Position numbers and translations under genes: made by a program. Positions 1-64,000 of a DNA stretch of 64,000 nt are shown piece after piece (position 1 is the stretch's first letter; every line of letters starts with the position of its first letter). The stretch is from Pseudomonadota bacterium (GTDB lineage: Bacteria; Desulfobacterota; SM23-61): positions 1 through 64,000 of the forward strand of contig JAHJQK010000060.1 in the NCBI GenBank assembly GCA_018819135.1. Direction: 5' to 3'. The notes under the pieces are model-generated. The model made no database searches. It was not told the origin of the DNA and was given only the letters and a program-made list of their open reading frames with translations.

Positions 1-94
1 CTTAGATAACCTTCAGGAAAAACTTTTGAAAAAGGGGCTTGATCCAAGGATACCTTGGCTGAATAACCATAGGATTTGCTTCAGATTCATGTAA
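1..94 (+). CDS. C-terminal tail of an upstream gene (partial)
   Basis: Reading from base 2, 30 codons are open before a TAA at 92-94. The peptide is rich in Lys/Leu with a Pro-Trp-Leu turn and ends in CFRFM. It looks like the end of a plus-strand protein whose body lies left of the window. It is too short to assign to a family, and chance is a real alternative for 30 codons. Nothing else is visible between 95 and 174. Confidence 0.3.
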   Translation, partial: LDNLQEKLLKKGLDPRIPWLNNHRICFRFM

Positions 95-174
95 ATTTAA
101 GAGGAAAGAGTCCATCTAATTAGGACTGAAATATTGCTGATACTTTGAAGGTTAGGAAAGGAATGTCCGTCTGC

Positions 175-2106
175 CTAAACAGAAATTCCAGCCAGGAATC
201 CATCCCGCACAGCCTCGGCAATTCCCCGGGGTTCCTTGGCGTCTCCGATGAGAAAAACCTTTATGCCGGCTTTTTGAATGGGTTCTACAGGGAAAGGCAC
301 TGATTCCGTTCCCAGGGCGATCACCACAGTACCCGCCAGCAACCTCATAGGGCGCTTATTTCGTAAATCCTCCCCGACCACCTCAGTGGCGGTCACTTCC
401 CTGATCATAAAATGGGTGATCATTTTCACCCCCAAATTCTTCAACTTTTCGATGAGCATTTGCCGGAAGCTTGGTTCCATATCGAAGGCAATGGCCTGCC
501 GCATCTCCACGATGGTGATATCTTCGGCCAGCCCTTTCTCGCAAAGGTATTCCGTTATTTCTGCCGCCACAAATCCTCCCCCCAGGACAACGACTGGCTG
601 GGGGAATTTATCAATCCCTCCGGAAAGGATCTTCCAGGCCGGGATGGAGGAGATTTGAGGATCGATGGGGATAGACGCTGATTGGATTTGCCGGCCTCCG
701 GCGGCCACGATGACCACATCCGGCTTTTGCTGGATCGCGAACTCTGGGGTAACCTCGTGATGGAGGTAGATTTCTACCCCCAGCTTTTCCACTTGCCGGG
801 TTAAAAATTCGGGAAAAGTGAGAATCTCCTCCTTATTCGGCGGCAAGCCGGCCAATAATGTTTGCCCGCCCAACCGGTTGCCCTTCTCATACAGGGAGAC
901 GTGATGGCCTCGCTTGGCCAGCCATATAGCCGCTTCCAGGCCCGCAACTCCTCCTCCGATAACCATGACTTTTTGAGGCTCCACTGCAGGACGGATGCCT
1001 TTGCTTTCTGCTTCCCGCCCCGCTTCGGGATTGATCGCGCAATGGACATGTTTGATGGCCCGCATGCGTTTCCCATGGCAATAATTGCAGGCAATACATT
1101 GACGGATGTCCGAAATCTGCCCGGAGGCGATTTTTCCGGGGAAAAAAGGATCGGCGAGCAACTGCCGTCCCAGATCGACTAGGTCGGCTTTCTGGCCGGC
1201 GATGATGTCTCGGGCCAAATAGGGATTGTTGATCCGGCCCACAATGCTCAAGGGAACCTTGATTTTTTTCTTGATCTGGGCGCCGAGTTCAACCCGGCAG
1301 CCCCTGGGAACGTACATGGGCATGATCATCTGAAAGTAAGATTTATTATCCCCGAGAGAGAGATCATGGGCCATGATGCCCACTCCTCCGGCAACGGAGA
1401 TCACATCGGCCCCGGCTTGTTCAGCCAAAGAAGCGGTTACCAGGGCATCCTCGACCGTAATTCCCCCCGGGAGAAAATCATCCCCATTCATACGAAAAAA
1501 AATGGGGAAGTCTTCTCCGACGGCACTCCGAACGGATTGGATGACCTCGACAGACAGGTTGGCTCTCTTTTCCCGGGTCCCTCCGTATCTATCTCTCCGG
1601 TGATTGGTCAAAGGCGAAAGAAAAGAGCTGATCAAATACCCATGGGCTCCATGGATCATAACGCCGTCAAATCCGGCTCTCTTCACCCGGTCCGCAGCCT
1701 TCGCAAATGCTTCCACCAATTTCCCAGTCTTTGCTTTCGTTAGATTGTCTGGACCGGGCAGATTCCCCCGGAGTCCGGTTTGATTAATCTGGCCGATGGC
1801 CGCAGCACCATTTTCTTTGATGCTGGTGGCAAGGTATTCAAGCTCCGTAATAAAGCGGTCATGGAAAATGCCCAGCCGATGGAAAAGCATCTGATCATCC
1901 ACATCCATTGCCTCAACTACGATGGTCCCCACCCCTCCCTTGGCTCTCTCGACGTGGTAGTCTACCAAGCGCTGGGTGACTTCGCCTTGGCTATCTGCAA
2001 AACAAGTTACCATGGGAGCCATGACCATTCTGTTTTTCAGGGTCAATTTGGGCATTCCCCTCCCGATGGTCAGCGGCTGAAAAAGGACAGAAAAATCGTT
2101 CGCCAC
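175..2106 (-). CDS. FadH-like NADH:flavin oxidoreductase / 2,4-dienoyl-CoA reductase family
   Basis: Cytoplasmic flavoprotein of 643 aa, the usual length of the FadH/BaiC family. Residues 1-~350 form the old-yellow-enzyme TIM barrel that holds FMN. Near 340 comes the iron-sulfur motif CIACNYCHGK with a further Cys in VHCAINP, expected to bind one [4Fe-4S] cluster. Then a Rossmann domain (VIGGGVAGLEAA, near 383) for FAD and a second one (VVLGGGFVAAEI, near 500) for NAD(P)H. Family members reduce dienoyl-CoA or other activated enoyl substrates; the substrate here cannot be read from sequence. The start is GTG at 2106 with AGGAGGA seven bases upstream. It lies 39 bp downstream of a broken MFS permease on the same strand, so the pair was probably an uptake-plus-reduction operon. 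Family assignment is firm, substrate open. Confidence 0.9.
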   Translation of the reverse strand: MANDFSVLFQPLTIGRGMPKLTLKNRMVMAPMVTCFADSQGEVTQRLVDYHVERAKGGVGTIVVEAMDVDDQMLFHRLGIFHDRFITELEYLATSIKENGAAAIGQINQTGLRGNLPGPDNLTKAKTGKLVEAFAKAADRVKRAGFDGVMIHGAHGYLISSFLSPLTNHRRDRYGGTREKRANLSVEVIQSVRSAVGEDFPIFFRMNGDDFLPGGITVEDALVTASLAEQAGADVISVAGGVGIMAHDLSLGDNKSYFQMIMPMYVPRGCRVELGAQIKKKIKVPLSIVGRINNPYLARDIIAGQKADLVDLGRQLLADPFFPGKIASGQISDIRQCIACNYCHGKRMRAIKHVHCAINPEAGREAESKGIRPAVEPQKVMVIGGGVAGLEAAIWLAKRGHHVSLYEKGNRLGGQTLLAGLPPNKEEILTFPEFLTRQVEKLGVEIYLHHEVTPEFAIQQKPDVVIVAAGGRQIQSASIPIDPQISSIPAWKILSGGIDKFPQPVVVLGGGFVAAEITEYLCEKGLAEDITIVEMRQAIAFDMEPSFRQMLIEKLKNLGVKMITHFMIREVTATEVVGEDLRNKRPMRLLAGTVVIALGTESVPFPVEPIQKAGIKVFLIGDAKEPRGIAEAVRDGFLAGISV

Positions 2107-2145
2107 GGAGAATCCTCCTAAGAAAATAAATTCCCTCCACTCGTC

Positions 2146-3298
2146 TCAAGATACCATATTCCCTTCAACTTTCAATTCCCCCCTTACTTCCGTTCTTCTC
2201 GGCGGCTTAGAAATAAATAAAAGGGCTAACGCTAGCAAGTTGGTAAGTGCTCCCAGGAGGAAAGCTAATTGGTAGCTCCGGGTTAGGTCATGAATGCTAC
2301 CCGCAACTAAGGGGCCGATGGCTGCCGCGGACCCCGCCAGGGTAAAAATCGCCCCGATGACCGAAGCCGCTTTAAGCCGGCCGAAATAATCTCCAATTAT
2401 AGCTGGGAAGACGGCACTGACCCCCCCATAAGAAAATCCGAAAAGAGCGGAGAAAATTAGGAGCATCCAGCTGGTCGTTGTGCCCATGATCCAAAACCAG
2501 GAAAGGACCTGCAAACAGAGGGTCACAGTTAGAGCCTTCTTTCTCCCGATGCGATCCGAGATGGTCCCCATGATCAACCGGCCGAGGGTGGAAGAACCCC
2601 CCAGGATACTCAGGGCGATCAGAGCGGATTCCCGGGAAAGGCCCATGTCCATGGCGAAGATTACCAAGTGGACGAGGAGAAGGAAAACGAAAAGCCAGGT
2701 ACAGAAAAAAAGGGCAGTTAAAATCCAGAATGATTTAGTATGTATTGCTTCCGCTGCCGACCAGTTGACCTCTTGGTAGATTGCTTCATAGATCTCTTCT
2801 GAATGAGCCGTGCTTGACGATTGCCCCCTCATTCCCAGCCCGGATTGGGCCACGCCTAAAGCCAAACCCCGTTGGGCGATAAACCATTTCACAATGATCG
2901 GGTTGGCCGTGATATAAGTAGCACTCATTCCCCAGGAAGCCAGAAGGCCATAAACAACGTAGAGCTGCCACGGGGCGTTCACATGGCTGATCAATCCGAT
3001 GCCCACTCCCAGAAAGGCGCTGCCCAAAATCAAGATGATTCGCGGCCCGAAGCGGTCGGTCCACCTTCCCAGGATCACGCCCAGGATGCTGTACAGGAAG
3101 GCATAGAGAGAAGGCGCCGGAGAGACCCTGACGGTTCCATTTAAATTCTTCAATCATGGAAGGGAAGAGAACGCCGAAAGAATACTGCGCCCCATAGGCC
3201 ATAGCCAGATTTAAAGATACCAAGCCGGTGATAACCCAACCGTAAAATAATTTTTGTTTATGGTCTTTTTGTTCCACGAGATCACTCACACCCCACAA
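2146..3298 (-). pseudogene. MFS permease (oxalate/formate antiporter type), frameshifted and internally deleted
   Basis: Two overlapping minus-strand frames together make one transporter. The N-terminal frame (from 3298, or GTG 3289) has the typical LFYGWVITG helix 1 and runs to SGAFSL; it then leaves frame, and the next codons, AFLYSILGVILGRWTDRFGP, lie in the other frame. The switch is near 3088-3095. A second lesion follows: after GLALGVAQSGLGM, where helices 5 and 6 and the central loop should come, the protein jumps within a few residues to NWSAAEAIHTKSFW, the start of the second half. The intact MFS protein at 28.4 kb has about 90 residues there. With a frameshift and loss of two helices it is very unlikely to transport. 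The C-terminal half (helices 7-12) is intact. Confidence 0.8.
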
Positions 3299-3382
3299 TA
3301 AGAAACTCGAAACTCGGTCCCTGAAACCATTTTTAATCCGATGCTATCGTAAAGAAAGAGACATAGCAAGGAGATCTTAAAA

Positions 3383-3410
3383 CTGGATTCCCGCTGGCGC
3401 GGGAATGACG
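3383..3410 (+). repeat. Short copy of a dispersed hairpin repeat
   Basis: A 28-bp hairpin, CTGGATTCCCGC-TGG-CGCGGGAATGACG in type, matching the second hairpin of the longer elements at 40358 and 46767. It stands alone in the 235-bp gap before the NFACT gene. It could act as a weak structural barrier, but no T-run follows. Confidence 0.7.
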
Positions 3411-3533
3411 ATTTATGGGCATTATTTTATGCCGCTATGGATGGAAGCCATGGAAAATTAAATTGGCCGGAGATTGTCGAATCAGGCGAATTGTGTTTTA
3501 ATAATTCCAGGAAGTCGGAAAAACGAGGGGGAA

Positions 3534-5270
3534 ATGGATCTTTTTGTCATCCACGGCATCGTGGAGGAGTTACGCCAGGAAATCGTCGATGCGTTCGTCA
3601 CCAAAATCTACCAGATGAACCGGACCGATCTTCTTTTCCGGCTGCGCCGCCAGGGAGAAGAAAAACAAATTCTTGTATCCACCCACCCCGACTTTCATCG
3701 TCTGCACCTGACCGAGAAGAAATATGCCAACCCCATGATTCCTCCCCGTTTCTGCACTTATCTCCGCAAGCATATCATGGGGGCCAGATTGGCAAGCATA
3801 TCCCAGGATCCTTATGAGCGGATCGTTCGCCTAGGTTTAACGAAAAGGATGGACGCCGGAATGGTTCGCGAATTGGTTTTAATCGCCGAGCTAATGGGCA
3901 AGGGGAGTAATGTTTTACTGATCGAAGGAGAAAAAATTCTGGATTGTCTCCACTTCCGCAGAAGCGAGGAAGGGATTGTCCGGCCTGCCGTCCCCGGCTT
4001 GACCTATGCCCCGCCGGGTTCTTCTGGTCGTTGGTCCCCCGCCGCAGTAACCTTAGAGAAGATGGAGGAGATCATTGCTTTTCCCCAGGGAGAGCGCTGG
4101 AAGGCCATGGTCCAGAAAATTTCTGGAATCAGCCCCCTCCTGGCCCGCGAAATTGAATTCTGGAGTGACGGGACAGCCTCCGCTACGTGGGAAAAATTTC
4201 GTTTTTTATTCGACCGTTATGACCGGTGCGCTTTCGAGCCCCGGATCATCAGGCTGCTGGGAGAAAAAAAAGTTTTATGTCCCTGGCCCATGCAGAGCCT
4301 GGGCCCGGCCGCGGAAGAACCTATGGCCTCAATGAACAAAGCGGCCGATGCTTATTACTTCGAAATCACCATCCGCCGGCAGATGGCCGACCAGAAGCAG
4401 GCTATGGCCAGGAAGCTGCGCCAGCTTCTATCCCGCCTGCAGAGAAGACGGGAAAACTTGGCGCTGGACCGGGAAAATTGCGAAAAGGATCTCGTCCTCA
4501 AAGAATACGGGGAAATCCTGGTAGCCAATTACCCTAAACTTAAAAAAGGGATGCGCCAAATTGAAGCCCTGGATTTTCGGCAGGACCCGCCCCGTTCGAC
4601 TCTTATCCCCCTGGACGAGGCCTTGGATCCGGCCGGAAACGTACAGCGATATTTTAAAAAATATAAAAAGGCCAAACGCGGATTGGAATTTATCCGCGAG
4701 CGGATGGGAGAGACCGAACGGAATATCGCCTACCTGGACTCCGTCTTATTCCAGGTGGAGGAGGCAGAAGATGCTGAAGAATTGGGGGCGGTTCGAGAAG
4801 AACTGGAAGAGGCAAGGATATTGAGTGTGTCCAGAAAGCAAAGGATGACCAAAGAGAAAAAAGAAGCCTCCTCTCCCGTACGTCGATTCCGGTCGGCAGC
4901 AGGCCTGGAAATTTTCTGTGGAAAACACAACGAAGGAAATGAATATATTCTGCGCAGGATTGCCCGGGGGAATGACCTCTGGTTTCATGCCCAGGGAATG
5001 CCCGGTTCTCACGTTCTCCTGAAAGTTGGCGCCAAGGAACCAGGATTCGATTCAATCCTGGAAGCAGCTACGATTGCAGCTTATTATAGCCGGGGAAAAA
5101 ACTCGACGCGCCTGGCCGTGGATTATACGGAGGTTAAAAACTTACGTAAGCCCAAAGGGGCCAAGCCCGGGTTCGTAACTTATTCCCAGCAGAAAACAGC
5201 CTTGGTCAAACCCGATAAAGAAAAGGTTGAAAAGCTTTTGGTGGTGGGCTCAGAACCATTTTCCTCTTGA
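3534..5270 (+). CDS. NFACT family protein (RqcH / fibronectin-binding A-like)
   Basis: Homolog of RqcH/NEMF, which binds stalled 50S-peptidyl-tRNA complexes and adds alanine tails for degradation; some relatives are surface fibronectin-binding proteins. The start ATG 3534 is chosen because of the GAGGGGG just upstream and because MDLFVIHGIVEEL fits the family start; 20 earlier in-frame codons lack an RBS. Of 578 aa, residues 1-~230 are the NFACT-N domain (LIAELMGKGSNVLLI), ~320-470 are charged coiled coil, and the end is the NFACT-R/DUF814 domain with NDLWFHAQGMPGSHVLL and NLRKPKGAKPGFV. The length is typical. A promoter for the next operon overlaps its stop codon. Confidence 0.88.
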   Translation: MDLFVIHGIVEELRQEIVDAFVTKIYQMNRTDLLFRLRRQGEEKQILVSTHPDFHRLHLTEKKYANPMIPPRFCTYLRKHIMGARLASISQDPYERIVRLGLTKRMDAGMVRELVLIAELMGKGSNVLLIEGEKILDCLHFRRSEEGIVRPAVPGLTYAPPGSSGRWSPAAVTLEKMEEIIAFPQGERWKAMVQKISGISPLLAREIEFWSDGTASATWEKFRFLFDRYDRCAFEPRIIRLLGEKKVLCPWPMQSLGPAAEEPMASMNKAADAYYFEITIRRQMADQKQAMARKLRQLLSRLQRRRENLALDRENCEKDLVLKEYGEILVANYPKLKKGMRQIEALDFRQDPPRSTLIPLDEALDPAGNVQRYFKKYKKAKRGLEFIRERMGETERNIAYLDSVLFQVEEAEDAEELGAVREELEEARILSVSRKQRMTKEKKEASSPVRRFRSAAGLEIFCGKHNEGNEYILRRIARGNDLWFHAQGMPGSHVLLKVGAKEPGFDSILEAATIAAYYSRGKNSTRLAVDYTEVKNLRKPKGAKPGFVTYSQQKTALVKPDKEKVEKLLVVGSEPFSS

Positions 5271-5295
5271 CAATTTTTAGGGGTGCTTTTATATT
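5267..5295 (+). promoter_or_regulatory. Sigma70-type promoter TTGACA-N17-TATATT
   Basis: TTGACA at 5267-5272 and TATATT at 5290-5295, spaced by exactly 17 bp. The -35 hexamer overlaps the stop codon of the NFACT gene. It is the best promoter candidate for the acyl-CoA ligase/Liv operon and would give an untranslated leader of about 335 nt. Confidence 0.6.
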
Positions 5296-5636
5296 ATTCA
5301 CCATTGGCGTTCGTAGCCTTCCTTTCCTGATTGACCCTTTTAGAATCGGGCCCAGCCTTCATTGTGGGGGCCCTACGGCTATGTAGATAAAGAGTAAGGT
5401 GTTATCCTGCCCATCATGAGATAAGCGGAAGGATTTGCGTTTCAAATAAGGGGAATTCTTCCTTTTCCATATCGACCGATAAGCCTTATCATATGGCTTG
5501 ATTCCCAATTTTGGATTCCAATTAGCAAAATTCAAATGGGGCTTTTCCCCGAACCGCTTATTGGTCTGGATGTTTTTTAAAGCGGGTTGTCAAAGGCTTA
5601 TGGAAAAAAAGTAGGCATTTTGCAGGGAAATTGATC
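5296..5636 (+). other. Long leader without a gene, before the ligase/Liv operon
   Basis: About 340 bp with no supportable ORF between the predicted promoter and the ligase start. It contains runs such as GGGGGCCC and several short self-complementary stretches, but no riboswitch class that I recognise and no terminator hairpin with a T-run. A leader RNA or attenuator is possible; this is inference from length only. Confidence 0.3.
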
Positions 5637-7571
5637 ATGGGAAATACCCACAGCACACTGCCTCAGATCTTGCTGGATAATGTCAGGAAATACCGCCAAG
5701 ACAAGGTCGCCATTCGGGAAAAGGACCAGGGCATCTGGCAATCTTACTCCTGGGCAGACTATTATGGAAACACCAAGAAATTTGCCCTGGGGCTGGCTTC
5801 TTTGGGTTTCAAAAGGGGGGATAGACTGAGTGTTATCGGGGACAACCGGCCCCAACTCTACTGGGCCCAGGTAGCCGCTTTATGCCTCGGAGGCATCCCG
5901 GTTCCTCTTTATCAGGATGCTATCGAAAAAGAACTGGAATACATCATCGAACATTCTGAGGCTAAATTCATCGTCGCCGAAGACCAGGAACAGGTGGATA
6001 AAATGCTGGCCCTCAAAGAGAAGGTTCCCAGCATGGAGATGATCATCTACGATGACCCCCGAGGAATGCGGCACTACAACCAGCCATTTATAAAAAGTTT
6101 TTCGGAAGTTCAGGCTTTGGGCCTAAAATTCGAGGAGGACCATCCTGGCTTTTTCGAACAAGAGGTGCAGAAAGGAAAGGCGGAAGATACCGTTCTTATT
6201 GCCTATACCTCGGGCACCACAGGGAATCCAAAGGGAGTGGTCTTGACTCACTCCAATCTCCTTACTAATGTCAGGCTCATTTCTAAGGCCGAGGAATATT
6301 GGGATTCGGATCAGGTCATGGCCTACCTTCCCATGGCCTGGATCGGGGATTCCATCTATTCATTAGCCATGCTTTTAGATATTGGGTTTACCATCAACTG
6401 TCCGGAAGCGGCCACAACGGTCATGCGGGATATGCGGGAGGTCGGCCCCACCGTCATCTTTTGCCCGCCCCGGATTTGGGAGAACATCCTGACCACAATC
6501 CGGGTCAAGATGGAAGATGCTGCTTGGATCAAGCAAAAAATGTATGCTTTCTTCATCAATGTGGCCCAGCAAGTGTCCAGCAATCAATTGCGACGTCAGA
6601 GGGTCTCCCTGAGGCTTCGTCTTCTTTATGCTTTGGGAGAGTTCTTCGTTTATGGTCCTCTTCGGGACAACCTGGGGATGAGAAAAATTCGCTATGCCTA
6701 TACAGCCGGTGCCGCCCTGGGTCCGGAAGTGTTTCAATTTTACAGGTCCATCGGAATTAATTTAAAGCAAGTCTATGGGCTGACCGAGACCAGCGCAATG
6801 TGCACTTACCAGCCCGACGATGAGGTCAAGTTGGAGACTGTGGGGATACCTCTCCCCGCGATAGAAATCAAGATCGGCGAGGGGGGAGAAGTTCTCATCA
6901 AAAGCCCGGGGGTATTCCAGGGGTATTATAAAAATCCAGAGGCGACTTCCGAAGCTCTAAAGGACGGTTTTTTATACACTGGAGATGCCGGTATCATCGA
7001 TAAAGACAACCACCTGATCATCATCGACCGGGCCAAGGATGTGAGCACCTTGGCCAACGGAACCATATTTGCCCCCCAGTTCATAGAGAATAAGTTAAAG
7101 TTCAGCCCTTATATCAAGGAAGCTATAACCCTGGGTCAAGGCAAAGAGTATGTAACTGCCATGGTCAATATCGACATGCAGAGCGTTGGCAACTGGGCAG
7201 AAAGAAAAAATATCGGGTATACCTCTTATGCAGATTTATCCCAAAAGCCAGAAGTCTATGACCTGATCTTTAATGAGGTAAAAGAGGTCAATGCCAGCCT
7301 ATACAATGAGGAACAACTCAGGGGTGCCCAGATTAAACGATACCTGATCCTGCACAAGGAATTAGATCCAGACGATGCTGAAGTTACCAGAACCCGCAAG
7401 ATTCGCAGAGGTTTCATCGCCAAGAAATACGCTGAGCTCATCGATGCTCTTTATTCCGATAAAAAGGATGTGGAGGTAGAGACCAAGATCACTTATGAAG
7501 ATGGGCGAACGACAAACATCCGTGCCTCTTTAAAGATTCGAGAGGTGGAGATTTTTCAAGTGACTCAATGA
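5637..7571 (+). CDS. AMP-forming acyl-CoA synthetase (long-chain FadD15 type)
   Basis: Activates a carboxylic acid to its CoA thioester at the expense of ATP to AMP. About 644 aa, the normal size of the long-chain/FadD15 group. The P-loop YTSGTTGNPKG lies near residue 190, the adenine-binding YGLTETSA near 380, and YTGD...IIIDRAKD, with the hinge region, near 450. The C-terminal catalytic Lys segment is TRTRKIRRGF. ATG 5637 is preferred with AGGG ten bases upstream; TTG 5631 two codons earlier is possible. It is followed 18 bp later by a LivG-H-M-K-F importer on the same strand, which suggests that the imported substrate is the acid it activates (aromatic, branched or fatty acid). Exact substrate unknown. 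Confidence 0.92.
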   Translation: MGNTHSTLPQILLDNVRKYRQDKVAIREKDQGIWQSYSWADYYGNTKKFALGLASLGFKRGDRLSVIGDNRPQLYWAQVAALCLGGIPVPLYQDAIEKELEYIIEHSEAKFIVAEDQEQVDKMLALKEKVPSMEMIIYDDPRGMRHYNQPFIKSFSEVQALGLKFEEDHPGFFEQEVQKGKAEDTVLIAYTSGTTGNPKGVVLTHSNLLTNVRLISKAEEYWDSDQVMAYLPMAWIGDSIYSLAMLLDIGFTINCPEAATTVMRDMREVGPTVIFCPPRIWENILTTIRVKMEDAAWIKQKMYAFFINVAQQVSSNQLRRQRVSLRLRLLYALGEFFVYGPLRDNLGMRKIRYAYTAGAALGPEVFQFYRSIGINLKQVYGLTETSAMCTYQPDDEVKLETVGIPLPAIEIKIGEGGEVLIKSPGVFQGYYKNPEATSEALKDGFLYTGDAGIIDKDNHLIIIDRAKDVSTLANGTIFAPQFIENKLKFSPYIKEAITLGQGKEYVTAMVNIDMQSVGNWAERKNIGYTSYADLSQKPEVYDLIFNEVKEVNASLYNEEQLRGAQIKRYLILHKELDPDDAEVTRTRKIRRGFIAKKYAELIDALYSDKKDVEVETKITYEDGRTTNIRASLKIREVEIFQVTQ

Positions 7572-7589
7572 GCTGAGGGGTCAGGAAAG

Positions 7590-8378
7590 ATGAATAAAAA
7601 AAATGGCAATCCCATGCTCCAAGTCGAAGATATCCACATTAGCTTTGGTGTTTTAAAGGCACTTAATGGGGTGAGCCTGGAGATCCATAAGGGGGAGATT
7701 CTGGCCATTATCGGCCCCAATGGGGCAGGTAAAACTTCCTTGGTTAACGTTATTAACGGGGTATATAGTCCAGCGCAGGGCCATATTTTTTTTGAGGACA
7801 AAGACCTAACAATAATGCCTCACCACAACATTGCCGCCTTGGGAATTGCTCGAACCTTTCAAAACGTAGCTCTTTTTAAGGGAATGACCGTTCTGGATAA
7901 CATCATGGTAGGCAGAAATCTGAAAATGCGCTCCAATTTCTTTGCCCAAGGAATTTACTGGGGGTTTGCTCAGAGAGAAGAAATTCGGCACCGGGAAGTA
8001 GTGGAAAGAGTCATCGATTGGCTGGAGATCGAGCACATTCGTAAAACACCCGCAGGGATGCTTCCTTATGGACTCCAGAAGAGGGTCGAGCTGGGCCGGG
8101 CTTTAGCTGCCGAGCCCAAGCTTCTTCTCTTAGATGAACCCATGGCCGGGATGAATCTGGAGGAAAAGGAAGATATTGCCCGCTTCATCCTGGATGCTAA
8201 CGAAGAGCTGGAGACCACAATTGCCCTGATCGAGCACGATATGGGGGTGGTAATGGACATCTCCGATCGGGTGGTGGTTCTTGATTACGGGGACAAAATT
8301 GGGGAGGGCACACCGGGGGAGATTCGAAATAATGCAAAGGTCATCAAAGCCTATCTCGGAACCGCGGCGTTAAAATGA
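7590..8378 (+). CDS. livG: Branched-chain/acid ABC importer ATPase LivG
   Basis: 262-aa cytoplasmic ATPase of the hydrophobic amino-acid uptake (HAAT) family. Walker A GPNGAGKTS at 42-50, Walker B LLLLDEPMAG near 170, and H-loop in ALIEHDMGVV. The signature motif is LPYGLQKR, where LSGGQ would be in other ABC proteins, as is common in LivG. It includes the insert NIMVGRNLKM and DISDRVVVLDYG end typical for LivG rather than LivF. It pairs with LivF at 11.9 kb to energise the LivH/LivM channel. It is 18 bp after the ligase gene, in one operon. Confidence 0.93.
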   Translation: MNKKNGNPMLQVEDIHISFGVLKALNGVSLEIHKGEILAIIGPNGAGKTSLVNVINGVYSPAQGHIFFEDKDLTIMPHHNIAALGIARTFQNVALFKGMTVLDNIMVGRNLKMRSNFFAQGIYWGFAQREEIRHREVVERVIDWLEIEHIRKTPAGMLPYGLQKRVELGRALAAEPKLLLLDEPMAGMNLEEKEDIARFILDANEELETTIALIEHDMGVVMDISDRVVVLDYGDKIGEGTPGEIRNNAKVIKAYLGTAALK

Positions 8379-8410
8379 AGAGTAAGGAAGCGTAAGAAGG
8401 AGGGTAGGTT

Positions 8411-9289
8411 GTGATATTCGCAATAGAGGTGGCCATTGGTGGACTTCTCGTCGGCGTGATGTATTCTTTAGTGGCCCTGGGGTTTGTCCTGATCTACAAG
8501 TCTTCCGGTGTCTTCAACTTCGCTCAGGGAGATATGACCCTCTTTGCCGCCTTGGCCTTGGTGGGTTTCCTCACTATCTTTCCTTTATGGCTTGCCATTC
8601 TTGCCGCTCTGGTCCTAATGATTGCGCTGGCCATCGCCATTGAGGCAATTGTGCTTCGTCCTCTGGTAGCCCGCCCCCCCCTTGCTCTCTTTATGGCCAC
8701 GATAGGACTGGGATTCCTTTTGCAAGGGATAGGCCAGGGGATTTGGGGCACAGACCCGAAGGGGCTTAATATTGGAATTTCTGACATCCCATTTGAAGTC
8801 AAGGGATTAATGGTCAGTCAATTTGATCTGGTGGGGGCGGCTTTATCCGGTGCCTTGGTTTTCGGCTTAGTTTGGTTTTTTCAAAAGTCCCGGACGGGCC
8901 GCGCGCTCAGGGCAGTTTCTGATGACCATGAAGCAGCACTCTCCGTGGGCATTGCTCTTAACAAAGCTTGGGCCATTACCTGGGCAATCTCAGGAGTGGT
9001 TGCCTTGGTTGCCGGCATCATGTGGGGCAGCCGCCTCGGAGTGCAGTTTAGTCTATCGCTGATTGCCTTGAAAGCTCTGCCGGTTCTGATCCTGGGTGGT
9101 ATTGACAGCATTCCGGGAGCAATCATCGCCGGCCTTGTCGTGGGAGCCTCTGAAAACCTGGCGGAAGTATTTGTTGGACCCTATGTTGGGGGAGGAATCC
9201 AGACCTTCTTTCCGTATCTTTTGGCCCTGCTGGTTCTTTGGTTCAAGCCTTATGGAATGTTTGGCCGAGAGATTATTGAGAGGGTCTAA
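8411..9289 (+). CDS. livH: ABC importer permease LivH
   Basis: 292-aa inner-membrane permease with about eight hydrophobic helices. Family marks are GLLVGVMYSLVALGFVLIYK at the start, SGVFNFAQGDM, and the EAA-like RTGRALRAVSDD loop that contacts the ATPase. Start GTG 8411 with AAGGAGGG directly upstream. Forms the heterodimeric channel with LivM. It follows livG by 32 bp. Confidence 0.92.
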   Translation: MIFAIEVAIGGLLVGVMYSLVALGFVLIYKSSGVFNFAQGDMTLFAALALVGFLTIFPLWLAILAALVLMIALAIAIEAIVLRPLVARPPLALFMATIGLGFLLQGIGQGIWGTDPKGLNIGISDIPFEVKGLMVSQFDLVGAALSGALVFGLVWFFQKSRTGRALRAVSDDHEAALSVGIALNKAWAITWAISGVVALVAGIMWGSRLGVQFSLSLIALKALPVLILGGIDSIPGAIIAGLVVGASENLAEVFVGPYVGGGIQTFFPYLLALLVLWFKPYGMFGREIIERV

Positions 9290-9361
9290 ACGTTTTGCCC
9301 TGGGCAAACTTCCGAATATGATCTTCCGTATTCGAGAATTTTCACCTGGAGAGCTTCATTC

Positions 9362-10420
9362 ATGATTTACCGAGAGTGCGGCATGTTCAAGGCCACTTAC
9401 GGGGCAGATATGGCCATTTTCCCCATTCCCTTGGACCGATGGGGCATTATCTTCATTCTAATTGTGGCCTTTATAGGAATGCCATTTTTGGCCAGCGACT
9501 ACTGGCTCAGCAGCATATTGATCCCTTTCTTAGTCTTTTCGCTGGCCGCCTTAGGCCTGAATTTTCTCACCGGCTACGCCGGGCAGCTCTCTTTAGGACA
9601 TGCTGCCTTTATGGCCGTGGGGGCCTATACATCGCTGATCTTGTACGGGCGATATGATGTTCCACTCCTCCTGAGCCTCTTGGGCGGTGGTCTGGTTGCC
9701 GCAGCGGTCGGCGCTGTTTTCGGCATCCCTTCCTTACGAATCAAAGGGTTTTATCTGGCCGTTTCCAGCCTGGCAGCTCAGTTCATCATCGAGTGGGTTT
9801 TAACTCACTGGAAATGGGTCAGCGGTGGGGTATTCGGAACTGTTGATACTCCCCCCATGGAAGTCTTCGGCTGGCCTATCGACACAGCGGCGAAAAAGTA
9901 TTACCTGGTCCTTTGTTTTGTGGTCTTACTGACCATCTTCGGTAAGAATTTGGTACGGGGCCAACTTGGCCGGGCCTGGATGGCCATCAGGGATATGGAC
10001 GTGGCCGCGGAGATTATCGGCATTTCGCTGTTCCGGCACAAGCTTTTAGCTTTTGCCGTGAGCTCCTTTTATGCCGGGGTGGCTGGAGGCTTGATCGCCT
10101 TCACTTATTATGGAGCGGCCAACATCGAGGCCTTTAACCTTATGGTCTCCTTCCATCTTTTAGGAATGATCATTATCGGGGGCATGGGGAGTGTCCTCGG
10201 CTCCTTCTTCGGGGGAGGATTCATTACCCTGCTGCCGATCTTTATCAACCAGTTTTCCAGATCTTTTGGGGCTGTACTCAAATCTGACCTTCTGGCCTGC
10301 ATTGAATTGATTATTTTCGGAGGGCTGATCATCTTTTTCCTTATCGTTGAGCCTTATGGTCTGGCTCGATTATGGCAGACGTTGAAGGACAAACTCAGGT
10401 TGTGGCCTTTTCCATATTAA
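9362..10420 (+). CDS. livM: ABC importer permease LivM
   Basis: 352-aa membrane permease, partner of LivH. Hydrophobic helices fill most of the chain; family motifs are GLNFLTGYAGQLSLGHAAF and the cytoplasmic loop RGQLGRAWMAIRDMD. The first 20 residues (MIYRECGM...) are polar, and a later Met (MAIFPIPLDRW, near residue 17) could be the true start; the RBS GGAG before 9362 is weak. Length is normal for LivM either way. Confidence 0.9.
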   Translation: MIYRECGMFKATYGADMAIFPIPLDRWGIIFILIVAFIGMPFLASDYWLSSILIPFLVFSLAALGLNFLTGYAGQLSLGHAAFMAVGAYTSLILYGRYDVPLLLSLLGGGLVAAAVGAVFGIPSLRIKGFYLAVSSLAAQFIIEWVLTHWKWVSGGVFGTVDTPPMEVFGWPIDTAAKKYYLVLCFVVLLTIFGKNLVRGQLGRAWMAIRDMDVAAEIIGISLFRHKLLAFAVSSFYAGVAGGLIAFTYYGAANIEAFNLMVSFHLLGMIIIGGMGSVLGSFFGGGFITLLPIFINQFSRSFGAVLKSDLLACIELIIFGGLIIFFLIVEPYGLARLWQTLKDKLRLWPFPY

Positions 10421-10555
10421 AAAAGGCAATGCATGGCTGATGATAGAAAAATAATGATGACGCGCCTGGAAGGGGGTGAGTATTTTATGCGCGTGGTTGA
10501 TCGATCAGAAGTTAATTTAAAAGAAGGGAAAAGATCAAGAAAGGAGGGATTTACC

Positions 10556-11893
10556 ATGAGACGTTTTTGGAATAATTTATTATCACTTTTGTTATTCGTT
10601 TTGGTATTCGGCCTTATGTCCCTGCCAAACCTGGTGCAAGCCCAGCAGAAGGAAGCTCCGACACAATATGTCCCTTGTCTTATTTATCGAACCGGCCCAT
10701 TTGCGCCAGGCGGTAGCGGGACTGGTAGTGGGTGGGAGGATTTCATGGAACTTGTCAATATGAAAGGAGGGGTCAACGGGATCAAATACAAATATGAGGA
10801 GTGCGAGACGGCCTATGACACTGCCAGGGGGGTGGAGTGTTATGAACGGGTTAAATCCAAGAATCCTGCCTATATGCACCCTTTTTCCACAGGGATCTCT
10901 TATGCCCTGCTTGACCGCACCGCCCGGGATAAGATACCTCTGATTTTTATGGGTTATGGCCGCGCCGATGCCTCCGACGGCCGGGTTTTTCCTTGGGCCT
11001 TTACCTTTCCGACCAACTACTGGTCCCAAAACACGGCTAAAATAAAGTTCATCGGGCAGCAGATGGGAGGAATGGACAAACTCAAAGGATTAAAAATCGC
11101 CAACCTCCATATCGATATCCCTTACGGGCAGGAAACCAAACCTCTCTTGGATGAAATGGCCAAGATGTACGGTTTCGAGGTGAAACACTTCCCCGTGCCT
11201 TGGCCCGGGATAGATCAAAAAGCCCAGTGGATGGATATTGTCCGGCGCTTTAAAGCTGACTGGGTCATCAATCGTAACTGGGGCGTCTCTTGCACCGTCC
11301 CCCTCAAAGAGGCGGCCAGGCTCGGCTTTCCCAGAAACCGCATCCTTGGGGTGTGGTGGTGCGGGTCTGAAGAGGACGTCATGCCTGCGGGACCGGCCGC
11401 TGCGGGTTATTACTCAACCAACTTCAACGGCGTTGGCCGGGATTTCCCCATCATCCAGGAGATCATTGACAAGGTCTATGGCGCCATGAAGGGCAACATC
11501 TCATTTACCCGTGTTGGTACCGTCTTCTATAACCGGGGAGTCGTTACCGGAATAGCCATGGATGAAGCCATTCGCACGGCCCACAAAAAGTTTGGGGTAC
11601 ATCCGGTGACCGGGGAAGAAATGCAGTGGGCCCTGGAGAATCTTAACATCACCGAGGAGAGGATTAAAGAAATAGGGGCCGAGGGATTGATGCCGCCGAT
11701 CAAGACCTCCTGGAAAGACCATGAGGGCGGCGGCTGGGTCCGGTTCCAGCAGTGGGATGGCCAGAAGTGGGTTCCGGTCGGTAGCTGGGTAGCTCCGATG
11801 AGGGAATTCGTCCGGGAAAGAGTCGAGAAGTCAGCGGCTAAATATGCCCAGGAGAAGGGGATAACACCCAGAACGAGTGAAGCTTTAAAGTAA
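10556..11893 (+). CDS. Periplasmic substrate-binding protein of the Liv-type importer
   Basis: Extracytoplasmic binding protein (peripl_BP_6/LivK-like) of 445 aa. ATG 10556 is chosen: AAGGAGGG lies seven bases upstream and the protein then begins with a clear signal peptide, MRRFWNN + hydrophobic core + VQAQQ cleavage region; codons from 10433 would hide it. The mature part starts with YVPCLIYRTGPFAPGGSG, the usual first strand of acid-binding members, and contains YDTARGVECYERVK. It is longer than LivK for leucine (~370 aa) and resembles the larger binding proteins found beside acyl-CoA ligases. It sits between livM and livF. Confidence 0.88.
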   Translation: MRRFWNNLLSLLLFVLVFGLMSLPNLVQAQQKEAPTQYVPCLIYRTGPFAPGGSGTGSGWEDFMELVNMKGGVNGIKYKYEECETAYDTARGVECYERVKSKNPAYMHPFSTGISYALLDRTARDKIPLIFMGYGRADASDGRVFPWAFTFPTNYWSQNTAKIKFIGQQMGGMDKLKGLKIANLHIDIPYGQETKPLLDEMAKMYGFEVKHFPVPWPGIDQKAQWMDIVRRFKADWVINRNWGVSCTVPLKEAARLGFPRNRILGVWWCGSEEDVMPAGPAAAGYYSTNFNGVGRDFPIIQEIIDKVYGAMKGNISFTRVGTVFYNRGVVTGIAMDEAIRTAHKKFGVHPVTGEEMQWALENLNITEERIKEIGAEGLMPPIKTSWKDHEGGGWVRFQQWDGQKWVPVGSWVAPMREFVRERVEKSAAKYAQEKGITPRTSEALK

Positions 11894-11921
11894 GTATATC
11901 AAGCTAAAGTGAGCCTACGCC

Positions 11922-12728
11922 ATGAATCAGAATCCTTTGCTCAGGGTCAACAACATTGAGGTTGTCTATGAGCATGTCATCCTCGTCCTGAAAGGGGTTT
12001 CCCTGGAAGTGCCCGAGGGGGGCCTGGTAGCCCTCCTCGGGGCCAACGGGGCTGGCAAAAGCACAACCCTCAAAGCCATCTCCAATCTTTTGCGGGCAGA
12101 GCGGGGCGAAGTCACCAAGGGGGTCATCGAATTCCTGGGAGAGCGCATCGATCGCCAGGATGCTGCGGAGGTGGTGCGAAGAGGCATCGTCCAGGTAATG
12201 GAAGGGAGGCGCAAATTCGAGCATCTGACCGTGGAGGATGACCTCCTCACCGGTGCCTATAGCAGGAAGGATACCCATCTTGTTAAAAAGGATATGGATC
12301 TGGTTTATGGCTATTTCCCCAGGCTGGCGGAGCGACGCAATGTGAAAACGGGCTATATCTCTGGAGGGGAACAACAGATGGTGGTCATCGGCAGAGCCCT
12401 GATGGCTCGTCCCAAGCTGATGCTTTTGGACGAACCCTCCATGGGACTGGCTCCTTTGCTGGTCGAAGAGATTTTTAACATCGTCGTCCGACTCAATCAA
12501 GAAGAGAAAATGGCCATCCTCCTGGCAGAGCAGAACGCGGCTATGGCCCTCCAGGTTGCCCGATACGGCTACATCATGGAGAATGGTCGCCTGGTTTTGG
12601 ACGGTGATTCTGATACGCTGCGCGACAATGAGGACGTGAGGGAATTTTATCTGGGCCTGACCGAGATAGGAAAGAAAAGCTATCGCAATGTGAAGCACTA
12701 CAAGCGGAGAAAACGCTGGTTAACCTGA
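11922..12728 (+). CDS. livF: ABC importer ATPase LivF
   Basis: 268-aa second ATPase. Walker A GANGAGKST at 40-48, signature YISGGEQQM near 148, Walker B LMLLDEPSMGL, H-loop ILLAEQNAAMA, end GYIMENGRLVLDG. The insert GVIEFLGERIDRQ and RGIVQVMEGRRKFEHLTVEDDLL fit LivF of the aromatic/fatty acid importer group. It ends the operon that starts with the ligase; about 120 bp without a gene separate it from the convergent LarA-like gene, and no strong terminator is visible. Confidence 0.93.
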   Translation: MNQNPLLRVNNIEVVYEHVILVLKGVSLEVPEGGLVALLGANGAGKSTTLKAISNLLRAERGEVTKGVIEFLGERIDRQDAAEVVRRGIVQVMEGRRKFEHLTVEDDLLTGAYSRKDTHLVKKDMDLVYGYFPRLAERRNVKTGYISGGEQQMVVIGRALMARPKLMLLDEPSMGLAPLLVEEIFNIVVRLNQEEKMAILLAEQNAAMALQVARYGYIMENGRLVLDGDSDTLRDNEDVREFYLGLTEIGKKSYRNVKHYKRRKRWLT

Positions 12729-12846
12729 CTTTCTTATCTTCGGTCAACTTATTTAAGCCGCTCACTATAGTTTTTAATTTAGTTTTGATTTATGTTTTTT
12801 AAATATTCGCGGCGCTCTCTTCGTTCTTTGCGGTAACCCTTTCCCC

Positions 12847-14127
12847 TCAATCCGCCCAGCGGGGCGGCCATGCCATCACCATATTCCCGGCGGCGTCAAA
12901 GGGGACATCTGGCAATCCTGAAATCACTTCCAGACTCGAATTGGCCTTGGCTTCCTTGAGCATTGGCTCGGAAGCCCAGAGGTATTCCATTTCCAGGGTG
13001 TTCTTGATCCAGACCAGGCGCAGATCTTTGGCGTCTAACACACCGGAATTGTCAAAAGCAGCCTGCAGAGCTTCGCGGTCCTGATCGAAAGCAATGGGAA
13101 TCCGGCCGCATTCCGGCCCCATGCCGGTAATGGAGTTGATCGCCGTGGGAACTGGATCAATTTTCTTCACCAAACGAGTAGTCGTGTACTCAGCGAAGCC
13201 AATGCCGATGGCGTTGCCTTCCGTCTCGGGGGTAAGATCTCGGACGAAGATGCGGGTTATCTTGGGTTCTTGGAGGGGGGGGCTGCCTATGAAGTAGAGT
13301 CGCCCGGTTACATTGGGGTCCATACCGGCGCCGCTGATATTCTTGCCGATCTCATCCACGACCAAAATATCCATCTGCTGGAAAGGCAGGCGGGGCATGA
13401 TTTCTTTAGCCTTTTTCAGCAGGGGTTTTTCTCCTTCCCAGAAGTTCTGGGGCTCCAGAAGATGGAGGGAAACAGTCTGGTCATATTGATTTTCGACGAT
13501 ACCCACGCCGAAGAAGAAGGGAAGGGCCTTGAGGATAATCGGCTGGACTTCGGAGAGCATTGTGGAATATCCATGTTTAATGGTCAGGCGATGGGCCATG
13601 AGCGCGCCTTTATGCTTGCCCATGCCAATAACCATCATTTTGTTAAGACCGCTTTCGATGGCAAAGTCAAAATCCGTATGAGGCTTGATGCGATTGACCA
13701 CAATGATTTTATCCGCCTGCGCACAGATATTGGCATCGATGAGCACGGGCGTTCCGAATTTCGTCCGCCCGATTTCTTTTACCTCCATGGAAGAAGCAAT
13801 GGGGGCGCCGACAAACTCCTCGGTGATGCCCAGGTGTTTAAGCATCTTCACCTGGCCTGCGGCAGTGGCTCCGCCGTGGGAGCCCATGCAGGGTACAAGA
13901 AAAGGTTTGGCGCCCAGATCTTTTAAACGGGTGGCGATGACCTTCAATACTTTCGCTTTATCACGGATGCCCCTGCTGCCGGCCGTGAGGGCGATGTGCT
14001 CTCCAGGCTTTACTTTCCCAGGCAAGCCGCAGCGGTCGAGGAGGACATTCATCTCCTTTTGTACGTCAGCCAGCCGTGGGGTTGAAATCTTCTGGTGAAT
14101 CTTAAATATCCGTGGTAGTGGATCCAT
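12847..14127 (-). CDS. LarA-like protein (lactate racemase N-domain family, DUF2088)
   Basis: 426 aa, about the length of nickel-dependent racemase LarA. Family features seen: GEHIALTAGSRGI near 45, MGSHGGATAAGQ near 105, NRIKPHTDFDFAIESGLNKM near 165 with the Lys/His expected around the cofactor, and GMGKHKGA. The SHGG segment lacks the Arg of true LarA (GTHR), and the other marks differ from bona fide lactate racemase, so a racemase or epimerase of another 2-hydroxy acid, or a non-enzymatic role, is likely. Strong RBS (AGGAGGG) before ATG 14127. It is the last gene of the minus-strand acid catabolic cluster, separated from it by 293 bp. Confidence 0.75.
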   Translation of the reverse strand: MDPLPRIFKIHQKISTPRLADVQKEMNVLLDRCGLPGKVKPGEHIALTAGSRGIRDKAKVLKVIATRLKDLGAKPFLVPCMGSHGGATAAGQVKMLKHLGITEEFVGAPIASSMEVKEIGRTKFGTPVLIDANICAQADKIIVVNRIKPHTDFDFAIESGLNKMMVIGMGKHKGALMAHRLTIKHGYSTMLSEVQPIILKALPFFFGVGIVENQYDQTVSLHLLEPQNFWEGEKPLLKKAKEIMPRLPFQQMDILVVDEIGKNISGAGMDPNVTGRLYFIGSPPLQEPKITRIFVRDLTPETEGNAIGIGFAEYTTTRLVKKIDPVPTAINSITGMGPECGRIPIAFDQDREALQAAFDNSGVLDAKDLRLVWIKNTLEMEYLWASEPMLKEAKANSSLEVISGLPDVPFDAAGNMVMAWPPRWAD

Positions 14128-14420
14128 CTGTTTTCCCTCCTGAAGAGTGATGAAAGAAGTATACCATATTTGTTTTTTTCCCCAAAGTATGGAAAGGCTT
14201 TTTGGCCACCCTTCAAGACCGCATCGGGGCCGAACTGAACTTAACAGGCATAACGGCCTTCCTCGAGGCCGAGGGCTTTTTACCGGCCTTTATAAAGGTT
14301 TTAATCGATCCATGCTAATTCCTCTCGGAAACCTCCGCCGGGTTTTTTTCAGGACTTTTACCCATTCCCCCTTTGGGGGCCCCTAGCCCGTATGCTGCCG
14401 CAGAGTTTTTGGGAAAAGCT
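14128..14420. other. Gap without a supportable gene
   Basis: About 290 bp. A plus-strand open stretch of some 35 codons from ~14203 has protein-like composition but no start, no RBS and no recognisable family. The region lies next to the damaged CaiB gene and may hold decayed sequence. Confidence 0.3.
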
Positions 14421-14998
14421 CTAAAGGGTTGACAGGCTATAAACGACCCCTTGCGAAAGCATGACTTGGATCTCAGAGTGGCTATATCCGAGTTCGTCCA
14501 ATATGGCGATGGTATGTTCACCTTTGAGAGGGGGAGGGAGTTCCAAAGTGAGATACTCCCCGTCAATTTCAATGGGGTTCCCCATCGTACGTATTTCTTT
14601 ATCCATGAGTTTAAACTTCCATAGGGAAATCGATTCAACAAGGGGTGAGTCATCCACAACATCCGCAAAGGTATTGATGGGGGAGCAAAGAATATCGGCC
14701 TCCTTAAAAGTCTGAATCCACTCCTCGCGGGTTTTCCCCAGGAAAACCGGGACCAGGATCTCATTCAGAGCAGCTCGGTTCTTTACCCGCAGGGAGTTAC
14801 TCCTGAACATCTCTTGTTTTTATTATTGGCCACAAAGTAGGGTCGCAACGGGTCCTCAGAACCCCTTCCCCAGTCTCCCTCCGGTCTCTCAACTTTAATA
14901 ACGGATGCTCCCATGTCGCCCAGAAGGCTTGCTGCGCAAGGCCCTGCGACGCCCTCGGTCATGTCCAAAACAGAGATTTGCCTCAATAGCCTATTCAC
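14421..14998 (-). pseudogene. CaiB/BaiF family III CoA-transferase with a large internal deletion
   Basis: The start is GTG 14998, which overlaps the stop of the preceding gene as GTGA. The first ~60 codons are a normal CaiB N-terminus (ISVLDMTEGVAGP, ASVIKVERPEGDWGR, YFVANNKNKR). Right after NNKNKR, at about 14812-14818, the frame changes and the text continues as the CaiB C-terminus (SLRVKNRAALNEIL, TREEWIQTFKEADI, LCSPINTFADVVDD) to a stop at 14421. About 190 codons are left of a ~400-residue family, so roughly 200 residues are missing, including the region of the catalytic Asp. Compare the intact relative at 59163. Surely inactive if the sequence is right. Confidence 0.85.
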
Positions 14999-15375
14999 TC
15001 CGAGCCTCCCCGTAGCGCCGCTCCCGCTCCTGCAATCCATTCCTCCGGCAACGCCTTAATCAAGGCCTGTTCTTGGATAATGGGACCACGGGAGATGTTG
15101 ATAATATAGGTGGATCTTTTCAGAGCCTTAAGCTCTCTTTCTCCGATCATCCCTTTTGTTTCATGGGTTAGCGGAACAGTGATGACCACCCAGTCAGCCT
15201 GAGGCAACATCTCCATAACGTCGGGAATGAAGGCCCCAATTTTGCCCGCTTCTTCCCGGGGGTCGGAAAGAACAATAATTTGGGCCCCTGGTGCTGCCGA
15301 GCGGATAGCGTCCAAATGACGATCCTCCAACTTGATCAGGATTAGAATCATCTTAATGGAACGCGGATTCTTCAT
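14995..15375 (-). pseudogene. D-2-hydroxyacid dehydrogenase remnant, internally deleted
   Basis: 126 codons of a family of ~320. The beginning (MILILIKLEDRHLDAIRSAAPGA to REEAGKI) is the N-terminal catalytic-domain strand pattern; it jumps directly to MLPQADWVVITVPLTHETKG and STYIINISRGPIIQEQALIKAL from the second half of the NAD domain. The GxGxxG Rossmann loop is absent. After WIAGAG, the expected LDVFEKEPLP segment is also gone; a family-like tail (YGEARSE) can be read in another frame at 14990-15015, which hints at a second deletion. It sits 13 bp after the CitE-like gene and is coupled to the CaiB remnant by GTGA overlap. Confidence 0.8.
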
Positions 15376-15388
15376 TCCCTATCTCAAA

Positions 15389-16285
15389 TTAAATTCCGTA
15401 GGTTTCTAAGCCAATGGATTTAACAAATTCGAGCATCTCCCGGGCAGTTTTCACCATGGCTTCATCTACCATGTCTCCCTTATAAGTCACTGCGGCGATC
15501 CCCTTCTTCTCTGCTTCCTCCATGGCCTGAATCAGTCCCTTATAAAAGTCAATCTCTTCCCCAGACGGAGTAAACACTTTATTGACAATCGGAACGTGGG
15601 TCGGATGCATGACCGTCTCCCCCCGAAACCCAAGCCGCCGGTTCCAATTGGCATCCCGTTCCAATCCCTCCAAATCCTTTATGTTCCACCAGGAGCTGAT
15701 TGTAGGATACTGAATACCTGCCGCCCGGCAATCCAGAACTGCTTTGGAGCGAAGAAAGAGAGTCTCCATACCCTCCTTCGACCAAATATAGCCAATGGCC
15801 CGGGCGGCGTCTCCTCCGGGGCCAGCCGCCAAGGTAACTCGCTTCACTCGCGGACAGGAAGTGGCAATCTCATAGATATTGCGCATCCCCTTAGCCGTCT
15901 CGCACCCTAATGGAGTTTCGATCGCTCCCACGGTTATCCCCATGCGCTTTTCCAGATGGGTCAATAAAGCATCCAGCTCTTTCATGTCGGCCACCGTCTC
16001 CACTTTTGGCAGCGTAACCCCATCAAGCTCCGGGCATAAAACTCCCTCGAGGTCGTTAAAGGTCAATCCCGTGGCCAAACCATTAATCCGTACGTTAACG
16101 GCTTGCCCCTTGGCCTTAAGAGCCTTAATCCCGGTCTTTACCAAGGGGCGGGCAGCTGCCTTTTCTTGATCCGGGACCGAATCCTCGAGGTCTAAAATCA
16201 GACAATCCGCCCCATAATTTATCGCCTTTTCCATCCAGGCTGGCCGGTTGCCAGGAACGAATAACGTGGAACGATAGGGTTTCAT
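15389..16285 (-). CDS. HpcH/HpaI-CitE family acyl-CoA lyase (malyl/citramalyl-CoA lyase-like)
   Basis: 298-aa TIM-barrel lyase. Motifs: MKPYRSTLFVPGNRPAWM at the start, DCLILDLEDSVP (metal/CoA site) near 30, VNVRINGL, GVTLPKVE, and GAIETPLG with the metal-binding Glu. C-terminal VMHPTHVPIVNKVF is the usual CitE-like CoA segment. The length fits malyl-CoA, citramalyl-CoA or citrate lyase beta subunits; no alpha or gamma citrate lyase subunit is nearby, so a stand-alone CoA-ester lyase that releases acetyl-CoA, pyruvate or glyoxylate is the better reading. RBS AAGGAGAAGG upstream. It is in the minus-strand acid cluster between enoyl-CoA hydratase and the dehydrogenase remnant. Confidence 0.87.
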   Translation of the reverse strand: MKPYRSTLFVPGNRPAWMEKAINYGADCLILDLEDSVPDQEKAAARPLVKTGIKALKAKGQAVNVRINGLATGLTFNDLEGVLCPELDGVTLPKVETVADMKELDALLTHLEKRMGITVGAIETPLGCETAKGMRNIYEIATSCPRVKRVTLAAGPGGDAARAIGYIWSKEGMETLFLRSKAVLDCRAAGIQYPTISSWWNIKDLEGLERDANWNRRLGFRGETVMHPTHVPIVNKVFTPSGEEIDFYKGLIQAMEEAEKKGIAAVTYKGDMVDEAMVKTAREMLEFVKSIGLETYGI

Positions 16286-16349
16286 GCTTCCTTCTCCTTT
16301 CCCCTAAAGGGTATACTAAAACAGTAGCGTAGATGGGAAAACGCTCTAT

Positions 16350-17123
16350 TTAGCGGGCTTGGTATATTGGTTTTCTCTTTTCGGCAAAAGCCCGGGGGCC
16401 CTCCTTGGCATCCTCGGTTGTGCGGAGAAATTCTTGAAAAGATTCTTCCAAACGGAGGCCATGTTCCAGGGGTAAACTTTGACTCCTTATGGCCAGCTCT
16501 TTAATAGCGCGCAAAGCTAACGGACCGTTGGCACAAAGCTGTCTGGCACACTGCTCCGCGGTCGGCATCAATTCCTTTAGAGGGACGATCTTATTGATCA
16601 GGCCGTAAGCGAGGGCTTCTTGGGCGGTCAAACGTCTTCCGAGAAGCAGCATCTCCATGGCTATGGCATAGGGGATCTGTCGTAAGGCTCTTTGCGTCCC
16701 GCCGTTTCCTGGCAAAATGCCTCTTTTTACCTCAGAAATTTCAAACCCGGCGTGTTCGGCGGCGATGCGGATGTCCGTGGCAAAAAGCAAGGTCACCCCT
16801 CCGGCCAGGCAGTACCCGTTGACCGCGGCAATCACGGGCTTCCACACCTCTAATCCCCGATTCAGGATCATGTTCTTCTGAGTAAGCCAAAAATCAGCTT
16901 TTTCGGGCGTCCGGGGAATAAAAGCCTTGAGGTCCGCCCCCGCAGTAAAGGCCTTCTCTCCTGCTCCGGTAATAATGGCTACCCAAACGTCCGGGTTGTC
17001 GCGAACATCGATCCAGGCTTTGGATAACTCGGCATAAACCTCAGCATCCATGGCATTCATTACCTCAGGCCGGTTGATGGTAATATAGGCCACCTTGTCT
17101 TTCACTTCGTATATCAGCTTCAT
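16350..17123 (-). CDS. Enoyl-CoA hydratase/isomerase family protein
   Basis: 257-aa crotonase-fold protein. ITINRPEVMNAMD at 15-27, oxyanion-hole segments AFTAGADLKAF near 60 and GYCLAGGVTLLFATDIRIA near 105, then GILPGNGGTQRALRQIP near 140 and ALAYGLINKIVP. The first catalytic Glu position (SEVKRGILPGNGGTQ) is Gly-Asn rather than the usual Glu-Gly pair, so the reaction may not be simple hydration. RBS AAAGGAGGAGG before ATG 17123. It lies 36 bp after an acyl-CoA dehydrogenase remnant. Confidence 0.9.
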   Translation of the reverse strand: MKLIYEVKDKVAYITINRPEVMNAMDAEVYAELSKAWIDVRDNPDVWVAIITGAGEKAFTAGADLKAFIPRTPEKADFWLTQKNMILNRGLEVWKPVIAAVNGYCLAGGVTLLFATDIRIAAEHAGFEISEVKRGILPGNGGTQRALRQIPYAIAMEMLLLGRRLTAQEALAYGLINKIVPLKELMPTAEQCARQLCANGPLALRAIKELAIRSQSLPLEHGLRLEESFQEFLRTTEDAKEGPRAFAEKRKPIYQAR

Positions 17124-17158
17124 ATTCTATCCTCCTCCTTTTAATTTTTTCTCCTTCC

Positions 17159-17563
17159 TTAACCAACCTTCTCAAATGGGTTGTAAGGGTAAAAACCCCG
17201 GAGAATCCCGCGGGAGATCACTTGCCGGTGAATCTCTGAAGTCCCTTCCCCGATCCTCTTGATCCGCGATTCCCGATACCATCTCTCCAGGGGCAACTCT
17301 TTGGTGACTCCCATCCCCCCATGCACCTGTATGGCCCGATCGACTACCCTTCCCACCATCTCGGTAGCAAAAAGCTTGACCATAGAGACTTCCATCCGCA
17401 AATCGCCCCCGACCTTATTCTCCATCTTCCAGGCACAGGAATACACCAACAGGCGGGCCGCATAGAGTTCCACTGCGGAATCGGCGATCATCCATTGAAT
17501 GGCTTGGCGAGAAGACAGAGGCTGGCCAAAGGTCTGGCGTACATTCGCATAGTCAACGGCTAA
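17159..17563 (-). pseudogene. Acyl-CoA dehydrogenase, C-terminal fragment only
   Basis: About 134 codons that begin abruptly with LAVDYANVRQTFGQPLSSRQ, the start of the C-terminal helical domain, and run through AIQVHGGMGVTKELPLERWYR and RIGEGTSEIHRQVI to a normal end. A stop lies just upstream in frame (near 17569), and no start codon or RBS is present before LAVDYA. Some 240 N-terminal residues, with the substrate and FAD sites of the other domains, are missing. Genes on both sides are intact. It was the first gene of the hydratase/lyase operon. Confidence 0.85.
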
Positions 17564-17671
17564 TTTTTATCTTGATTCGATAGAGGGGCAGAATCCTATC
17601 AGCGGCTAAAATTCTTGTCAAGAAAAAAAATTTCCCCTTGACCTTTTGGGGCTTTGAACCCTCGAACCCTT

Positions 17672-18697
17672 CTACGGTGGAAGCAAAATTCCTTTGGGCC
17701 AATGGGGAGAAACCAGAACGCTGCCTCCTCGATCGACGATGATCGCGTGGACGTCGTTCATTCGTTTGAGCAGCGCTAGGCCTTTGGGGGGCCCCAGGAC
17801 AAATACAGCCGTGGCCAGGGCATCCGCAGCCATCGCTGAGGGGGCCATGACCGTGACGCTCTGACATTCCCTTGCCGGAGTCCCCGTGGAAGGATTTAAG
17901 AGATGATGGTAGCGTTCTCCCTCTTTCATAAAAAATCTCTCATAATCCCCCGATGTGGCCACTCCCGCCTGCCGGGGACTGAGCTTGGCGATCATTGTGG
18001 AGGAGAGACGGGGATGCTGGATTCCGACCGTCCAGGGTAACCCTTTTTCCTTTGAACCATTGACTTTTAGGTCTCCTCAGGCATTGACGAGGAAATTATC
18101 AATTCCTTTTTTCTGCAGGACGTCAGAGGCCCGGTCTACGGCATATCCTTTGCCAATGGCTCCCAGGTCTATTTCCATCCCCTGCTCTTGGAAAAAGATA
18201 GAAGACCGGATGCGGTCAATTTTGATTTGGCGATAGTCTACTTTCTTCAAATTTTCCCGTAGATCTTTTTCTTCCGGAAACTTTCCCTCCCGAAAATTCC
18301 AGAGTCGAAAAACAGGGCCGATGGTGATGTCCAAAGCTCCCGCGGAAAGGGAGGAAATGTCGAGAACCTGCTGGATTACCCTTAATATTTCCGGAGAAAC
18401 TTTTGTTTCTTTTTTCCCGGCATTCCGGTTGACCCGAGAAATTTCGCTGTCTTCCCGGTAATTGCTCATAAGGAAGTCAATATGCTGCACTTCCCGAAAC
18501 GCAGCTTCCATTGCTTCCTCAGCTTTTACCGCCCGGGTCCGGGAGACAACAATTTCCACCGACGTTCCCATGATCACTCGGGATTTACGGAATAAGTTCT
18601 TTTCTTGGCTGGAAGCGTCACCGGGGAAAGCCAGGGGCGAAAGGAGACTGATTATAAGAAGAATTGTTGGTGGTGAGCTTCGGATTAAAGATTTCAT
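17672..18697 (-). pseudogene. apbE: ApbE FAD:protein FMN transferase with an in-frame TGA
   Basis: Periplasmic enzyme that attaches FMN covalently to Thr of Rnf/Nqr-type subunits. One continuous frame of 341 codons is broken only by TGA at 18077-18079 (minus strand). Upstream part: signal peptide MKSLIRSSPPT...ASSQE, MGTSVEIVV, MSNYREDSEISRVN, GALDITIGPVFRLW, IDLGAIGKGYAVDR, then FLVNA. The TGA falls on the first Gly of the conserved GGD that follows; GDLKVNGSKEKGLPWTVGI and the FMN-binding end (SGDYERFF, HHLLNPSTGTPA, ADALATAVFVLG) follow in the same frame. A GGA-to-TGA point mutation explains it. No convincing SECIS hairpin follows and the position is never catalytic, so selenocysteine is unlikely. 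Truncation at residue 206 removes the C-terminal catalytic part. Confidence 0.82.
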
Positions 18698-18802
18698 GGT
18701 TGATTTTCGAGCTAATAGTTTCCGGTTTCGGGTTGCCGGTAAAAAAAGCGACTTCTCTCCATCGGCAACGCGAAACTCGTAACCCGCAACTTTCGGTTTT
18801 TT

Positions 18803-21352
18803 TCATCCCCACAATATTAATTCAAGGGAATAGGGATTCCCCAGTAAAGGATGAGAGGGGAGGAGGCGCACCCGAAAACCAAACCGCCCCACTTTCAGAC
18901 AGGGGATCTCTCCCCGAAAAATCGTTTGTTGCCCTTCCTGGGCAAAATCCTGCAGGGTAACAGTATCCCGGTCCATGAAATCAGCCTTGGAATCAATGAG
19001 TCCGTAATAAATGCTCACGGAAATGTCCCGGGGAGCAACTTGCCCTAACTGCGTGGCAACCTCGACCTTGAGAGTTTCACCCAAGGGAATGACCCTTTTG
19101 ACGGCAACCTTTTTTCCCAAGATTTTTATCTGCGACCAGTTTTCTCGCAGTTGTTGGGCCCAGGCGGAAAGAGTTCGAATTTCCCTAAAATTATTGGCTT
19201 CGATTCGCTCCCTGTTGAGGGCTAAAGGTAAATAAAATTGATGGATGTAATCCTGCAACATGCGGTGAGCGCAAAAACGAGTTACGAGGGTTGACATAGA
19301 TTTCTTCATGATTCTGAGCCACCCCCGGGGCATGTTGTCCCGGCCCCGGTCGTAAAAGAGAGGAACGATATGCCTTTCTAAAAGGTCATAGATGGCCTGG
19401 CTCTCTACCTGGTTCTGGTACTCATAATCTTCATATTCCTCACCGGACCCTATGGCCCATCCCAGGTCAGGGTGATATCCTTCTGCCCACCACCCGTCCA
19501 ATATACTCATGTTCAATGCCCCGTTAGCCGTCGCCTTCATACCACTCGTTCCGCATGCCTCCAGTGGCCGGCGCGGATTGTTCAGCCAGACGTCGGATCC
19601 CTGGACCAGATATCGAGCCACATTCAGGTCATAATCTTCGATGAAAGCTAGCCGGTGGCGGAACTCCGGCTGATGGGCTAAATGAATGATATTTTTGATA
19701 ACCATCTTGCCCTCGGAATCCTGGGGGTGCGCTTTTCCGGCAAAAATAATTTGTACAGGTTTTTGGGGATCATTCAGGATTTTGGCCAATCGGGCCGGGT
19801 CTTTTAAAATGAGATCGCCCCGTTTATAAAGGGCAAAACGCCTGGCAAATCCAATGGTCAAAGCTTCCGGGTTTAAGACTTCACTGGCAGCCTGGATATC
19901 TATTTTCTGGGCTCCGCGGCGCAGGAGTTGATCCTGGAGTCTTTGGCGGGTAAAGGCCACCAGCCTTTCCCGCCGGCGCTCATGGGCCCGCCACAATTCG
20001 GAATCAGGAATGCGGTTGACCCCCTCCCAGACCTTGACATTATCCGGGTCTTCGGCCCATTTTCGGCCCAGGTAGCGATTGAATAGGCGAGACATGTCAT
20101 CGGAGATATAGGAAGGAATATGAATCCCATTGGTCACCCGCCCGATAGGAATGTCCAATTCGGGAAGGGTTGGCCAAATCCGCCGCCACATGCGCCGGGA
20201 AACGTTCTTATGCAACTCGCTCACACCATTGGTCAGGGTGGAATTCTTCAGCGCCATTACGGCCAGGTTAAAAGGTTCGTTCGGATTTGCTTCCTGGGCT
20301 CCCAGCTTCAAAAAAGTTTCCATGGAAATTCCCCAGGTACGAATATAGCTTCCCAGGTATGAAGCCATGAGCGATCGATCAAATATGTCGATGCCCGCCG
20401 GAATGGGAGTATGAGTGGTAAAAATGTTGCTGGCATACACTGCCTGCCGGGCCTCAGCAAAGGAAAGTTGATGCCTTTCCATCAGCAGGCGAATTCTTTC
20501 CAAAATGGCTAAGGCCGAATGTCCTTCGTTCATGTGAAAAACGGCCGGACGATAACCCATCTTGTCCAAAACCCTGACCCCGCCGATTCCCAGAACGATT
20601 TCCTGCTTCAATCTCATTTCCCGGTCACCACCGTATAGGGCAGAGGTGATATCCCGGTCTTCCTCGGTATTTTCCACAGTGTTGGTATCCAGCATGAAAA
20701 GTGGAACCCGCCCGACGTCGACCCGCCATACGCGGACCTTTACTTGGTGATCTTTGATGGGCACTTCAATGGTTTTGGGAGTTCCTTTTTCGTCATGTTG
20801 CAGGGTTGCCGGGAGGAGGTGGAAATCATTATCGGGGTAGGTTTCTTGCTGCCAACCGTCGACATTCAGGTACTGGCGGAAATAACCCTTTTGGTAGAAC
20901 AGCCCCACCCCCACGAGGGGGACACGCAGGTCACTGGCCGATTTTAAGTGATCTCCCGCCAGGACTCCCAGCCCTCCGGAGTAGATAGGCAAGCAATCGG
21001 TCAGGCCATATTCGGCCGAAAAATAAGCCACCGTAAAATCAAAAGGAGTTTCCAGGCCAAAGTGGTACGCTTTGCCTTTTTCCAGGTAGCGGCTGAACTC
21101 AGTGGAGATGCGGTCCATCTCCGATAAAAATCCTTCATCCGTTAGCAGCTCTTGAAGGCGGTCTTTCCCCAGGCGACCGAGGACGGCCAAAGGGTTGTGA
21201 TTGGTTTCATCCCAAAGAGTCTGGTCAAGGGACCGAAAGAGGTCGATGGCTCCCAGGTTCCAACTGAACCAGAGATTATTTGCCAGGTCCATCAGCGGGC
21301 GCAGACGTTCTGGCAGGCTGGGTATCACCGTATAGACAACGATATCTTTCAT
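18803..21352 (-). CDS. glgP: Alpha-glucan (glycogen) phosphorylase
   Basis: Releases glucose-1-phosphate from glycogen or maltodextrin using PLP. 849 aa, matching the bacterial/archaeal TIGR02094 group (shorter N-terminus than animal enzymes). Marks: NLWFSWN near 27, YFSAEYGLTDCLPIYSGGLG near 110, FHMNEGHSALA near 275, and the PLP segment EACGTSGMKATANGALN followed by GWWAEGY near 630. The C-terminal ~100 residues form a beta-rich tail usual in this group. RBS GGTGAAGG before ATG 21352. It heads the minus strand with apbE downstream; a promoter candidate is at 21429-21455. Confidence 0.95.
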   Translation of the reverse strand: MKDIVVYTVIPSLPERLRPLMDLANNLWFSWNLGAIDLFRSLDQTLWDETNHNPLAVLGRLGKDRLQELLTDEGFLSEMDRISTEFSRYLEKGKAYHFGLETPFDFTVAYFSAEYGLTDCLPIYSGGLGVLAGDHLKSASDLRVPLVGVGLFYQKGYFRQYLNVDGWQQETYPDNDFHLLPATLQHDEKGTPKTIEVPIKDHQVKVRVWRVDVGRVPLFMLDTNTVENTEEDRDITSALYGGDREMRLKQEIVLGIGGVRVLDKMGYRPAVFHMNEGHSALAILERIRLLMERHQLSFAEARQAVYASNIFTTHTPIPAGIDIFDRSLMASYLGSYIRTWGISMETFLKLGAQEANPNEPFNLAVMALKNSTLTNGVSELHKNVSRRMWRRIWPTLPELDIPIGRVTNGIHIPSYISDDMSRLFNRYLGRKWAEDPDNVKVWEGVNRIPDSELWRAHERRRERLVAFTRQRLQDQLLRRGAQKIDIQAASEVLNPEALTIGFARRFALYKRGDLILKDPARLAKILNDPQKPVQIIFAGKAHPQDSEGKMVIKNIIHLAHQPEFRHRLAFIEDYDLNVARYLVQGSDVWLNNPRRPLEACGTSGMKATANGALNMSILDGWWAEGYHPDLGWAIGSGEEYEDYEYQNQVESQAIYDLLERHIVPLFYDRGRDNMPRGWLRIMKKSMSTLVTRFCAHRMLQDYIHQFYLPLALNRERIEANNFREIRTLSAWAQQLRENWSQIKILGKKVAVKRVIPLGETLKVEVATQLGQVAPRDISVSIYYGLIDSKADFMDRDTVTLQDFAQEGQQTIFRGEIPCLKVGRFGFRVRLLPSHPLLGNPYSLELILWG

Positions 21353-21428
21353 CCTTCACCCCCAGGTTAAGTACTACCTTTTTTCTTCTGGAAACCCTTT
21401 TGAAAAAGCCTGGATAGGCCAGGTAATA

Positions 21429-21455
21429 ATTATCTTGTTTCCTCCCAACTGTCAA
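21429..21455 (-). promoter_or_regulatory. Promoter candidate for glgP
   Basis: On the minus strand TTGACA (21455-21450) is followed after 15 bp by GATAAT (21434-21429). The spacing is short, but the hexamers are good, and the site lies 75-100 bp before the glgP start in a divergent intergenic region. Confidence 0.4.
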
Positions 21456-21471
21456 CCCTCTGATATTTTTC

Positions 21472-21500
21472 TTGACAAAAAAATTTGATCACATTAAATA
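21472..21500 (+). promoter_or_regulatory. Promoter candidate for the lipoate ligase/AcsE-like operon
   Basis: TTGACA at 21472-21477, 17 bp of A/T-rich spacer, TAAATA at 21495-21500. It lies about 70 bp before the chosen start of the ligase gene and back-to-back with the glgP promoter candidate. Confidence 0.45.
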
Positions 21501-21568
21501 TCACTCATTACTCGGCCTTCCGGAACAGATATTCATTACCCAGCTTCCTCTTAGGCCACGGAGGTTTT

Positions 21569-22687
21569 ATGATGCGGCAAGAATGGAGATTTCTGGATTT
21601 GAAGCTATCCAGCTATGCCCGAGCCTCTCTGTACATGCCGACGGTATTAACCCTCAGGGAAAGAGGGAAAATTCCCAATACTCTTGCCGCCATCAGCTTC
21701 GAGAAACCCGCCGCCTGTCTTTTCTATTATAACGATCCTGACCGGGAGATCGATCTGCCTTTCTGTCGGGATCAGGGCATCGAGGTGGCTCGCCGGGATA
21801 CAGGTGGGGCTCCTTACTGGATGGACCCCGGAACTTTAATGTTGGTCTTATGTTTCAACCAGCAGGATGTTCCCGGCTTCCCGGAAACGCTCCCGGAAGC
21901 ATACCGTTTTATAATCGAAGCCTCCGCCGGTTCTCTATCCCGCAGATTTTCCATTCCGGCCGTTTTCCGGCCTCTGAACGATCTTGAGGTCCAAGGGAGG
22001 AAAATCGCCGGACATACCTTGACCTTCCAGGGAAAAACCTGCCGCTGGGGAGCGGGTCCGCAGATTCTCCGACCAAGAATGGATCTAATGAGTAAGGCTT
22101 TAAAGCCTTTGCCCGAGAAATTTGCGGACAAAGAGGCCAAGACCATAGAAGCGCGGGTGACCAGCCTGGAAGACCTCCTGGGTTATCCCCCCTCTTGGGA
22201 AGAAGTAAAACAAACCTATATTGCTGGTCTGGAGGAACGATTGAGAGTGATTTTCCGACCCAGCGAGTTAAGCGAGGAAGAAAGAGCCATGATGGCGGAA
22301 AGGGAGAGAAAAGATTTTTCCGAAGAGTGGATCATGGCCATGAGCGAAAAGAGAAAATTTGGGCCTGTGCCTGAAGAGGTTAAGAGAGGCGAATATGCGG
22401 TTAAGGTTCCCCAGGGGCCCTTGATTCGCGCGGTGGTTTTGATGGCCGGCAATAAGATTTTCAATCTTTTATTGAGCGGATCCATCCATTGCCTTCCGGT
22501 CGTAATTGTGGAAGAAATGGAAGTTGCGCTCAAAGGGATGCCAGGGGATGAAAAGGAAATAGGGAAAGTGGTGCATTCTTTTTTCCAGAAACCTCAGGTT
22601 CAGGTTGCCGGCGCCACCCCCGCGGATTTCATCAGGACGATCATGGGGGCAATTGAAAAGGCAGAAGAGAAAGCATTTAGGGGTTAA
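21569..22687 (+). CDS. Lipoate-protein ligase A family protein with C-terminal extension
   Basis: The start is ATG 21569 with GGAGG five bases upstream; the 28 codons before it have no RBS. 372 aa. Residues ~1-220 are the biotin/lipoate-ligase fold: RRDTGGAPYWMDPGTL corresponds to the RR-S/T-GG-x-x-Y-x-D-x-G-N-L lipoyl-AMP site, and GRKIAGHTLTFQ holds the catalytic Lys. The C-terminal ~150 residues (two blocks: a charged helix and PQGPLIRAVVLMAGNKIFNLLLSG) resemble the LplA C-domain, where lipoate adenylation is assisted. It should charge lipoyl domains such as glycine cleavage H protein or 2-oxoacid dehydrogenase; none is in the window. Twelve bp before the AcsE-like gene, so C1 metabolism via glycine cleavage is a possible link. 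Confidence 0.82.
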   Translation: MMRQEWRFLDLKLSSYARASLYMPTVLTLRERGKIPNTLAAISFEKPAACLFYYNDPDREIDLPFCRDQGIEVARRDTGGAPYWMDPGTLMLVLCFNQQDVPGFPETLPEAYRFIIEASAGSLSRRFSIPAVFRPLNDLEVQGRKIAGHTLTFQGKTCRWGAGPQILRPRMDLMSKALKPLPEKFADKEAKTIEARVTSLEDLLGYPPSWEEVKQTYIAGLEERLRVIFRPSELSEEERAMMAERERKDFSEEWIMAMSEKRKFGPVPEEVKRGEYAVKVPQGPLIRAVVLMAGNKIFNLLLSGSIHCLPVVIVEEMEVALKGMPGDEKEIGKVVHSFFQKPQVQVAGATPADFIRTIMGAIEKAEEKAFRG

Positions 22688-22699
22688 AAGGAGCAGTAG

Positions 22700-23497
22700 A
22701 TGCTAATTGTTGGGGAGAGGATAAACACCAGTCGGAAAGCGGTCAATGAAGCGGTGGGAAAACGCGACGCGGCTTTCATAGCGGCAGATGTCCAGATGCA
22801 GGTCAAAGCCGGCGCAGATTATATTGATGTCAACGCCGGGTCCCGGATTGCCAGCGAGATGGAAGATATGAAATGGCTGGTCGAGATCATTGAAGCAGCA
22901 GTGGATGTTCCCCTCGCCCTGGACAGTCCCGACCCAAAAATCCTGCAGGCCGTGGCCCCCCAGGTAAAGAAAAGGCCGATGATTAACTCCACGACGGCGG
23001 AGTCAAACCGATTTGAGGCTATGAAGGCAGTCGTTCACGAGAGGGAGTGTGATATTGTGGCCCTCTGTTTGGATGACCGGGGCATCCCCAAAACCGTGGA
23101 TGAGGCTTTGCGCAATGCCTCCTTGCTGGTGCAAGGTTTGACCCAACTGGGAATGCCCCTCGAGAGAATACACCTCGACCCGATGATCCAGCCGGTTGGC
23201 GTGAACAAAGACAATGGAATTTTGGCCGTGGAAACCATCCGCAGCCTGCACCGGGAGTTTCCGGGGATACGGACGATCTGCGGCCTTTCCAACGTTTCTT
23301 TCGGGCTACCCAATCGGTTTTTAGTGAATAGACTCTTCCTGGTCCTTTGCATCGGAGCCGGGCTTACCGGGGCCATCGTGGATCCTCTGGACCAGAAAAT
23401 GATGACGAACATTCTGGTGGCGGAAACCCTGGCCGGGAGGGATGATTACTGCCTGAAATATTTAAGAGCCAATCGAGCCGGAACTCTCCTGGGGTAA
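22700..23497 (+). CDS. AcsE-like methyltetrahydrofolate:corrinoid methyltransferase
   Basis: 265-aa pteridine-binding TIM barrel, the size of AcsE/MeTr. Conserved features: MLIVGERINTSRKAV, DYIDVNAGS near 49, ALDSPDPKILQAV, MINSTTAE, HLDPMIQPVGVN, and CGLSNVSFGLPNR with the Asn that positions the N5 methyl. Members move a methyl group between CH3-tetrahydrofolate and a corrinoid protein; they serve the Wood-Ljungdahl CFeSP or act as methyltransferase II of O-/N-demethylase systems. No CFeSP gene is in the window, but a UroD-type methyltransferase and corrinoid protein lie at 34.1-36.0 kb. RBS AAAGGAG upstream. Confidence 0.85.
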   Translation: MLIVGERINTSRKAVNEAVGKRDAAFIAADVQMQVKAGADYIDVNAGSRIASEMEDMKWLVEIIEAAVDVPLALDSPDPKILQAVAPQVKKRPMINSTTAESNRFEAMKAVVHERECDIVALCLDDRGIPKTVDEALRNASLLVQGLTQLGMPLERIHLDPMIQPVGVNKDNGILAVETIRSLHREFPGIRTICGLSNVSFGLPNRFLVNRLFLVLCIGAGLTGAIVDPLDQKMMTNILVAETLAGRDDYCLKYLRANRAGTLLG

Positions 23498-23512
23498 GGC
23501 GAAATTTTCTTA

Positions 23513-24220
23513 ATGGGATTAGGAGCTTTAAATTTTTCAGCCGGAATAATTTTATTAGTTCTTCTAATCTGGACAGCAATAAGAGGCCTGAATGGAGGTC
23601 CGGGAGATGTTTTTACCGGCCTGGCAGGAGCCATCTTACTGCTGGCCGCCTTTCTTTATTTTATCTTCAGGCGCTTCGGGATTTTTTCCATTTCCAAAGG
23701 CTTGCTGGCCGATCTTCATATTCTCCTGGGCTCGGCAGGGGTGGGCTTGATTGTAGTCCATTCCGGCGGAGTTTTTTTAAGTTTCCCAGGTCTTTTGACT
23801 ATTGCCCTCACCTTGCTCTTTCTCCTGGGTCTTAACCTGCGCTTCTTCTCCAGCCGGCAAATCCATCGGAATTTTGCATCCAGGCCCCACCTTTTTTTTC
23901 AATCTCCGCCAACAACTATTAAACTGGAGTCTATTCTTGAGGCTAAGAAAGCCTTACTTAAGAAGATCAATTCCCAAGCCTATGAAGGAACTTTTAGGTT
24001 GGGTTTTAAAGATTGGGTGTCCAGTCCAGGGAAGGCAGGTCGTTATTGGCGGCTGAACCGGGAAGAAAAAAAAGGGGTTAGAGAAGCTTGCGGGAATTCT
24101 CCCGGATACCTGGGATTCAGTCTGGGCTGGGGGCGCTACCTGCACATTTTATTGGGAATAGGGGCGGTAATTGGCTTCCTTTTCCATCTCATCCAATCTT
24201 GCCCATTTTTGGTTTTTTAG
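23513..24220 (+). CDS. Membrane protein with two H-x13-H helices, putative b-type di-heme cytochrome
   Basis: 235 aa, not assigned to a known family by eye. About six hydrophobic segments: 9-22, 33-54, 70-90, 92-112, then a ~95-residue soluble stretch rich in Lys/Arg/Ser, and a last helix 208-230. Two helices carry the same pattern, LHILLG-x8-H: His69/His83 and His211/His225. Each pair is separated by 13 residues, which is the spacing that stacks two hemes between two helices in cytochrome b and related quinone-reactive subunits. From this I infer a di-heme, quinone-linked membrane anchor. It lies 15 bp after the AcsE-like gene and 142 bp before a large molybdoenzyme that lacks an anchor, which makes it the natural partner. 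Confidence 0.6.
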   Translation: MGLGALNFSAGIILLVLLIWTAIRGLNGGPGDVFTGLAGAILLLAAFLYFIFRRFGIFSISKGLLADLHILLGSAGVGLIVVHSGGVFLSFPGLLTIALTLLFLLGLNLRFFSSRQIHRNFASRPHLFFQSPPTTIKLESILEAKKALLKKINSQAYEGTFRLGFKDWVSSPGKAGRYWRLNREEKKGVREACGNSPGYLGFSLGWGRYLHILLGIGAVIGFLFHLIQSCPFLVF

Positions 24221-24350
24221 CCACAGAGCACACAGAGGTCACAGAGATTAGCATGGCAAAATTAAAACAAATAAAGTCAAAGGAAAAAAGTTTTAATCTG
24301 TTTATTATGTACCTTATTTTTAACTCGGTGTTCTCGGTGAACTCTGTGGC
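24220..24350. repeat. 131-bp inverted-repeat element with 9-mer modules
   Basis: The ends are GCCACAGAG (24220-24228) and its reverse complement CTCTGTGGC (24342-24350). Each arm continues as three 9-mers of the type NNCACMGAG: left GCCACAGAG, CACACAGAG, GTCACAGAG; right (reversed) GCCACAGAG, TTCACCGAG, AACACCGAG. The interior is A/T-rich. It ends 12 bp before the molybdoenzyme start, so the folded arm could affect translation there. It looks like a dispersed non-coding element. Confidence 0.65.
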
Positions 24351-24362
24351 AGAGATTCCTTT

Positions 24363-27296
24363 ATGAAACAACTATCTTTAATGTTCGATTCCGAACGGTG
24401 CACGGGCTGTTTAACCTGCGTGACTGCCTGCAAGTTAATCCACCGGTTAAAATGGCGCCAGAATCGAAATCACATCTTCTGGGCTTATAATGGGGGCTCG
24501 GGGAAATTGGAATTTACCCATAAAGTCTGCCAACAATGTGAGCGGCCGGCTTGCGTCCGGGCCTGCGGGACAAATCCCAAGGCGCTTGCCAAGCGAGAGA
24601 TGGATGGAATCGTCGTCGTCGATAAAGCAACCTGTACGGGATGTCAGAGTTGTGTAAAAGCTTGCCCTTATGGGGTCATGGGTTTTGACTACCGGAGAAA
24701 CGTGGCGGACAAATGTGATTTGTGCGTTGAATTCCCTGAAATGGGTCCAAACTGCGTACGCCATTGCGTCGGTTTTGCCCTTACCTGCGGCGTTAAGGAA
24801 GAACTACAGGAGCAAGCCCGCAAGGGTGGCCGCAAGGTGAGAAATTTGGATCATGCCGGGCAGAACCCTTCGTTGATCTACCTGGAACCTCTTAAGGCCA
24901 ATAGCCAAAAGGGGAAGATGGAGGTTATTCCTTATCCCCGCCTGTCGAAGAGCTGGGTTTCCATGTTGACATCAGAACTCAGCTTCGCTTTCAAGGATAG
25001 TCTCATGCCTAACCAAGGGCTGGAGGATTATCCCTTCAACCAAGAGGTTCCTCCTTTTGGGGCCGATGAAGTGCTCTTGGGGGGTTGCAGCATGTGCTTC
25101 AACGCCTGCTCCGCCCTTTTTTATATTAAAGACGGGAAAGTGATCAACATCACCGGCAATCCCAACGATCCCACAACCCGGGGGAGGCTGTGTTCGAAAG
25201 GACTTAACCACGTCCTCATGTATAACAGCCGCCATCGTTTGACCAAAGCGCTGAAGAGAATCGGAAATAGGGGAGGTGGGAAGTACGTCGAAATCAACTA
25301 TGATGAAGCCATGGCAGAATTCGCGGGCAAGTTGAAGAAGATTCGAGATCATTATGGACCGGAAAGTTTGGGGATTTACACTCCCACCCGCTCAGGCTAT
25401 CTGCAACAAAGGGGAATGGCCCCGTTCTTTGCCCAAGCATTCGGCACGCCCAACTTTGCCGGATCCGCTCCCCTTTGCGACACGGCCCTGGACATCGCCT
25501 TTTCCATTTTTCAGGGCGGCAGATCAGGCAATTCCTATTTGGAAGACGATCTCGGTTCGACAACCTTTTATCTCATAGTCGGCGAAAACATGGCCGAAAC
25601 CAGGCCGGTGAATTTTGGGTTGATCAATGACTGCCGGCTGAAAAACGGCGCCAGGATGGTGGTGATTGATCCGCGGCAGACCGTAACCGCCGCCAAAGCC
25701 GATGAATGGTTGCCCATAAGGCCGGGCACGGATATGGCCCTGGCCTTGGCCATGGCTTACCATATCATTTCAAGAGATCTGATTAATAAAGGCTTCATTG
25801 AAAAATGGGTGGAAGGGTTTGCCCAAGTCAGGGATTTCATCCTCGCAAAGAAATACACTCCGGAGTGGGCCGAACCTATAACCGATATTCCCGCCGAAAA
25901 AATCAAAAAATTGGCCGAGGAATTCGCCCGGGCGGAAAGAGCTACCATTTTTGCCAGCAGAGGATTGGCCCAGCATTCTAACGGGGTGCAGACCATAAGG
26001 GCCTTTATGATCCTTTCAGCCATAACCGGCCACTGGGGAAAAAAAGGGGTCACTTTCCAGATGTCTTCAAGCGGAAAGATGTTGGGGACCAGCCTTTCCG
26101 AGGCGGATCTGGGAAAGATCAAGCCAGGGCTGAGCAAGTCGCCCATCGGCTGGATGGAGTCTATTGGCACTGGGAAGCCCTATCCGATCAAAACCATCAT
26201 CTGGGCCGGGAACCCTTTTGGGTTATGGCCGGGATTATCGCGGCTAAAAGAAGGATTGAAGAATGTCGAACTCATCGCCCACCTGGAAATCTGGAGAAAC
26301 GATACGTCCTATGTTTCCGATTATGTTTTTCCATCGGCTCATGGTGTGGAGTATGGAGAAATCAATCGCAGCACGGAGGACCGCCGAGCCCTCTGGATTC
26401 GCCAGATGATCGAACCGCCTGGGGACGCCCGACCGGATCTCTATTTCTGGATTGAGCTCGGAAAAAGATTGGGGCTGCCGGAAATTCTGAAGGAGGGATA
26501 CAAGGATTCGTCGGTTTTTTTCGATGCCGAGATGAGGGCCAGCTTTTTGGTCAAAGGGGTAACGGTAAAAAGGATGACGGAAAGCGAGAAGGGATTTTTG
26601 CGCATGCCTCTGCTGGATGAAAGATCAGAGGAAATTGATACCCTTTACCTGGAAGGCTCGATTTATCCCGGCGATAAGCAGGGGAGAAGGATTCCCACTC
26701 CGTCGGGCAAGCTGGAACTTTGGACCGAAGAGCTGGAAAAGAAATTCAATGAACTCGGTCTGACGGCCTTGCCGGAATTTTATTCGGAACCCGAGCAGTT
26801 GATTGACCTGCCTTATTTAAGCCAAGATTCGGCTGACCCAGACCGGCGACCTTCCCCATTCTGGAATTACTCCTGCTATGCGCCTGTGGTTAAAATTTCA
26901 AAAGAGCCCAAACCCCCAAGAGAAGATTTCGATACCGAATTGATAACCGCCTGTCCACCCGTTCCCCACTTTCACTCCTGGGGCAATTTTTTCTGGCAGG
27001 CCTGGGAGATGTGGCCCGATCTTTTCGTGCACCTGCATCCGGCCAAAGCGCGGTCCATCGGCGTACAGACAGGCGATAGGGTCATCGTAGAAAATCAGCG
27101 GGGAAGAATCGAGGCCGTGGCTTGGATTCATCCCGGAATCCGGGAGAGCGCCGTATACATTCCCATCGGCTGGGGAGAAAGATCTCCCTATTCGCAGTGG
27201 AAGAGCGTCAACTGGCTGCTTCCCGATGACCAACGAGATCCCGTCTCCGACCAAGCGAACACCAAGATTACTCTCTGCCGCGTGAGGAAAGCCTGA
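24363..27296 (+). CDS. Molybdopterin oxidoreductase fused to a four-cluster ferredoxin
   Basis: 977 aa. Residues 1-~195 are a DmsB/PsrB/NrfC-type ferredoxin with four Cys sets: CTGCLTCVTAC, CQQCERPACVRAC, CTGCQSCVKACPYG and CDLC...CVRHC. Residues ~235-970 are a DMSO-reductase-family catalytic subunit: CSMCFNACSALF + CSKG near 285 bind the FS0 cluster, APLCDTA near 371 supplies the likely Mo/W-ligand Cys as in thiosulfate/polysulfide reductases, and the C-terminal molybdopterin domain (VHLHPAKARSIG, GWGERSPYSQW) is complete. In relatives the two parts are separate proteins. There is no Tat signal, so it should work in the cytoplasm. The substrate cannot be told. The membrane anchor of such complexes is missing here, but the preceding gene encodes a putative di-heme membrane protein. 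Confidence 0.87.
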   Translation: MKQLSLMFDSERCTGCLTCVTACKLIHRLKWRQNRNHIFWAYNGGSGKLEFTHKVCQQCERPACVRACGTNPKALAKREMDGIVVVDKATCTGCQSCVKACPYGVMGFDYRRNVADKCDLCVEFPEMGPNCVRHCVGFALTCGVKEELQEQARKGGRKVRNLDHAGQNPSLIYLEPLKANSQKGKMEVIPYPRLSKSWVSMLTSELSFAFKDSLMPNQGLEDYPFNQEVPPFGADEVLLGGCSMCFNACSALFYIKDGKVINITGNPNDPTTRGRLCSKGLNHVLMYNSRHRLTKALKRIGNRGGGKYVEINYDEAMAEFAGKLKKIRDHYGPESLGIYTPTRSGYLQQRGMAPFFAQAFGTPNFAGSAPLCDTALDIAFSIFQGGRSGNSYLEDDLGSTTFYLIVGENMAETRPVNFGLINDCRLKNGARMVVIDPRQTVTAAKADEWLPIRPGTDMALALAMAYHIISRDLINKGFIEKWVEGFAQVRDFILAKKYTPEWAEPITDIPAEKIKKLAEEFARAERATIFASRGLAQHSNGVQTIRAFMILSAITGHWGKKGVTFQMSSSGKMLGTSLSEADLGKIKPGLSKSPIGWMESIGTGKPYPIKTIIWAGNPFGLWPGLSRLKEGLKNVELIAHLEIWRNDTSYVSDYVFPSAHGVEYGEINRSTEDRRALWIRQMIEPPGDARPDLYFWIELGKRLGLPEILKEGYKDSSVFFDAEMRASFLVKGVTVKRMTESEKGFLRMPLLDERSEEIDTLYLEGSIYPGDKQGRRIPTPSGKLELWTEELEKKFNELGLTALPEFYSEPEQLIDLPYLSQDSADPDRRPSPFWNYSCYAPVVKISKEPKPPREDFDTELITACPPVPHFHSWGNFFWQAWEMWPDLFVHLHPAKARSIGVQTGDRVIVENQRGRIEAVAWIHPGIRESAVYIPIGWGERSPYSQWKSVNWLLPDDQRDPVSDQANTKITLCRVRKA

Positions 27297-27520
27297 TCTC
27301 CACTATAATGACCCTTACGACCTCAGCCCCAGAACTCATTTTTAAAAGGAAATTTAGCGGATAACATCCGAATATCGAATTTTTTTCAAAATATGGAAAA
27401 TAGTGTATAAATAGCGGCGATGTTCACTTTTTGAAATGAGGGCTTCACCTACAAAGGTACAGCTTCGATAAGACTAAGCAATCAAGGATTACTGGTTGAA
27501 AGCGAGCGTAACGCCGGGAA

Positions 27521-27931
27521 TCAGCCGTGCCGTCTTTTGGCGTCGGCTGGATTCTTTTGTTCGGCCCGCTGCCTTTCACGAATCTCTTCCATCATCAGTT
27601 CAAAGTCCGCCGGGTCACCGTGCCCGATCTTGGAACCAAGGTATGACTTCGCGGCAGCGATCAGCGTCGCTCGTGCAGAATCGGAGAGCGGAAACTGCAT
27701 CTCCTCGGAAATGTGTCTCCGCGGATCTACTTGGCCTTTCGCCTTGTTGCAGCTGATGCACGAAACGACCTTGTTGTCAGGTGTGTCCAGTCCATTCGCC
27801 GACCGTGGGACCAAGTGGTCAATGTCGAGCTGATACCATGCCTGAAGTTGACGGCCGTCGAAACCACAGTAGACACACACGCAACGGTCTCTTACGTAAA
27901 CCTCCCAGTCTGGCCAGTCGCTCTTCGCCAT
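27521..27931 (-). CDS. HNH endonuclease
   Basis: 136 aa from ATG 27931 (MAKSDWPDW), preceded by GGAGAGG; seven earlier codons are possible. The HNH/zinc fold is complete: CVYCG near 20, DIDHLVPRSANGLD with the central His near 40, then NKVVSCISCNKAKG with the second Cys pair. The C-terminal half (to KRRHG) is helical and basic/acidic without a known domain. Such single HNH proteins occur in mobile elements, introns, and restriction systems. No methylase, transposase or intron features are adjacent. A palindrome lies 26 bp before its start codon. About 220 bp to the left (27297-27520) hold nothing recognisable. Confidence 0.82.
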   Translation of the reverse strand: MAKSDWPDWEVYVRDRCVCVYCGFDGRQLQAWYQLDIDHLVPRSANGLDTPDNKVVSCISCNKAKGQVDPRRHISEEMQFPLSDSARATLIAAAKSYLGSKIGHGDPADFELMMEEIRERQRAEQKNPADAKRRHG

Positions 27932-27956
27932 ATTCCTCTCCAAGCCGAACAAGGAT

Positions 27957-27971
27957 TATACAGTCTGTATA
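27957..27971. promoter_or_regulatory. Palindrome TATACAGTCTGTATA, putative operator
   Basis: A perfect odd-centred 15-bp palindrome 26 bp before the HNH start codon, at a position where a repressor would block transcription of the HNH gene. A third, half copy (CTGTCTGTATAAGAC, 27994-28008) lies in between this and the site at 28091. Confidence 0.5.
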
Positions 27972-28090
27972 AAACCGCAAAGGCAGACTGTTTCTGTCTG
28001 TATAAGACAATTGAGTATTTTTGCGTTCATGCTCGAAAAGCTTTTTATTTCAATGGAATATCTGCTATCGCCGGGGCAAAGGTCCCGGTT

Positions 28091-28105
28091 TATACAGACT
28101 GTATA
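28091..28105. promoter_or_regulatory. Palindrome TATACAGACTGTATA, second copy
   Basis: Same 15-bp palindrome as at 27957 except for the centre base, 134 bp away. The two copies bracket a short gene-free segment. They could be paired operators or the ends of a small element; both are open. Confidence 0.5.
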
Positions 28106-28183
28106 AGACGACTCGAATGCTGGATTCTGGGTTGAAATATACAAACTCATTTCAAGATGGTTAAGTAATACTTTCAGGAAGTA

Positions 28184-28384
28184 CTACACATTCAAGCTTT
28201 CGTGCCATAATAGGAACCTTTCTTTCAGAGGCAGATATTGCCGGTGGGTTTTTAATACCGCGACTTCTTGATGCTGGGAAAACACCGGATCCATAGGGGG
28301 AAACGAACCCTTTATAAATTCGGCATCAATCTGCTTCTTGAACACCGTGGGTAAATAGCCATAGTAGAAAAATATTGAAATCAC
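28184..28384 (-). CDS. Small hypothetical ORF, unassigned
   Basis: 66 codons from a GTG (28384) to a stop at 28184. Composition is protein-like (hydrophobic start MISIFFYYGYL, then KERFLLWHESLNV at the end) but no RBS is visible and I do not recognise a family. It may be a remnant of a longer gene. It stands alone in the 27932-28440 gap, which otherwise holds only the palindromes. Confidence 0.25.
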   Translation of the reverse strand: MISIFFYYGYLPTVFKKQIDAEFIKGSFPPMDPVFSQHQEVAVLKTHRQYLPLKERFLLWHESLNV

Positions 28385-28440
28385 CCCGCTAAAACCTTAA
28401 GATATTTTTCACACCCCTAAATCAGTCTTTATTTTCCCAA

Positions 28441-29712
28441 GTGAGGCCTATTTTGAACCTGGTTAGTGGGCGAGTCTTCTATGGCTGGTGGATCGTAGTT
28501 CTCGGGTCCTTAATCCAAGTCGTGGGTGGAGGCATTCTTTACCAAAGCTTTACGGTCTTTTTCCTGCCCTTGAAGCGGGACTTAGGGGTGAGCAGTGCGG
28601 CGATTTCGCTTCTATATGGGGCCGCTCGTCTTGAGGGCGGATTGGAAGGACCTGTGGTTGGGTATCTGATAGACCGGTTGGGAGCCAGGACTATCATTAT
28701 TATCGGGGCGAGCATGGCCGGTGTGGGTCTGATATTGCTGGCAACGGTCAACAGTTATCTTTCTTTCTTCCTGATTTACATATTTATTGTCTCTTTAGGA
28801 TATAACGCCGGTTTTTTTCACCCTGCCTCCGCCGCGGTAACCAAGTGGTTTATCCGCCACCGAGGGCTGGGTTTATCTATCCTTGGTGCTTCCATGTGTG
28901 TCGGCGGGATGATCATGGCTCCGTTGCTTTCCCACATCATCCTGAGCTTCGGCTGGCGCACCGGGGCAGTCATTTCCGGACTCATTATTTTAATCGTCGC
29001 CCTGCCGGCAGCCCTCCCCATCCACCGTTCTCCCGAAGTGCTGGGACTTTCCCCGGACGGCAGGCCGCCCCGGGAAGACCATCCTGAGGACCCGCAAAAA
29101 GAACGTCATCAAATAGCGGATGTTGACTTTACCGTAAGGGAAGCCTTGGGAACCGTAAATTATTGGTTGCTGATGGCCGGTATCACCTTGCGACTGCTGG
29201 TCACCGTGGCCTTAAACACCCACTTCATTCCGATTTTAGTCTGGAAAGGGATGAATGAGGCGACGGCTGCCTATCTGGTAAGCCTTTTTGCCTTGTGCAC
29301 AATTTTTACTACCCTATTGATCGGATGGATGGGAGATCGCCTGAGTAAACCCCTTTTATGTAGCGCGGGGATCCTGCCCATGATCTTGACCCTGGTGGGT
29401 CTGATCTTTAGTAAAGAAAGCGCAATCCTTTACTCCCTGCCCATCGGTTTATCGATTATCATGGGGACTATGCCTCTTAACTGGGCCATAATTGGCGATT
29501 TTTTTGGACGGCGGAGTTATGCCACTTTGCGGGGGATTATGGGAATATTTTACGGCGTTGCCACATTTGTATCTCCAATTTATGCCGGATGGATTTTTGA
29601 CCTCACCGGGAGCTATTCCATCGTCCTCTTAACCTTCGCCATTGTTCTGGCGATCGCCGCCATCTTTTTTGCCTGGTTACGGCCCCCTACTTATAAACGC
29701 CCATTTTTTTAA
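28441..29712 (+). CDS. MFS transporter (oxalate/formate antiporter-like)
   Basis: 423-aa permease with twelve predicted helices and the usual central loop (HRSPEVLGLSPDGRPP) near residue 200. The start VFYGWWIVVLGSLIQ and the A-motif YLIDRLGART are typical for monocarboxylate/oxalate-formate antiporters of the MFS. The start GTG 28441 has no clear RBS, and GTG/ATG alternatives are not better. It serves as the intact comparison for the damaged permease at 2.1-3.3 kb. Substrate unknown; anionic organic acid is the family expectation. Confidence 0.88.
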   Translation: MRPILNLVSGRVFYGWWIVVLGSLIQVVGGGILYQSFTVFFLPLKRDLGVSSAAISLLYGAARLEGGLEGPVVGYLIDRLGARTIIIIGASMAGVGLILLATVNSYLSFFLIYIFIVSLGYNAGFFHPASAAVTKWFIRHRGLGLSILGASMCVGGMIMAPLLSHIILSFGWRTGAVISGLIILIVALPAALPIHRSPEVLGLSPDGRPPREDHPEDPQKERHQIADVDFTVREALGTVNYWLLMAGITLRLLVTVALNTHFIPILVWKGMNEATAAYLVSLFALCTIFTTLLIGWMGDRLSKPLLCSAGILPMILTLVGLIFSKESAILYSLPIGLSIIMGTMPLNWAIIGDFFGRRSYATLRGIMGIFYGVATFVSPIYAGWIFDLTGSYSIVLLTFAIVLAIAAIFFAWLRPPTYKRPFF

Positions 29713-29740
29713 TTTGCTACCTTGAAGAGCTCTTCTCTCT

Positions 29741-29829
29741 CAGATCAGAATCGATCCCCCGTCCACAAAAATGGTCTGGCCGGTGATGAAATCGGAAGCC
29801 GAGGAAGCCAATAATGTGGCCATACCCAT
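29741..29829 (-). pseudogene. C-terminal remnant of a short-chain dehydrogenase (SDR)
   Basis: A 29-codon minus-strand stretch that reads ATLLASSASDFITGQTIFVDGG and ends SILI at TGA 29741-29743. This is the standard C-terminal cofactor-loop end of SDR/FabG proteins. Nothing SDR-like precedes it: the DNA upstream (29830-29885) is a G/C-rich repeat-like tract. So only the last 30 residues of an ~250-residue gene survive. Confidence 0.65.
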
Positions 29830-29960
29830 TCACCCTGCCCCGCTTCCCCGCAACTGGGAGCGAGGGTGGAGGGGAGTGGGGAGATCCCGTTTGTCTATTG
29901 AGGTTCTTAACATAATCTGGTAAAAAGAATAAACTGCAAATTTCAAGAGAGGAGTTTTCC

Positions 29961-30989
29961 ATGGATGTGCGCATCGTGATCTGCGGTATGGGAAGAGTGG
30001 GGCGGACATTGGTGGGTTTGCTTGTCCAGAAAGACAAGGACCTGAGGAACCGGTACGGATTAAACCTTAAAATCGTGGCGGCCGTGGACATCGGGGGGGC
30101 TGCTATGGCACCGGAGGGCCTGCCATTAAAGGATTTGATGGCTCACCTTGAGAAGGGGGGGCGGATCGAAGATATGATCGGCTATGGGAAGAAAGGCTTT
30201 AGCGGAGTTGAGGCTCTATCTTCTGGGATTGCGGATTTGCTGGTGGAAACTACCCCCACCAACATCACAGACGGTGAACCCGCCATGACCCACATCCGTA
30301 CCGCCCTGAGTAAGGGCCGGCATGTAGTTACAGCTGCCAAGGGTCCTTTAGTCCTCCGCTATAACAAACTGAAAACGCTGGCCGAGAAGGCGAAAGTCAA
30401 ATTGATGATCAGCGCGGCAACCGCGGCGGCCCTACCGACTTTGGACGTCGGACTTTCCTGCCTGGCCGGGACAGAAGTTTTGACGGCGGAGGGGATTCTT
30501 AACGGGACCACGAATTATATCCTCACCCGAATGTACGAGGACGGTTGCCCCTATGCCGAAGCCCTGGCCGAAGCTCAGAAAATGGGGGTTGCGGAACCCG
30601 ACCCCTCCTTGGATGTGGAAGGGAGAGACACAGCCAATAAAATCCTGCTCATTGCCAACGAAGTCTTTCAGGCCGGACTATCCCTTAAGGATGTTTCCGT
30701 AAGGGGGATCACCCAGGTCAAACCGGAAGAGGTTGACCGGGCGAAGAAAGAAGGCAAGGTGATCAAACTAATCGGAAAGGTGGAGAGAAAAGAAGGGAAA
30801 ATAGTAGCTTCGGTCGCTCCCATGACCCTGCCTGCAGACCATCCGCTGGCCAGCGTACGGGGCACGGAAAAGGCCATTTCTTACCTTACCGACACCATGG
30901 ACCGGGTGACGGTCTCCGGCGGGAAATCCAACCCCATGGGAGCAGCTGCAGCCATCCTAAAGGATATTATTCGGATCTATAGAGAATAA
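29961..30989 (+). CDS. Homoserine dehydrogenase family protein
   Basis: 342 aa. NAD(P)-binding start VRIVICGMGRVGRTL, then ETTPTNITDGEPAMTHI, VVTAAKGPLVLRY with the catalytic-domain Lys, and GILNGTTNYILTRM, all typical of homoserine dehydrogenase. There is no C-terminal ACT domain and no aspartokinase fusion, and the insert KNLRNRYGL is short, so it belongs to the short group. It would reduce aspartate semialdehyde to homoserine for Thr/Met; some short members act on other substrates. Good RBS GAGAGGAG. No threonine-pathway genes are beside it, but panB follows 82 bp later on the same strand. Confidence 0.85.
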   Translation: MDVRIVICGMGRVGRTLVGLLVQKDKDLRNRYGLNLKIVAAVDIGGAAMAPEGLPLKDLMAHLEKGGRIEDMIGYGKKGFSGVEALSSGIADLLVETTPTNITDGEPAMTHIRTALSKGRHVVTAAKGPLVLRYNKLKTLAEKAKVKLMISAATAAALPTLDVGLSCLAGTEVLTAEGILNGTTNYILTRMYEDGCPYAEALAEAQKMGVAEPDPSLDVEGRDTANKILLIANEVFQAGLSLKDVSVRGITQVKPEEVDRAKKEGKVIKLIGKVERKEGKIVASVAPMTLPADHPLASVRGTEKAISYLTDTMDRVTVSGGKSNPMGAAAAILKDIIRIYRE

Positions 30990-31071
30990 GGTATTAGATG
31001 ATAGGTGATAGGAAATAGGCAATGGGCAAAAGGTGCAAAAAAAGCGAAACATATTTTAAGAAGGAACTATT

Positions 31072-31953
31072 ATGAGGAAGAAAAAAAGTATTCAGGATTT
31101 TTATATGATGAAGGAAAAAGGGGAGCCAATCACTTTTATCACCAGTTATGATTACCCCACGGCCACCTTCGCTGAGAAGGCCGGAATGGATATGATCCTG
31201 GTAGGAGATTCTCTGGGCATGTGCGTCTACGGGTATGAAGGAACCATGCCCGTAACCATGGACCAGATGATTGTCCACAGCGACGCTGTCCGCCGGGGAG
31301 CACCGAACACCTATGTCATCGGGGATATGCCTTTTCTCTCCTACCAGACCACGGATGAGGCGGCGGTAGAGAATGCCGGCCGCTTCTTCAAGGAAGCGAG
31401 GGTGGATGCGGTCAAATTGGAAGGTGGGGTGCGCGTGGCCAGCCGCATCAAGGCTATTGTGGATGCCGGCATGCTGGTGATGGGCCACATCGGGCTTACC
31501 CCTCAAAGTTCTTCCCAGTTGGGCGGATTCAAAGCCCAGGGGAGAACGCTCGACAGTGCGCAGGCCCAGGTCGATGACGCCCTGGCTGTGCAGGAGGCGG
31601 GCGCGGCCATGATCCTTCTCGAGGCCATTCCTCCGGAGGTTGCCGGTTATATCCGGGACACCCTGACCATCCCCGTTTTGTCCATTGGCGCCGGCCCCTA
31701 TTGTGATGGACAACTCCTTATCGTCAGCGACATGCTCGGGATCTTCGAAGCCTTCACTCCCAAATTTGTGAAGCGCTACGCTGAAGTGGCCAAAGTTTGC
31801 ACCGAAGCCTTAACGGCGTATGTTCAAGATGTGAGAAACAGGGCTTTCCCGGAACCCAAACATATCTACCCGATGATTCCTGAAGAGTTGATCAAATTCA
31901 AAGAATGGGTAGCTGCCGGGAAGGGGAAAATTCCCCCCCACGGGGTATCTTGA
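31072..31953 (+). CDS. panB: 3-methyl-2-oxobutanoate hydroxymethyltransferase
   Basis: 293-aa TIM barrel that adds a hydroxymethyl group from methylene-THF to ketoisovalerate in pantothenate/CoA synthesis. Family motifs: ITFITSYDYPTATFAEKAG, VGDSLGMCVYGYEGT (metal/substrate), IGDMPFLSYQ, VKLEGG, GHIGLTPQS, and GAGPYCDGQLLIVSDMLG. Length is normal. RBS AAGGAA before ATG 31072. Neither panC nor panD is in the window. A hairpin with a T-run follows at 32005. Confidence 0.95.
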   Translation: MRKKKSIQDFYMMKEKGEPITFITSYDYPTATFAEKAGMDMILVGDSLGMCVYGYEGTMPVTMDQMIVHSDAVRRGAPNTYVIGDMPFLSYQTTDEAAVENAGRFFKEARVDAVKLEGGVRVASRIKAIVDAGMLVMGHIGLTPQSSSQLGGFKAQGRTLDSAQAQVDDALAVQEAGAAMILLEAIPPEVAGYIRDTLTIPVLSIGAGPYCDGQLLIVSDMLGIFEAFTPKFVKRYAEVAKVCTEALTAYVQDVRNRAFPEPKHIYPMIPEELIKFKEWVAAGKGKIPPHGVS

Positions 31954-32004
31954 TAGTATAGGAAATTCCTTTTTGGACACGGATTCACCCGGAAAGTCGC
32001 TTAG

Positions 32005-32028
32005 CGCTATGCGCATAGCGTCTTTTTT
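32005..32028 (+). terminator. Rho-independent terminator after panB
   Basis: CGCTAT-GCGC-ATAGCG forms a 6-bp stem with a tetraloop (32005-32020), followed directly by TCTTTTTT. The stem lies 52 bp after the panB stop and inside a sequence whose flank ATCGGCGTAAATCTGCGTC also occurs between tRNA-Gly and tRNA-Cys (39840). Confidence 0.65.
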
Positions 32029-32089
32029 GTATCTCCGGTGATCGGCGTAAATCTGCGTCATATTGAGTTTAAAAAAAGGAGGGGGAACC

Positions 32090-32392
32090 ATGTTTGAATT
32101 TATTAAAAAAGCAATTTTCATCGGTGCCGGCCTGGCCTCCATGACCGCCGAAAAGATTGAAGAGGCAGTGGAGGAAATTGTTAAAAAAGGTGAAATATCG
32201 GAAAAGCAGGGGAAGGAATTGATCCAGGATCTAAAAGAGAAATCTGGGAAAGCCAAAAAAGATTTAGGGGAGAGGATCGACAAAGTTGTGCATGATACCC
32301 TGCAGAAGCTCAACATACCTACGAGAACAGAAGTGGAAGAACTGCGAGCAAGAATCGAACAGTTAGAGAAGGCAGCCGAGAAGAAGGAATAA
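32090..32392 (+). CDS. Phasin-like / PHA granule-associated small protein
   Basis: 100 aa from ATG 32090, chosen for the GGAGGGGG seven bases before it. It begins MFEFIKKAIFIGAGLA (amphipathic or membrane-touching), then is entirely charged helix with EKIEEAVEEIVKKGEIS and a C-terminal coiled coil (VEELRARIEQLEKAAEKKE). This pattern is that of the PhaF/phasin-like proteins that often precede an AarF/UbiB kinase gene, as here with a gap of three bases. Function is unproven; scaffolding or lipid-surface binding is plausible. Confidence 0.7.
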   Translation: MFEFIKKAIFIGAGLASMTAEKIEEAVEEIVKKGEISEKQGKELIQDLKEKSGKAKKDLGERIDKVVHDTLQKLNIPTRTEVEELRARIEQLEKAAEKKE

Positions 32393-32395
32393 TCG

Positions 32396-34090
32396 ATGCA
32401 GATCCACAAGATCGGTGTTGTCTCCCGTACCTACCGGCATATCAACCGGTACCGCCAGATCCTGACCATTTTATTTAAATACGGTTTTGGCGACCTGGTA
32501 GACCGGCTGCATGTGGGACAATACCTGGAAATCGGCATGCAGATGATTTCCAGGAGCCGCCGCGAACGAGTGGAAAAGCTGACGCGATCCGAGCGGATCC
32601 GCATGGCCTTTGAAGAACTCGGGTCGACGTTTATCAAATTGGCCCAGATCCTTTCCACCCGTCCGGATTTGATTCCCCCTGAGTTTGCGCAGGAATTAGC
32701 GAAACTTCAAGACCATGTTCCTCCTTTTCCTTTTGCGCAGGTGAGAGAAATTGTTGAGGCGGAGCTGAAAGCTCCGATCGAGGAAAAGTTTCAACATTTC
32801 GAAGAAACGCCCCTGGCAGCGGCTTCCATCGGCCAGGTTCATCGGGCCCGGCTGCAAAGCGGAGAAGAGGTCGTGGTGAAAGTTCAGCGCCCGGGCATTC
32901 GCCGTCAGATCGAAGTGGATTTAGAAATTTTGCTTCATATCGCCACCTTGATCGAAAGACACGTTGAGGAATTGGGGAACCAACGCCCTGCCCGGATTGT
33001 GGAAGAGTTTGCTCGCACCCTGGAGAAAGAGATCGATTATACGGTTGAAGCTTACCATACCGAACGTTTTGCCCATCAGTTTGTCGGCAATGCCACCGTT
33101 TACGTCCCCCGGATTTATCGTGAGGCCACCACCGAACGCATTCTGACCATGGAATATATTCCGGGGATCAAAGCCTCCGAAGTGGCCGCGCTGGATCAGC
33201 AGGGCTTTGATCGGAAAATTATCGCTTCCCGCGGGACCGATTTAATCCTCGAGCAGGTTTTTCAACATGGCTTTTTTCACGCCGATCCGCACCCGGGAAA
33301 TGTCTTCCTCCTCCCGGGCAATGTTATCTGTTACCTCGATTTTGGCATGATGGGCAGTGTTGACCGGCAAGCGCGGGATAATTTTGCCGACCTGGTTTAT
33401 GGTTATGTCTGCCGGAATGAGTCCCAAATCGCCCAGGCTTTGTTGAAGATTATCGAATGGGACGCTGAGCCGGACCGGCGGGCCCTGGAAAAAGACATCG
33501 CCGATTTTATAGCGATGTACTTGTATCACCCTCTCAAAGAGTTGCGGATCGCCAATATTTCCAAAGCGCTCCTGGCCTTGATCACCCGCCACCGGCTGCG
33601 CCTGCCGCCGGATATATTCCTGATGATCAAGGCCTTGGCCACGGCAGAAGGGGTGGGAGTGGCGCTGGATCCTGATCTGGATATGGTTGAAAAGGCTGCC
33701 CCCTTTATCAAACGGATTAAAATAGAGCGCCTGCATCCCAGGCGAATCATAGGTGAATTTCTTGATTCCGGAGGGGACCTCATCCAACTGCTCAAGGAGA
33801 TTCCTGGAGAGATGAGCGACATCCTCAAACAGGTAAAACAGGGAAAAGTGAAAATCAATTTTGAACACCGGGGGCTGGAGAATTTTACCTTTCATGTAGA
33901 TCGATCGTCAAACCGAATTGCCTTTTCTCTCCTAATTTCCTCCCTGATTATCGGCTCGTCTTTGATCATCCGGACCGAGATCGGGCCTTATCTTTTCGGT
34001 TTTCCCCTCCTGGGTCTTTTGGGATTTACCATTGCCGGGATCTTTGGCATCTGGTTGCTCATCTCCATCCTGCGATCGGGTAGGCTATAA
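32396..34090 (+). CDS. ubiB: ABC1/AarF/UbiB family protein kinase-like ATPase
   Basis: 564 aa. Kinase-like core with KxGQ-type start (TFIKLAQILSTRPDLIP), alanine-rich loop AAASIGQVHRA, VVVKVQRPG Lys, EMEYIPGIKASE, HADPHPGN catalytic loop, and YLDFGMMG. Two transmembrane helices close the protein (LLISSLIIGSSLIIRT and FPLLGLLGFTIAGIFGI). UbiB is required for quinone synthesis, thought to extract or present lipid intermediates; in anaerobes the same protein accompanies menaquinone metabolism. It starts 3 bp after the phasin-like gene, so the two are translationally coupled. ATG 32396 with AAGGAATAA before it. Confidence 0.9.
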   Translation: MQIHKIGVVSRTYRHINRYRQILTILFKYGFGDLVDRLHVGQYLEIGMQMISRSRRERVEKLTRSERIRMAFEELGSTFIKLAQILSTRPDLIPPEFAQELAKLQDHVPPFPFAQVREIVEAELKAPIEEKFQHFEETPLAAASIGQVHRARLQSGEEVVVKVQRPGIRRQIEVDLEILLHIATLIERHVEELGNQRPARIVEEFARTLEKEIDYTVEAYHTERFAHQFVGNATVYVPRIYREATTERILTMEYIPGIKASEVAALDQQGFDRKIIASRGTDLILEQVFQHGFFHADPHPGNVFLLPGNVICYLDFGMMGSVDRQARDNFADLVYGYVCRNESQIAQALLKIIEWDAEPDRRALEKDIADFIAMYLYHPLKELRIANISKALLALITRHRLRLPPDIFLMIKALATAEGVGVALDPDLDMVEKAAPFIKRIKIERLHPRRIIGEFLDSGGDLIQLLKEIPGEMSDILKQVKQGKVKINFEHRGLENFTFHVDRSSNRIAFSLLISSLIIGSSLIIRTEIGPYLFGFPLLGLLGFTIAGIFGIWLLISILRSGRL

Positions 34091-34142
34091 AAGAATTAAG
34101 GGATGATACGTTAAAGCACTCTAAAAAAGAGGGAATATAGGA

Positions 34143-35351
34143 ATGACGCCTAAAGAACGAATGCTGAAAGCTGCCCGCGGTGAATGGGCCGACTTCCTTC
34201 CTTGGGCTCCGCGGATTGACCTCTGGTACAACGCCAATTCCCTGCCAGGAACCCTTCCGGCCAAATATCGAAGAGGAGTGACCCTCGATGAGATTGCCGA
34301 TGATATCGGAGGTGGCTATCACAAGATTGTACCCGATTTTTTAAACGCCCGATCTCCAGAGGATACGATTGACCGTGGTTTGGGTATCTTTCGGCTCAAG
34401 GGTATGCCCTATCGGGCCGAGTTGGCCGGGGTAGAAAGGGAAGTTAAAAAAGAAGGAAATACAACCTTCGTGACCTATCATACCCCCCTCGGGTCGATCT
34501 CGTGTGAAATCCTTTATACCGAAGAGATGAGGCGGGCTGGAGTTTCGATCACCTGGATCTCGGAGCATGTCATTAAAGATCCCAAGGATTATAAAATCGT
34601 GGGTTATATCTTTAAAAATATAAAGGTGATCCCCGATTATGAGAACTACCTGGAATTTCAGAGGCAGGTGGGAGATAAAGGATTTGCTGCCGCCCGGGGT
34701 TTGGCTGCGGCCGGCCCCATGCACCAAATTATGAGAGATTTTCTGGATGCTACTCAGTTTTACCTTGAAATGTACGATCATCCCCAAGAGATGCGCCGGC
34801 TCTGTGAAGACCTGGAGCCTTATTATGATCAGCTTTTTCGGGTCCTGGCCAACTCCCCGGCAGAAGTGGTTTTCCATGGAAGCAATTTCGACGAGATGAT
34901 TACCTATCCACCGTTTTTTCGTGATTATATTATGCCCTACCTGCAAAGATTGGCCGATATGCTTCACCCGCGCGGAAAACTGCTGATTTGCCATTGCGAT
35001 GGAGAAAATAAAGGTCTGCTTGAACTCATCGCTGAAAGTGGAATGGACATTGCAGAGGCGATCTGTCCTCAACCCATGACCAAAGTCACCATCAGCGAAG
35101 TAAAAAAGGCCTTCAAGGGAAAGGTTACCATTTTCGGGGGAGTCCCCTCGGTAGCCCTTCTGGAACAGAGCATGTCCGATGAGCAATTTGAACGTTTCAT
35201 GGAGAATTTATTCCGGGAGATTGTTCCAGGAGATCGATTTATTCTGGGAATAAGCGATACCACGCCGCCGGATGCTAAGTTCGAGAGGTTATCCCGGATT
35301 ACGGAGATAGTGCAGGAGTGGGGAAAGTTGCCGATGAAAATGCCAAGATAG
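34143..35351 (+). CDS. UroD-superfamily corrinoid methyltransferase (MtaA/MtvB-like)
   Basis: 402 aa. The fold and start MTPKERMLKAARGEWADFLPWAPRIDLWYN match the uroporphyrinogen decarboxylase/methyltransferase superfamily, and the HCDGENKG motif near 285 holds His and Cys ligands for the zinc that activates the methyl donor (with an additional Cys likely in EAICPQP near 315). True HemE lacks this motif. It is followed 46 bp later by a corrinoid protein with the DLHDIG cobalamin motif, the usual methyltransferase I/corrinoid pair. The substrate (methoxyaryl, methylamine, betaine, methylthiol) is not readable. RBS AGAGGGAATA. Confidence 0.85.
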   Translation: MTPKERMLKAARGEWADFLPWAPRIDLWYNANSLPGTLPAKYRRGVTLDEIADDIGGGYHKIVPDFLNARSPEDTIDRGLGIFRLKGMPYRAELAGVEREVKKEGNTTFVTYHTPLGSISCEILYTEEMRRAGVSITWISEHVIKDPKDYKIVGYIFKNIKVIPDYENYLEFQRQVGDKGFAAARGLAAAGPMHQIMRDFLDATQFYLEMYDHPQEMRRLCEDLEPYYDQLFRVLANSPAEVVFHGSNFDEMITYPPFFRDYIMPYLQRLADMLHPRGKLLICHCDGENKGLLELIAESGMDIAEAICPQPMTKVTISEVKKAFKGKVTIFGGVPSVALLEQSMSDEQFERFMENLFREIVPGDRFILGISDTTPPDAKFERLSRITEIVQEWGKLPMKMPR

Positions 35352-35397
35352 CAAAGCGAGAAAAGCGTGAAAAAAAGAAAAAATAAAAGGAGGAGAA

Positions 35398-36036
35398 ATG
35401 GTCAGTCAGGAAAAGTTTTACCAGGCACTTGCCGCCGGGAAAATGGATGAGGTGAAAGATTTGATTCAGAACGCTTTGGACAGAGGGGAATCGCCGGAGA
35501 GCATTTTGAAAGAAGGGCTAATCAAAGCGATGGATCAGATTGGAGTCAGATTTAAGAACAATGAAATTTACATCCCCGAGGTGCTCATTGCCGCCCGGGC
35601 CATGCATGCGGGGCTGGGGGTTTTGAAACCCATCTTGGCCAAATCTACGACCTCTGCCTCGGTAAAAATTGTTTTAGGAACGATGAAAGGGGATTTACAC
35701 GACATCGGAAAGAACCTGGTAGCGATGATGATGGAAGGAGCAGGGTTCGAGGTGATTGACCTTGGCATCGATGTGCCTTCCGAGAAGTTTATTCAAGCCG
35801 CCAAGGAACATGGGGCGCATGCGATTGGGATGTCAGCATTGCTTACCACTACCATGTTGCAGATGAAGGCGACTATTGAGATGATCAAGTCTGCAGGGTT
35901 AGGTGATGGCATCAAGACCTTGGTAGGGGGAGCGCCGGTGACGTTGGAGTTTGCCCAGAAGATTGGGGCGGATGGGTATGCCGCCGATGCAGCATCGGCC
36001 GTGGGAAAGGTCAAAGAGCTTCTGGGTTTGAGTTAA
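35398..36036 (+). CDS. Cobalamin-binding corrinoid protein (MtbC/MtvC-type)
   Basis: 212 aa, typical for methanol/methylamine/veratrol corrinoid proteins. N-terminal helical cap (residues 1-~85) then a Rossmann-like B12 domain with GTMKGDLHDIGKNLVAMM (the DxHxxG His that ligates cobalt), GFEVIDLGIDVP, SALLTTTM and VGGAPVTLEFA. It carries the methyl group between the preceding methyltransferase and a tetrahydrofolate acceptor such as the AcsE-like protein at 22.7 kb. Excellent RBS AAAGGAGGAG. Reactivating RamA-type proteins are not in the window. Confidence 0.92.
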   Translation: MVSQEKFYQALAAGKMDEVKDLIQNALDRGESPESILKEGLIKAMDQIGVRFKNNEIYIPEVLIAARAMHAGLGVLKPILAKSTTSASVKIVLGTMKGDLHDIGKNLVAMMMEGAGFEVIDLGIDVPSEKFIQAAKEHGAHAIGMSALLTTTMLQMKATIEMIKSAGLGDGIKTLVGGAPVTLEFAQKIGADGYAADAASAVGKVKELLGLS

Positions 36037-36097
36037 AAGTTTCATTCTTCTTGCCAGATCCCCTTAATTTATGTTAGAAAATTTATGGCTTGGTAAC

Positions 36098-36170
36098 AAG
36101 TCCTTTTTGTCCCATTTTCGTCATGCCCGCGAAACTTGTCCTCGCGAAAGCGGGGAGCGGGAATCCAGGG
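36098..36170 (-). repeat. Reverse partial copy of the dispersed TIR/hairpin element
   Basis: Read on the minus strand, this equals the right half of the elements at 40358 and 46767: CTGGATTCCCGC hairpin, CGCGGGxATGACGAAAATGGGAC and AAAAAGGACTT. The left half is absent. It fills most of the gap between the corrinoid protein and dapL. Confidence 0.7.
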
Positions 36171-36208
36171 TTTCCTGACTAAAAATTGATTATCGAGGAG
36201 GGCGTTAC

Positions 36209-37378
36209 GTGCAGGCTGCCGACCGATTAACAAAAATTCCACCTTATCTTTTTGTCACTCTGAGAAACAAGATCAACAAGGCCAGGGCCGAGGGTGTAGA
36301 TGTGATCAACCTGGGCGTGGGAGACCCGGTAGATCCTACCCCCCAGAGCGTGATTGACGAACTTTGCCGCCAGGCCCAGATTCCCATCAACCACCAGTAT
36401 CCCATCGACGAAGAGAAAGGCATGCTGGCTTTTCGCCAGGAGGTAGCCAGGTGGTATGCGAAAAGATACGGAGTAGAGCTAAATCCCGAGGGGGAAGTTT
36501 TGGGATTAATTGGCTCCAAAGAAGGTTGCCATCATTTCATCCTCGGCATCGTCAACCCGGGAGATGTCGTGTTAATGACGGATCCCGGATATCCGGCTTA
36601 CCGGGCGAGTATCTATATGGCCAGCGCCGAGCCTTATGCCGTACCCATGCTGGCCGAGAATGGTTATCTTCCCGACCTCGATCAAATTCCTGCCGACATT
36701 CTCCAGCGAGCCAAAGCCATGTTCCTCAACTACCCCAACAACCCTACGGGGGCCTGCGCCACGCGGGCTTTTTTCAGTAAAGCGGTCGAAATGGCCAAGA
36801 CCCACGACATTGCCATATGTCATGACAACCCCTACAGCGAAATCCTTTTTGATGGCCAGGAACGCCTGAGCTTTCTATCCGTGCCTGGGGCCAAAGAGGT
36901 AGGCATCGAACTCAATTCTCTTTCCAAGCCCTATAACATGACGGGCTGGCGCATCGGTATGGCCATGGGCAACAAAGAGATCCTTACGGCTCTTTGCAAG
37001 GTTAAAGAAAACACGGATTCCGGGATCTTTAACGCCGTCCAGTATGCCGCCATCGAGGCTTTGCGCAAAGAGGACGGCAATATTACCAGGATGATAGAAA
37101 TCTATTCCCGCCGCCGGGAATTGGTCCTGAAGACCTTGGAAAAGATTGATCTGGGGCTTAAACCCCAAAAAGGAACTTTCTACCTATGGATCCCGGTGCC
37201 GCAAGGGACCACCTCCATTGATTTCACTACTACCCTTTTTGAAAAAGCCGCGGTAGTCGTCGCGGCCGGTACGGCTTACGGCCGGCATGGAGAGGGATAT
37301 ATCCGCATCTCCCTGACGGTTCCGGACAAGCGGCTGGAAGAAGCCATGGACAGGATCCAAAAAGTTTTTCAGGCTTAA
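36209..37378 (+). CDS. dapL: LL-diaminopimelate aminotransferase
   Basis: 389-aa fold-type I PLP enzyme that makes LL-diaminopimelate directly from tetrahydrodipicolinate, a route found in many anaerobes. Marks: INLGVGDPVDPTP near 32, QYPIDEEKGMLAFRQ, LIGSKEGCHHF near 102, NYPNNPTGA near 172, and LNSLSKPYNMTGWRIGMAMG near 237 with the PLP Lys. Family members of class DapL have these GSKEG and YNMTGWR forms; a related aminotransferase of other substrate is possible. GTG 36209 has GAGGAGGG upstream. Length is normal. Confidence 0.85.
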   Translation: MQAADRLTKIPPYLFVTLRNKINKARAEGVDVINLGVGDPVDPTPQSVIDELCRQAQIPINHQYPIDEEKGMLAFRQEVARWYAKRYGVELNPEGEVLGLIGSKEGCHHFILGIVNPGDVVLMTDPGYPAYRASIYMASAEPYAVPMLAENGYLPDLDQIPADILQRAKAMFLNYPNNPTGACATRAFFSKAVEMAKTHDIAICHDNPYSEILFDGQERLSFLSVPGAKEVGIELNSLSKPYNMTGWRIGMAMGNKEILTALCKVKENTDSGIFNAVQYAAIEALRKEDGNITRMIEIYSRRRELVLKTLEKIDLGLKPQKGTFYLWIPVPQGTTSIDFTTTLFEKAAVVVAAGTAYGRHGEGYIRISLTVPDKRLEEAMDRIQKVFQA

Positions 37379-37473
37379 ATCCTGTTGCAAGTTTCGAGTT
37401 GCGAGTTACGAGTTTTAAATTGGTTCCCATTATTCCTGAAACCCGAAACCTGTAACCCGTAACCAGGGTTTTT

Positions 37474-37983
37474 ATGTTGACTTACATCGGCATTGGATCA
37501 AACCTGGGGGATGCTCTGGACAATTGTCGCCGGGCCATCCAGGCTATTGCCGCCGATGGGAGAAATCAGTTACTCCAATGTTCCCCGCTCTACCGGACCG
37601 AGCCGGTGGGCAAGAAAGATCAGGGCTGGTTCATCAACGGGGTGATAGCCGTCGAGACTTCTCTCAGGCCTCGTGAATTTCTGGATTTCCTATTGGACAT
37701 CGAGCGAAAAATGGGGCGAGAGCGGGTGGAGCGCTGGGGTCCCCGGGTGATTGACCTGGATATCCTTTTTTATGGTGCTGAGGTTTTGAACGAAGACGGA
37801 CTACAGATTCCCCATCCGCAGCTGCCCGAGCGCAGATTTGTGCTTATCCCCCTCCGGGATATCGCTCCTCATTTTGAACACCCCTTACTGGCCAAGACGA
37901 TATCGCAAATTCTCTTGGAACGACCGGATGAGGAGAAAGTGCTGCCCATTTTAGAAAGAGGTCAAGGGCCGTGTCCCGTTTAA
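37474..37983 (+). CDS. folK: 2-amino-4-hydroxy-6-hydroxymethyldihydropteridine pyrophosphokinase
   Basis: 169-aa folate-pathway kinase. Motifs: YIGIGSNLGDALDNC at the start, CSPLYRTEPVGKKDQGWFINGV, the nucleotide site RVERWGPRVIDLDILFYG, and IPHPQLPERRFVLIPLRDIAP. All catalytic Asp (DLDI) are present. No other folate gene is adjacent, but the product supports the tetrahydrofolate C1 system of the window. RBS is weak (AGGGTTTTT). It overlaps the next gene by 13 bp. Confidence 0.93.
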   Translation: MLTYIGIGSNLGDALDNCRRAIQAIAADGRNQLLQCSPLYRTEPVGKKDQGWFINGVIAVETSLRPREFLDFLLDIERKMGRERVERWGPRVIDLDILFYGAEVLNEDGLQIPHPQLPERRFVLIPLRDIAPHFEHPLLAKTISQILLERPDEEKVLPILERGQGPCPV

Positions 37984-38225
37984 TTATTTTTCTGATCATT
38001 CTGGCGGCGATCTATTGGGTAATTAAGCGGGCCTTTTTTCCCGGGAAAGGAAGGGTCGGCAAAACCGACGAGGCAGGTGAAGATCTGGTCCAGGACCCTT
38101 TCTGTCAATGTTATATCCCCAAGAGCCAATCTTATGCCATTTCCCTGCAAGGCAAGAAGCTTTTCTTTTGTAGTGAAGATTGTTGTAAAAAATATATGGC
38201 ATCCAGAGCCTTCCCCAAATCCTGA
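37971..38225 (+). CDS. Small membrane-anchored TRASH/YHS-like metal-binding protein
   Basis: 84 aa. An N-terminal hydrophobic helix (LIIFLIILAAIYWVI) is followed by a short Gly/Lys linker and a Cys-rich domain: DPFCQCYIPKSQSYAI, then LFFCSEDCCKKYMA. The pattern C-x-C...C-x3-C-C with FCSE is that of YHS/TRASH metal sensors and of small proteins beside transport enzymes (PP0621 type). It overlaps the folK end in another frame (37971-37983), implying coupled translation. Function unknown; metal binding is inferred. Confidence 0.7.
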   Translation: MSRLIIFLIILAAIYWVIKRAFFPGKGRVGKTDEAGEDLVQDPFCQCYIPKSQSYAISLQGKKLFFCSEDCCKKYMASRAFPKS

Positions 38226-38305
38226 AATATTTATTTATTGCATAATAATAGACGATAAGTTATCGTATAATTCATTAAAGTTTTTTCCTGGAGTGGGGAA
38301 AGGGC

Positions 38306-38956
38306 GTGAAAAAAGTAAAAAGGAGTAGGCTTCTGAGAATAATCCCCAAGAAAATCATATTGATCATCATCGGAGGGTTAACTGCATGTTTCGTCGCTCC
38401 CTCTTTTTCTTCGGCCGACATCTACAAGTACGTGGATCCGGATGGCGTAGTCCATTTCACCAATGCGCCCACACACGGAAAGTTTAAACTAACGCTGAGG
38501 GAAGAACCCGTACAATTTCGTCTTGGGCCTACTTTTGTAAAATATGACCTGGCTATCTGGAAGTCTGCGGAAAAATACAGGGTGGATTACGCCCTGATCA
38601 AGGCGGTCATCAAGGCGGAGTCCAATTTTAATCCCAAGGCAATTTCTCGAGTGGGGGCCAAAGGATTGATGCAGCTCATGCCGAAAACCGCCTATGCTTT
38701 TCAGGTAAGGGATTCTTTTCATCCCGAGAATAACATTGAGGGCGGAGTCCGCTACCTGCGGTACCTTTTGAACCTTTTCGATGGAAATTTATACTCGGTT
38801 TTGGCGGCTTACAACGCTGGGGAGAAGGCTGTCTTCCAATATAACGGTGTCCCCCCTTATCGGGAGACCCGAACTTTTGTCCAACGGGTATTACATTATT
38901 TCCAGCAATACAATCGGGAACCGAGACCAGATTTTTCTGCCCAATTCACCAACTAA
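38306..38956 (+). CDS. Lytic transglycosylase with DUF4124 domain
   Basis: 216 aa. An N-terminal hydrophobic signal (IILIIIGGLTACF... to SSA) places it in the periplasm. Next, ADIYKYVDPDGVVHFTN is a DUF4124 repeat. From ~90 on is the SLT domain: LIKAVIKAESNFNPKAIS with the catalytic Glu, GAKGLMQLMPKTA, and NIEGGVRYLRYLL, AAYNAGEKAV. It cleaves peptidoglycan at the MurNAc-GlcNAc bond. Start GTG 38306 behind GGGGAAAGGGC. Size is normal for this short MltE/Slt group. Confidence 0.9.
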   Translation: MKKVKRSRLLRIIPKKIILIIIGGLTACFVAPSFSSADIYKYVDPDGVVHFTNAPTHGKFKLTLREEPVQFRLGPTFVKYDLAIWKSAEKYRVDYALIKAVIKAESNFNPKAISRVGAKGLMQLMPKTAYAFQVRDSFHPENNIEGGVRYLRYLLNLFDGNLYSVLAAYNAGEKAVFQYNGVPPYRETRTFVQRVLHYFQQYNREPRPDFSAQFTN

Positions 38957-38974
38957 AATTCAGTTATTATAACC

Positions 38975-39583
38975 ATGGAAAGAACCATCGAGGCCGTGGC
39001 CAAAGAGCAGCATCAGGCGACCCTGTGGAACACTCCCAATGTTCTCTCCTTTTTTCGCTTGGCGGCCATTCCTTTTGTGGTGGGATTTCTTTTCTTCCCT
39101 GGCCCTTGGCCAAGCTTCCTGGCTGCTCTTTTTTTCACCGTTGCTTCATTGACCGACCTTTTGGATGGATATATCGCCCGGCAGCAAAAAAGTGAGACTG
39201 CTGTGGGTAAGTTATTGGACCCGATGGCCGACAAACTTTTAATTAACTCGGCATTGATCATGTTGATTTCTTTAGGCCGTATCCCGGCCTGGATGGTGGT
39301 TCTGATCGTGGGGCGAGAAGTGGCGGTTACAGGGCTCAGGGGAATTGCTTCTACCCAGGGTCTGGTCATCGCCGCCAGCAAATGGGGAAAAGCCAAAATG
39401 GTTCTTCAGTCCCTCGCTTTAATCGGGCTGATGCTGCACTATAAATATCTTAGGATCGATTTCCATTTCCTCGGCATGCTCCTCCTCTGGATTGCCCTGG
39501 TTGTTACCCTTTGGTCGGGCATTGATTACTTTCTTAAATTTTACCGGGAACATCAAAAAAAACCAATAGCCAATAGGCAATAG
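38975..39583 (+). CDS. pgsA: CDP-diacylglycerol-glycerol-3-phosphate 3-phosphatidyltransferase
   Basis: 202-aa integral membrane enzyme of phosphatidylglycerol synthesis. The CDP-alcohol motif D-G-x2-A-R-x8-G-x3-D-x3-D is present as LLDGYIARQQKSETAVGKLLDPMADKL near 75, with all Asp. WNTPNVLSFFRL and REVAVTGLRGIAS are also characteristic. About 20 residues of polar N-terminus (METIEAVAKE type) precede the first helix. The RBS is not clear. A hairpin-forming inverted repeat follows immediately (39583). Confidence 0.9.
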   Translation: MERTIEAVAKEQHQATLWNTPNVLSFFRLAAIPFVVGFLFFPGPWPSFLAALFFTVASLTDLLDGYIARQQKSETAVGKLLDPMADKLLINSALIMLISLGRIPAWMVVLIVGREVAVTGLRGIASTQGLVIAASKWGKAKMVLQSLALIGLMLHYKYLRIDFHFLGMLLLWIALVVTLWSGIDYFLKFYREHQKKPIANRQ

Positions 39584-39664
39584 GCTATAGGTGATAGGTA
39601 AAGACACAAGGCCGAAAGCTTTTATTCACAATCACCCGTGGCCTATCGCCTATGACCTATAGCC
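39583..39664. repeat. Inverted repeat downstream of pgsA
   Basis: GGCTATAGGT (39583-39592) and its complement ACCTATAGCC (39655-39664) frame an 82-bp segment with more CTATAGG/CCTAT words on both sides. Related CTATAGG-like text is also at 30990-31020. It may stop transcription after pgsA, but no T-run follows. Confidence 0.5.
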
Positions 39665-39684
39665 AGTTTTTAACCGTTTTATTC

Positions 39685-39714
39685 TTGACAAAGCCGGGGG
39701 GCATTTTTTAAAAT
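39685..39714 (+). promoter_or_regulatory. Promoter of the tRNA-Gly/tRNA-Cys pair
   Basis: TTGACA at 39685-39690 and TAAAAT at 39709-39714 with an 18-bp G/C-rich spacer. It lies 24 bp before the tRNA-Gly 5' end, as expected for a tRNA promoter. Confidence 0.65.
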
Positions 39715-39738
39715 AGCATTAATTCTTAAAAAGATTGA

Positions 39739-39813
<75 letters not shown>

Positions 39814-39872
39814 ATTTCATTGTATAAGAAATTCCTTTTATCGGCGTAAATCTGCGTCCTATTAAATTTGAT

Positions 39873-39947
39873 GGCGGCATAGCCAAGTGGTAAGGCAGCG
39901 GTCTGCAAAACCGCGATTCCCCGGTTCAAATCCGGGTGCCGCCTCCA
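39873..39947 (+). tRNA. tRNA-Cys (GCA anticodon)
   Basis: 75 nt including CCA. Acceptor GGCGGCA/TGCCGCC with discriminator T, anticodon loop TCTGCAAAA reads cysteine, T loop GGTTCAAATCC. Co-transcribed with tRNA-Gly 59 bp upstream; the spacer carries a word shared with 32040. Confidence 0.96.
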
Positions 39948-39958
39948 ACTCCAAGATG

Positions 39959-39990
39959 AGGATGGTTGTAAAAACGCCATCCTTTTTTTT
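39959..39990 (+). terminator. Rho-independent terminator after tRNA-Cys
   Basis: AGGATGG (39959-39965) and CCATCCT (39977-39983) form a 7-bp stem with an 11-nt loop, followed by an uninterrupted run of T. It ends the tRNA-Gly/Cys transcript. Confidence 0.85.
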
Positions 39991-40003
39991 GAGTTTTTAA
40001 AGC

Positions 40004-40258
40004 CTATTCATCTTCTTCGGGTTCAGGGAGGATCTTCCCCAGGTTGATTCGTTTTAAAAAGCGGTCATTCTTCTGTCGGGTTCTGATCACATCTTTAAGG
40101 AGTTTTTTCATGCTGGGTTCGGGGAAGAGGGCGTCGAGATCTTTCTCTGCTTTAGGAAAAAGCTTGTTCAGGATGATGGGGTCCTCGGGTGGGAGTGTTT
40201 GTTCAACAGAGGAAATTTGTGGTTCTTCGGCTTTGGGGATTGTCTCTGGTGTATCCAT
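40004..40258 (-). CDS. Hypothetical acidic protein
   Basis: 84 aa from ATG 40258. The frame is open further upstream to 40453, but that part is translated from a dispersed repeat and is not credible. The peptide is Pro/Glu-rich first (MDTPETIPKAEEPQIS), then helical (LNKLFPKAEKDLDALF, KKLLKDVIRTRQKND) and ends PEPEEDE. No family recognised. No good RBS; the insertion of the repeat at 40358 may have changed the original start. Confidence 0.45.
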   Translation of the reverse strand: MDTPETIPKAEEPQISSVEQTLPPEDPIILNKLFPKAEKDLDALFPEPSMKKLLKDVIRTRQKNDRFLKRINLGKILPEPEEDE

Positions 40259-40357
40259 GGCCTGTTCGGTTTTTTGATGCTTTTTATTTTGGTAAATAAA
40301 GATACCAAAAAAACCATCTTTTTCCAAGTAAAATTTTTCCCAGTAAAAATGATGATC

Positions 40358-40498
40358 TCGTAAAAAGTCCGAAAAGCCGTCACTCCTGCGAAAGCAGGAG
40401 TCCAGAACTGCTTGAATTAACTGGATTCCCGCTCCCCGCTTTCGCGAGGACAAGTTTCGCGGGAATGACGAAAATGAGGGGAAAAAGACTTTTTACGA
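40358..40498. repeat. Dispersed TIR element, copy A (141 bp)
   Basis: Ends TCGTAAAAAGTCC and its complement ACTTTTTACGA. Inside are two hairpins: CACTCCTGCGAAAGCAGGAGT and CTGGATTCCCGC...GCGGGAATGACG, with an extra ~22-bp G/C tract relative to copy B at 46767. It has no ORF of its own and looks like a non-autonomous (MITE-like) element. Confidence 0.75.
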
Positions 40499-40562
40499 AG
40501 CCATCAAAAATGCCTTGAAAAAAATCACCATAACAATATAATAAGAGAAAACATATGCCTGG

Positions 40563-40650
40563 GCCTGGGTGGCGGAAGTGGTAGACGCAAGGGACTTAAA
40601 ATCCCTCGGTGCTTAGCACCGTACCGGTTCGATTCCGGTCCCAGGCACCA
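40563..40650 (+). tRNA. tRNA-Leu (TAA anticodon)
   Basis: 88 nt with CCA. Acceptor GCCTGGG/CCCAGGC, discriminator A, anticodon loop ACTTAAAAT reads UUA/UUG leucine, long variable arm (CGGTGCTTAGCACCG) typical for type II tRNA, T loop GGTTCGATTCC. Confidence 0.96.
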
Positions 40651-40735
40651 TGCTTTTTATCCATGGTTCCAATTGAAAGAAGCATGGGAGACGGGTGATC
40701 CTCTTTTAGATTATTGAATGGCTGACAAAGAAAAA

Positions 40736-41140
40736 TTAGGAGGGATCATTGACCTTATCTACTGCTCGGGATACTACAAAAATTTTCAGATTATTGGAAA
40801 AAGGGTCGCTGGGGTAAAGGAAAAAGCCATATCGATTAGGATCGTAATCCCAAACGAATCCACAAATCACTTCCTGATCCTTAAACGTTACCTCCACCTT
40901 CCGTCCAGTTATTGGCGTTCCATCGGGAAATGTTTTCTGCTCTCTGTATAATCGATTGCCCATAAAATTCCGAACAAAAAAAATGGCCTTCAAATCTTTA
41001 ACCTGGACCTCTATAGGGTCATTGGCAAAGGTATCAACCAGAGTGATATAAAAAGTTGGCTTGTCGGGGGAAAAATCATGGGTATATCCCCTGATAATTC
41101 CGCCGCCGGTATAGCGAATGACGATTTTGGCAGGTTCCAT
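40736..41140 (-). CDS. Conserved hypothetical protein, PilZ-like beta domain (DUF6982 type)
   Basis: 134 aa from ATG 41140 (MEPAKIVIRYTGGGIIRGYT); four earlier codons are possible. All beta-strand pattern: IRGYTHDFSPDKPTFYI, VQVKDLKAIFFVRNF, then KVEVTFKDQEVICGFVWDYDPNRYGFFLYP. This twofold repeat of a small barrel, with RGYT-x-DF and CGFVWDYDP, is common to short proteins of Deltaproteobacteria related to DUF6982. No catalytic residues stand out. Upstream on the minus strand, TTGACG (near 41192) could belong to its promoter. Confidence 0.7.
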   Translation of the reverse strand: MEPAKIVIRYTGGGIIRGYTHDFSPDKPTFYITLVDTFANDPIEVQVKDLKAIFFVRNFMGNRLYREQKTFPDGTPITGRKVEVTFKDQEVICGFVWDYDPNRYGFFLYPSDPFSNNLKIFVVSRAVDKVNDPS

Positions 41141-41152
41141 TTTTTTTAACAA

Positions 41153-41698
41153 TACCCTAGCGAAAGATTAACGATTCAAGATAATTATCGTCAACGCGAA
41201 AAAAAACTTAAACCCCGGCAAACGGGACCCGGGATCCAACCTTTTTGCCTCCTGTATACAGACCTTCCGGGTCGTCAAGTCAGAGCAACACATAAATTCG
41301 GAACACGGATACTCTCAGGCCAGGTAACGAAGGCCCCCATTCTCCTTTGAGATATGCCCTCCTCATAGACCCCCTCCTATAAATCATTGGATTGGTATTG
41401 ATATTATTTTAAGGTTGCCAACAGGTCAAGAGGAAAAGGCGGCGTCCCACCCTCATTCAACCGTTTCCCTTCTATCTCTCCAAGTTGGAATTATTTACGG
41501 AAATCAATCATTGATAGGTCTCGCAAAATAGTGTAAATTTTAAATGACGATCAACAGTTGATTACTCCCCCGCTGGATTCCTGCGGGAAATAAAGGGATG
41601 AATGAGTTTCAGATCAAAGACCTATTTCCAAGATGATTTTGTTCCAGGAAAAAAAGGAATATGGGAGGAGGCCTAATTCACAAAAATGGGAGGATAAC
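41153..41698. other. Gap without a gene
   Basis: About 545 bp that contain no credible ORF on either strand, a few short palindromic G/C tracts (near 41213-41235) and a hairpin-like CCCGCTGGATTCCTGCGGG near 41569. No RNA family is recognised. The plus-strand RBS GGGAGGA of the next small gene is at 41688. Confidence 0.3.
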
Positions 41699-41932
41699 AT
41701 GGAGACAGAGCACCTTGAAAAACGGTTTGGAATTTTGGCTGTGGAAAAGGGATTTATCACGGCAGATCAGGTCATTGAAGCATTGAAGATTCAGGTGATG
41801 GAGGATATAGAAAAGGGGCAACACAGACTTATCGGCCGCATCCTATTAAAACAGGGGCTGATTACCCTCTCCCAGATTGATGATTTGTTAGACTCCTTAG
41901 AGAAAAATCTGCCTTTATTTAAAGAACAGTGA
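41699..41932 (+). CDS. Small helical protein, GspE/PilB N-domain-like
   Basis: 77 aa from ATG 41699, chosen for the RBS GGGAGGA five bases before it. Two repeats of a helix-turn-helix-like pattern: FGILAVEKGFITADQVIEALK and GRILLKQGLITLSQIDDLLD. The I/L-V/L-x-x-G-L/F-I-T-x-x-Q-I/V pattern is that of the MshEN/GspE N-terminal domain, known from type II secretion ATPases and c-di-GMP binding, but here it stands alone without an ATPase. Role unknown. Confidence 0.6.
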   Translation: METEHLEKRFGILAVEKGFITADQVIEALKIQVMEDIEKGQHRLIGRILLKQGLITLSQIDDLLDSLEKNLPLFKEQ

Positions 41933-41970
41933 AAAGAACATCCAATGAAAATCCCGTTTCCAGTTTTTTT

Positions 41971-41996
41971 CTGGATTCCCGCTGGCGCGGGAAGGA
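41971..41996 (+). repeat. Partial copy of the dispersed hairpin repeat
   Basis: CTGGATTCCCGCTGGCGCGGGAA as in 3383-3410, between the small protein gene and porC; truncated at its right end. Confidence 0.6.
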
Positions 41997-42046
41997 CATG
42001 CGCTTTGGTGATTAACGACGCTGCGTATAGAATGGAGGGTACATAA

Positions 42047-42595
42047 TTGATTGAAGTGAGATGGCATGCCAGAGGCGGACAAGGGGGGTTTACGGCAGCG
42101 AGATTGCTGGGACTTGCAGCTTCGGTATTTGGTGACAATTATGCTCAAGCTTTCCCGTCGTTTGGTCCTGAACGGAGAGGCGCACCTGTACTCGGATTCA
42201 CCAGGATTGATAACAAGCCCATAACTGACCACAGCCAGGTGTACACATGTGACTATGTAGTGGTTCTTGATGAAACCCTTATGGAAACAGTGGAGGTTAC
42301 CAAAGGTTTAAAGGAGGGAGGCAAAATACTTATCAATACAAAGTTGAGCCCTGATGCTTTTAAATTTAATGGAAACTTCCATGTGATCACCATCGATGCG
42401 ACCAAGATTGCTATGGAAGAGTTAGGCGGTCCAATTGCGAACACAGCTATGCTGGGAGCATTTGCGGCGGTGAATGATGCTATAGATATCGATTCAATTT
42501 TAAAAGCGATTGATAAGGGAATGCCTGAAAGTTTACGTAAGAAAAATAAAAAAGCGATTGAACATGCCTATAAGGCAATTCGGGAGGTGAAGTAA
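42047..42595 (+). CDS. porC: 2-oxoacid:ferredoxin oxidoreductase gamma subunit
   Basis: 182 aa. Start TTG 42047 behind GGAGGGT. EVRWHARGGQGGFTAARLLG at the start, SFGPERRGAPVLGFTRI and ITDHSQVYTCDYVVVLD are the standard gamma-subunit sequences. The subunit binds CoA or stabilises the alpha/beta pair. The gene order is gamma-delta-alpha-(beta), with adjacent coding (stop/start at 42593-42598 overlap). The cluster uses more A/T-rich codons than the dehydrogenase gene that follows, so acquisition from another source is possible. Confidence 0.9.
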   Translation: MIEVRWHARGGQGGFTAARLLGLAASVFGDNYAQAFPSFGPERRGAPVLGFTRIDNKPITDHSQVYTCDYVVVLDETLMETVEVTKGLKEGGKILINTKLSPDAFKFNGNFHVITIDATKIAMEELGGPIANTAMLGAFAAVNDAIDIDSILKAIDKGMPESLRKKNKKAIEHAYKAIREVK

Positions 42596-42907
42596 ATGGC
42601 CAAACCGCAGATCGTGAAATTCAAATTTCCGGAGTCCTTAGAAGAAATGCCGCTTGGGCCCAGCGCCGCGGCAGGTATATTGACTGAACCCAATGCGGGC
42701 TGGAGAGTGCAAAAACCCATTGTTGATCATAAAAAATGCAGCAATTGCCTGTTATGCTGGGTTTTATGCCCTGAGGGTGTGATCGATAAAGAGAACGAGA
42801 ACCTCGAAATCGATATGAATTATTGCAAGGGTTGTGGATTGTGTGCCCAGGAGTGCCCTCAAGATGCAATCACGATGGTTCGGGAGGGCGAAGCGGATGA
42901 TCAATAA
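42596..42907 (+). CDS. porD: 2-oxoacid:ferredoxin oxidoreductase delta subunit (ferredoxin)
   Basis: 103-aa two-cluster ferredoxin. N-terminal ~50 residues are typical of delta subunits (EEMPLGPSAAAGILTEPNAGWR), then CSNCLLCWVLCPEG and CKGCGLCAQECPQ bind two [4Fe-4S] clusters that carry electrons to free ferredoxin. It follows porC without a gap and overlaps porA by 11 bp. Confidence 0.92.
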   Translation: MAKPQIVKFKFPESLEEMPLGPSAAAGILTEPNAGWRVQKPIVDHKKCSNCLLCWVLCPEGVIDKENENLEIDMNYCKGCGLCAQECPQDAITMVREGEADDQ

Positions 42908-44120
42908 ACCTAAGAGTTCCAATTTAGATTTTTTAAACGGAGATGAAGCTGTGGCTTATGGCGCCAAGTTGTGCAGGCCTCATGTGATCGCCGTCTATCC
43001 CATTACCCCCCAGACGATCGTCGTGGAACGAATAGCAGAATTTATCGCCAATAAATTGATGGACTGTGAGTACGTATATGTGGAAAGTGAACACAGTGCC
43101 ATGTGTGCAGCCATGGGCGCATCTTTGGTTGGTGCGCGGGCGTTTACCGCCACCTCTTCCCAAGGTCTGGCGTATATGCATGAGATGCTTCATTATGTAA
43201 GCGGCAGTAGGTTTCCCATCGTAATGATGAATGCCAATCGGACATTGGCGGCACCGTGGAATATATTTGGCGACCAGAGAGATTCTCTGGCCCAGAGGGA
43301 TACAGGATGGATTCAGGTTTATGTTGAAAATGGGCAAGAAGCCTTAGATATGATCATTCAGGCCTATGCCATAGCAGAAAATGACCGTGTATATACCCCC
43401 GTAATGGTTAACTTAGATGGATTTGTAAATACGCATACGTATGAGCTGGTAGACGTACCCGGCCAGCACGAGGTAGACGAATTCCTGCCTCCTTTTAGAT
43501 CCCAAAATGCCATCGATTTTAACCATCCGCGAAGCTTTTGTATGACGGCATCGACGGAATGGAATACTGAGTTCAGGTACCAGCAGCAACAAGCCATGAA
43601 TCATGCCCAGGAAGTGATAGAGGAAGTTGATCAAAAGTTTGGAGAAAAATTTGGCAGATATTATAGCGGCCTGGTAGAAGAGTATAGAGGTGAAGATGCC
43701 GAGGTCGTACTTGTCGGCATGGGCAGTGTCATAGGCACTTCCAGGATCGTCGTAGATAAATTGAGGGAGATGAGTTTAAAAGTGGGTCTTGTGAAACTCA
43801 GATTTTATAGGCCTTTTCCTGCGGAATACTTTAAAGGTTTAGGCCCAAGGGTGAAAGCGATTGGAATCATAGACCGCGATATATCATTTGGATATGAGGG
43901 AGCTGCGGCCTCTGATATAAAAGCTGCTTTGGGCAATTCCGGTGTGGGTCCGAAAGTTATCAACTTTATTGCCGGCATAGCCGGGAGGGATATAACCAAG
44001 GAAAACATCGAAGAAATGTATTACAAACTTTTTAATCTCACGCAAGGTTATGTGCCCATGCCCTACGGGATGGGGTTTTGCGTCCGACCTTGCTGTAAAG
44101 ATTGGAAAACTTGCGGTTGA
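42897..44120 (+). CDS. porA: 2-oxoacid:ferredoxin oxidoreductase alpha subunit, altered C-terminus
   Basis: The start is ATG 42897 inside the end of porD, with CGGGAGGGCG before it. 407 aa. MINKPKSSNLDFLNGDEAVAYGA, VYPITPQTIVVERIAEF, ESEHSAMCAAMGASLVGARAFTATSSQGLAYMHEML and GGNIFGDQRDS-like WNIFGDQRD are all alpha-subunit features (domain I plus domain II for TPP contacts). The chain is normal up to YYKLFNLTQGYV; from ~44050 it enters the out-of-frame beginning of the beta remnant and ends MPYGMGFCVRPCCKDWKTCG, which is not native. The natural last few residues are therefore missing. Without beta it cannot bind TPP. Confidence 0.88.
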   Translation: MINKPKSSNLDFLNGDEAVAYGAKLCRPHVIAVYPITPQTIVVERIAEFIANKLMDCEYVYVESEHSAMCAAMGASLVGARAFTATSSQGLAYMHEMLHYVSGSRFPIVMMNANRTLAAPWNIFGDQRDSLAQRDTGWIQVYVENGQEALDMIIQAYAIAENDRVYTPVMVNLDGFVNTHTYELVDVPGQHEVDEFLPPFRSQNAIDFNHPRSFCMTASTEWNTEFRYQQQQAMNHAQEVIEEVDQKFGEKFGRYYSGLVEEYRGEDAEVVLVGMGSVIGTSRIVVDKLREMSLKVGLVKLRFYRPFPAEYFKGLGPRVKAIGIIDRDISFGYEGAAASDIKAALGNSGVGPKVINFIAGIAGRDITKENIEEMYYKLFNLTQGYVPMPYGMGFCVRPCCKDWKTCG

Positions 44121-44325
44121 AGCCGGCATGTGGTATTTGGCTGAATATGAAAATGGGAAAGTTAAAATGAATGTTATTCCCAAAAAAATAAAACCTGTCG
44201 AGGAATATCTTATGAAGCAAAGAAGGTTCAAGCATTTAACTGCGGAAAACATCAAACTCATTCAAGAACACCGGGATAGCGAATGGAGGCTCATCAGGGA
44301 GAGGTGGCTTTGGGAAGGGACATAG
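44050..44325 (+). pseudogene. porB: 2-oxoacid:ferredoxin oxidoreductase beta subunit, C-terminal fragment
   Basis: The last ~88 codons of a POR beta subunit: PCPTGWGFASDLAVKIGKLAVEAGMWYL, ENGKVKMNVIPKKIKPVEEYLMKQRRFKHLT, to a normal stop. The first ~220 residues, with the TPP-binding GDG motif and the first Cys ligands, are absent. The fragment begins inside the porA coding sequence in another frame, so a single deletion of about 0.7 kb removed the end of alpha and most of beta. No RBS or start codon fits. The enzyme could work only if beta is supplied elsewhere. Confidence 0.85.
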
Positions 44326-44458
44326 GTTCTACATTTAGAGCCAGTGGCGAGAAAGGCGGACAGGTGGTCCCCTGACTATAATCAAAGGGGAACCTTACGG
44401 AGTGGCCTCCGAGGGGTTCTGGGCATTACGAGAAAAGGAGAGGAGGAAGTCTGAGAAG

Positions 44459-45559
44459 ATGAAATCATATCAAATTGTGGTTTTACCCGGAGATGGCATA
44501 GGGCCCGAAATCGTCGGGGCCATGGTAGAGGTCCTCGACAAGGTCCAAAACTTGGCTGGCGACTTTCGTTTAGCGTATGCTTTTCACCAAGCCGGCGCGA
44601 CTTACTACCTTAAGAACGGAAAAAATATGTCTGCGGAAACATTCGAGGCTATCCGCCAGTCCGATGCCACCATAAAAGGACCGGTGGGATTACCCGAAGT
44701 GCGCCTGCCGGATGGTACCGAAGCCGGAACGCTGGGAGGCGTGCTGCGGAATGGGTTCGACCTCTATGCCAATATACGCCCGATCAAACTATTTCCCAAA
44801 GTGCCCACGCCGCTCAAAGACAAATCTCCCGAGAGCATCGACTACATCATTGTCAGAGAAAACACTGAGGGCCTTTATGCTTCCCGCGGGCGAGGGCTCC
44901 TCACCGAACAGGCCGCCACCGACACCTTGCTGCTTACCCGCAAAGGATGCGAGAGGATCTGTCGCTTCGCCTTTGATATGGCTTTGCGCAAGACAAAGGG
45001 AGCCCCCGAAGACGGCCGGAGAAGGGTCACTTTGGTGGAAAAAAGCAACGTCCTGAGAAGCTTTCACTTCTTCCGGCAGGTGTTTTTCCAGGTGGCCAAG
45101 GAAACACCGGAGGTGGAAATCGAAACCCTCTATGTCGATGCTGCCGCGGCGGCTTTGGTTAGTAAGCCCCAACATTTCCAGGTGATAGTCACCGAGAATA
45201 TGTTCGGGGATATTATCAGCGATCTGGGGGGAGCAACCATAGGAGGATTGGGGATGTGCCCGTCAGCGAATGTGGGGGAAGAGCGTGCTTATTTTGAGCC
45301 CATCCATGGCTCAGCTCCGGACATAGCCGGGCGCAACCTGGCCAACCCGCTCTCCCAGATCAGGGCCGCGGGCATGATGCTGGAGTACCTGGGTCGCAAG
45401 AGGGATGCCGATCTGCTGGAAAAGGCCATCTGGCAAGCACTCGAAAAAGAGCGTTTCTCCATCTCGCCGGCCGGTCAGGTAGAGAGGGGTGCCAAGGTGG
45501 TCGTTGCTGCGCTCAAGGAAGAACTGGAAAGATGCTACGAAGCGGCGCGATCGGCTTGA
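44459..45559 (+). CDS. Isopropylmalate/isocitrate/homoisocitrate-type dehydrogenase
   Basis: 366 aa from ATG 44459, behind AAAGGAGAGGAGG; 19 codons upstream look like leader. Beta-decarboxylating dehydrogenase: IVVLPGDGIGPEIVGAM, ADVLLKGPVG-like ATIKGPVGLPEVRLPDG, ANIRPIKLFP, IIVRENTEGLYASRG, and VTENMFGDIISDLGGATIGGLGM with the metal Asp residues. The Arg/Ser set RENTEGLY fits NAD(P)-dependent members of the LeuB/Icd/Ttuc superfamily; the exact substrate cannot be told. It follows the por cluster by 130 bp. Confidence 0.88.
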   Translation: MKSYQIVVLPGDGIGPEIVGAMVEVLDKVQNLAGDFRLAYAFHQAGATYYLKNGKNMSAETFEAIRQSDATIKGPVGLPEVRLPDGTEAGTLGGVLRNGFDLYANIRPIKLFPKVPTPLKDKSPESIDYIIVRENTEGLYASRGRGLLTEQAATDTLLLTRKGCERICRFAFDMALRKTKGAPEDGRRRVTLVEKSNVLRSFHFFRQVFFQVAKETPEVEIETLYVDAAAAALVSKPQHFQVIVTENMFGDIISDLGGATIGGLGMCPSANVGEERAYFEPIHGSAPDIAGRNLANPLSQIRAAGMMLEYLGRKRDADLLEKAIWQALEKERFSISPAGQVERGAKVVVAALKEELERCYEAARSA

Positions 45560-45610
45560 AGGATTCTTTCCAAGGCAGTAATCGATGCCCTGGAGAGGAG
45601 GATTTCTGAT

Positions 45611-45660
45611 CACCCCGCCCTCTCCCCCAAAATGGGGGAGAGGGGTAGGGTGAGGGGGAG
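45611..45660. repeat. Palindromic C/T-A/G repeat
   Basis: CTCTCCCCC-AAAAT-GGGGGAGAG (45620-45642) with flanking CACCCCGCC and GTAGGGTGAGGG. The same kind of stem is inside the element at 61469 (CTCTCCCCCGGATTCGGGGG) and, loosely, at 29840. It may halt transcription before the alcohol dehydrogenase gene. Confidence 0.55.
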
Positions 45661-45720
45661 ATCATTTGCAAGGTTTGTAGGTGGCGAACCGCCATGGGGA
45701 ATTAGAAAGGAAAGGATGAG

Positions 45721-46692
45721 ATGATCATAAAGACCATTTGTCTTCCCGAGGCTAAAAAAGTTGAAGTCGTGAGTAAAGAACTTGCCCAACCGGATGAAGG
45801 ACAGGTTTTGGTTAAGACTTTCCAATCCTCTATCTGCGGGACGGACAAAAATTTATACAGTGGAATTCTCCCTCCAGGGAATACCTTTCCCATTACTCTG
45901 CTCGGTCATGAGGGTGGAGGAGTTGTCATGGAGGCGGGCAAGAAGGTGCGCAAGTACAAAGTAGGCGACCGGGTGATGTCATGTAAAAATAACGGGACTT
46001 TTGCTGATTACTTTATCGCCCAAGAAGAGAACCTACACCTAATTCCAGCGGAAATGGATATGGACTTAGGGTGCCTTGGCGAGCCACTGGCCTGCATTAT
46101 GTACTCAATTTTCAATTCGGGAGTACAGCTGGGAGACACCGTTGCGGTAATGGGTTTGGGTTTTGCCGGTCAAATCATGGCCCAGGGAGCAAAAAGAAAA
46201 GGAGCCCTAACCGTCGTGGGAATCGACCCCTTGGCCGGGAAGCGCGTTTTGGCCAATAATCTGGGAGCGGATTATGTTTTTGACCCGAAGGATCCGGATG
46301 CCGAGCAGGCCCTACGAAACATTACCGGGGACCGGGGAGTAGACGTGGTTTTCGAGGCTGCCGGGACAGAAGACTCTATGAACATGGCCACGAGGATTCT
46401 GAAAAAAAATGGGATTTTGGTCCTTTATAGCTGGGTGATGGAGCCTATTCGTCTGGGCATCAGTCGCTGGCATGATGATGCCATTGACATCCGCACCACT
46501 TGTGTTATGCATTTGAACACCCCTTTTGAAAGGTTCGCCTGGTTCGACCGTCTCCTGTCACCCTACTGGAAAGGCTTGATCCAAATTAGGCCCTTACTTA
46601 CCGCCACGGTTTCTTTGCCAGATATCGCCAAAGGATTCGAGTTAGCCTGCCAGCCGGATGCAATTAAAATTTTAATCAACCCCCGGGATTAA
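45721..46692 (+). CDS. Zinc-dependent alcohol/polyol dehydrogenase (MDR family)
   Basis: 323 aa, shorter than the classic ~345-370. CGTDKNLYSG holds a catalytic Cys position, GHEGGGVVMEAG the Glu/His, and VAVMGLGFAGQIMAQGAKRKGA the Rossmann loop. The structural-zinc Cys loop found in many members (four Cys near 95-110) is reduced to a single Cys in MSCKNNGTFAD; this resembles L-threonine/sorbitol dehydrogenase relatives with one zinc. The ligand is uncertain. It is 160 bp downstream of the dehydrogenase gene. Confidence 0.85.
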   Translation: MIIKTICLPEAKKVEVVSKELAQPDEGQVLVKTFQSSICGTDKNLYSGILPPGNTFPITLLGHEGGGVVMEAGKKVRKYKVGDRVMSCKNNGTFADYFIAQEENLHLIPAEMDMDLGCLGEPLACIMYSIFNSGVQLGDTVAVMGLGFAGQIMAQGAKRKGALTVVGIDPLAGKRVLANNLGADYVFDPKDPDAEQALRNITGDRGVDVVFEAAGTEDSMNMATRILKKNGILVLYSWVMEPIRLGISRWHDDAIDIRTTCVMHLNTPFERFAWFDRLLSPYWKGLIQIRPLLTATVSLPDIAKGFELACQPDAIKILINPRD

Positions 46693-46766
46693 TGGGTCGG
46701 TTCTGAACAGCGGCCCATTTTGCTTGACACCCCAGGCTAATTTTTTTGTTCTTAAAATTGATGTTC

Positions 46767-46885
46767 TCGTAAAAAGCCGGAAAAGCCGTCACTCCTGCGC
46801 AAGCAGGAGTCCAGAACTACTTGAATTAACTGGATTCCCGCTTTCGCGGGAATGACGAAAATGGGACAAAAAGGACTTTTTACGA
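46767..46885. repeat. Dispersed TIR element, copy B (119 bp)
   Basis: TCGTAAAAAGCC at the left and GGACTTTTTACGA at the right, with the two hairpins seen in copy A (40358). Identity to A is high, except for the missing 22-bp tract. It separates the alcohol dehydrogenase from the nuoEF operon. Confidence 0.75.
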
Positions 46886-46954
46886 ATCCATCAAAATTAA
46901 TTGAAAATTAATTATTTTATAAAAAATTAAATATGATTTACTTTGGGGGTTAAA

Positions 46955-47431
46955 ATGGAACTGGGAGCGGTAAACGGGATTCTCGAAAAATACCAGGCGA
47001 AGAGAACATCTCTCATCAGTATCCTTCATGACATTCAGGATCAGTATAACTTTTTGCCTGAGACGGCCTTGAAAAAAGTCGCCTCCAGTCTCCAGATGGA
47101 TCTCAATGACCTTTACGGGGTCGCCACCTTCTATAAATCTTTCAGCTTGGTTCCCAAAGGGAGACATTCCATTACTCTCTGCCTGGGAACTGCATGCCAT
47201 GTCCGGGGTGGCCCGAAGGTTCTACGGCAGATGAAAAAAGAGCTGGGTATTGAACCCGGTCAGACGACCAAAGACAAGAATTTTTCTTTAGAGGTCGTCA
47301 ATTGTCTGGGGGTTTGTGCTATTGGCCCGGTAATGGTCGTGGATGGAAAATTTTATGGAGAGATGAATTGGGTGAGAGCCAAACGAATCGTGGAGAAGAT
47401 TATGAAAAAGGAAAACGGGGGGAGGGCATGA
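46955..47431 (+). CDS. nuoE: NuoE-like [2Fe-2S] NADH dehydrogenase subunit
   Basis: 158 aa from ATG 46955 (four earlier codons possible). Thioredoxin-like fold with Cys ligands CLGTACHVRGG and VNCLGVCAIGPV. LIPILHDIQDQYNFLP-type start (SILHDIQDQYNFLPETALKKVAS) and DLYGVATFYKSF are typical. It works in the cytosol with NuoF as the electron entry site for NADH. It ends as ATGA overlapping nuoF, so the two are coupled. Confidence 0.93.
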   Translation: MELGAVNGILEKYQAKRTSLISILHDIQDQYNFLPETALKKVASSLQMDLNDLYGVATFYKSFSLVPKGRHSITLCLGTACHVRGGPKVLRQMKKELGIEPGQTTKDKNFSLEVVNCLGVCAIGPVMVVDGKFYGEMNWVRAKRIVEKIMKKENGGRA

Positions 47432-49281
47432 GGAAGATTAAAACGATAGCTGATTTAGAGAGGGTGAGGGAGCAAATCATTTCCGGGCAGAAGAAATATG
47501 CCACCGTCATCTCGGTGTGTGGGGGGACTGGATGCCATGCTTATGGGTGCAAAAAAGTGCGAGAGCAGTTCTCAAGAATTATTAGGAAGAACGGAAAGGG
47601 TCAGAAAATTAAATTGCAATTTACCGGATGTAGGGGATTTTGTGAGAGGGGCCCCATTGTTACCATCCAACCCCAAGGAATTTTCTACCAGAAAGTCCAA
47701 GAAAAAGACGTTCCTCTTATCCTGGCCGAGACGATCGAAAAAGGAAAGGTCTTGGATCATCTTCTCTATGAAGGAAAAGATCTAAAAACAAAAGTGACTG
47801 CCGAAAAAGATATCCCTTTTTATCAACGGCAACATCGGCTGGTGCTGGGCAGTAATGGTTTAGTCGACCCTACCAAGATTGAGGATTATCTCGGGATAGG
47901 CGGCTATCGAGCTCTGGCCAGGGCTCTATTGGAAATGACCCCCGGTCAAATTATCGATGAGGTTAAAGACTCCGGATTGCGAGGAAGGGGAGGGGCGGGG
48001 TTCCCCACCGGTAAAAAGTGGGAGAGCTGCCGCAATTCAACCGGCGACCTTAAGTATGTTATCTGTAACTGCGATGAGGGAGACCCCGGAGCTTATATGG
48101 ATCGAAGCCTCTTAGAAGGGAATCCTCATTCGGTGCTTGAGGGTATGATCATCGGGGCCTGGGCCATTGGAGCCCAGGAAGGTTTTATCTATGTTCGCCA
48201 CGAATATCCCCTTGCTTGCAAAAATGCCGGGACGGCCATCATCCAAGCGAGGAAGGTCGGCTTGCTGGGCCATGATATTTTGGGCTCCGGTTTCGACTTT
48301 GATGTAGAGATTGCCAAAGGAGGAGGGGCCTTCGTCTGCGGAGAATCCACCGCTTTGATTGCCTCGATCGAAGGAAAGATCGGGGAACCCAAGAGCAAAC
48401 AAATTCATACCATATCACAAGGACTCTGGGGAAAGCCAACCAACATCAATAATGTGGAGACCTGGGCGAATGTTCCGTTGATCATCCGCCAGGGAAGCCA
48501 GTGGTTTTCTTCCATCGGTACGGAAAAGAGCAAAGGGACAAAGATTTTCTCTTTGGTAGGGCGCGTGAAAAACACCGGGCTGGTGGAGGTTCCGATGGGG
48601 ATCACCCTGAAAGAAATTATTTTCGGCATCGGGGGTGGCCCCAAAGACGGAAAAGCCATTAAGGCCGTGCAAACCGGGGGACCTTCGGGCGGCTGCATCC
48701 CCGCTTCTTTGTTTGACCTTCCGGTGGACTATGACAGCCTCACCCACGCCGGATCTATGATGGGGTCAGGCGGGATGATCGTCCTGGATGAGGGGACGTG
48801 CATGGTGGATGTGGCCAAATATTTCGTCCATTTCTTGCGAGAAGAATCCTGCGGGAAGTGCCTTCCCTGCCGCGAAGGATTAAAAAGAATGGGGGAAATA
48901 CTGAACGAGATCACAGGGGGGAGGGGAAACGCGGAGAGCCTGTTCCTTCTCGAGGAATTGGCGACAGTGGTAGCCGATACTTCCCTTTGCGGGCTGGGAA
49001 AAACTGCGCCGAATCCGGTCCTCTCCGCTCTGAAATATTTCCGTCCCGAATTTGAAGACCACATTGATCGGAAGAGATGCCCGGCGGGGGTCTGCACCTC
49101 TCTCATCCATTATTCCATTGCCGAGGAGAGTTGCGTGGGATGCGGGGCCTGTAAGAAAATTTGTCCAGCGCAGGCGATCGCAGGCAAGAAGAAGCAGAGT
49201 CACCGCATTATTCCTGAACTCTGTTCGCAATGCGGCTCCTGTAGGGATGTTTGCAAAATGAATGCTGTGTGGGTCCAGTAA
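47428..49281 (+). CDS. nuoF: NuoF-like NADH-binding subunit with N-terminal [2Fe-2S] and C-terminal ferredoxin
   Basis: 617 aa, chosen start ATG 47428 with GGAGGG before it. N-terminal ~105 residues form a second thioredoxin-like [2Fe-2S] domain (CGGTGCHAYGC, TGCRGFCERGP). Next, GLRGRGGAGFPTGKKWE, DEGDPGAYMDRSLLEGNPH and GAYICGEETALI-like GAFVCGESTALI bind NADH/FMN. SLBB, then CGKCLPCREG with the N3-type cluster, and the C-terminal two-cluster ferredoxin CVGCGACKKICP and CSQCGSCRDVCKM. This composition is that of the HndC/electron-bifurcating hydrogenase/formate dehydrogenase group rather than complex I. Confidence 0.93.
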   Translation: MRKIKTIADLERVREQIISGQKKYATVISVCGGTGCHAYGCKKVREQFSRIIRKNGKGQKIKLQFTGCRGFCERGPIVTIQPQGIFYQKVQEKDVPLILAETIEKGKVLDHLLYEGKDLKTKVTAEKDIPFYQRQHRLVLGSNGLVDPTKIEDYLGIGGYRALARALLEMTPGQIIDEVKDSGLRGRGGAGFPTGKKWESCRNSTGDLKYVICNCDEGDPGAYMDRSLLEGNPHSVLEGMIIGAWAIGAQEGFIYVRHEYPLACKNAGTAIIQARKVGLLGHDILGSGFDFDVEIAKGGGAFVCGESTALIASIEGKIGEPKSKQIHTISQGLWGKPTNINNVETWANVPLIIRQGSQWFSSIGTEKSKGTKIFSLVGRVKNTGLVEVPMGITLKEIIFGIGGGPKDGKAIKAVQTGGPSGGCIPASLFDLPVDYDSLTHAGSMMGSGGMIVLDEGTCMVDVAKYFVHFLREESCGKCLPCREGLKRMGEILNEITGGRGNAESLFLLEELATVVADTSLCGLGKTAPNPVLSALKYFRPEFEDHIDRKRCPAGVCTSLIHYSIAEESCVGCGACKKICPAQAIAGKKKQSHRIIPELCSQCGSCRDVCKMNAVWVQ

Positions 49282-49291
49282 AGGGGGAGAC

Positions 49292-49966
49292 ATGAAAATA
49301 AAAACCATAAACATTACCTTGGATGGAAATTCGATCGATGTGGACGAAGGTAGCACCATCCTCCAGAGTGCTCGTCAGTTTGGAATCCATATTCCCACGC
49401 TCTGCTATATGGAAAATCTTTCCCCTTACGGAGGATGCCGGATTTGTGTAGTGGAGATCGGCAAGGATGGGAGAGGAAGAACCTTTTTAGACACGTCCTG
49501 CACCCACGTAGTCGAGGAAGGGATGGTCGTTCAAACCCAATCGCCCCGCGTCATCCGGGCGCGGAAAATGTTAGCCGAACTCTTAGTCGCCAGCGCTCCT
49601 AACGTCAAGGTTACCCAGGACATTGCGGCGCGCATGGGATTGTTTGCAGTCCGTTTCCCGATGGAAGATAACCGCTGTATCCTCTGCGGCCTTTGCATCC
49701 GGATGTGCTACGAACAGATGGGAGGAAAAGCCCTCGGATTTGTTGGCCGGGGCATGGGAAGAAAAGTGAGCATGCCCTTTGAGACCCGGCCGGAAACCTG
49801 CCGCCTCTGCCGCGGATGTGATTATGTTTGCCCGGGCGTAATTGCCCCCTGCCGGGGCATTCAAGAGCCCGGAGAGCTGTGCGGCAAGTGCCTCCGTCTT
49901 GAGGAGATGCCCATGTGCTGTCCCAATGGGACTTTCGGCTGCTTCTGCGAACGGAACCCGCTTTAG
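49292..49966 (+). CDS. NuoG/HoxU-like iron-sulfur protein with a Cys-rich tail
   Basis: 224 aa from ATG 49292, behind GGGGGAG. Plant-type [2Fe-2S] domain first (CYMENLSPYGGCRICVVE and the fourth Cys in TSCTHVV), then a short His-Cys-type segment and CILCGLCIRMCYEQ ([4Fe-4S]). Instead of the second ferredoxin cluster of HoxU it has a tail rich in Cys: CRLCRGCDYVCPGVIAPCRG, CGKCL and CCPNGTFGCFCERNPL. Molybdopterin or hydrogenase domains are absent. With NuoEF it forms a soluble NADH:acceptor diaphorase whose redox partner (hydrogenase, formate dehydrogenase or POR) is not here. A strong terminator follows. Confidence 0.8.
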   Translation: MKIKTINITLDGNSIDVDEGSTILQSARQFGIHIPTLCYMENLSPYGGCRICVVEIGKDGRGRTFLDTSCTHVVEEGMVVQTQSPRVIRARKMLAELLVASAPNVKVTQDIAARMGLFAVRFPMEDNRCILCGLCIRMCYEQMGGKALGFVGRGMGRKVSMPFETRPETCRLCRGCDYVCPGVIAPCRGIQEPGELCGKCLRLEEMPMCCPNGTFGCFCERNPL

Positions 49967-49973
49967 AGCCTTC

Positions 49974-50023
49974 AAATCCTCCCTGCCCCCTTTACCGGAA
50001 CGAGGGGCGGGGAGGATTTTTTT
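49974..50023 (+). terminator. Strong rho-independent terminator after the nuoEF operon
   Basis: AAATCCTCCCTGCCCC (49974-49989) pairs with GGGGCGGGGAGGATTT (50004-50019) with one G-U pair. The loop has 14 nt, and seven T follow. The 16-bp stem is the best terminator in the window. Confidence 0.95.
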
Positions 50024-50185
50024 GTTCCCGCCATGTTTCCGCCTAATCAATAAATCGAAAAAAACAAGGGTATGGAATTTTGAGGTCTTAAAATGTTATG
50101 ATATGGGCCCAAGAGGGGAAAATTGCGGAATGCAGAATAAAAAAACACTGGTGATGACCATCTACAATAAAAGGAGGATTTTTAT

Positions 50186-50983
50186 ATGGATTGGGGAATG
50201 CAAAATCGTCTGGGGCGTTTGATTCAATCCGACGGCCACTGTTTCTTTTTGCCCATCGACCATGGTTACTTTCAAGGACCCACCAGTAAGCTGGAGAAAC
50301 CAGGCGAAACCATCAAGCCGTTGATTCCTTATGCTGATGGCCTCTTTGTCACTCGAGGAGTGCTCCGCGCCTGCGTCGATCCGAGAAATTGTCCTCCCAT
50401 AATCCTCCGGGTTTCCGGTGGGAGCAGCATCATTGGGAAAGACCTCGCCCATGAGGCCGTCACTACATCGGTGGAAGAAGCACTGCGGCTCAATGTGGCT
50501 GCTGTAGGCATGTCCATTTTTGTAGGGAGTGATTACGAGCATGACTCCCTGGTCAACTTAGGAAAATTGGTGGATGAATGCCAGAGGTACGGCATTCCCG
50601 TGATGGCGGTTACCGCCGTGGGCAAGGAGCTGGAAAAAAGGGATGCGCGCTACTTAGCCTTGTGCTGCCGGATTGCCGCGGAATTCGGGGTTACGATCGT
50701 GAAAACCTACTGGTGTGAGAGCTTTGAAAAGGTAGTCAATGGTTGCCCGGTGCCCGTCGTCATGGCAGGTGGGCCCAAGTGTGAGACGGAGCGGGAGGTA
50801 TTCGAGTTCGTTCACGACGGCATGCAAAAAGGAGCCATCGGTCTGAACCTCGGCAGGAATGTCTGGCAACATGAATATCCTGTGGCCATCATGAAAGCCC
50901 TGCGAGCGATTATCCACGAAAAAGCCTCCGTGAAAAAAGCAGAGGAGATTTTTCAGGAAGGGAAAAAAGTTCGGAGCAAATAG
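50186..50983 (+). CDS. Class I aldolase of the DeoC/FbaB/LsrF family
   Basis: 265 aa. MQNRLGRLIQSDGHCFFLPIDHGY is the typical start (DHG); a catalytic Lys is expected in VTIVKTYWCESFEKV (VK), and VVMAGGPKCETEREVFEFV is the phosphate-binding GGP. The pattern is close to LsrF (thiolase for autoinducer-2 phosphate) and archaeal class I fructose-1,6-bisphosphate aldolase. In combination with the fused aldolase-SDR downstream, a sugar-phosphate function is likely, but no AI-2 uptake genes are seen. RBS AAAGGAGGA. Confidence 0.82.
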   Translation: MDWGMQNRLGRLIQSDGHCFFLPIDHGYFQGPTSKLEKPGETIKPLIPYADGLFVTRGVLRACVDPRNCPPIILRVSGGSSIIGKDLAHEAVTTSVEEALRLNVAAVGMSIFVGSDYEHDSLVNLGKLVDECQRYGIPVMAVTAVGKELEKRDARYLALCCRIAAEFGVTIVKTYWCESFEKVVNGCPVPVVMAGGPKCETEREVFEFVHDGMQKGAIGLNLGRNVWQHEYPVAIMKALRAIIHEKASVKKAEEIFQEGKKVRSK

Positions 50984-51069
50984 TTCGGAGTTCGGAGTAG
51001 TGGGAAAAAATAATTAAGGACTTGCGACTTACGCGCTCATGGTTTTAAAAGCGGAATGAGGAATGGAAA

Positions 51070-53196
51070 ATGAAAGAGAGGGGGATTTTGAAAAACCTTT
51101 TTGATGAAAAAGAAGCGCAAGAATTTGTTGCGAAGTATCCAACTATTCCGCCTGAGCTGGCTTTGCGCATATATACTTCTCGCCTGATCGGGAGAGATCC
51201 TCATCTCGTTCTCCATGGAGGGGGAAACACTTCCGTCAAAATGAAAATGAAAAATATTGTCGGGGAAGAGCGGGAAGTTCTCTATGTCAAAGGCAGTGGC
51301 AGGGATTTGGCTACCATGGAACCTTCTGGTTTTGTGGGGCTGGAACTGGCCCCTCTTCAGAAATTGCAGCGCTTATCCCAGCTTACCGATGATGAAATGG
51401 AGAATCAACTGCAAATTCACAAGATCACTTTCTCCTCCCCCGACCCATCCGTCGAAGCTCTTCTCCACGCGTTTCTTCCTTCCCGCTATGTGGATCATAC
51501 TCACGCGGATTCCATTTTGATCTTAACCAATCAGAAGGATGGAGATGATCTCTTGCGCGAAGCCCTGGGGGAGAAAGTTGGAATTCTTCCCTACCTTACC
51601 CCCGGGATTCATCTGGCGCAAGGGGTGCTCGAGTTGTATGAACAAAACCCGCGGATGGAAGCCATTGTCGTTATTCATCACGGAATTTTCACTTTTAGTC
51701 AAGACGCCAAAACCTCCTATGAGAGAATGATTGAGTATGTAAACAAGGCCAAAACTTTCATTGAGGAGAGAACACGAAGAAAAGTTTTCGGAACCCCGCG
51801 CTTGGATTTGTCCTCCCCCAAGGATTTCCCTTCCTCCGTTGCTCGATTCAACCAGGCAGTTCGCGGAGCATGTGCCTTTAGAAAAAGTGATGGCCGGCTT
51901 AGACGGTTTTACGTGGAAACGCGCAACGCGCCTGATCTGATAAAGGCTTCTCTTATGCGCGAGGCCAGGGAACTTTGTAGCTCCGGAGTCCTCACTCCGG
52001 ATCATGTTACCCGGACCAAAAATTTATGGGCTTATGTCGAAGGTATCCCGGAAGAAGATCCCATTCTGCAGCAAAGGGTGAAGGAAATAGTGGATTCCTA
52101 CCAAGCAGGTTACGATCAATACTTTGAGATCCAGGTGAGGGCCAAAAAGATTGAACGGGAAAAACTGGATTCCTATCCTCGGGTTTTTTTAGTGGCGGGG
52201 GCGGGGATCTTTGCTCTTGGGTATACGCGGAAAGCCGCCCGGATTGCTGCCGACATTGCTGAGCATACTTTGCGCGCGAAACTACAGGCAAATGCCTTCG
52301 GGGTGTATGCGCCCATTGCTGAGTCCCACGTATTTGATATGGAGTACTGGCCCTTGCAGCAAAAGAAAGTTGGAAGGCCTTCTTCTCTTCCCTTAGAAGG
52401 ACAGGTTGCGGTTGTGACCGGCGGCGGGGGGGCGATCGGCCTGGGTGTTGCCGACCGGTTACTCGCTGCCGGGGCGGCGGTGGTGATCTCCGATATCGAT
52501 GAACCCCACCTGCACAAAGTTCATTCCATCCTGACCAAGAAATATGATGCCAGCCTGGTCGAACAACTCATCTTTGATGTTACGGATTATGGGGCCGTCG
52601 AAAAGGCCTTCGGGGAGATAAGCCGAAGGCTGGGGGGGATTGACATCCTCGTCCCGAACGCTGGCAAAGCCCATGTAGCTAAAGTGGAAGATTTAGACCC
52701 GGAAAAATTCGATCAAGTGATTGCGGTGAATCTAAAGGGAACCTTTAACGTCATCAAAGCCTCCGTTCCTATTTTTAAAAGACAAGGGATGGGGGGAAAT
52801 ATTGTGGTCATCAGTTCTAAGAATGTTCTTGATCCGGGTGCCGCTTTTGGCGCCTACAGCGCCTCCAAGGCCGGGGCCCATCAAATTTCCAAGATCGCCG
52901 CCCTGGAACTAGCCGAATGGGGGGTACGAGTGAACCTGGTCAACCCGGATGCGGTATTCGGGGATGAAGAAGTCCCTTCAAAATTATGGGAACTGGTCGG
53001 ACCCGAAAGGATGAAATCGAGAGGGCTTGACCCGCAGGGTCTACGGGAGTATTACCGCCAGAGAAATCTCCTGAAGGCGCAGGTAACGGCTGAGCACGTG
53101 GGCAATGCGGTTGTATTTTTTGCCAGCGAAGGGACTCCCACGACGGGGGCTACGCTGCCGGTGGATGGAGGAATTCCGTCCGCATTCCCGCGTTAA
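51070..53196 (+). CDS. Bifunctional class II aldolase-short-chain dehydrogenase (RhaEW-like)
   Basis: 708 aa. Residues 1-~400 form a class II (fuculose/rhamnulose-type) aldolase: VLHGGGNTSVKM (phosphate binding), YVDHTHADSI (zinc His), AIVVIHHGIFTFS and a zinc His pair. From ~440 an SDR follows: VAVVTGGGGAIGLGVADRLL, VVISDIDEP, VPNAGKAH, YSASKAG with the Tyr/Lys pair and the end PTTGATLPVDGG. Known relatives (RhaEW of Bacillus and bifunctional rhamnulose-1-phosphate aldolase/lactaldehyde dehydrogenases) cleave a ketose-1-phosphate to DHAP and lactaldehyde, which is then oxidised. Here DHAP enters glycolysis. Upstream aldolase gives a two-gene set. Confidence 0.88.
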   Translation: MKERGILKNLFDEKEAQEFVAKYPTIPPELALRIYTSRLIGRDPHLVLHGGGNTSVKMKMKNIVGEEREVLYVKGSGRDLATMEPSGFVGLELAPLQKLQRLSQLTDDEMENQLQIHKITFSSPDPSVEALLHAFLPSRYVDHTHADSILILTNQKDGDDLLREALGEKVGILPYLTPGIHLAQGVLELYEQNPRMEAIVVIHHGIFTFSQDAKTSYERMIEYVNKAKTFIEERTRRKVFGTPRLDLSSPKDFPSSVARFNQAVRGACAFRKSDGRLRRFYVETRNAPDLIKASLMREARELCSSGVLTPDHVTRTKNLWAYVEGIPEEDPILQQRVKEIVDSYQAGYDQYFEIQVRAKKIEREKLDSYPRVFLVAGAGIFALGYTRKAARIAADIAEHTLRAKLQANAFGVYAPIAESHVFDMEYWPLQQKKVGRPSSLPLEGQVAVVTGGGGAIGLGVADRLLAAGAAVVISDIDEPHLHKVHSILTKKYDASLVEQLIFDVTDYGAVEKAFGEISRRLGGIDILVPNAGKAHVAKVEDLDPEKFDQVIAVNLKGTFNVIKASVPIFKRQGMGGNIVVISSKNVLDPGAAFGAYSASKAGAHQISKIAALELAEWGVRVNLVNPDAVFGDEEVPSKLWELVGPERMKSRGLDPQGLREYYRQRNLLKAQVTAEHVGNAVVFFASEGTPTTGATLPVDGGIPSAFPR

Positions 53197-53345
53197 AAGA
53201 ATTTAAAAATATCGGTATCACCGATGCCATTCGAGTAATAGATATGAGGGAGGAGTGGGGGGGCCGAAGTGGATAATTTTGAACAACATTAAGACTGTTA
53301 CTAAAAATATGGGGCTTAAGATAGGGCATATCGGAATTAACGGAA

Positions 53346-53525
53346 CTACGTCCCCTCTACGTCCCAATAAGACGTAATCCCTCTGACCGTCCCTTTTTCC
53401 AATGAATCAAAAAGCGCATCGGTCAAAGGTGCATAGCGGGGATGGTCCTCCAGATGGTAGATGAATATGGGAGTATCCAGTCCAATCAGGGGATGCTTTT
53501 TTAGCCATTCCTCAATTCGCTTCAT
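53346..53525 (-). pseudogene. PIN-domain toxin, N-terminal part only
   Basis: ATG 53525 overlaps the stop of the antitoxin (ATGA). The start MKRIEEWLKKHPLIGLDTPIFIYHLEDHPRY is a normal VapC-like PIN N-terminus with the first catalytic Asp (GLDT). The frame stays PIN-like to VRGITS, then changes to YWDVEGT and stops at 53346. About 60 codons remain of ~140, so three of four catalytic acids are gone. The end lies in DNA with the direct repeat ACGTCCC, perhaps an insertion scar. Confidence 0.75.
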
Positions 53526-53764
53526 TCGGCCTCCCAGCCATCCCTTTCTTTCCGGACGTACTCGACGGCATCCACTTTCCGCCATACCGAGCGATGGAGC
53601 CCCCTTAAGTGCTTGGTATAACTTTTTGGGCGGGGCTTGAGGATAAGGCTATCCCTTTCCACTTCCAGGACCAGCTGATCCCCGGGTTCGATAGAAAGCT
53701 TATTACGGGCTGCTTTGGGAATGGCAATTTGATTTTTACTGCTTACGGTCACTAAGGCTTTCAT
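53522..53764 (-). CDS. AbrB/MazE-type antitoxin
   Basis: 80 aa. SpoVT-AbrB swapped-hairpin DNA-binding start MKALVTVSSKNQIAIPKAARNKL and GDQLVLEVERDSLILKP, followed by a C-terminal toxin-binding tail (SVWRKVDAVEYVRKERDGWEAE). It should neutralise the PIN toxin whose start overlaps its stop, and repress its own promoter at the inverted repeat 53809-53841. The partner is truncated, so it is now an orphan antitoxin. RBS is not strong (AGGGGGGG with spacing ~9). Confidence 0.85.
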   Translation of the reverse strand: MKALVTVSSKNQIAIPKAARNKLSIEPGDQLVLEVERDSLILKPRPKSYTKHLRGLHRSVWRKVDAVEYVRKERDGWEAE

Positions 53765-53798
53765 ATAAAAACCCCCCCCTGCATACGCTTTACTTTAC

Positions 53799-53827
53799 TT
53801 TATAGCACAAAGTAAAATATTATTCAA
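53799..53827 (-). promoter_or_regulatory. Promoter of the antitoxin/toxin pair
   Basis: Minus strand: TTGAAT (53827-53822), 17-bp spacer, TATAAA (53804-53799). It lies 35 bp before the antitoxin start. Confidence 0.6.
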
Positions 53828-53841
53828 AATTATTTTACTTT
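53809..53841. promoter_or_regulatory. Operator-like inverted repeat overlapping the antitoxin promoter
   Basis: AAAGTAAAATA (53809-53819) and its exact complement TATTTTACTTT (53831-53841) are 22 bp apart centre to centre, two DNA turns. One arm lies between -10 and -35, the other just upstream of -35. This is the typical layout for autoregulation by an AbrB-like antitoxin. Confidence 0.65.
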
Positions 53842-53879
53842 TGAAAAACATGAGGAGCTTTCCGATTTATCTCTATATT

Positions 53880-55235
53880 TCAGCCCGCCAGTTGGTAGAA
53901 TAGAGCCGCCGTGGTGCGAATGCCATTCTTAAAGCAATCGATGGCTAAGTTTTCGTTGGGAGCATGATTGTTCTCATCGGCGTTGCCGTAAGGCACGGAG
54001 AGGATGGGAATATTCAGGATATTGCGGATCGCTGCCCCCGGGAAGCTCCCGCCCCCTGCGGGAATCAGCACGGGCTCCTTCTGAAAACCCTGGCGAATGG
54101 CCTCCACAAACTTCGGGGCCATGGGATTGTCCACGGAAGTACGTGAGGGATAGTAGTAATGCACCATGGTCACGTCCAGATCTTCAAACCCGTGCTTCTT
54201 TACATGCTTCATAAATTTCTGAAATATGTCTTCCGGGTCTTGATTGACCACCAGCCGCATGTCCATCTTCAGCGTTGCCAGACAGGGAAGGACAGTCTTG
54301 CTTCCGGGCCCTCCGTACCCCGAGGTGAACCCGGCGATGTTCAGGGTGGGCCGGAACATGAGTTTTTCCATGTAGCTGAGGTCGTCGGGCGGGGCAAACT
54401 TCTTCAGGCCGTACTTCTCCATGAATTTCTTCTCGTCAAAGGGCATCTGAGCCATCATCTCCCGCTCTTTGGCCGTGGGCGGAACGATGTTGTCGTAGAA
54501 ACCCTCTATGGCCACAGTCCCATCCGGTCGGCGCAAAGAGGATAGGAATTCAACAACGCGCCAGGCCGGGTTGGGAATGGGGCCGCCGAAGTTGCCGGAA
54601 TGCAGATCCTGGTTGGCGCCCCGGGCCTTCACCTCTACGTAGAGAACTCCCCGATTGCCAAAACTCAAACGGGGTCGTCCTGAAGTGTCCATCGGACCAT
54701 CCGAGTTCAGGGCCATATCCGCGGCGAAGAGAGATTTATTTTCCCGGCAGAATCCATTCAGGCTGGGACTGCCCACTTCTTCCTCCGGATCGAGAAGAAA
54801 CTTTACATTAATTGGAAGCTTTCCGTTCACCTTCAGTACCGATTCAATGGCCTTGAAGTGGGCGAAGAACTGGCCTTTATTGTCCGCACTGCCCCGGCCG
54901 TAAATCCTCCCATTGCGAATGGTCGGCTGGAAGGGAGGGGAATCCCAGGCTTCCAGGGGCTCCGGCGGTTGAACGTCAAAGTGCCCGTAGATCAATAGGG
55001 TGCGCTTTGCTTCGGGATTGAGGATCTCGCCATATATTAAAGGAGAATTTCGCTCCCCGCCCATGGGAAGGATACGCGGCTTGATCCCAATTTTTTCCAT
55101 TATTCCTGTCAGGAGCCGGGAACATTCCACCACCCCCTCCCAGCGGGCACTGATGGACGGTTGCCGCAGTAAAACAAAAAGCTCGTCAATGAAACGATTC
55201 AAGTTCTGGTCGATGTACTGAAAGACTTTATCCAT
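53880..55235 (-). CDS. M20 family dipeptidase
   Basis: 451-aa cytosolic metallopeptidase. Zinc ligands and active-site regions are clear: YGHFDVQPPEPLEAWDSPPF near 85, GRGSADNKGQFFAH near 115, EEEVGSPSLNGF near 150 with the catalytic Glu pair, and a dimerisation domain. C-terminal GGGSFPGAAI and NADENNHAPNENLAIDCF contain the last His. Fits the CNDP-like dipeptidase group. RBS AAAGGAG before ATG 55235. Confidence 0.92.
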   Translation of the reverse strand: MDKVFQYIDQNLNRFIDELFVLLRQPSISARWEGVVECSRLLTGIMEKIGIKPRILPMGGERNSPLIYGEILNPEAKRTLLIYGHFDVQPPEPLEAWDSPPFQPTIRNGRIYGRGSADNKGQFFAHFKAIESVLKVNGKLPINVKFLLDPEEEVGSPSLNGFCRENKSLFAADMALNSDGPMDTSGRPRLSFGNRGVLYVEVKARGANQDLHSGNFGGPIPNPAWRVVEFLSSLRRPDGTVAIEGFYDNIVPPTAKEREMMAQMPFDEKKFMEKYGLKKFAPPDDLSYMEKLMFRPTLNIAGFTSGYGGPGSKTVLPCLATLKMDMRLVVNQDPEDIFQKFMKHVKKHGFEDLDVTMVHYYYPSRTSVDNPMAPKFVEAIRQGFQKEPVLIPAGGGSFPGAAIRNILNIPILSVPYGNADENNHAPNENLAIDCFKNGIRTTAALFYQLAG

Positions 55236-55326
55236 TTGTTTCTCCTTTGTACTGAAAATAAAGTTCGGAGTAATTTAGTTCGAAGTTCGGAGTATCGAAT
55301 TATTTTCCTCCAAAAGCCGATCTATA

Positions 55327-55500
55327 TCATCCTGAACTATTTTTTAGGGACTTCATCAAGCCATTTATCATTTTTGAAAGTTCCAAACATAAGATGCGCA
55401 ATCGTTGTTTGATCTCTTTAGTCATAAATTTCTGTCTATACGAAATCTCAGTGATAGCAATGCATTCTCTTAAGGTTTTTAAAAAACATTTATTACACCT
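55327..55500 (-). pseudogene. Four-helix-bundle protein (S23/IVS type), C-terminal remnant
   Basis: A minus-strand open stretch ends at TGA 55327-55329 and reads CFLKTLRECIAITEISY, KFMTKEIKQRLRIL, LELSKMINGLMKSLK. This is the last half of the family of small four-helix-bundle proteins that occur in rRNA intervening sequences and across bacterial genomes. The N-terminal half (helices 1-2) is not found toward 55500, where the M48 gene ends. Family recognition is by pattern only. Confidence 0.45.
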
Positions 55501-55501
55501 G

Positions 55502-56761
55502 TCAGCTTAAGGATAAAGTTTTCAGTCTGGAGATGCGGTCGACCAGAGGAGGGTGGGAATAATAGAACCAGGCGTAAAAGGGATGAGGAGATAAATTGGC
55601 CAGGTTATCGACGGCCAGTCTCTTAAGAGCGTTGGTAATGGGTTCGGCCTTCTGCATAAGGTCCAAGGCAAAATCATCCGCCTCCTGTTCAAACTTCCTG
55701 GAGATGGCTGACCCAACGGGTTGGGCAAAATATCCCAGGGGGCCAAAGAGGGCGCCGATTAAAAAAAGTCCGACGTAGGGAACTGGCTCGGCAAACCCGA
55801 AAGTATGATAAAGCAACGGCCAGGGGAGTAATTGCGCCAAAATAAAAAAGCCAGCCAGGGATAACGTTTCCGCCAAAAGGAGCTGTTTGAGCACGTGTTT
55901 CTTCTTCCAGTGCCCGATCTCGTGAGCCAGAACGGCGAGAATTTCCTCGGCAGTATGAGAGGCCATGAGCGTATCAAAAAGCACGATCCGCTTGCTCTTT
56001 CCGATGCCGGTAAAGTAGGCGTTGGTATGCTTGCTCCGTTTGCTGGCATCCATGCCAAAAACCCCTTTGGGCCGAAGTCCCACCTTTTCCATCAGGGTGT
56101 AAATCCTTCGTTCCAGTTCTTTATCCTCGATAGGTTCAAATTTATTAAACCAGGGAGCGATCAACACGGGGTAGAGCCAAAGGATCAACAATTCCACCAA
56201 CCCTACGAAAACCCAGGCCCACACCCACCAGTTCTCTCCTCCTTTGCCCATTAAAGCCAAGAGGGAGTAAAGGAGCACACCTCCTAATAGGGCCGAAACA
56301 ACCAGGCTTTTTAGAAGGTCGATGAACCACAGCCTGAGGGTCTTGGTATTAAACCCGTAACGCTCCTCGATCACAAAAGTTTCATAGAGGTTGAAAGGGA
56401 GGTGCAGAAGGTTTACCAGCAGGGCAATAGCACCAAAGAACGCCAAGCCGTTGATCATTGCCCCCCATCCCCATCGGGAAATCGTTTCGGCCAGCCATGG
56501 CAAAAAGCCGGAGAGTAAAATAATTAGAAAAAAGCCCTGGTTGACTAAAGAAGCCAAGATGCCGAAATTCTCTGAATCAACAGAGTACGCGGAAATATTT
56601 TTGAGTTTTTCCCGGTCAACGGTGTCTTGAAAGACTTCGGGGACGGCATGGCCATGTTTGCGGAGGTAGGAGGTGTTCAGGCGGTTTAAGAACAATTGGG
56701 TAGCGGAGCGGAGAAAAAAGATAAAAAAGAAGGCCCAGAGGAGAAAATTAAACTGAATCAT
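55502..56761 (-). CDS. M48 Ste24-type membrane zinc endopeptidase
   Basis: 419 aa. HEIGHWKKKHV (near 280) is the HExxH zinc motif, with the third ligand Glu in EQEADDFALDLM. Seven or so membrane helices flank it, with the Ste24 features NFGILASLVNQG and RSKHTNAYFTGIGKSKRIVLFDTL. Expected in the inner membrane; it cuts misfolded or prenylated-like peptides. Start ATG 56761; RBS is weak. Confidence 0.92.
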   Translation of the reverse strand: MIQFNFLLWAFFFIFFLRSATQLFLNRLNTSYLRKHGHAVPEVFQDTVDREKLKNISAYSVDSENFGILASLVNQGFFLIILLSGFLPWLAETISRWGWGAMINGLAFFGAIALLVNLLHLPFNLYETFVIEERYGFNTKTLRLWFIDLLKSLVVSALLGGVLLYSLLALMGKGGENWWVWAWVFVGLVELLILWLYPVLIAPWFNKFEPIEDKELERRIYTLMEKVGLRPKGVFGMDASKRSKHTNAYFTGIGKSKRIVLFDTLMASHTAEEILAVLAHEIGHWKKKHVLKQLLLAETLSLAGFFILAQLLPWPLLYHTFGFAEPVPYVGLFLIGALFGPLGYFAQPVGSAISRKFEQEADDFALDLMQKAEPITNALKRLAVDNLANLSPHPFYAWFYYSHPPLVDRISRLKTLSLS

Positions 56762-56843
56762 AGGGATACAGGGGTCAAGGGGTCAGGGGGCCGAATGGGG
56801 TAAAGAGTAAATTGTTGTCAAGGCCCAGGCTGCCATGGAAGTT

Positions 56844-57854
56844 TTACGATCCTTTTTGGTAGAATGCCATCACTTTTTGTATATCCTTTTTGGATCCGAT
56901 AAAGAGCGGAACCCGTTGGTGGAGTTCCTGGGGCTCGATGTCGAGAATGCGCATCTTTCCATCCGTGGCCATTCCTCCGGCTGCTTCCACAATCATGGCC
57001 AATGGTGCGGCCTTACACATCAAGCGTAATTTTCCACGAGGTTTTTTCGGATCCCTATTATCGGCCGGATACATGAAGATACCGCCCGCCAGTAAATTGC
57101 GATGAAAACCCGCTACCAGGGAGCCGATATAACGCAAATTATAAGGCTGGCCGCGTTCGTTGTCCGGGCTTTTAAAATAAGAAACCACTTGGCGCGTAGG
57201 CGCATCCCAGTAATTCCAGTAGGACTCATTGATGGAGTAAATTTTGCCCCTTTCCGGAATTTTGATTTGCGGATGGGAGAGTAAAAACTCTCCCACGCTG
57301 GGGTCCAGAGTAAAACCATGAACTCCCTGGCCCGTTGTATACACCATCATGGTGGAAGAACCATAGACGAAATAACCGGCGGCCACCTGATCAGACCCTT
57401 TTTGTAAGACATCGTCCATCGTCACACTTTTCCCCGCCGGGCTTTTACGGCGATAAATGGAAAAAATAGTGCCGATGGACACATTGCTTTCTGTATTCGA
57501 AGATCCGTCCAGGGGGTCAAAGATCAGGATATATTCCCCGGCGGGGAAGGCCGATGGAATTTCAATCAAATCGGCATTTTCTTCCGAGGCCATGGCACAT
57601 AACACGCCCGCTCTTTCCAAGCGGTGAATCAGTACCCGGTTGGCGAATTCGTCCAGTTTGAATACCTCTTCTCCCTGGACGTTAATCTCTCCGGTAAATC
57701 CAAGCACATCCACCAAACCGGCTTTGTTCACCTCGCGGGAAATAATTTTGGCCGCCAGAATCAGTTCATTCAATAACCGGGTAAAACGTCCTGTGGCCAT
57801 GGGAGATTCTTTTTGGTGCAACAGGAGATGCTCGATCACCGTAATGGAGGGCAT
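56844..57854 (-). CDS. fbp: Fructose-1,6-bisphosphatase, class I
   Basis: 336 aa, cytosolic, gluconeogenic. Metal site [12 protein letters not shown] and [24 protein letters not shown] near 105-130; substrate-binding [18 protein letters not shown]-like segments and [18 protein letters not shown] near 275. Length is typical of bacterial class I. It is followed by fba on the same strand about 70 bp downstream-in-genome (upstream in transcription), so the two are in one gluconeogenic cluster. Confidence 0.95.
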
Positions 57855-57924
57855 AAAAGACCTCGGTTAGAAATGTATTTTACGCTTATGCTGGACAAGT
57901 AACAAAATGCATTCATTCCTTGCT

Positions 57925-58950
57925 TTACGCCCGGGAAGACTTGGCATAAAAGATCGGTAAAGGCTCGCCCAGCTTCTTCCACTGCTTGATCACGGCCTCC
58001 GCTTTACCTGCGCTGTTGAGTACATGGAGCTTACGCCGGACCATGGCCACGATGGCTTCCCGGCCGGGCCCGAGGTAGTTGCGGGGGTCAAATTCAGATG
58101 GTTTGGTGGCGAAGACCTCACGGATTTTGGCTGTCAGGGCCAGACGTAGGTCGGTGTCGATGTTTACTTTACACACGCCGTATTTGGAGACGGCAGAATG
58201 AATCTGTTCTTCGGGCACACCCATGGCATTGGGCATGCTACCGCCATACTTGTTAATCAGGTCAATAAACTCCCGCGGGACGCTGGAAGAACCGTGCATG
58301 ACCAGTGGAAGACCAGGGCAGGTCTTCATGATCTGTTCGATGCGGTCCGTGGCCAATTTGGCCTCATGCTTGAATTTATAAGCCCCGTGGCTCGTGCCGA
58401 TGGCAATGGCCAGACTGTCCACGCCGGTGCGCTTCCAGAAATCGGTGGCCTGGTTGGGGTCGGTAAGAAATTTCCCAATGTTTTTTTCATACTCTTCGGC
58501 TTGGAGGCCGACCACATGTTCCTCGATGCCGCCCAGCATGCCGAGTTCAGCCTCCACCACGACGCCAGCTGGATGAGCCACCTTCACAACCTCAGCGGTA
58601 AGCTTTACGTTTTCCTCATAGGGCTGGTGGGAACCATCGATCATCACGCTGGTGAAACCGTCGCTGAGACAGGTCTCCACTAATTGCACGGTATCGCCGT
58701 GGTCCAGGTGGATGGCGATGGGCAGATCGGGGTGATCTTCGACCGCGGCGTCGATAATATGCTTGAGATAGCGCATATTGGCATATTTGCGGGCGCCTTT
58801 GGAGATCTGCAGGATAAGGGGACTCTTCTCCGCCGCGCAGGCTTCGATTATGCCCTGGGTGATTTCCATGTTGTTGACGTTAAACGCGCCGATGGCAAAG
58901 CCGCCATCATAGGCCAGGTCAAACATCGGTTTGGGGGTCATGAGGGGCAT
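57925..58950 (-). CDS. fba: Fructose-bisphosphate aldolase, class II
   Basis: 341 aa from ATG 58950, preceded by GGAGGA; five earlier codons are possible. Zinc His sites IAIHLDHGDT and GTSHGAYKF, then VVVEAELGMLGGIEEH, PLVMHGSSSVPREF and VNIDTDLRLALT. Class II with the insertion pattern of the longer (type B, ~340 aa) group. First gene of the fba-fbp pair on the minus strand. Confidence 0.95.
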   Translation of the reverse strand: MPLMTPKPMFDLAYDGGFAIGAFNVNNMEITQGIIEACAAEKSPLILQISKGARKYANMRYLKHIIDAAVEDHPDLPIAIHLDHGDTVQLVETCLSDGFTSVMIDGSHQPYEENVKLTAEVVKVAHPAGVVVEAELGMLGGIEEHVVGLQAEEYEKNIGKFLTDPNQATDFWKRTGVDSLAIAIGTSHGAYKFKHEAKLATDRIEQIMKTCPGLPLVMHGSSSVPREFIDLINKYGGSMPNAMGVPEEQIHSAVSKYGVCKVNIDTDLRLALTAKIREVFATKPSEFDPRNYLGPGREAIVAMVRRKLHVLNSAGKAEAVIKQWKKLGEPLPIFYAKSSRA

Positions 58951-59162
58951 GGAGGTCCTCCGCAATGTTGGAATGGTTAAACCAGTTTTTTTGCAGTATA
59001 GGGCAATCTTAGGAAAAAGTCAAAAAAGAGGGTGGGGGGAGAGGGCATCGGGTGTAGAATAGGAGTGGAAGCGCCAAGGAGACCTTTTTATTTGATCGGC
59101 AATTGGAAATGTGCTATCAGATCAATTAGCGGTGAGTTTATCTGGCGAAGGAAGGTGAGTTA

Positions 59163-60386
59163 ATGGAAGTAAAAGATGGAGGGATTCCTCGAGGACAGCC
59201 TCCCCTTAAGGGAATTCGGGTCATCGACCTGACCAGAATCATTGCCGGCCCATACTGCTCGATGATTATGGGTGATCTGGGCGCAGAAATCATTAAGGTG
59301 GAACAGCCCAAAATTGGCGATGAGAGCAGGGCCTGGGGCCCTCCCTGGGTGGGAGAGAGCGTGAGCGCCTACTTCATTTCCATTAATCGAAACAAAAAAA
59401 GCCTGACTTTAAATTTTAAGCGTCCTCAGGCCCTGGAGATTTTTAAGGACCTGGTAAAACAGGCGGATGTGGTCGTGGAGAATTTCCGACCTGGAACCAT
59501 GGATGAACTGGGAATCGGTTACGAAGACTTACAAAAAATCAATCCAAGACTGGTTTACTGCGATATGACCGGGTATGGGACGGATGGTCCCTACCGGGAC
59601 AAACCGGGTGTGGATGTCATTGTCTCGGCCATCGGGGGGTTGATGTCCATTACCGGAGAGCCGGAGGGAGAACCGGTAAAAATTGGAGTACCTTTGATTG
59701 ATGTTCTCACCGGCCTTTATTCTTTTGGCGCCATTACTTCGGCCTTATATCTCCGGGAACAAACCGGAAAGGGGCAGAGGATTTCGATCAACCTTTTGGC
59801 TATGCAAGTGGCCACCTTGATTAATATCGGCTCAAATTATTTAATCGGTGGAATCGTTCCGCGGCGATGGGGAAGTGCCCATCCCAACATTACGCCTTAT
59901 GAAGCGCATCGGGCCAAAGACGAATACCTGATCTTCGGGGTCATCAATGAGCGAATGTGGAAATCTTTTTGCCGTCTTCTGGGAACGGATGAATTAAGCG
60001 ATGATCCCCGGTTTGCGCATAATTCCAAGCGCATCGAGAACCGGCAGGCGCTCAATGAAATCATCGACCGGAAGATTGCTGAGAAAACGGTGGATGAATG
60101 GATCCCTTTATTCGATCAAGCCGGGATTCCCTGTGGGCCGATCAACACCTTCGACCGGGTCTTCAGCGACCCGCAAGTGCTACACCTCGGGCTGGTGCGA
60201 GAGGTGGAACATCTTCATTACGGAAAAGTGAAAGTGGTAGGGCCGCCGGCGACCTTCTCCGAGAGCGCCATCGGCATTCAGAACCCACCACCGATGTTGG
60301 GAGAGCATAACCAAGAAATTTTAACCCGGCTCCTGGGTTATGCGGAGGAAGAGATAATGGCTCTACAGGAACAAGGAGTGATCTGA
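59163..60386 (+). CDS. Family III CoA-transferase (CaiB/BaiF)
   Basis: 407 aa, complete. IRVIDLTRIIAGPYCSMIMGDLGAEIIKVEQPKIGDESR at the start, YFISINRNKKSLTLNFKRPQ, VVVENFRPGTMDELGIGYEDL, YCDMTGYGTDGPYRDKPGVDV with the catalytic Asp, and TGKGQRISINLLAMQ. It swaps CoA between two carboxylic acids; the substrate is unknown. RBS GAAGGTGAG. It is the intact relative of the broken gene at 14.4-15.0 kb and may cover its function. Confidence 0.92.
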   Translation: MEVKDGGIPRGQPPLKGIRVIDLTRIIAGPYCSMIMGDLGAEIIKVEQPKIGDESRAWGPPWVGESVSAYFISINRNKKSLTLNFKRPQALEIFKDLVKQADVVVENFRPGTMDELGIGYEDLQKINPRLVYCDMTGYGTDGPYRDKPGVDVIVSAIGGLMSITGEPEGEPVKIGVPLIDVLTGLYSFGAITSALYLREQTGKGQRISINLLAMQVATLINIGSNYLIGGIVPRRWGSAHPNITPYEAHRAKDEYLIFGVINERMWKSFCRLLGTDELSDDPRFAHNSKRIENRQALNEIIDRKIAEKTVDEWIPLFDQAGIPCGPINTFDRVFSDPQVLHLGLVREVEHLHYGKVKVVGPPATFSESAIGIQNPPPMLGEHNQEILTRLLGYAEEEIMALQEQGVI

Positions 60387-60727
60387 GCCTAACAATTGTC
60401 AACGCGCAAGCAGGCTGATTTAAATTCTAACCAAAAATATTTGAATTTTTGGTTTCAAATTCGAAATCCGAATATCGAAATCCTAAACAAATTCAAAATT
60501 CCAATATCAAAATTGCAAACTTTTTTGTTTAGATAATTCGAATTTCGTGCTTCGAATTTAGAATTTAGGCATCCCTTGCGGATAAATGTTAGAGATAAAT
60601 TCTCAGACTTTAATGTGTAAGAATCTAATGGGAAATGCGGAAGTTACGGCAGTTAAATAGGCCAAAATAAAGCTTTTGTCAACTAAAAAATTATCCCAAT
60701 TTCAGGGTCCCTTTTCGGATATCTGGA
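60387..60727. other. A/T-rich repeat-containing gap
   Basis: About 340 bp, no gene. Between 60430 and 60570 the words AAATTCGAA, TTCGAATTT and AATATC(G/A)AA recur several times in both directions, so the DNA is self-complementary over more than 100 bp. No promoter or RNA family is recognised. Confidence 0.4.
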
Positions 60728-60880
60728 TTAAATAGATTTATTTTCGTCTTGACCAATCCTGTGTCTTATCTGGACCAATAGTATTTCCATCTCTGCCTGG
60801 TCCAGCTTTAAAAGGAATTTCAAATCAATATCCGTTTTCAGAAGTCTCTTGATCAATTCAATCAGCTCCTCTTTGCCCAT
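60728..60880 (-). CDS. Small hypothetical protein
   Basis: 50 aa from ATG 60880 (MGKEELIELIKRLLKTDI), an amphipathic helix-rich peptide with DLKFLLKLDQAEMEILL and a charged end. RBS candidates are GAGGTT-like only. The codons before 60880 are less convincing. No family recognised. A further minus-strand open stretch at 60935-61117 has no supporting signal. Confidence 0.4.
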   Translation of the reverse strand: MGKEELIELIKRLLKTDIDLKFLLKLDQAEMEILLVQIRHRIGQDENKSI

Positions 60881-61128
60881 TTTCGAACCTCGACAATTAA
60901 AGCTTTGACCCGTCAAGCTACATGAATACAGTTATCATTCCCTCCCTTGTAGGCCGGTTCTTAGGGGGGTTTCCAAATTTATTTGCTTGAGCAAAAAATA
61001 AGCCAATTTTATATATCGCCCTAAGGCATCAATATTATTAGATTTAGACAAGAATTCTTTCTGATTATCCTGGCAGAAGTGGAAAAGAAATCCATTTTTT
61101 TCCGAAATTTTTTCCACCTTATCTCGAT

Positions 61129-61329
61129 TTGATCCGGGTCAAACAGTTCTTTGGTAAGGGAGGCCAGGGGCTGGAATTAACCGAAGAGAATCCCCAGTGC
61201 CTTACCTTCTCTGGAGGTGGGGGTTATGTAACTGCCACGGTCTGTCCCGAAGGAGGGGAAACTAAGGTCAATCTGTTGGCCCAGGAGTGGGAGTACCAGG
61301 CCAAGGAATTTTTATTAAGCCTTCCCTAA
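61129..61329 (+). CDS. Small conserved-looking protein
   Basis: 66 codons from TTG 61129 to TAA. The peptide is beta-rich with FFGKGGQGLELTEENPQCLTF and GGGGYVTATVCPEGGE, then VNLLAQEWEYQAKEFL. This resembles small beta-barrel hypothetical proteins of anaerobes, but I cannot name a family. There is no convincing RBS. It converges on the split methyltransferase gene: its end lies a few bases from the C-terminal end of that gene. Confidence 0.45.
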   Translation: MIRVKQFFGKGGQGLELTEENPQCLTFSGGGGYVTATVCPEGGETKVNLLAQEWEYQAKEFLLSLP

Positions 61330-62238
61330 TCCTCCTTACCTCTCCTTCGTCGTTTTTTCTCCCAGCAACCACAATATACATCCCACCACTGGAGATCGGT
61401 GGTGACTTCTTCCAGAGTACAAAACCTTTTTTGCCGATGGCTGTAGAATTTTTCTTCCCAACAGCTTATTGACTTTCGCATAAATAATGGAACGGGCATT
61501 GACACTGCCTTAAACCCCCTCACCTTTATCCTCTCCCCCGGATTCGGGGGAGAGGGGAGCGTAATAAATTGATCAATGTTCCATTACTTTTGCGAAGCTC
61601 AATAATCCGTCGCAGAATGCCTGGAGCATCCCATAGGTATAGATTCTATGGGCGTTAAAGGCAATGGCAGGCTGGGCGTGGTGGATGGTGGTAGTGAAGA
61701 TCATACGGCCTCCAGGTTTTAACACCCGAATCATTTCCCCCAAGGCTTTTTGATCGGCATGCAAATCGAATTCATCCCCGTACCGACTCAGGCCGAAGTG
61801 TTCCAGCGCGCAAAGGGACAGGACAACGTCAAAGGAATGATCAGGAAAATTGATTTTTTTGGCATCACCGGTAAGGATCGTTTCGTTCGCGCAAATCGGT
61901 TGGCGGCTGCGGACGTCAATCGTCGTGATGGGGAAATGGGCCAGAAGCCCCAGAATAAAATGGCGGTAAGATCCGACGTCTAATAGGTTGCGGGGATGGA
62001 GCTGGCGGATCTGGTCGGCGGCAAAAGCACATTCATAATCAACAAAGTTTTCCGGATGGAATCCAGTTTCATCCGCAGGTTCCTCAAAAATATAAAACCC
62101 GCCGGGATTCTTTTTCAATGCGGCCAGATGCTTTTTATAACCTCTCTCGTTCGGCTGGGGGGATTTCATTTTTCGGTCGGTTGCGCCGGTCGGCAGTTCT
62201 AAAGCAAGAATATATTGTCTTCCCGATTTGAACCCCAT
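61326..62238 (-). pseudogene. SAM-dependent methyltransferase split by a small transposon-like element
   Basis: Part one (62238-~61605) is a class I methyltransferase: ENFVDYECAFAADQIRQL, NLLDVGSYRHF (SAM loop), NETILTGDAKKINFPDHSFDVVLSLCALEHFG, MIRVLKPGGRMIFTTTI, ending at DGLL. Part two (61466-61326) in another frame is the normal C-terminus SCWEEKFYSHRQKRFCTLEE, then DLQWWDVYCGCWEKK. Removing 136 bp (the element plus one TA) restores one frame of 258 codons with the join DGLSCWEEK. The N-terminal ~20 residues may be leader; ATG 62238 lies four bp after the RND stop. Disrupted by insertion; the fragment still made would lack the C-terminal third. Confidence 0.85.
61469..61602. mobile_element. 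134-bp MITE-like element with TA target duplication
   Basis: Terminal inverted repeats of 25 bp match at 21 positions: left TTGACTTTCGCAT + AAATAATGGAAC, right (reversed) TTGAGCTTCGCAA + AAGTAATGGAAC. TA flanks each end (61467-61468 and 61603-61604). The inside has the palindrome CTCTCCCCCGGATTCGGGGG and no ORF. A TA duplication is the mark of IS630/Tc1-mariner-like transposition, so this is probably a non-autonomous derivative. It interrupts the methyltransferase gene. Confidence 0.8.
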
Positions 62239-62241
62239 TAT

Positions 62242-64000
62242 TCAAGAAGATCTTCTTTTTGGCAACAGCTTTTGCAGAAGCACCGGTAGCAGCGTGAGAG
62301 CAATGAGGGCGCTGAAGCCAACGCCCATCAGGGCAACAGCCCCCATGGACTGGAGTCCGGGGTATTCCGATAGAACGAGAGAGCCGAAACCTACCAAAGT
62401 GGTTAATGCGGCCAGCCCCACACCTTTACCCACCTGGGACAACCCTGTTTTTAAACCGGTTGCCCCACTTTCGGATCCTCGGTGCAGAATGTGGATGCCA
62501 TAATCAACCCCCACCCCCAATACCATAGTAAAAACGATCATGTTCATGAAGTTTAAGCTTATTTGGAAAAAGCCCATGCCACCGAGGGTCCATAATGAGG
62601 CCAGGAGAACAGGGAGAAGGCTTAGCAGCGTGAGCTTCCAGGAACGGAAGTCCCAAAAGATCAGGCCCAAGACTCCGGCCAAGGCGATCAATAATAATTT
62701 TTTTGCTTCGCCGGCCATCAAATTTTCCAGCTCCCACTGGACTATTTTTGATCCAGTAATTTGAATATGAGGAGCAACTCCTTGAAGATCGGTCAGAAAG
62801 GTTTGGGCCTGGGAATTTTTCCAAAAGTCCGGCCTGACATGAAGGTAAGCCGCAGAAATGAAAATCTCTCCCCTTTTTCTCAAGAACCTTTCGCTCAGCA
62901 CTTGTAGGGGAATTTGCTGAAAAACTTCCCAAGTTAACATTTCCCGATTGGCCAGCATCTTTTGCAATGTATTCAACCCTGGTTGGAAGGGTTCGACTTG
63001 AAGTCCCTCTCGCTGGAGAACCCCCCTGAATTTTCTCTCAATCCGGTCGAAGTTGAAGGTTCCTTGCTCCCGAGCTTGGATCCATTGCAGATTCCGGGAT
63101 TGGCGGGAATAAGGCGGGATGAATGTGGCCAGGCTTTCATATCGGGAAAGGGGCAGCCCTGCGGCGATGGCTCTTGCGCATTGGGCCTTTAACATACCCT
63201 GGATTTCCAGGGCTTCCTCTGCCTTCCGGCTTTGGGCTAAAACCACGATCATTTCCTGCCCTTCCCCCATTTTCTCCTGAACTCGTTCTTCCAGAATGAG
63301 AGAAGCATGGTCGGCGGGCCGAAGCCGTTTCGGATCGTTGTTCAAATCTATTTTAAAAGCAAATATTAGCGTGCCCAGGGTCATAGCGGCAGAGAGGGCC
63401 AGAATCAGCGAAGGTCGCTTCAAGGACCAAAGACTTAACCGTTCGAGGCCCAAAGAAGAGACGGGCCGAAAAGGTTTTTCTTTTTTACCGCTCTTCTCCC
63501 TCCAGGCCACCAAAGCCGGAAAAAGGAAAAAAGCCCCGAGCATACTGAAAAAAATGCCCGTGCCCGTCAGAAGACCCAGCTCTTGCACCCCCCGAAAATC
63601 TGAAAACAGGAGAGCAAGATAGGCTGCCGTGGTCGTCAGGGCCCCCGTAAACACTCCCGGGCCGGTCTTACTCAAACTTTTCTCCAAAGCTCCGGAAACA
63701 CTCCGCCCCCCATTTCTTTCTTCGAGGTAGCGGAGGTAAAGCAGGATGATAAAATCGATGGAGAGCCCCAGGATGATAGCCGCAAAAGCTCCCGTCGACT
63801 CACTCATCCGCCCGAGGAAGGGGGAGAGGAATCCCAAAGTGATGAGTGGGCTGGCCAGCAGAGGAAATAAAGCGTAAGAGAAGGCCACGAGCCTCCCGAA
63901 AGCGACAGTAAAAAGGATTACGACACCGGTCAAGGAAACAGAAAAGTTTGTAGCCAGATCTTTTTTGATCATCCGGCGGTCTTCCAGGGCATGCATATAT
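62242..64000 (-). CDS. RND/MMPL-type transporter (HpnN-like), 5' end outside the window
   Basis: At least 584 codons, open past the right edge; the ATG at 63996 is probably internal, because RND proteins of this group are ~800-900 aa. Two blocks of membrane helices (63,900-63,470 and 62,700-62,270) flank a periplasmic loop. Sequence marks: GFLSPFLGRMSESTGAFAAIILGLSIDFIILLYLRYLEER with the GLSID... helix (Asp-rich proton path), and VLGVGVDYGIHILHR in the second half. It resembles hopanoid-associated HpnN and other lipid exporters. The methyltransferase gene starts four bp after its stop, so the two formed an operon. Confidence 0.85.
   Translation of the reverse strand, partial: YMHALEDRRMIKKDLATNFSVSLTGVVILFTVAFGRLVAFSYALFPLLASPLITLGFLSPFLGRMSESTGAFAAIILGLSIDFIILLYLRYLEERNGGRSVSGALEKSLSKTGPGVFTGALTTTAAYLALLFSDFRGVQELGLLTGTGIFFSMLGAFFLFPALVAWREKSGKKEKPFRPVSSLGLERLSLWSLKRPSLILALSAAMTLGTLIFAFKIDLNNDPKRLRPADHASLILEERVQEKMGEGQEMIVVLAQSRKAEEALEIQGMLKAQCARAIAAGLPLSRYESLATFIPPYSRQSRNLQWIQAREQGTFNFDRIERKFRGVLQREGLQVEPFQPGLNTLQKMLANREMLTWEVFQQIPLQVLSERFLRKRGEIFISAAYLHVRPDFWKNSQAQTFLTDLQGVAPHIQITGSKIVQWELENLMAGEAKKLLLIALAGVLGLIFWDFRSWKLTLLSLLPVLLASLWTLGGMGFFQISLNFMNMIVFTMVLGVGVDYGIHILHRGSESGATGLKTGLSQVGKGVGLAALTTLVGFGSLVLSEYPGLQSMGAVALMGVGFSALIALTLLPVLLQKLLPKRRSS

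Follow-up and report, generated by a model that had tools for sequence, protein, structure and literature searches.

A putative di-heme cytochrome b encoded beside a molybdoenzyme with a built-in ferredoxin in a Desulfobacterota genome

Among the molybdenum enzymes considered here, NarG binds its metal through an aspartate, formate dehydrogenases typically carry a histidine next after the ligand cysteine, and MsrP belongs to the sulfite-oxidase family. MsrP is periplasmic and is served by MsrQ through transmembrane electron transfer (PMC5676040). Two H-x12/14-H pairs located in helices 3 and 5 form the layout that MsrQ shares with the ferric reductases and NOX proteins (PMC5676040). Proteins of the DUF4405 family have four central histidines and have been purified experimentally with heme b (PMC11334425).

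The window, which is the whole stretch of 64,000 nucleotides analysed here, lies on contig C30. The contig belongs to the draft genome of an uncultured bacterium, with a completeness of 94% and a contamination of 8.5%. On its plus strand, a lipoate-protein ligase-like gene (lplA, 21485..22687) is followed after 12 nt by an AcsE-like methyl-THF:corrinoid methyltransferase gene (22700..23497) and, 15 nt further on, by an intact ORF for a 235-aa putative di-heme b cytochrome (23513..24220). The next intact ORF on the same strand (24363..27296) encodes a 977-aa molybdoenzyme, predicted to be cytosolic, in which an N-terminal four-[4Fe-4S] ferredoxin is fused to a catalytic subunit of the DMSO reductase family. 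Genes for homoserine dehydrogenase and panB are located beyond this pair. The spacer between the two genes consists of repeat-rich DNA and measures 142 bp in the window versus 597 bp in a congener (genome G002). In the window it holds a dispersed inverted-repeat (MITE-like) element with 27-nt arms (24220..24350), which overlaps the last base of the stop codon of the 235-aa gene and belongs to a family with 244 pattern matches genome-wide versus 0 for the reversed control. The congener's spacer was observed, by reading of the sequence, to hold a different repeat-like sequence. Promoter- and terminator-like sites were found in near the number expected by chance, and a plasmid search gave no match.

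The ferredoxin module of the molybdoenzyme (residues 1-151; 24363..24815, plus strand) is PsrB/DmsB/NrfC-like, with a match to DmsB/NrfC/TtrB-type four-cluster ferredoxins and 16 conserved cysteines in four-cluster spacing at residues 13-135. The molybdopterin catalytic region (residues 242-977; 25086..27293, plus strand) begins with the proximal 4Fe-4S motif formed by Cys 242/245/249/277. These cysteines, together with the Molybdopterin, Molydop_binding and Fe4S4 domains, place the enzyme in the DMSO reductase (bis-MGD) superfamily, and the 16 cysteines and the domain matches bear out the earlier note, made from the sequence alone, which had described a molybdopterin enzyme with a built-in four-cluster ferredoxin. 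The nearest solved structure was PsrA of Thermus, a thiosulfate/polysulfide reductase (2vpw, E 5e-64). Cys372 aligns with Cys173 of PsrA, the Mo ligand there, and is predicted to be the Mo ligand in this enzyme. The PsrA/PhsA equivalog gave 288 bits, below its cut-off of 694. A role as formate dehydrogenase was disfavoured, as the residue after the ligand cysteine is Asp373 and not histidine.

The reading frame before the ATG of the molybdoenzyme has room for only 13 codons. Therefore no Tat signal is encoded, and the enzyme should be cytosolic. Its hydropathy profile contains no convincing membrane helix, with a single 19-residue window reaching 1.66 in a cluster-binding region. No anchor of the NrfD/PsrC/DmsC type was found by Pfam in the scanned neighbours or on reading the other flanking ORFs. 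The full-length fused enzyme was observed in two congeners only, in scans of 148 genomes and of 395 genomes of the phylum, and a contig scan with the molybdoenzyme returned the congener's own contig as the only relative above 25% identity. The nearest non-fused relatives show about 35-37% identity (those compared directly) and carry a twin-arginine motif at the start, and neither ferredoxin nor anchor genes were seen near these single-subunit enzymes.

The 235-aa protein contains exactly two H-x13-H pairs, His69/His83 (codons at 23717 and 23759) and His211/His225 (codons at 24143 and 24185). This spacing follows from the repeated motif LHILLG-x9-H; the earlier note had assigned the four histidines and their two helices correctly and had written the motif with x8. 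When the sequence is shuffled at constant composition, two such pairs arise in 0.46% of cases. Hydropathy predicts five membrane segments, where His69 and His83 are located in helix 3 and His211 and His225 in helix 5. Because the loops that follow helices 2 and 4 carry positive charge, the topology is probably N-in/C-out; loop 4 has 94 residues and is highly basic. The AlphaFold model is of low confidence (pLDDT 64), and its helices agree with five. A Foldseek search with this weak model gave cytochrome b561 as the top match (E 0.08, not significant). PDB sequence searches with the protein and with its family profile returned chance matches only, to envelope glycoprotein B and ATP synthase b.

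One close ortholog of this protein was found, in the congener, with 54% identity and all four histidines kept; no other was found among the genomes of 99 relatives and 395 genomes of the phylum. Substitutions between the two genes rise by codon position from 0.22 (second) to 0.37 (first) and 0.55 (third), as in a constrained protein-coding gene. A profile of the ortholog pair reached remote proteins in the 395 phylum genomes at E 3e-7 to 5e-3, and seven of these were aligned with the window protein and its ortholog. All four histidines are invariant in the nine members, which share 15-54% identity with the window protein (15-25% for the remote seven), and they are among only eleven invariant columns. 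None of the nine lacks the quartet, a loss which the earlier note had named as evidence against its proposal. When the ortholog pair was compared by HHalign with the seven remote members, the probability was 96% (E 2e-9, 114 columns), versus at most 22% when a reversed alignment was involved. The histidine pattern is not due to chance, because it is kept both in the 54% ortholog and in the seven remote relatives, and this conservation is a stronger argument than the shuffle statistic. Together with the profile match, the quartet shows that this is a real, conserved di-histidine family, for which heme binding is the natural reading. These alignments place the 235-aa protein, as a diverged member, in an unnamed family of putative cytochromes b with two HX13H pairs.

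The family searches suggested in the earlier note gave no named family above cut-off, and it was profile-profile comparison that placed the protein in the unnamed one. Pfam returned only DUF4405 (PF14358), at 16.5 bits (19.5 for the ortholog) against a gathering cut-off of 26.7, and NCBIfam returned nothing. This sub-threshold match shares an H-xxx-G-x9-H helix with the window protein, whereas the majority of the DUF4405 proteins gathered for this analysis have a single H-x13-H pair. DUF4405, ferric-reductase and cytochrome b561 sets were collected from related genomes for comparison; DUF4405 gave the best profile-profile result (E 4e-4, one helix only), and no class was significant over the full length. 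For the ferric reductase set, E values of 0.002-0.01 were obtained (0.013 with the ortholog pair), which are not significant, and Ferric_reduct (PF01794) gave no match up to E 10. Ni_hydr_CYTB (PF01292; the prokaryotic cytochrome b561 or FdnI type) had no Pfam match and a profile-profile E of 0.016, and NarI, the nitrate reductase gamma subunit, had no Pfam match. The layout had been likened to that of cytochrome b, but the ferric-reductase/NOX/MsrQ layout is nearer (PMC5676040), since the H-x13-H pairs fall in helices 3 and 5, although hydropathy predicts five helices and not the six of that class. Since the layout fits this class and DUF4405 proteins with a comparable histidine set bind heme b, the protein is likely to work like the class, but we do not file it as a member.

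The neighbours of the remote relatives are informative. A multiheme cytochrome c with 5-11 CxxCH motifs was found in six of the seven loci, being of the c3/c7 type in the two that were scanned with Pfam, and one relative lies next to an FAD/NAD/2Fe-2S (FNR-type) reductase. A molybdoenzyme like the one in the window was absent from all six larger loci examined. Because the relatives have multiheme cytochromes c or FNR-type reductases as neighbours and not molybdoenzymes, the family, taken as a whole, is not a molybdoenzyme anchor, and the fold is a general electron-transfer module. Binding of two hemes by the 235-aa protein is a well supported prediction, because of the invariant quartet, the electron-transfer partners beside its relatives and the FRD/DUF4405-like layout.

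In the congener, the order methyltransferase, cytochrome and molybdoenzyme is the same as in the window, and the molybdoenzyme is 81% identical, compared with 54% for the cytochrome. In a sister-genus genome (G004) the methyltransferase gene (78%) is directly followed by those for homoserine dehydrogenase (83%) and panB (89%), and this syntenic site contains neither the cytochrome nor the molybdoenzyme gene. In the sister genera the methyltransferase occurs without the pair in genomes G005 and G007 too, and neither gene was found in other members of the genus or family (99 and 395 genomes for the cytochrome, 148 and 395 for the enzyme). Since the flanking genes lie side by side in the sister genus, the pair seems to have been gained or lost together. 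This co-occurrence is not phylogenetically independent, because the pair is carried by only two congeneric genomes and thus represents one event. The pairing is plausible on the basis of one lineage, from adjacency in two congeners and joint absence in the sister genus, and it looks unusual, as it has so far been seen only in two related species.

We consider the chances evenly balanced that the five-helix di-heme cytochrome acts in the membrane as the quinone-linked partner of the cytosolic molybdoenzyme encoded after it. The proposal of a two-component redox enzyme is favoured by the adjacency and joint absence of the genes and weakened by the restriction of the pair to two congeneric genomes, the repeat-rich spacer, the much stronger divergence of the cytochrome than of the enzyme and the different partners of the remote relatives. 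A complex can only be suggested, because repeat-rich DNA separates the genes and the predicted structures are too poor for docking (the molybdoenzyme model, with pLDDT 50, is unusable for it). A lesser yet serious possibility is that the two are neighbours only, where the cytochrome serves another partner, which could be a flavoprotein, a cytochrome c in the periplasm or the quinone pool alone, and the molybdoenzyme uses ferredoxin or another carrier. The remote relatives would fit this, as their partners are multiheme cytochromes c and, in one case, an FNR-type reductase, and none has a molybdoenzyme, and so would the repeat-like sequence between the genes in both species and the closest molybdoenzyme relatives found, which are single-subunit, Tat-exported and have no anchor nearby. 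However, the two genes occur jointly or not at all, and the syntenic site is among the places that lack both, and no multiheme cytochrome c or FNR-type reductase gene was recognised beside the window pair, unlike the multiheme cytochromes c near six of the seven remote members.

It is improbable that the 235-aa protein functions with the upstream lipoate ligase-methyltransferase operon and that the molybdoenzyme gene stands apart. The spacing of 12 and 15 nt, versus 142 nt to the molybdoenzyme, is consistent with such an operon, but methyltransferase orthologs (73-78%) occur in G004, G005 and G007 without the 235-aa gene, and at the congener's locus there is no lipoate ligase and the gap between methyltransferase and cytochrome is 186 nt. 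A coincidental histidine pattern in a membrane protein without heme is highly unlikely, for although neither Pfam nor NCBIfam gives a family above threshold and the predicted structure is poor, the histidines are invariant in all nine members where most other sequence is not, and the relatives adjoin redox proteins.

If the cytochrome does serve the molybdoenzyme, its helix pattern, which is that of the FRD/MsrQ/DUF4405 class, would allow two hemes to be stacked between helices 3 and 5, with His69 pairing with either His211 or His225, and the converse for the other heme. Electrons would be exchanged between the membrane, most likely with menaquinol, and the two hemes. From there they may travel along the fused ferredoxin, with its four 4Fe-4S clusters, and over the proximal cluster to the Mo or W site, or in the reverse direction. 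At this bis-pterin site, with Cys372 as the ligand, a small substrate would be reduced or oxidised in the cytoplasm. The basic loop 4 would face the cytoplasm and might act as a docking site for the cytosolic partner.

A fused enzyme with such an anchor was not described in the titles and abstracts of the literature searched. The components are of known kinds and it is their assembly that is new. We tentatively propose, with somewhat less than even confidence, a new type of cytosol-facing, quinone-linked molybdoenzyme. Its DMSO-reductase-family catalytic subunit, which contains the four-cluster ferredoxin, would dock on a di-heme cytochrome. This cytochrome would be unrelated to anchors of the NrfD, NarI and FdnI kinds and would have been recruited from a transmembrane cytochrome b family normally serving multiheme cytochromes c. 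If true, an FRD-like di-heme anchor would join the known ways in which DMSO-reductase-family enzymes are plugged into the membrane, and the FeS wire of a membrane-linked enzyme would be fused to its catalytic chain. In addition, a function would be assigned to an unnamed cytochrome b family, and such membrane modules would be shown to be swapped between partners.

With PsrABC and PhsABC (CISM type), the window enzyme shares a PsrA-like catalytic domain with a cysteine ligand and a PsrB-like four-cluster ferredoxin, but here both parts are in one chain, a Tat signal is missing and a search for a NrfD/PsrC-type anchor found none. The unnamed family (L014-L019, L023) shares with the window cytochrome the helix layout, the four histidines and residues G36/G39/Y49/R54/G106/R110, and differs in its partners and in the length and sequence of the helix 4-5 loop. 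The ferric reductase superfamily (PF01794: MsrQ/YedZ, NOX and FRE) differs too, as no FNR partner was recognised at the window locus. Its member MsrQ is the nearest analogue in histidine layout and also serves a molybdenum enzyme, although a periplasmic one. NarGHI shares the logic of cytosolic Mo catalysis, an FeS chain and a di-heme b membrane subunit, whereas the window cytochrome has no NarI match and another histidine layout, and the window ligand aligns with a cysteine. The locus may be best read as a Nar-like logic combined with an FRD/DUF4405-like anchor and facing the cytosol.

Remote relatives of the 235-aa putative di-heme protein (loci L014-L019 and L023) form a cytochrome b family which carries two H-x13-H pairs and gave no Pfam match above the cut-off. 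Its genes have those of c3/c7-type multiheme cytochromes as neighbours, and at a single locus that of an FNR plus 2Fe-2S reductase. The family is probably a transmembrane electron-transfer module, one that is without a family name.

Single-subunit Tat-type molybdoenzymes, such as those at L034 (6024-9331) and L092 (6209-9394), were repeatedly observed to adjoin a secreted-looking gene, as was also the case at L090, L093 and L094. The neighbour at L034, the only one of the five to be tested, is a transglutaminase-like protein.

A dispersed inverted-repeat element with GCCACAGAGNNCACAGAG arms is located at 24220-24350 in the window and also occurs throughout its own draft genome (G000, 4.4 Mb), where a pattern search returned 244 matches (123 forward and 121 reverse) and the reversed control pattern returned none. 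Many of these matches form convergent pairs approximately 100-250 bp apart. In the window, apbE (flavin transferase; 17675-18697, minus strand) is broken into two ORFs, one of which matches positions 1-156 of the profile and the other positions 187-266; the congener G002 has an apparently full-length apbE at the matching place, adjoining glgP.

The methyl-THF methyltransferase at 22700 may have functional partners some 10 kb further downstream, at 34143-36033, where a methyltransferase of the URO-D type and a corrinoid protein that binds B12 are encoded. At the locus of the methyl-THF methyltransferase, the sister-genus genomes G005 (L072, 8961-12575) and G007 (L073, 3311-6964) encode a protein of 1205-1218 aa in which a GltD-like FAD/NAD(P) module is fused to a molybdopterin oxidoreductase. 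This is another fused and apparently cytosolic molybdoenzyme, whose electron input differs from that of the fused molybdoenzyme in the window.
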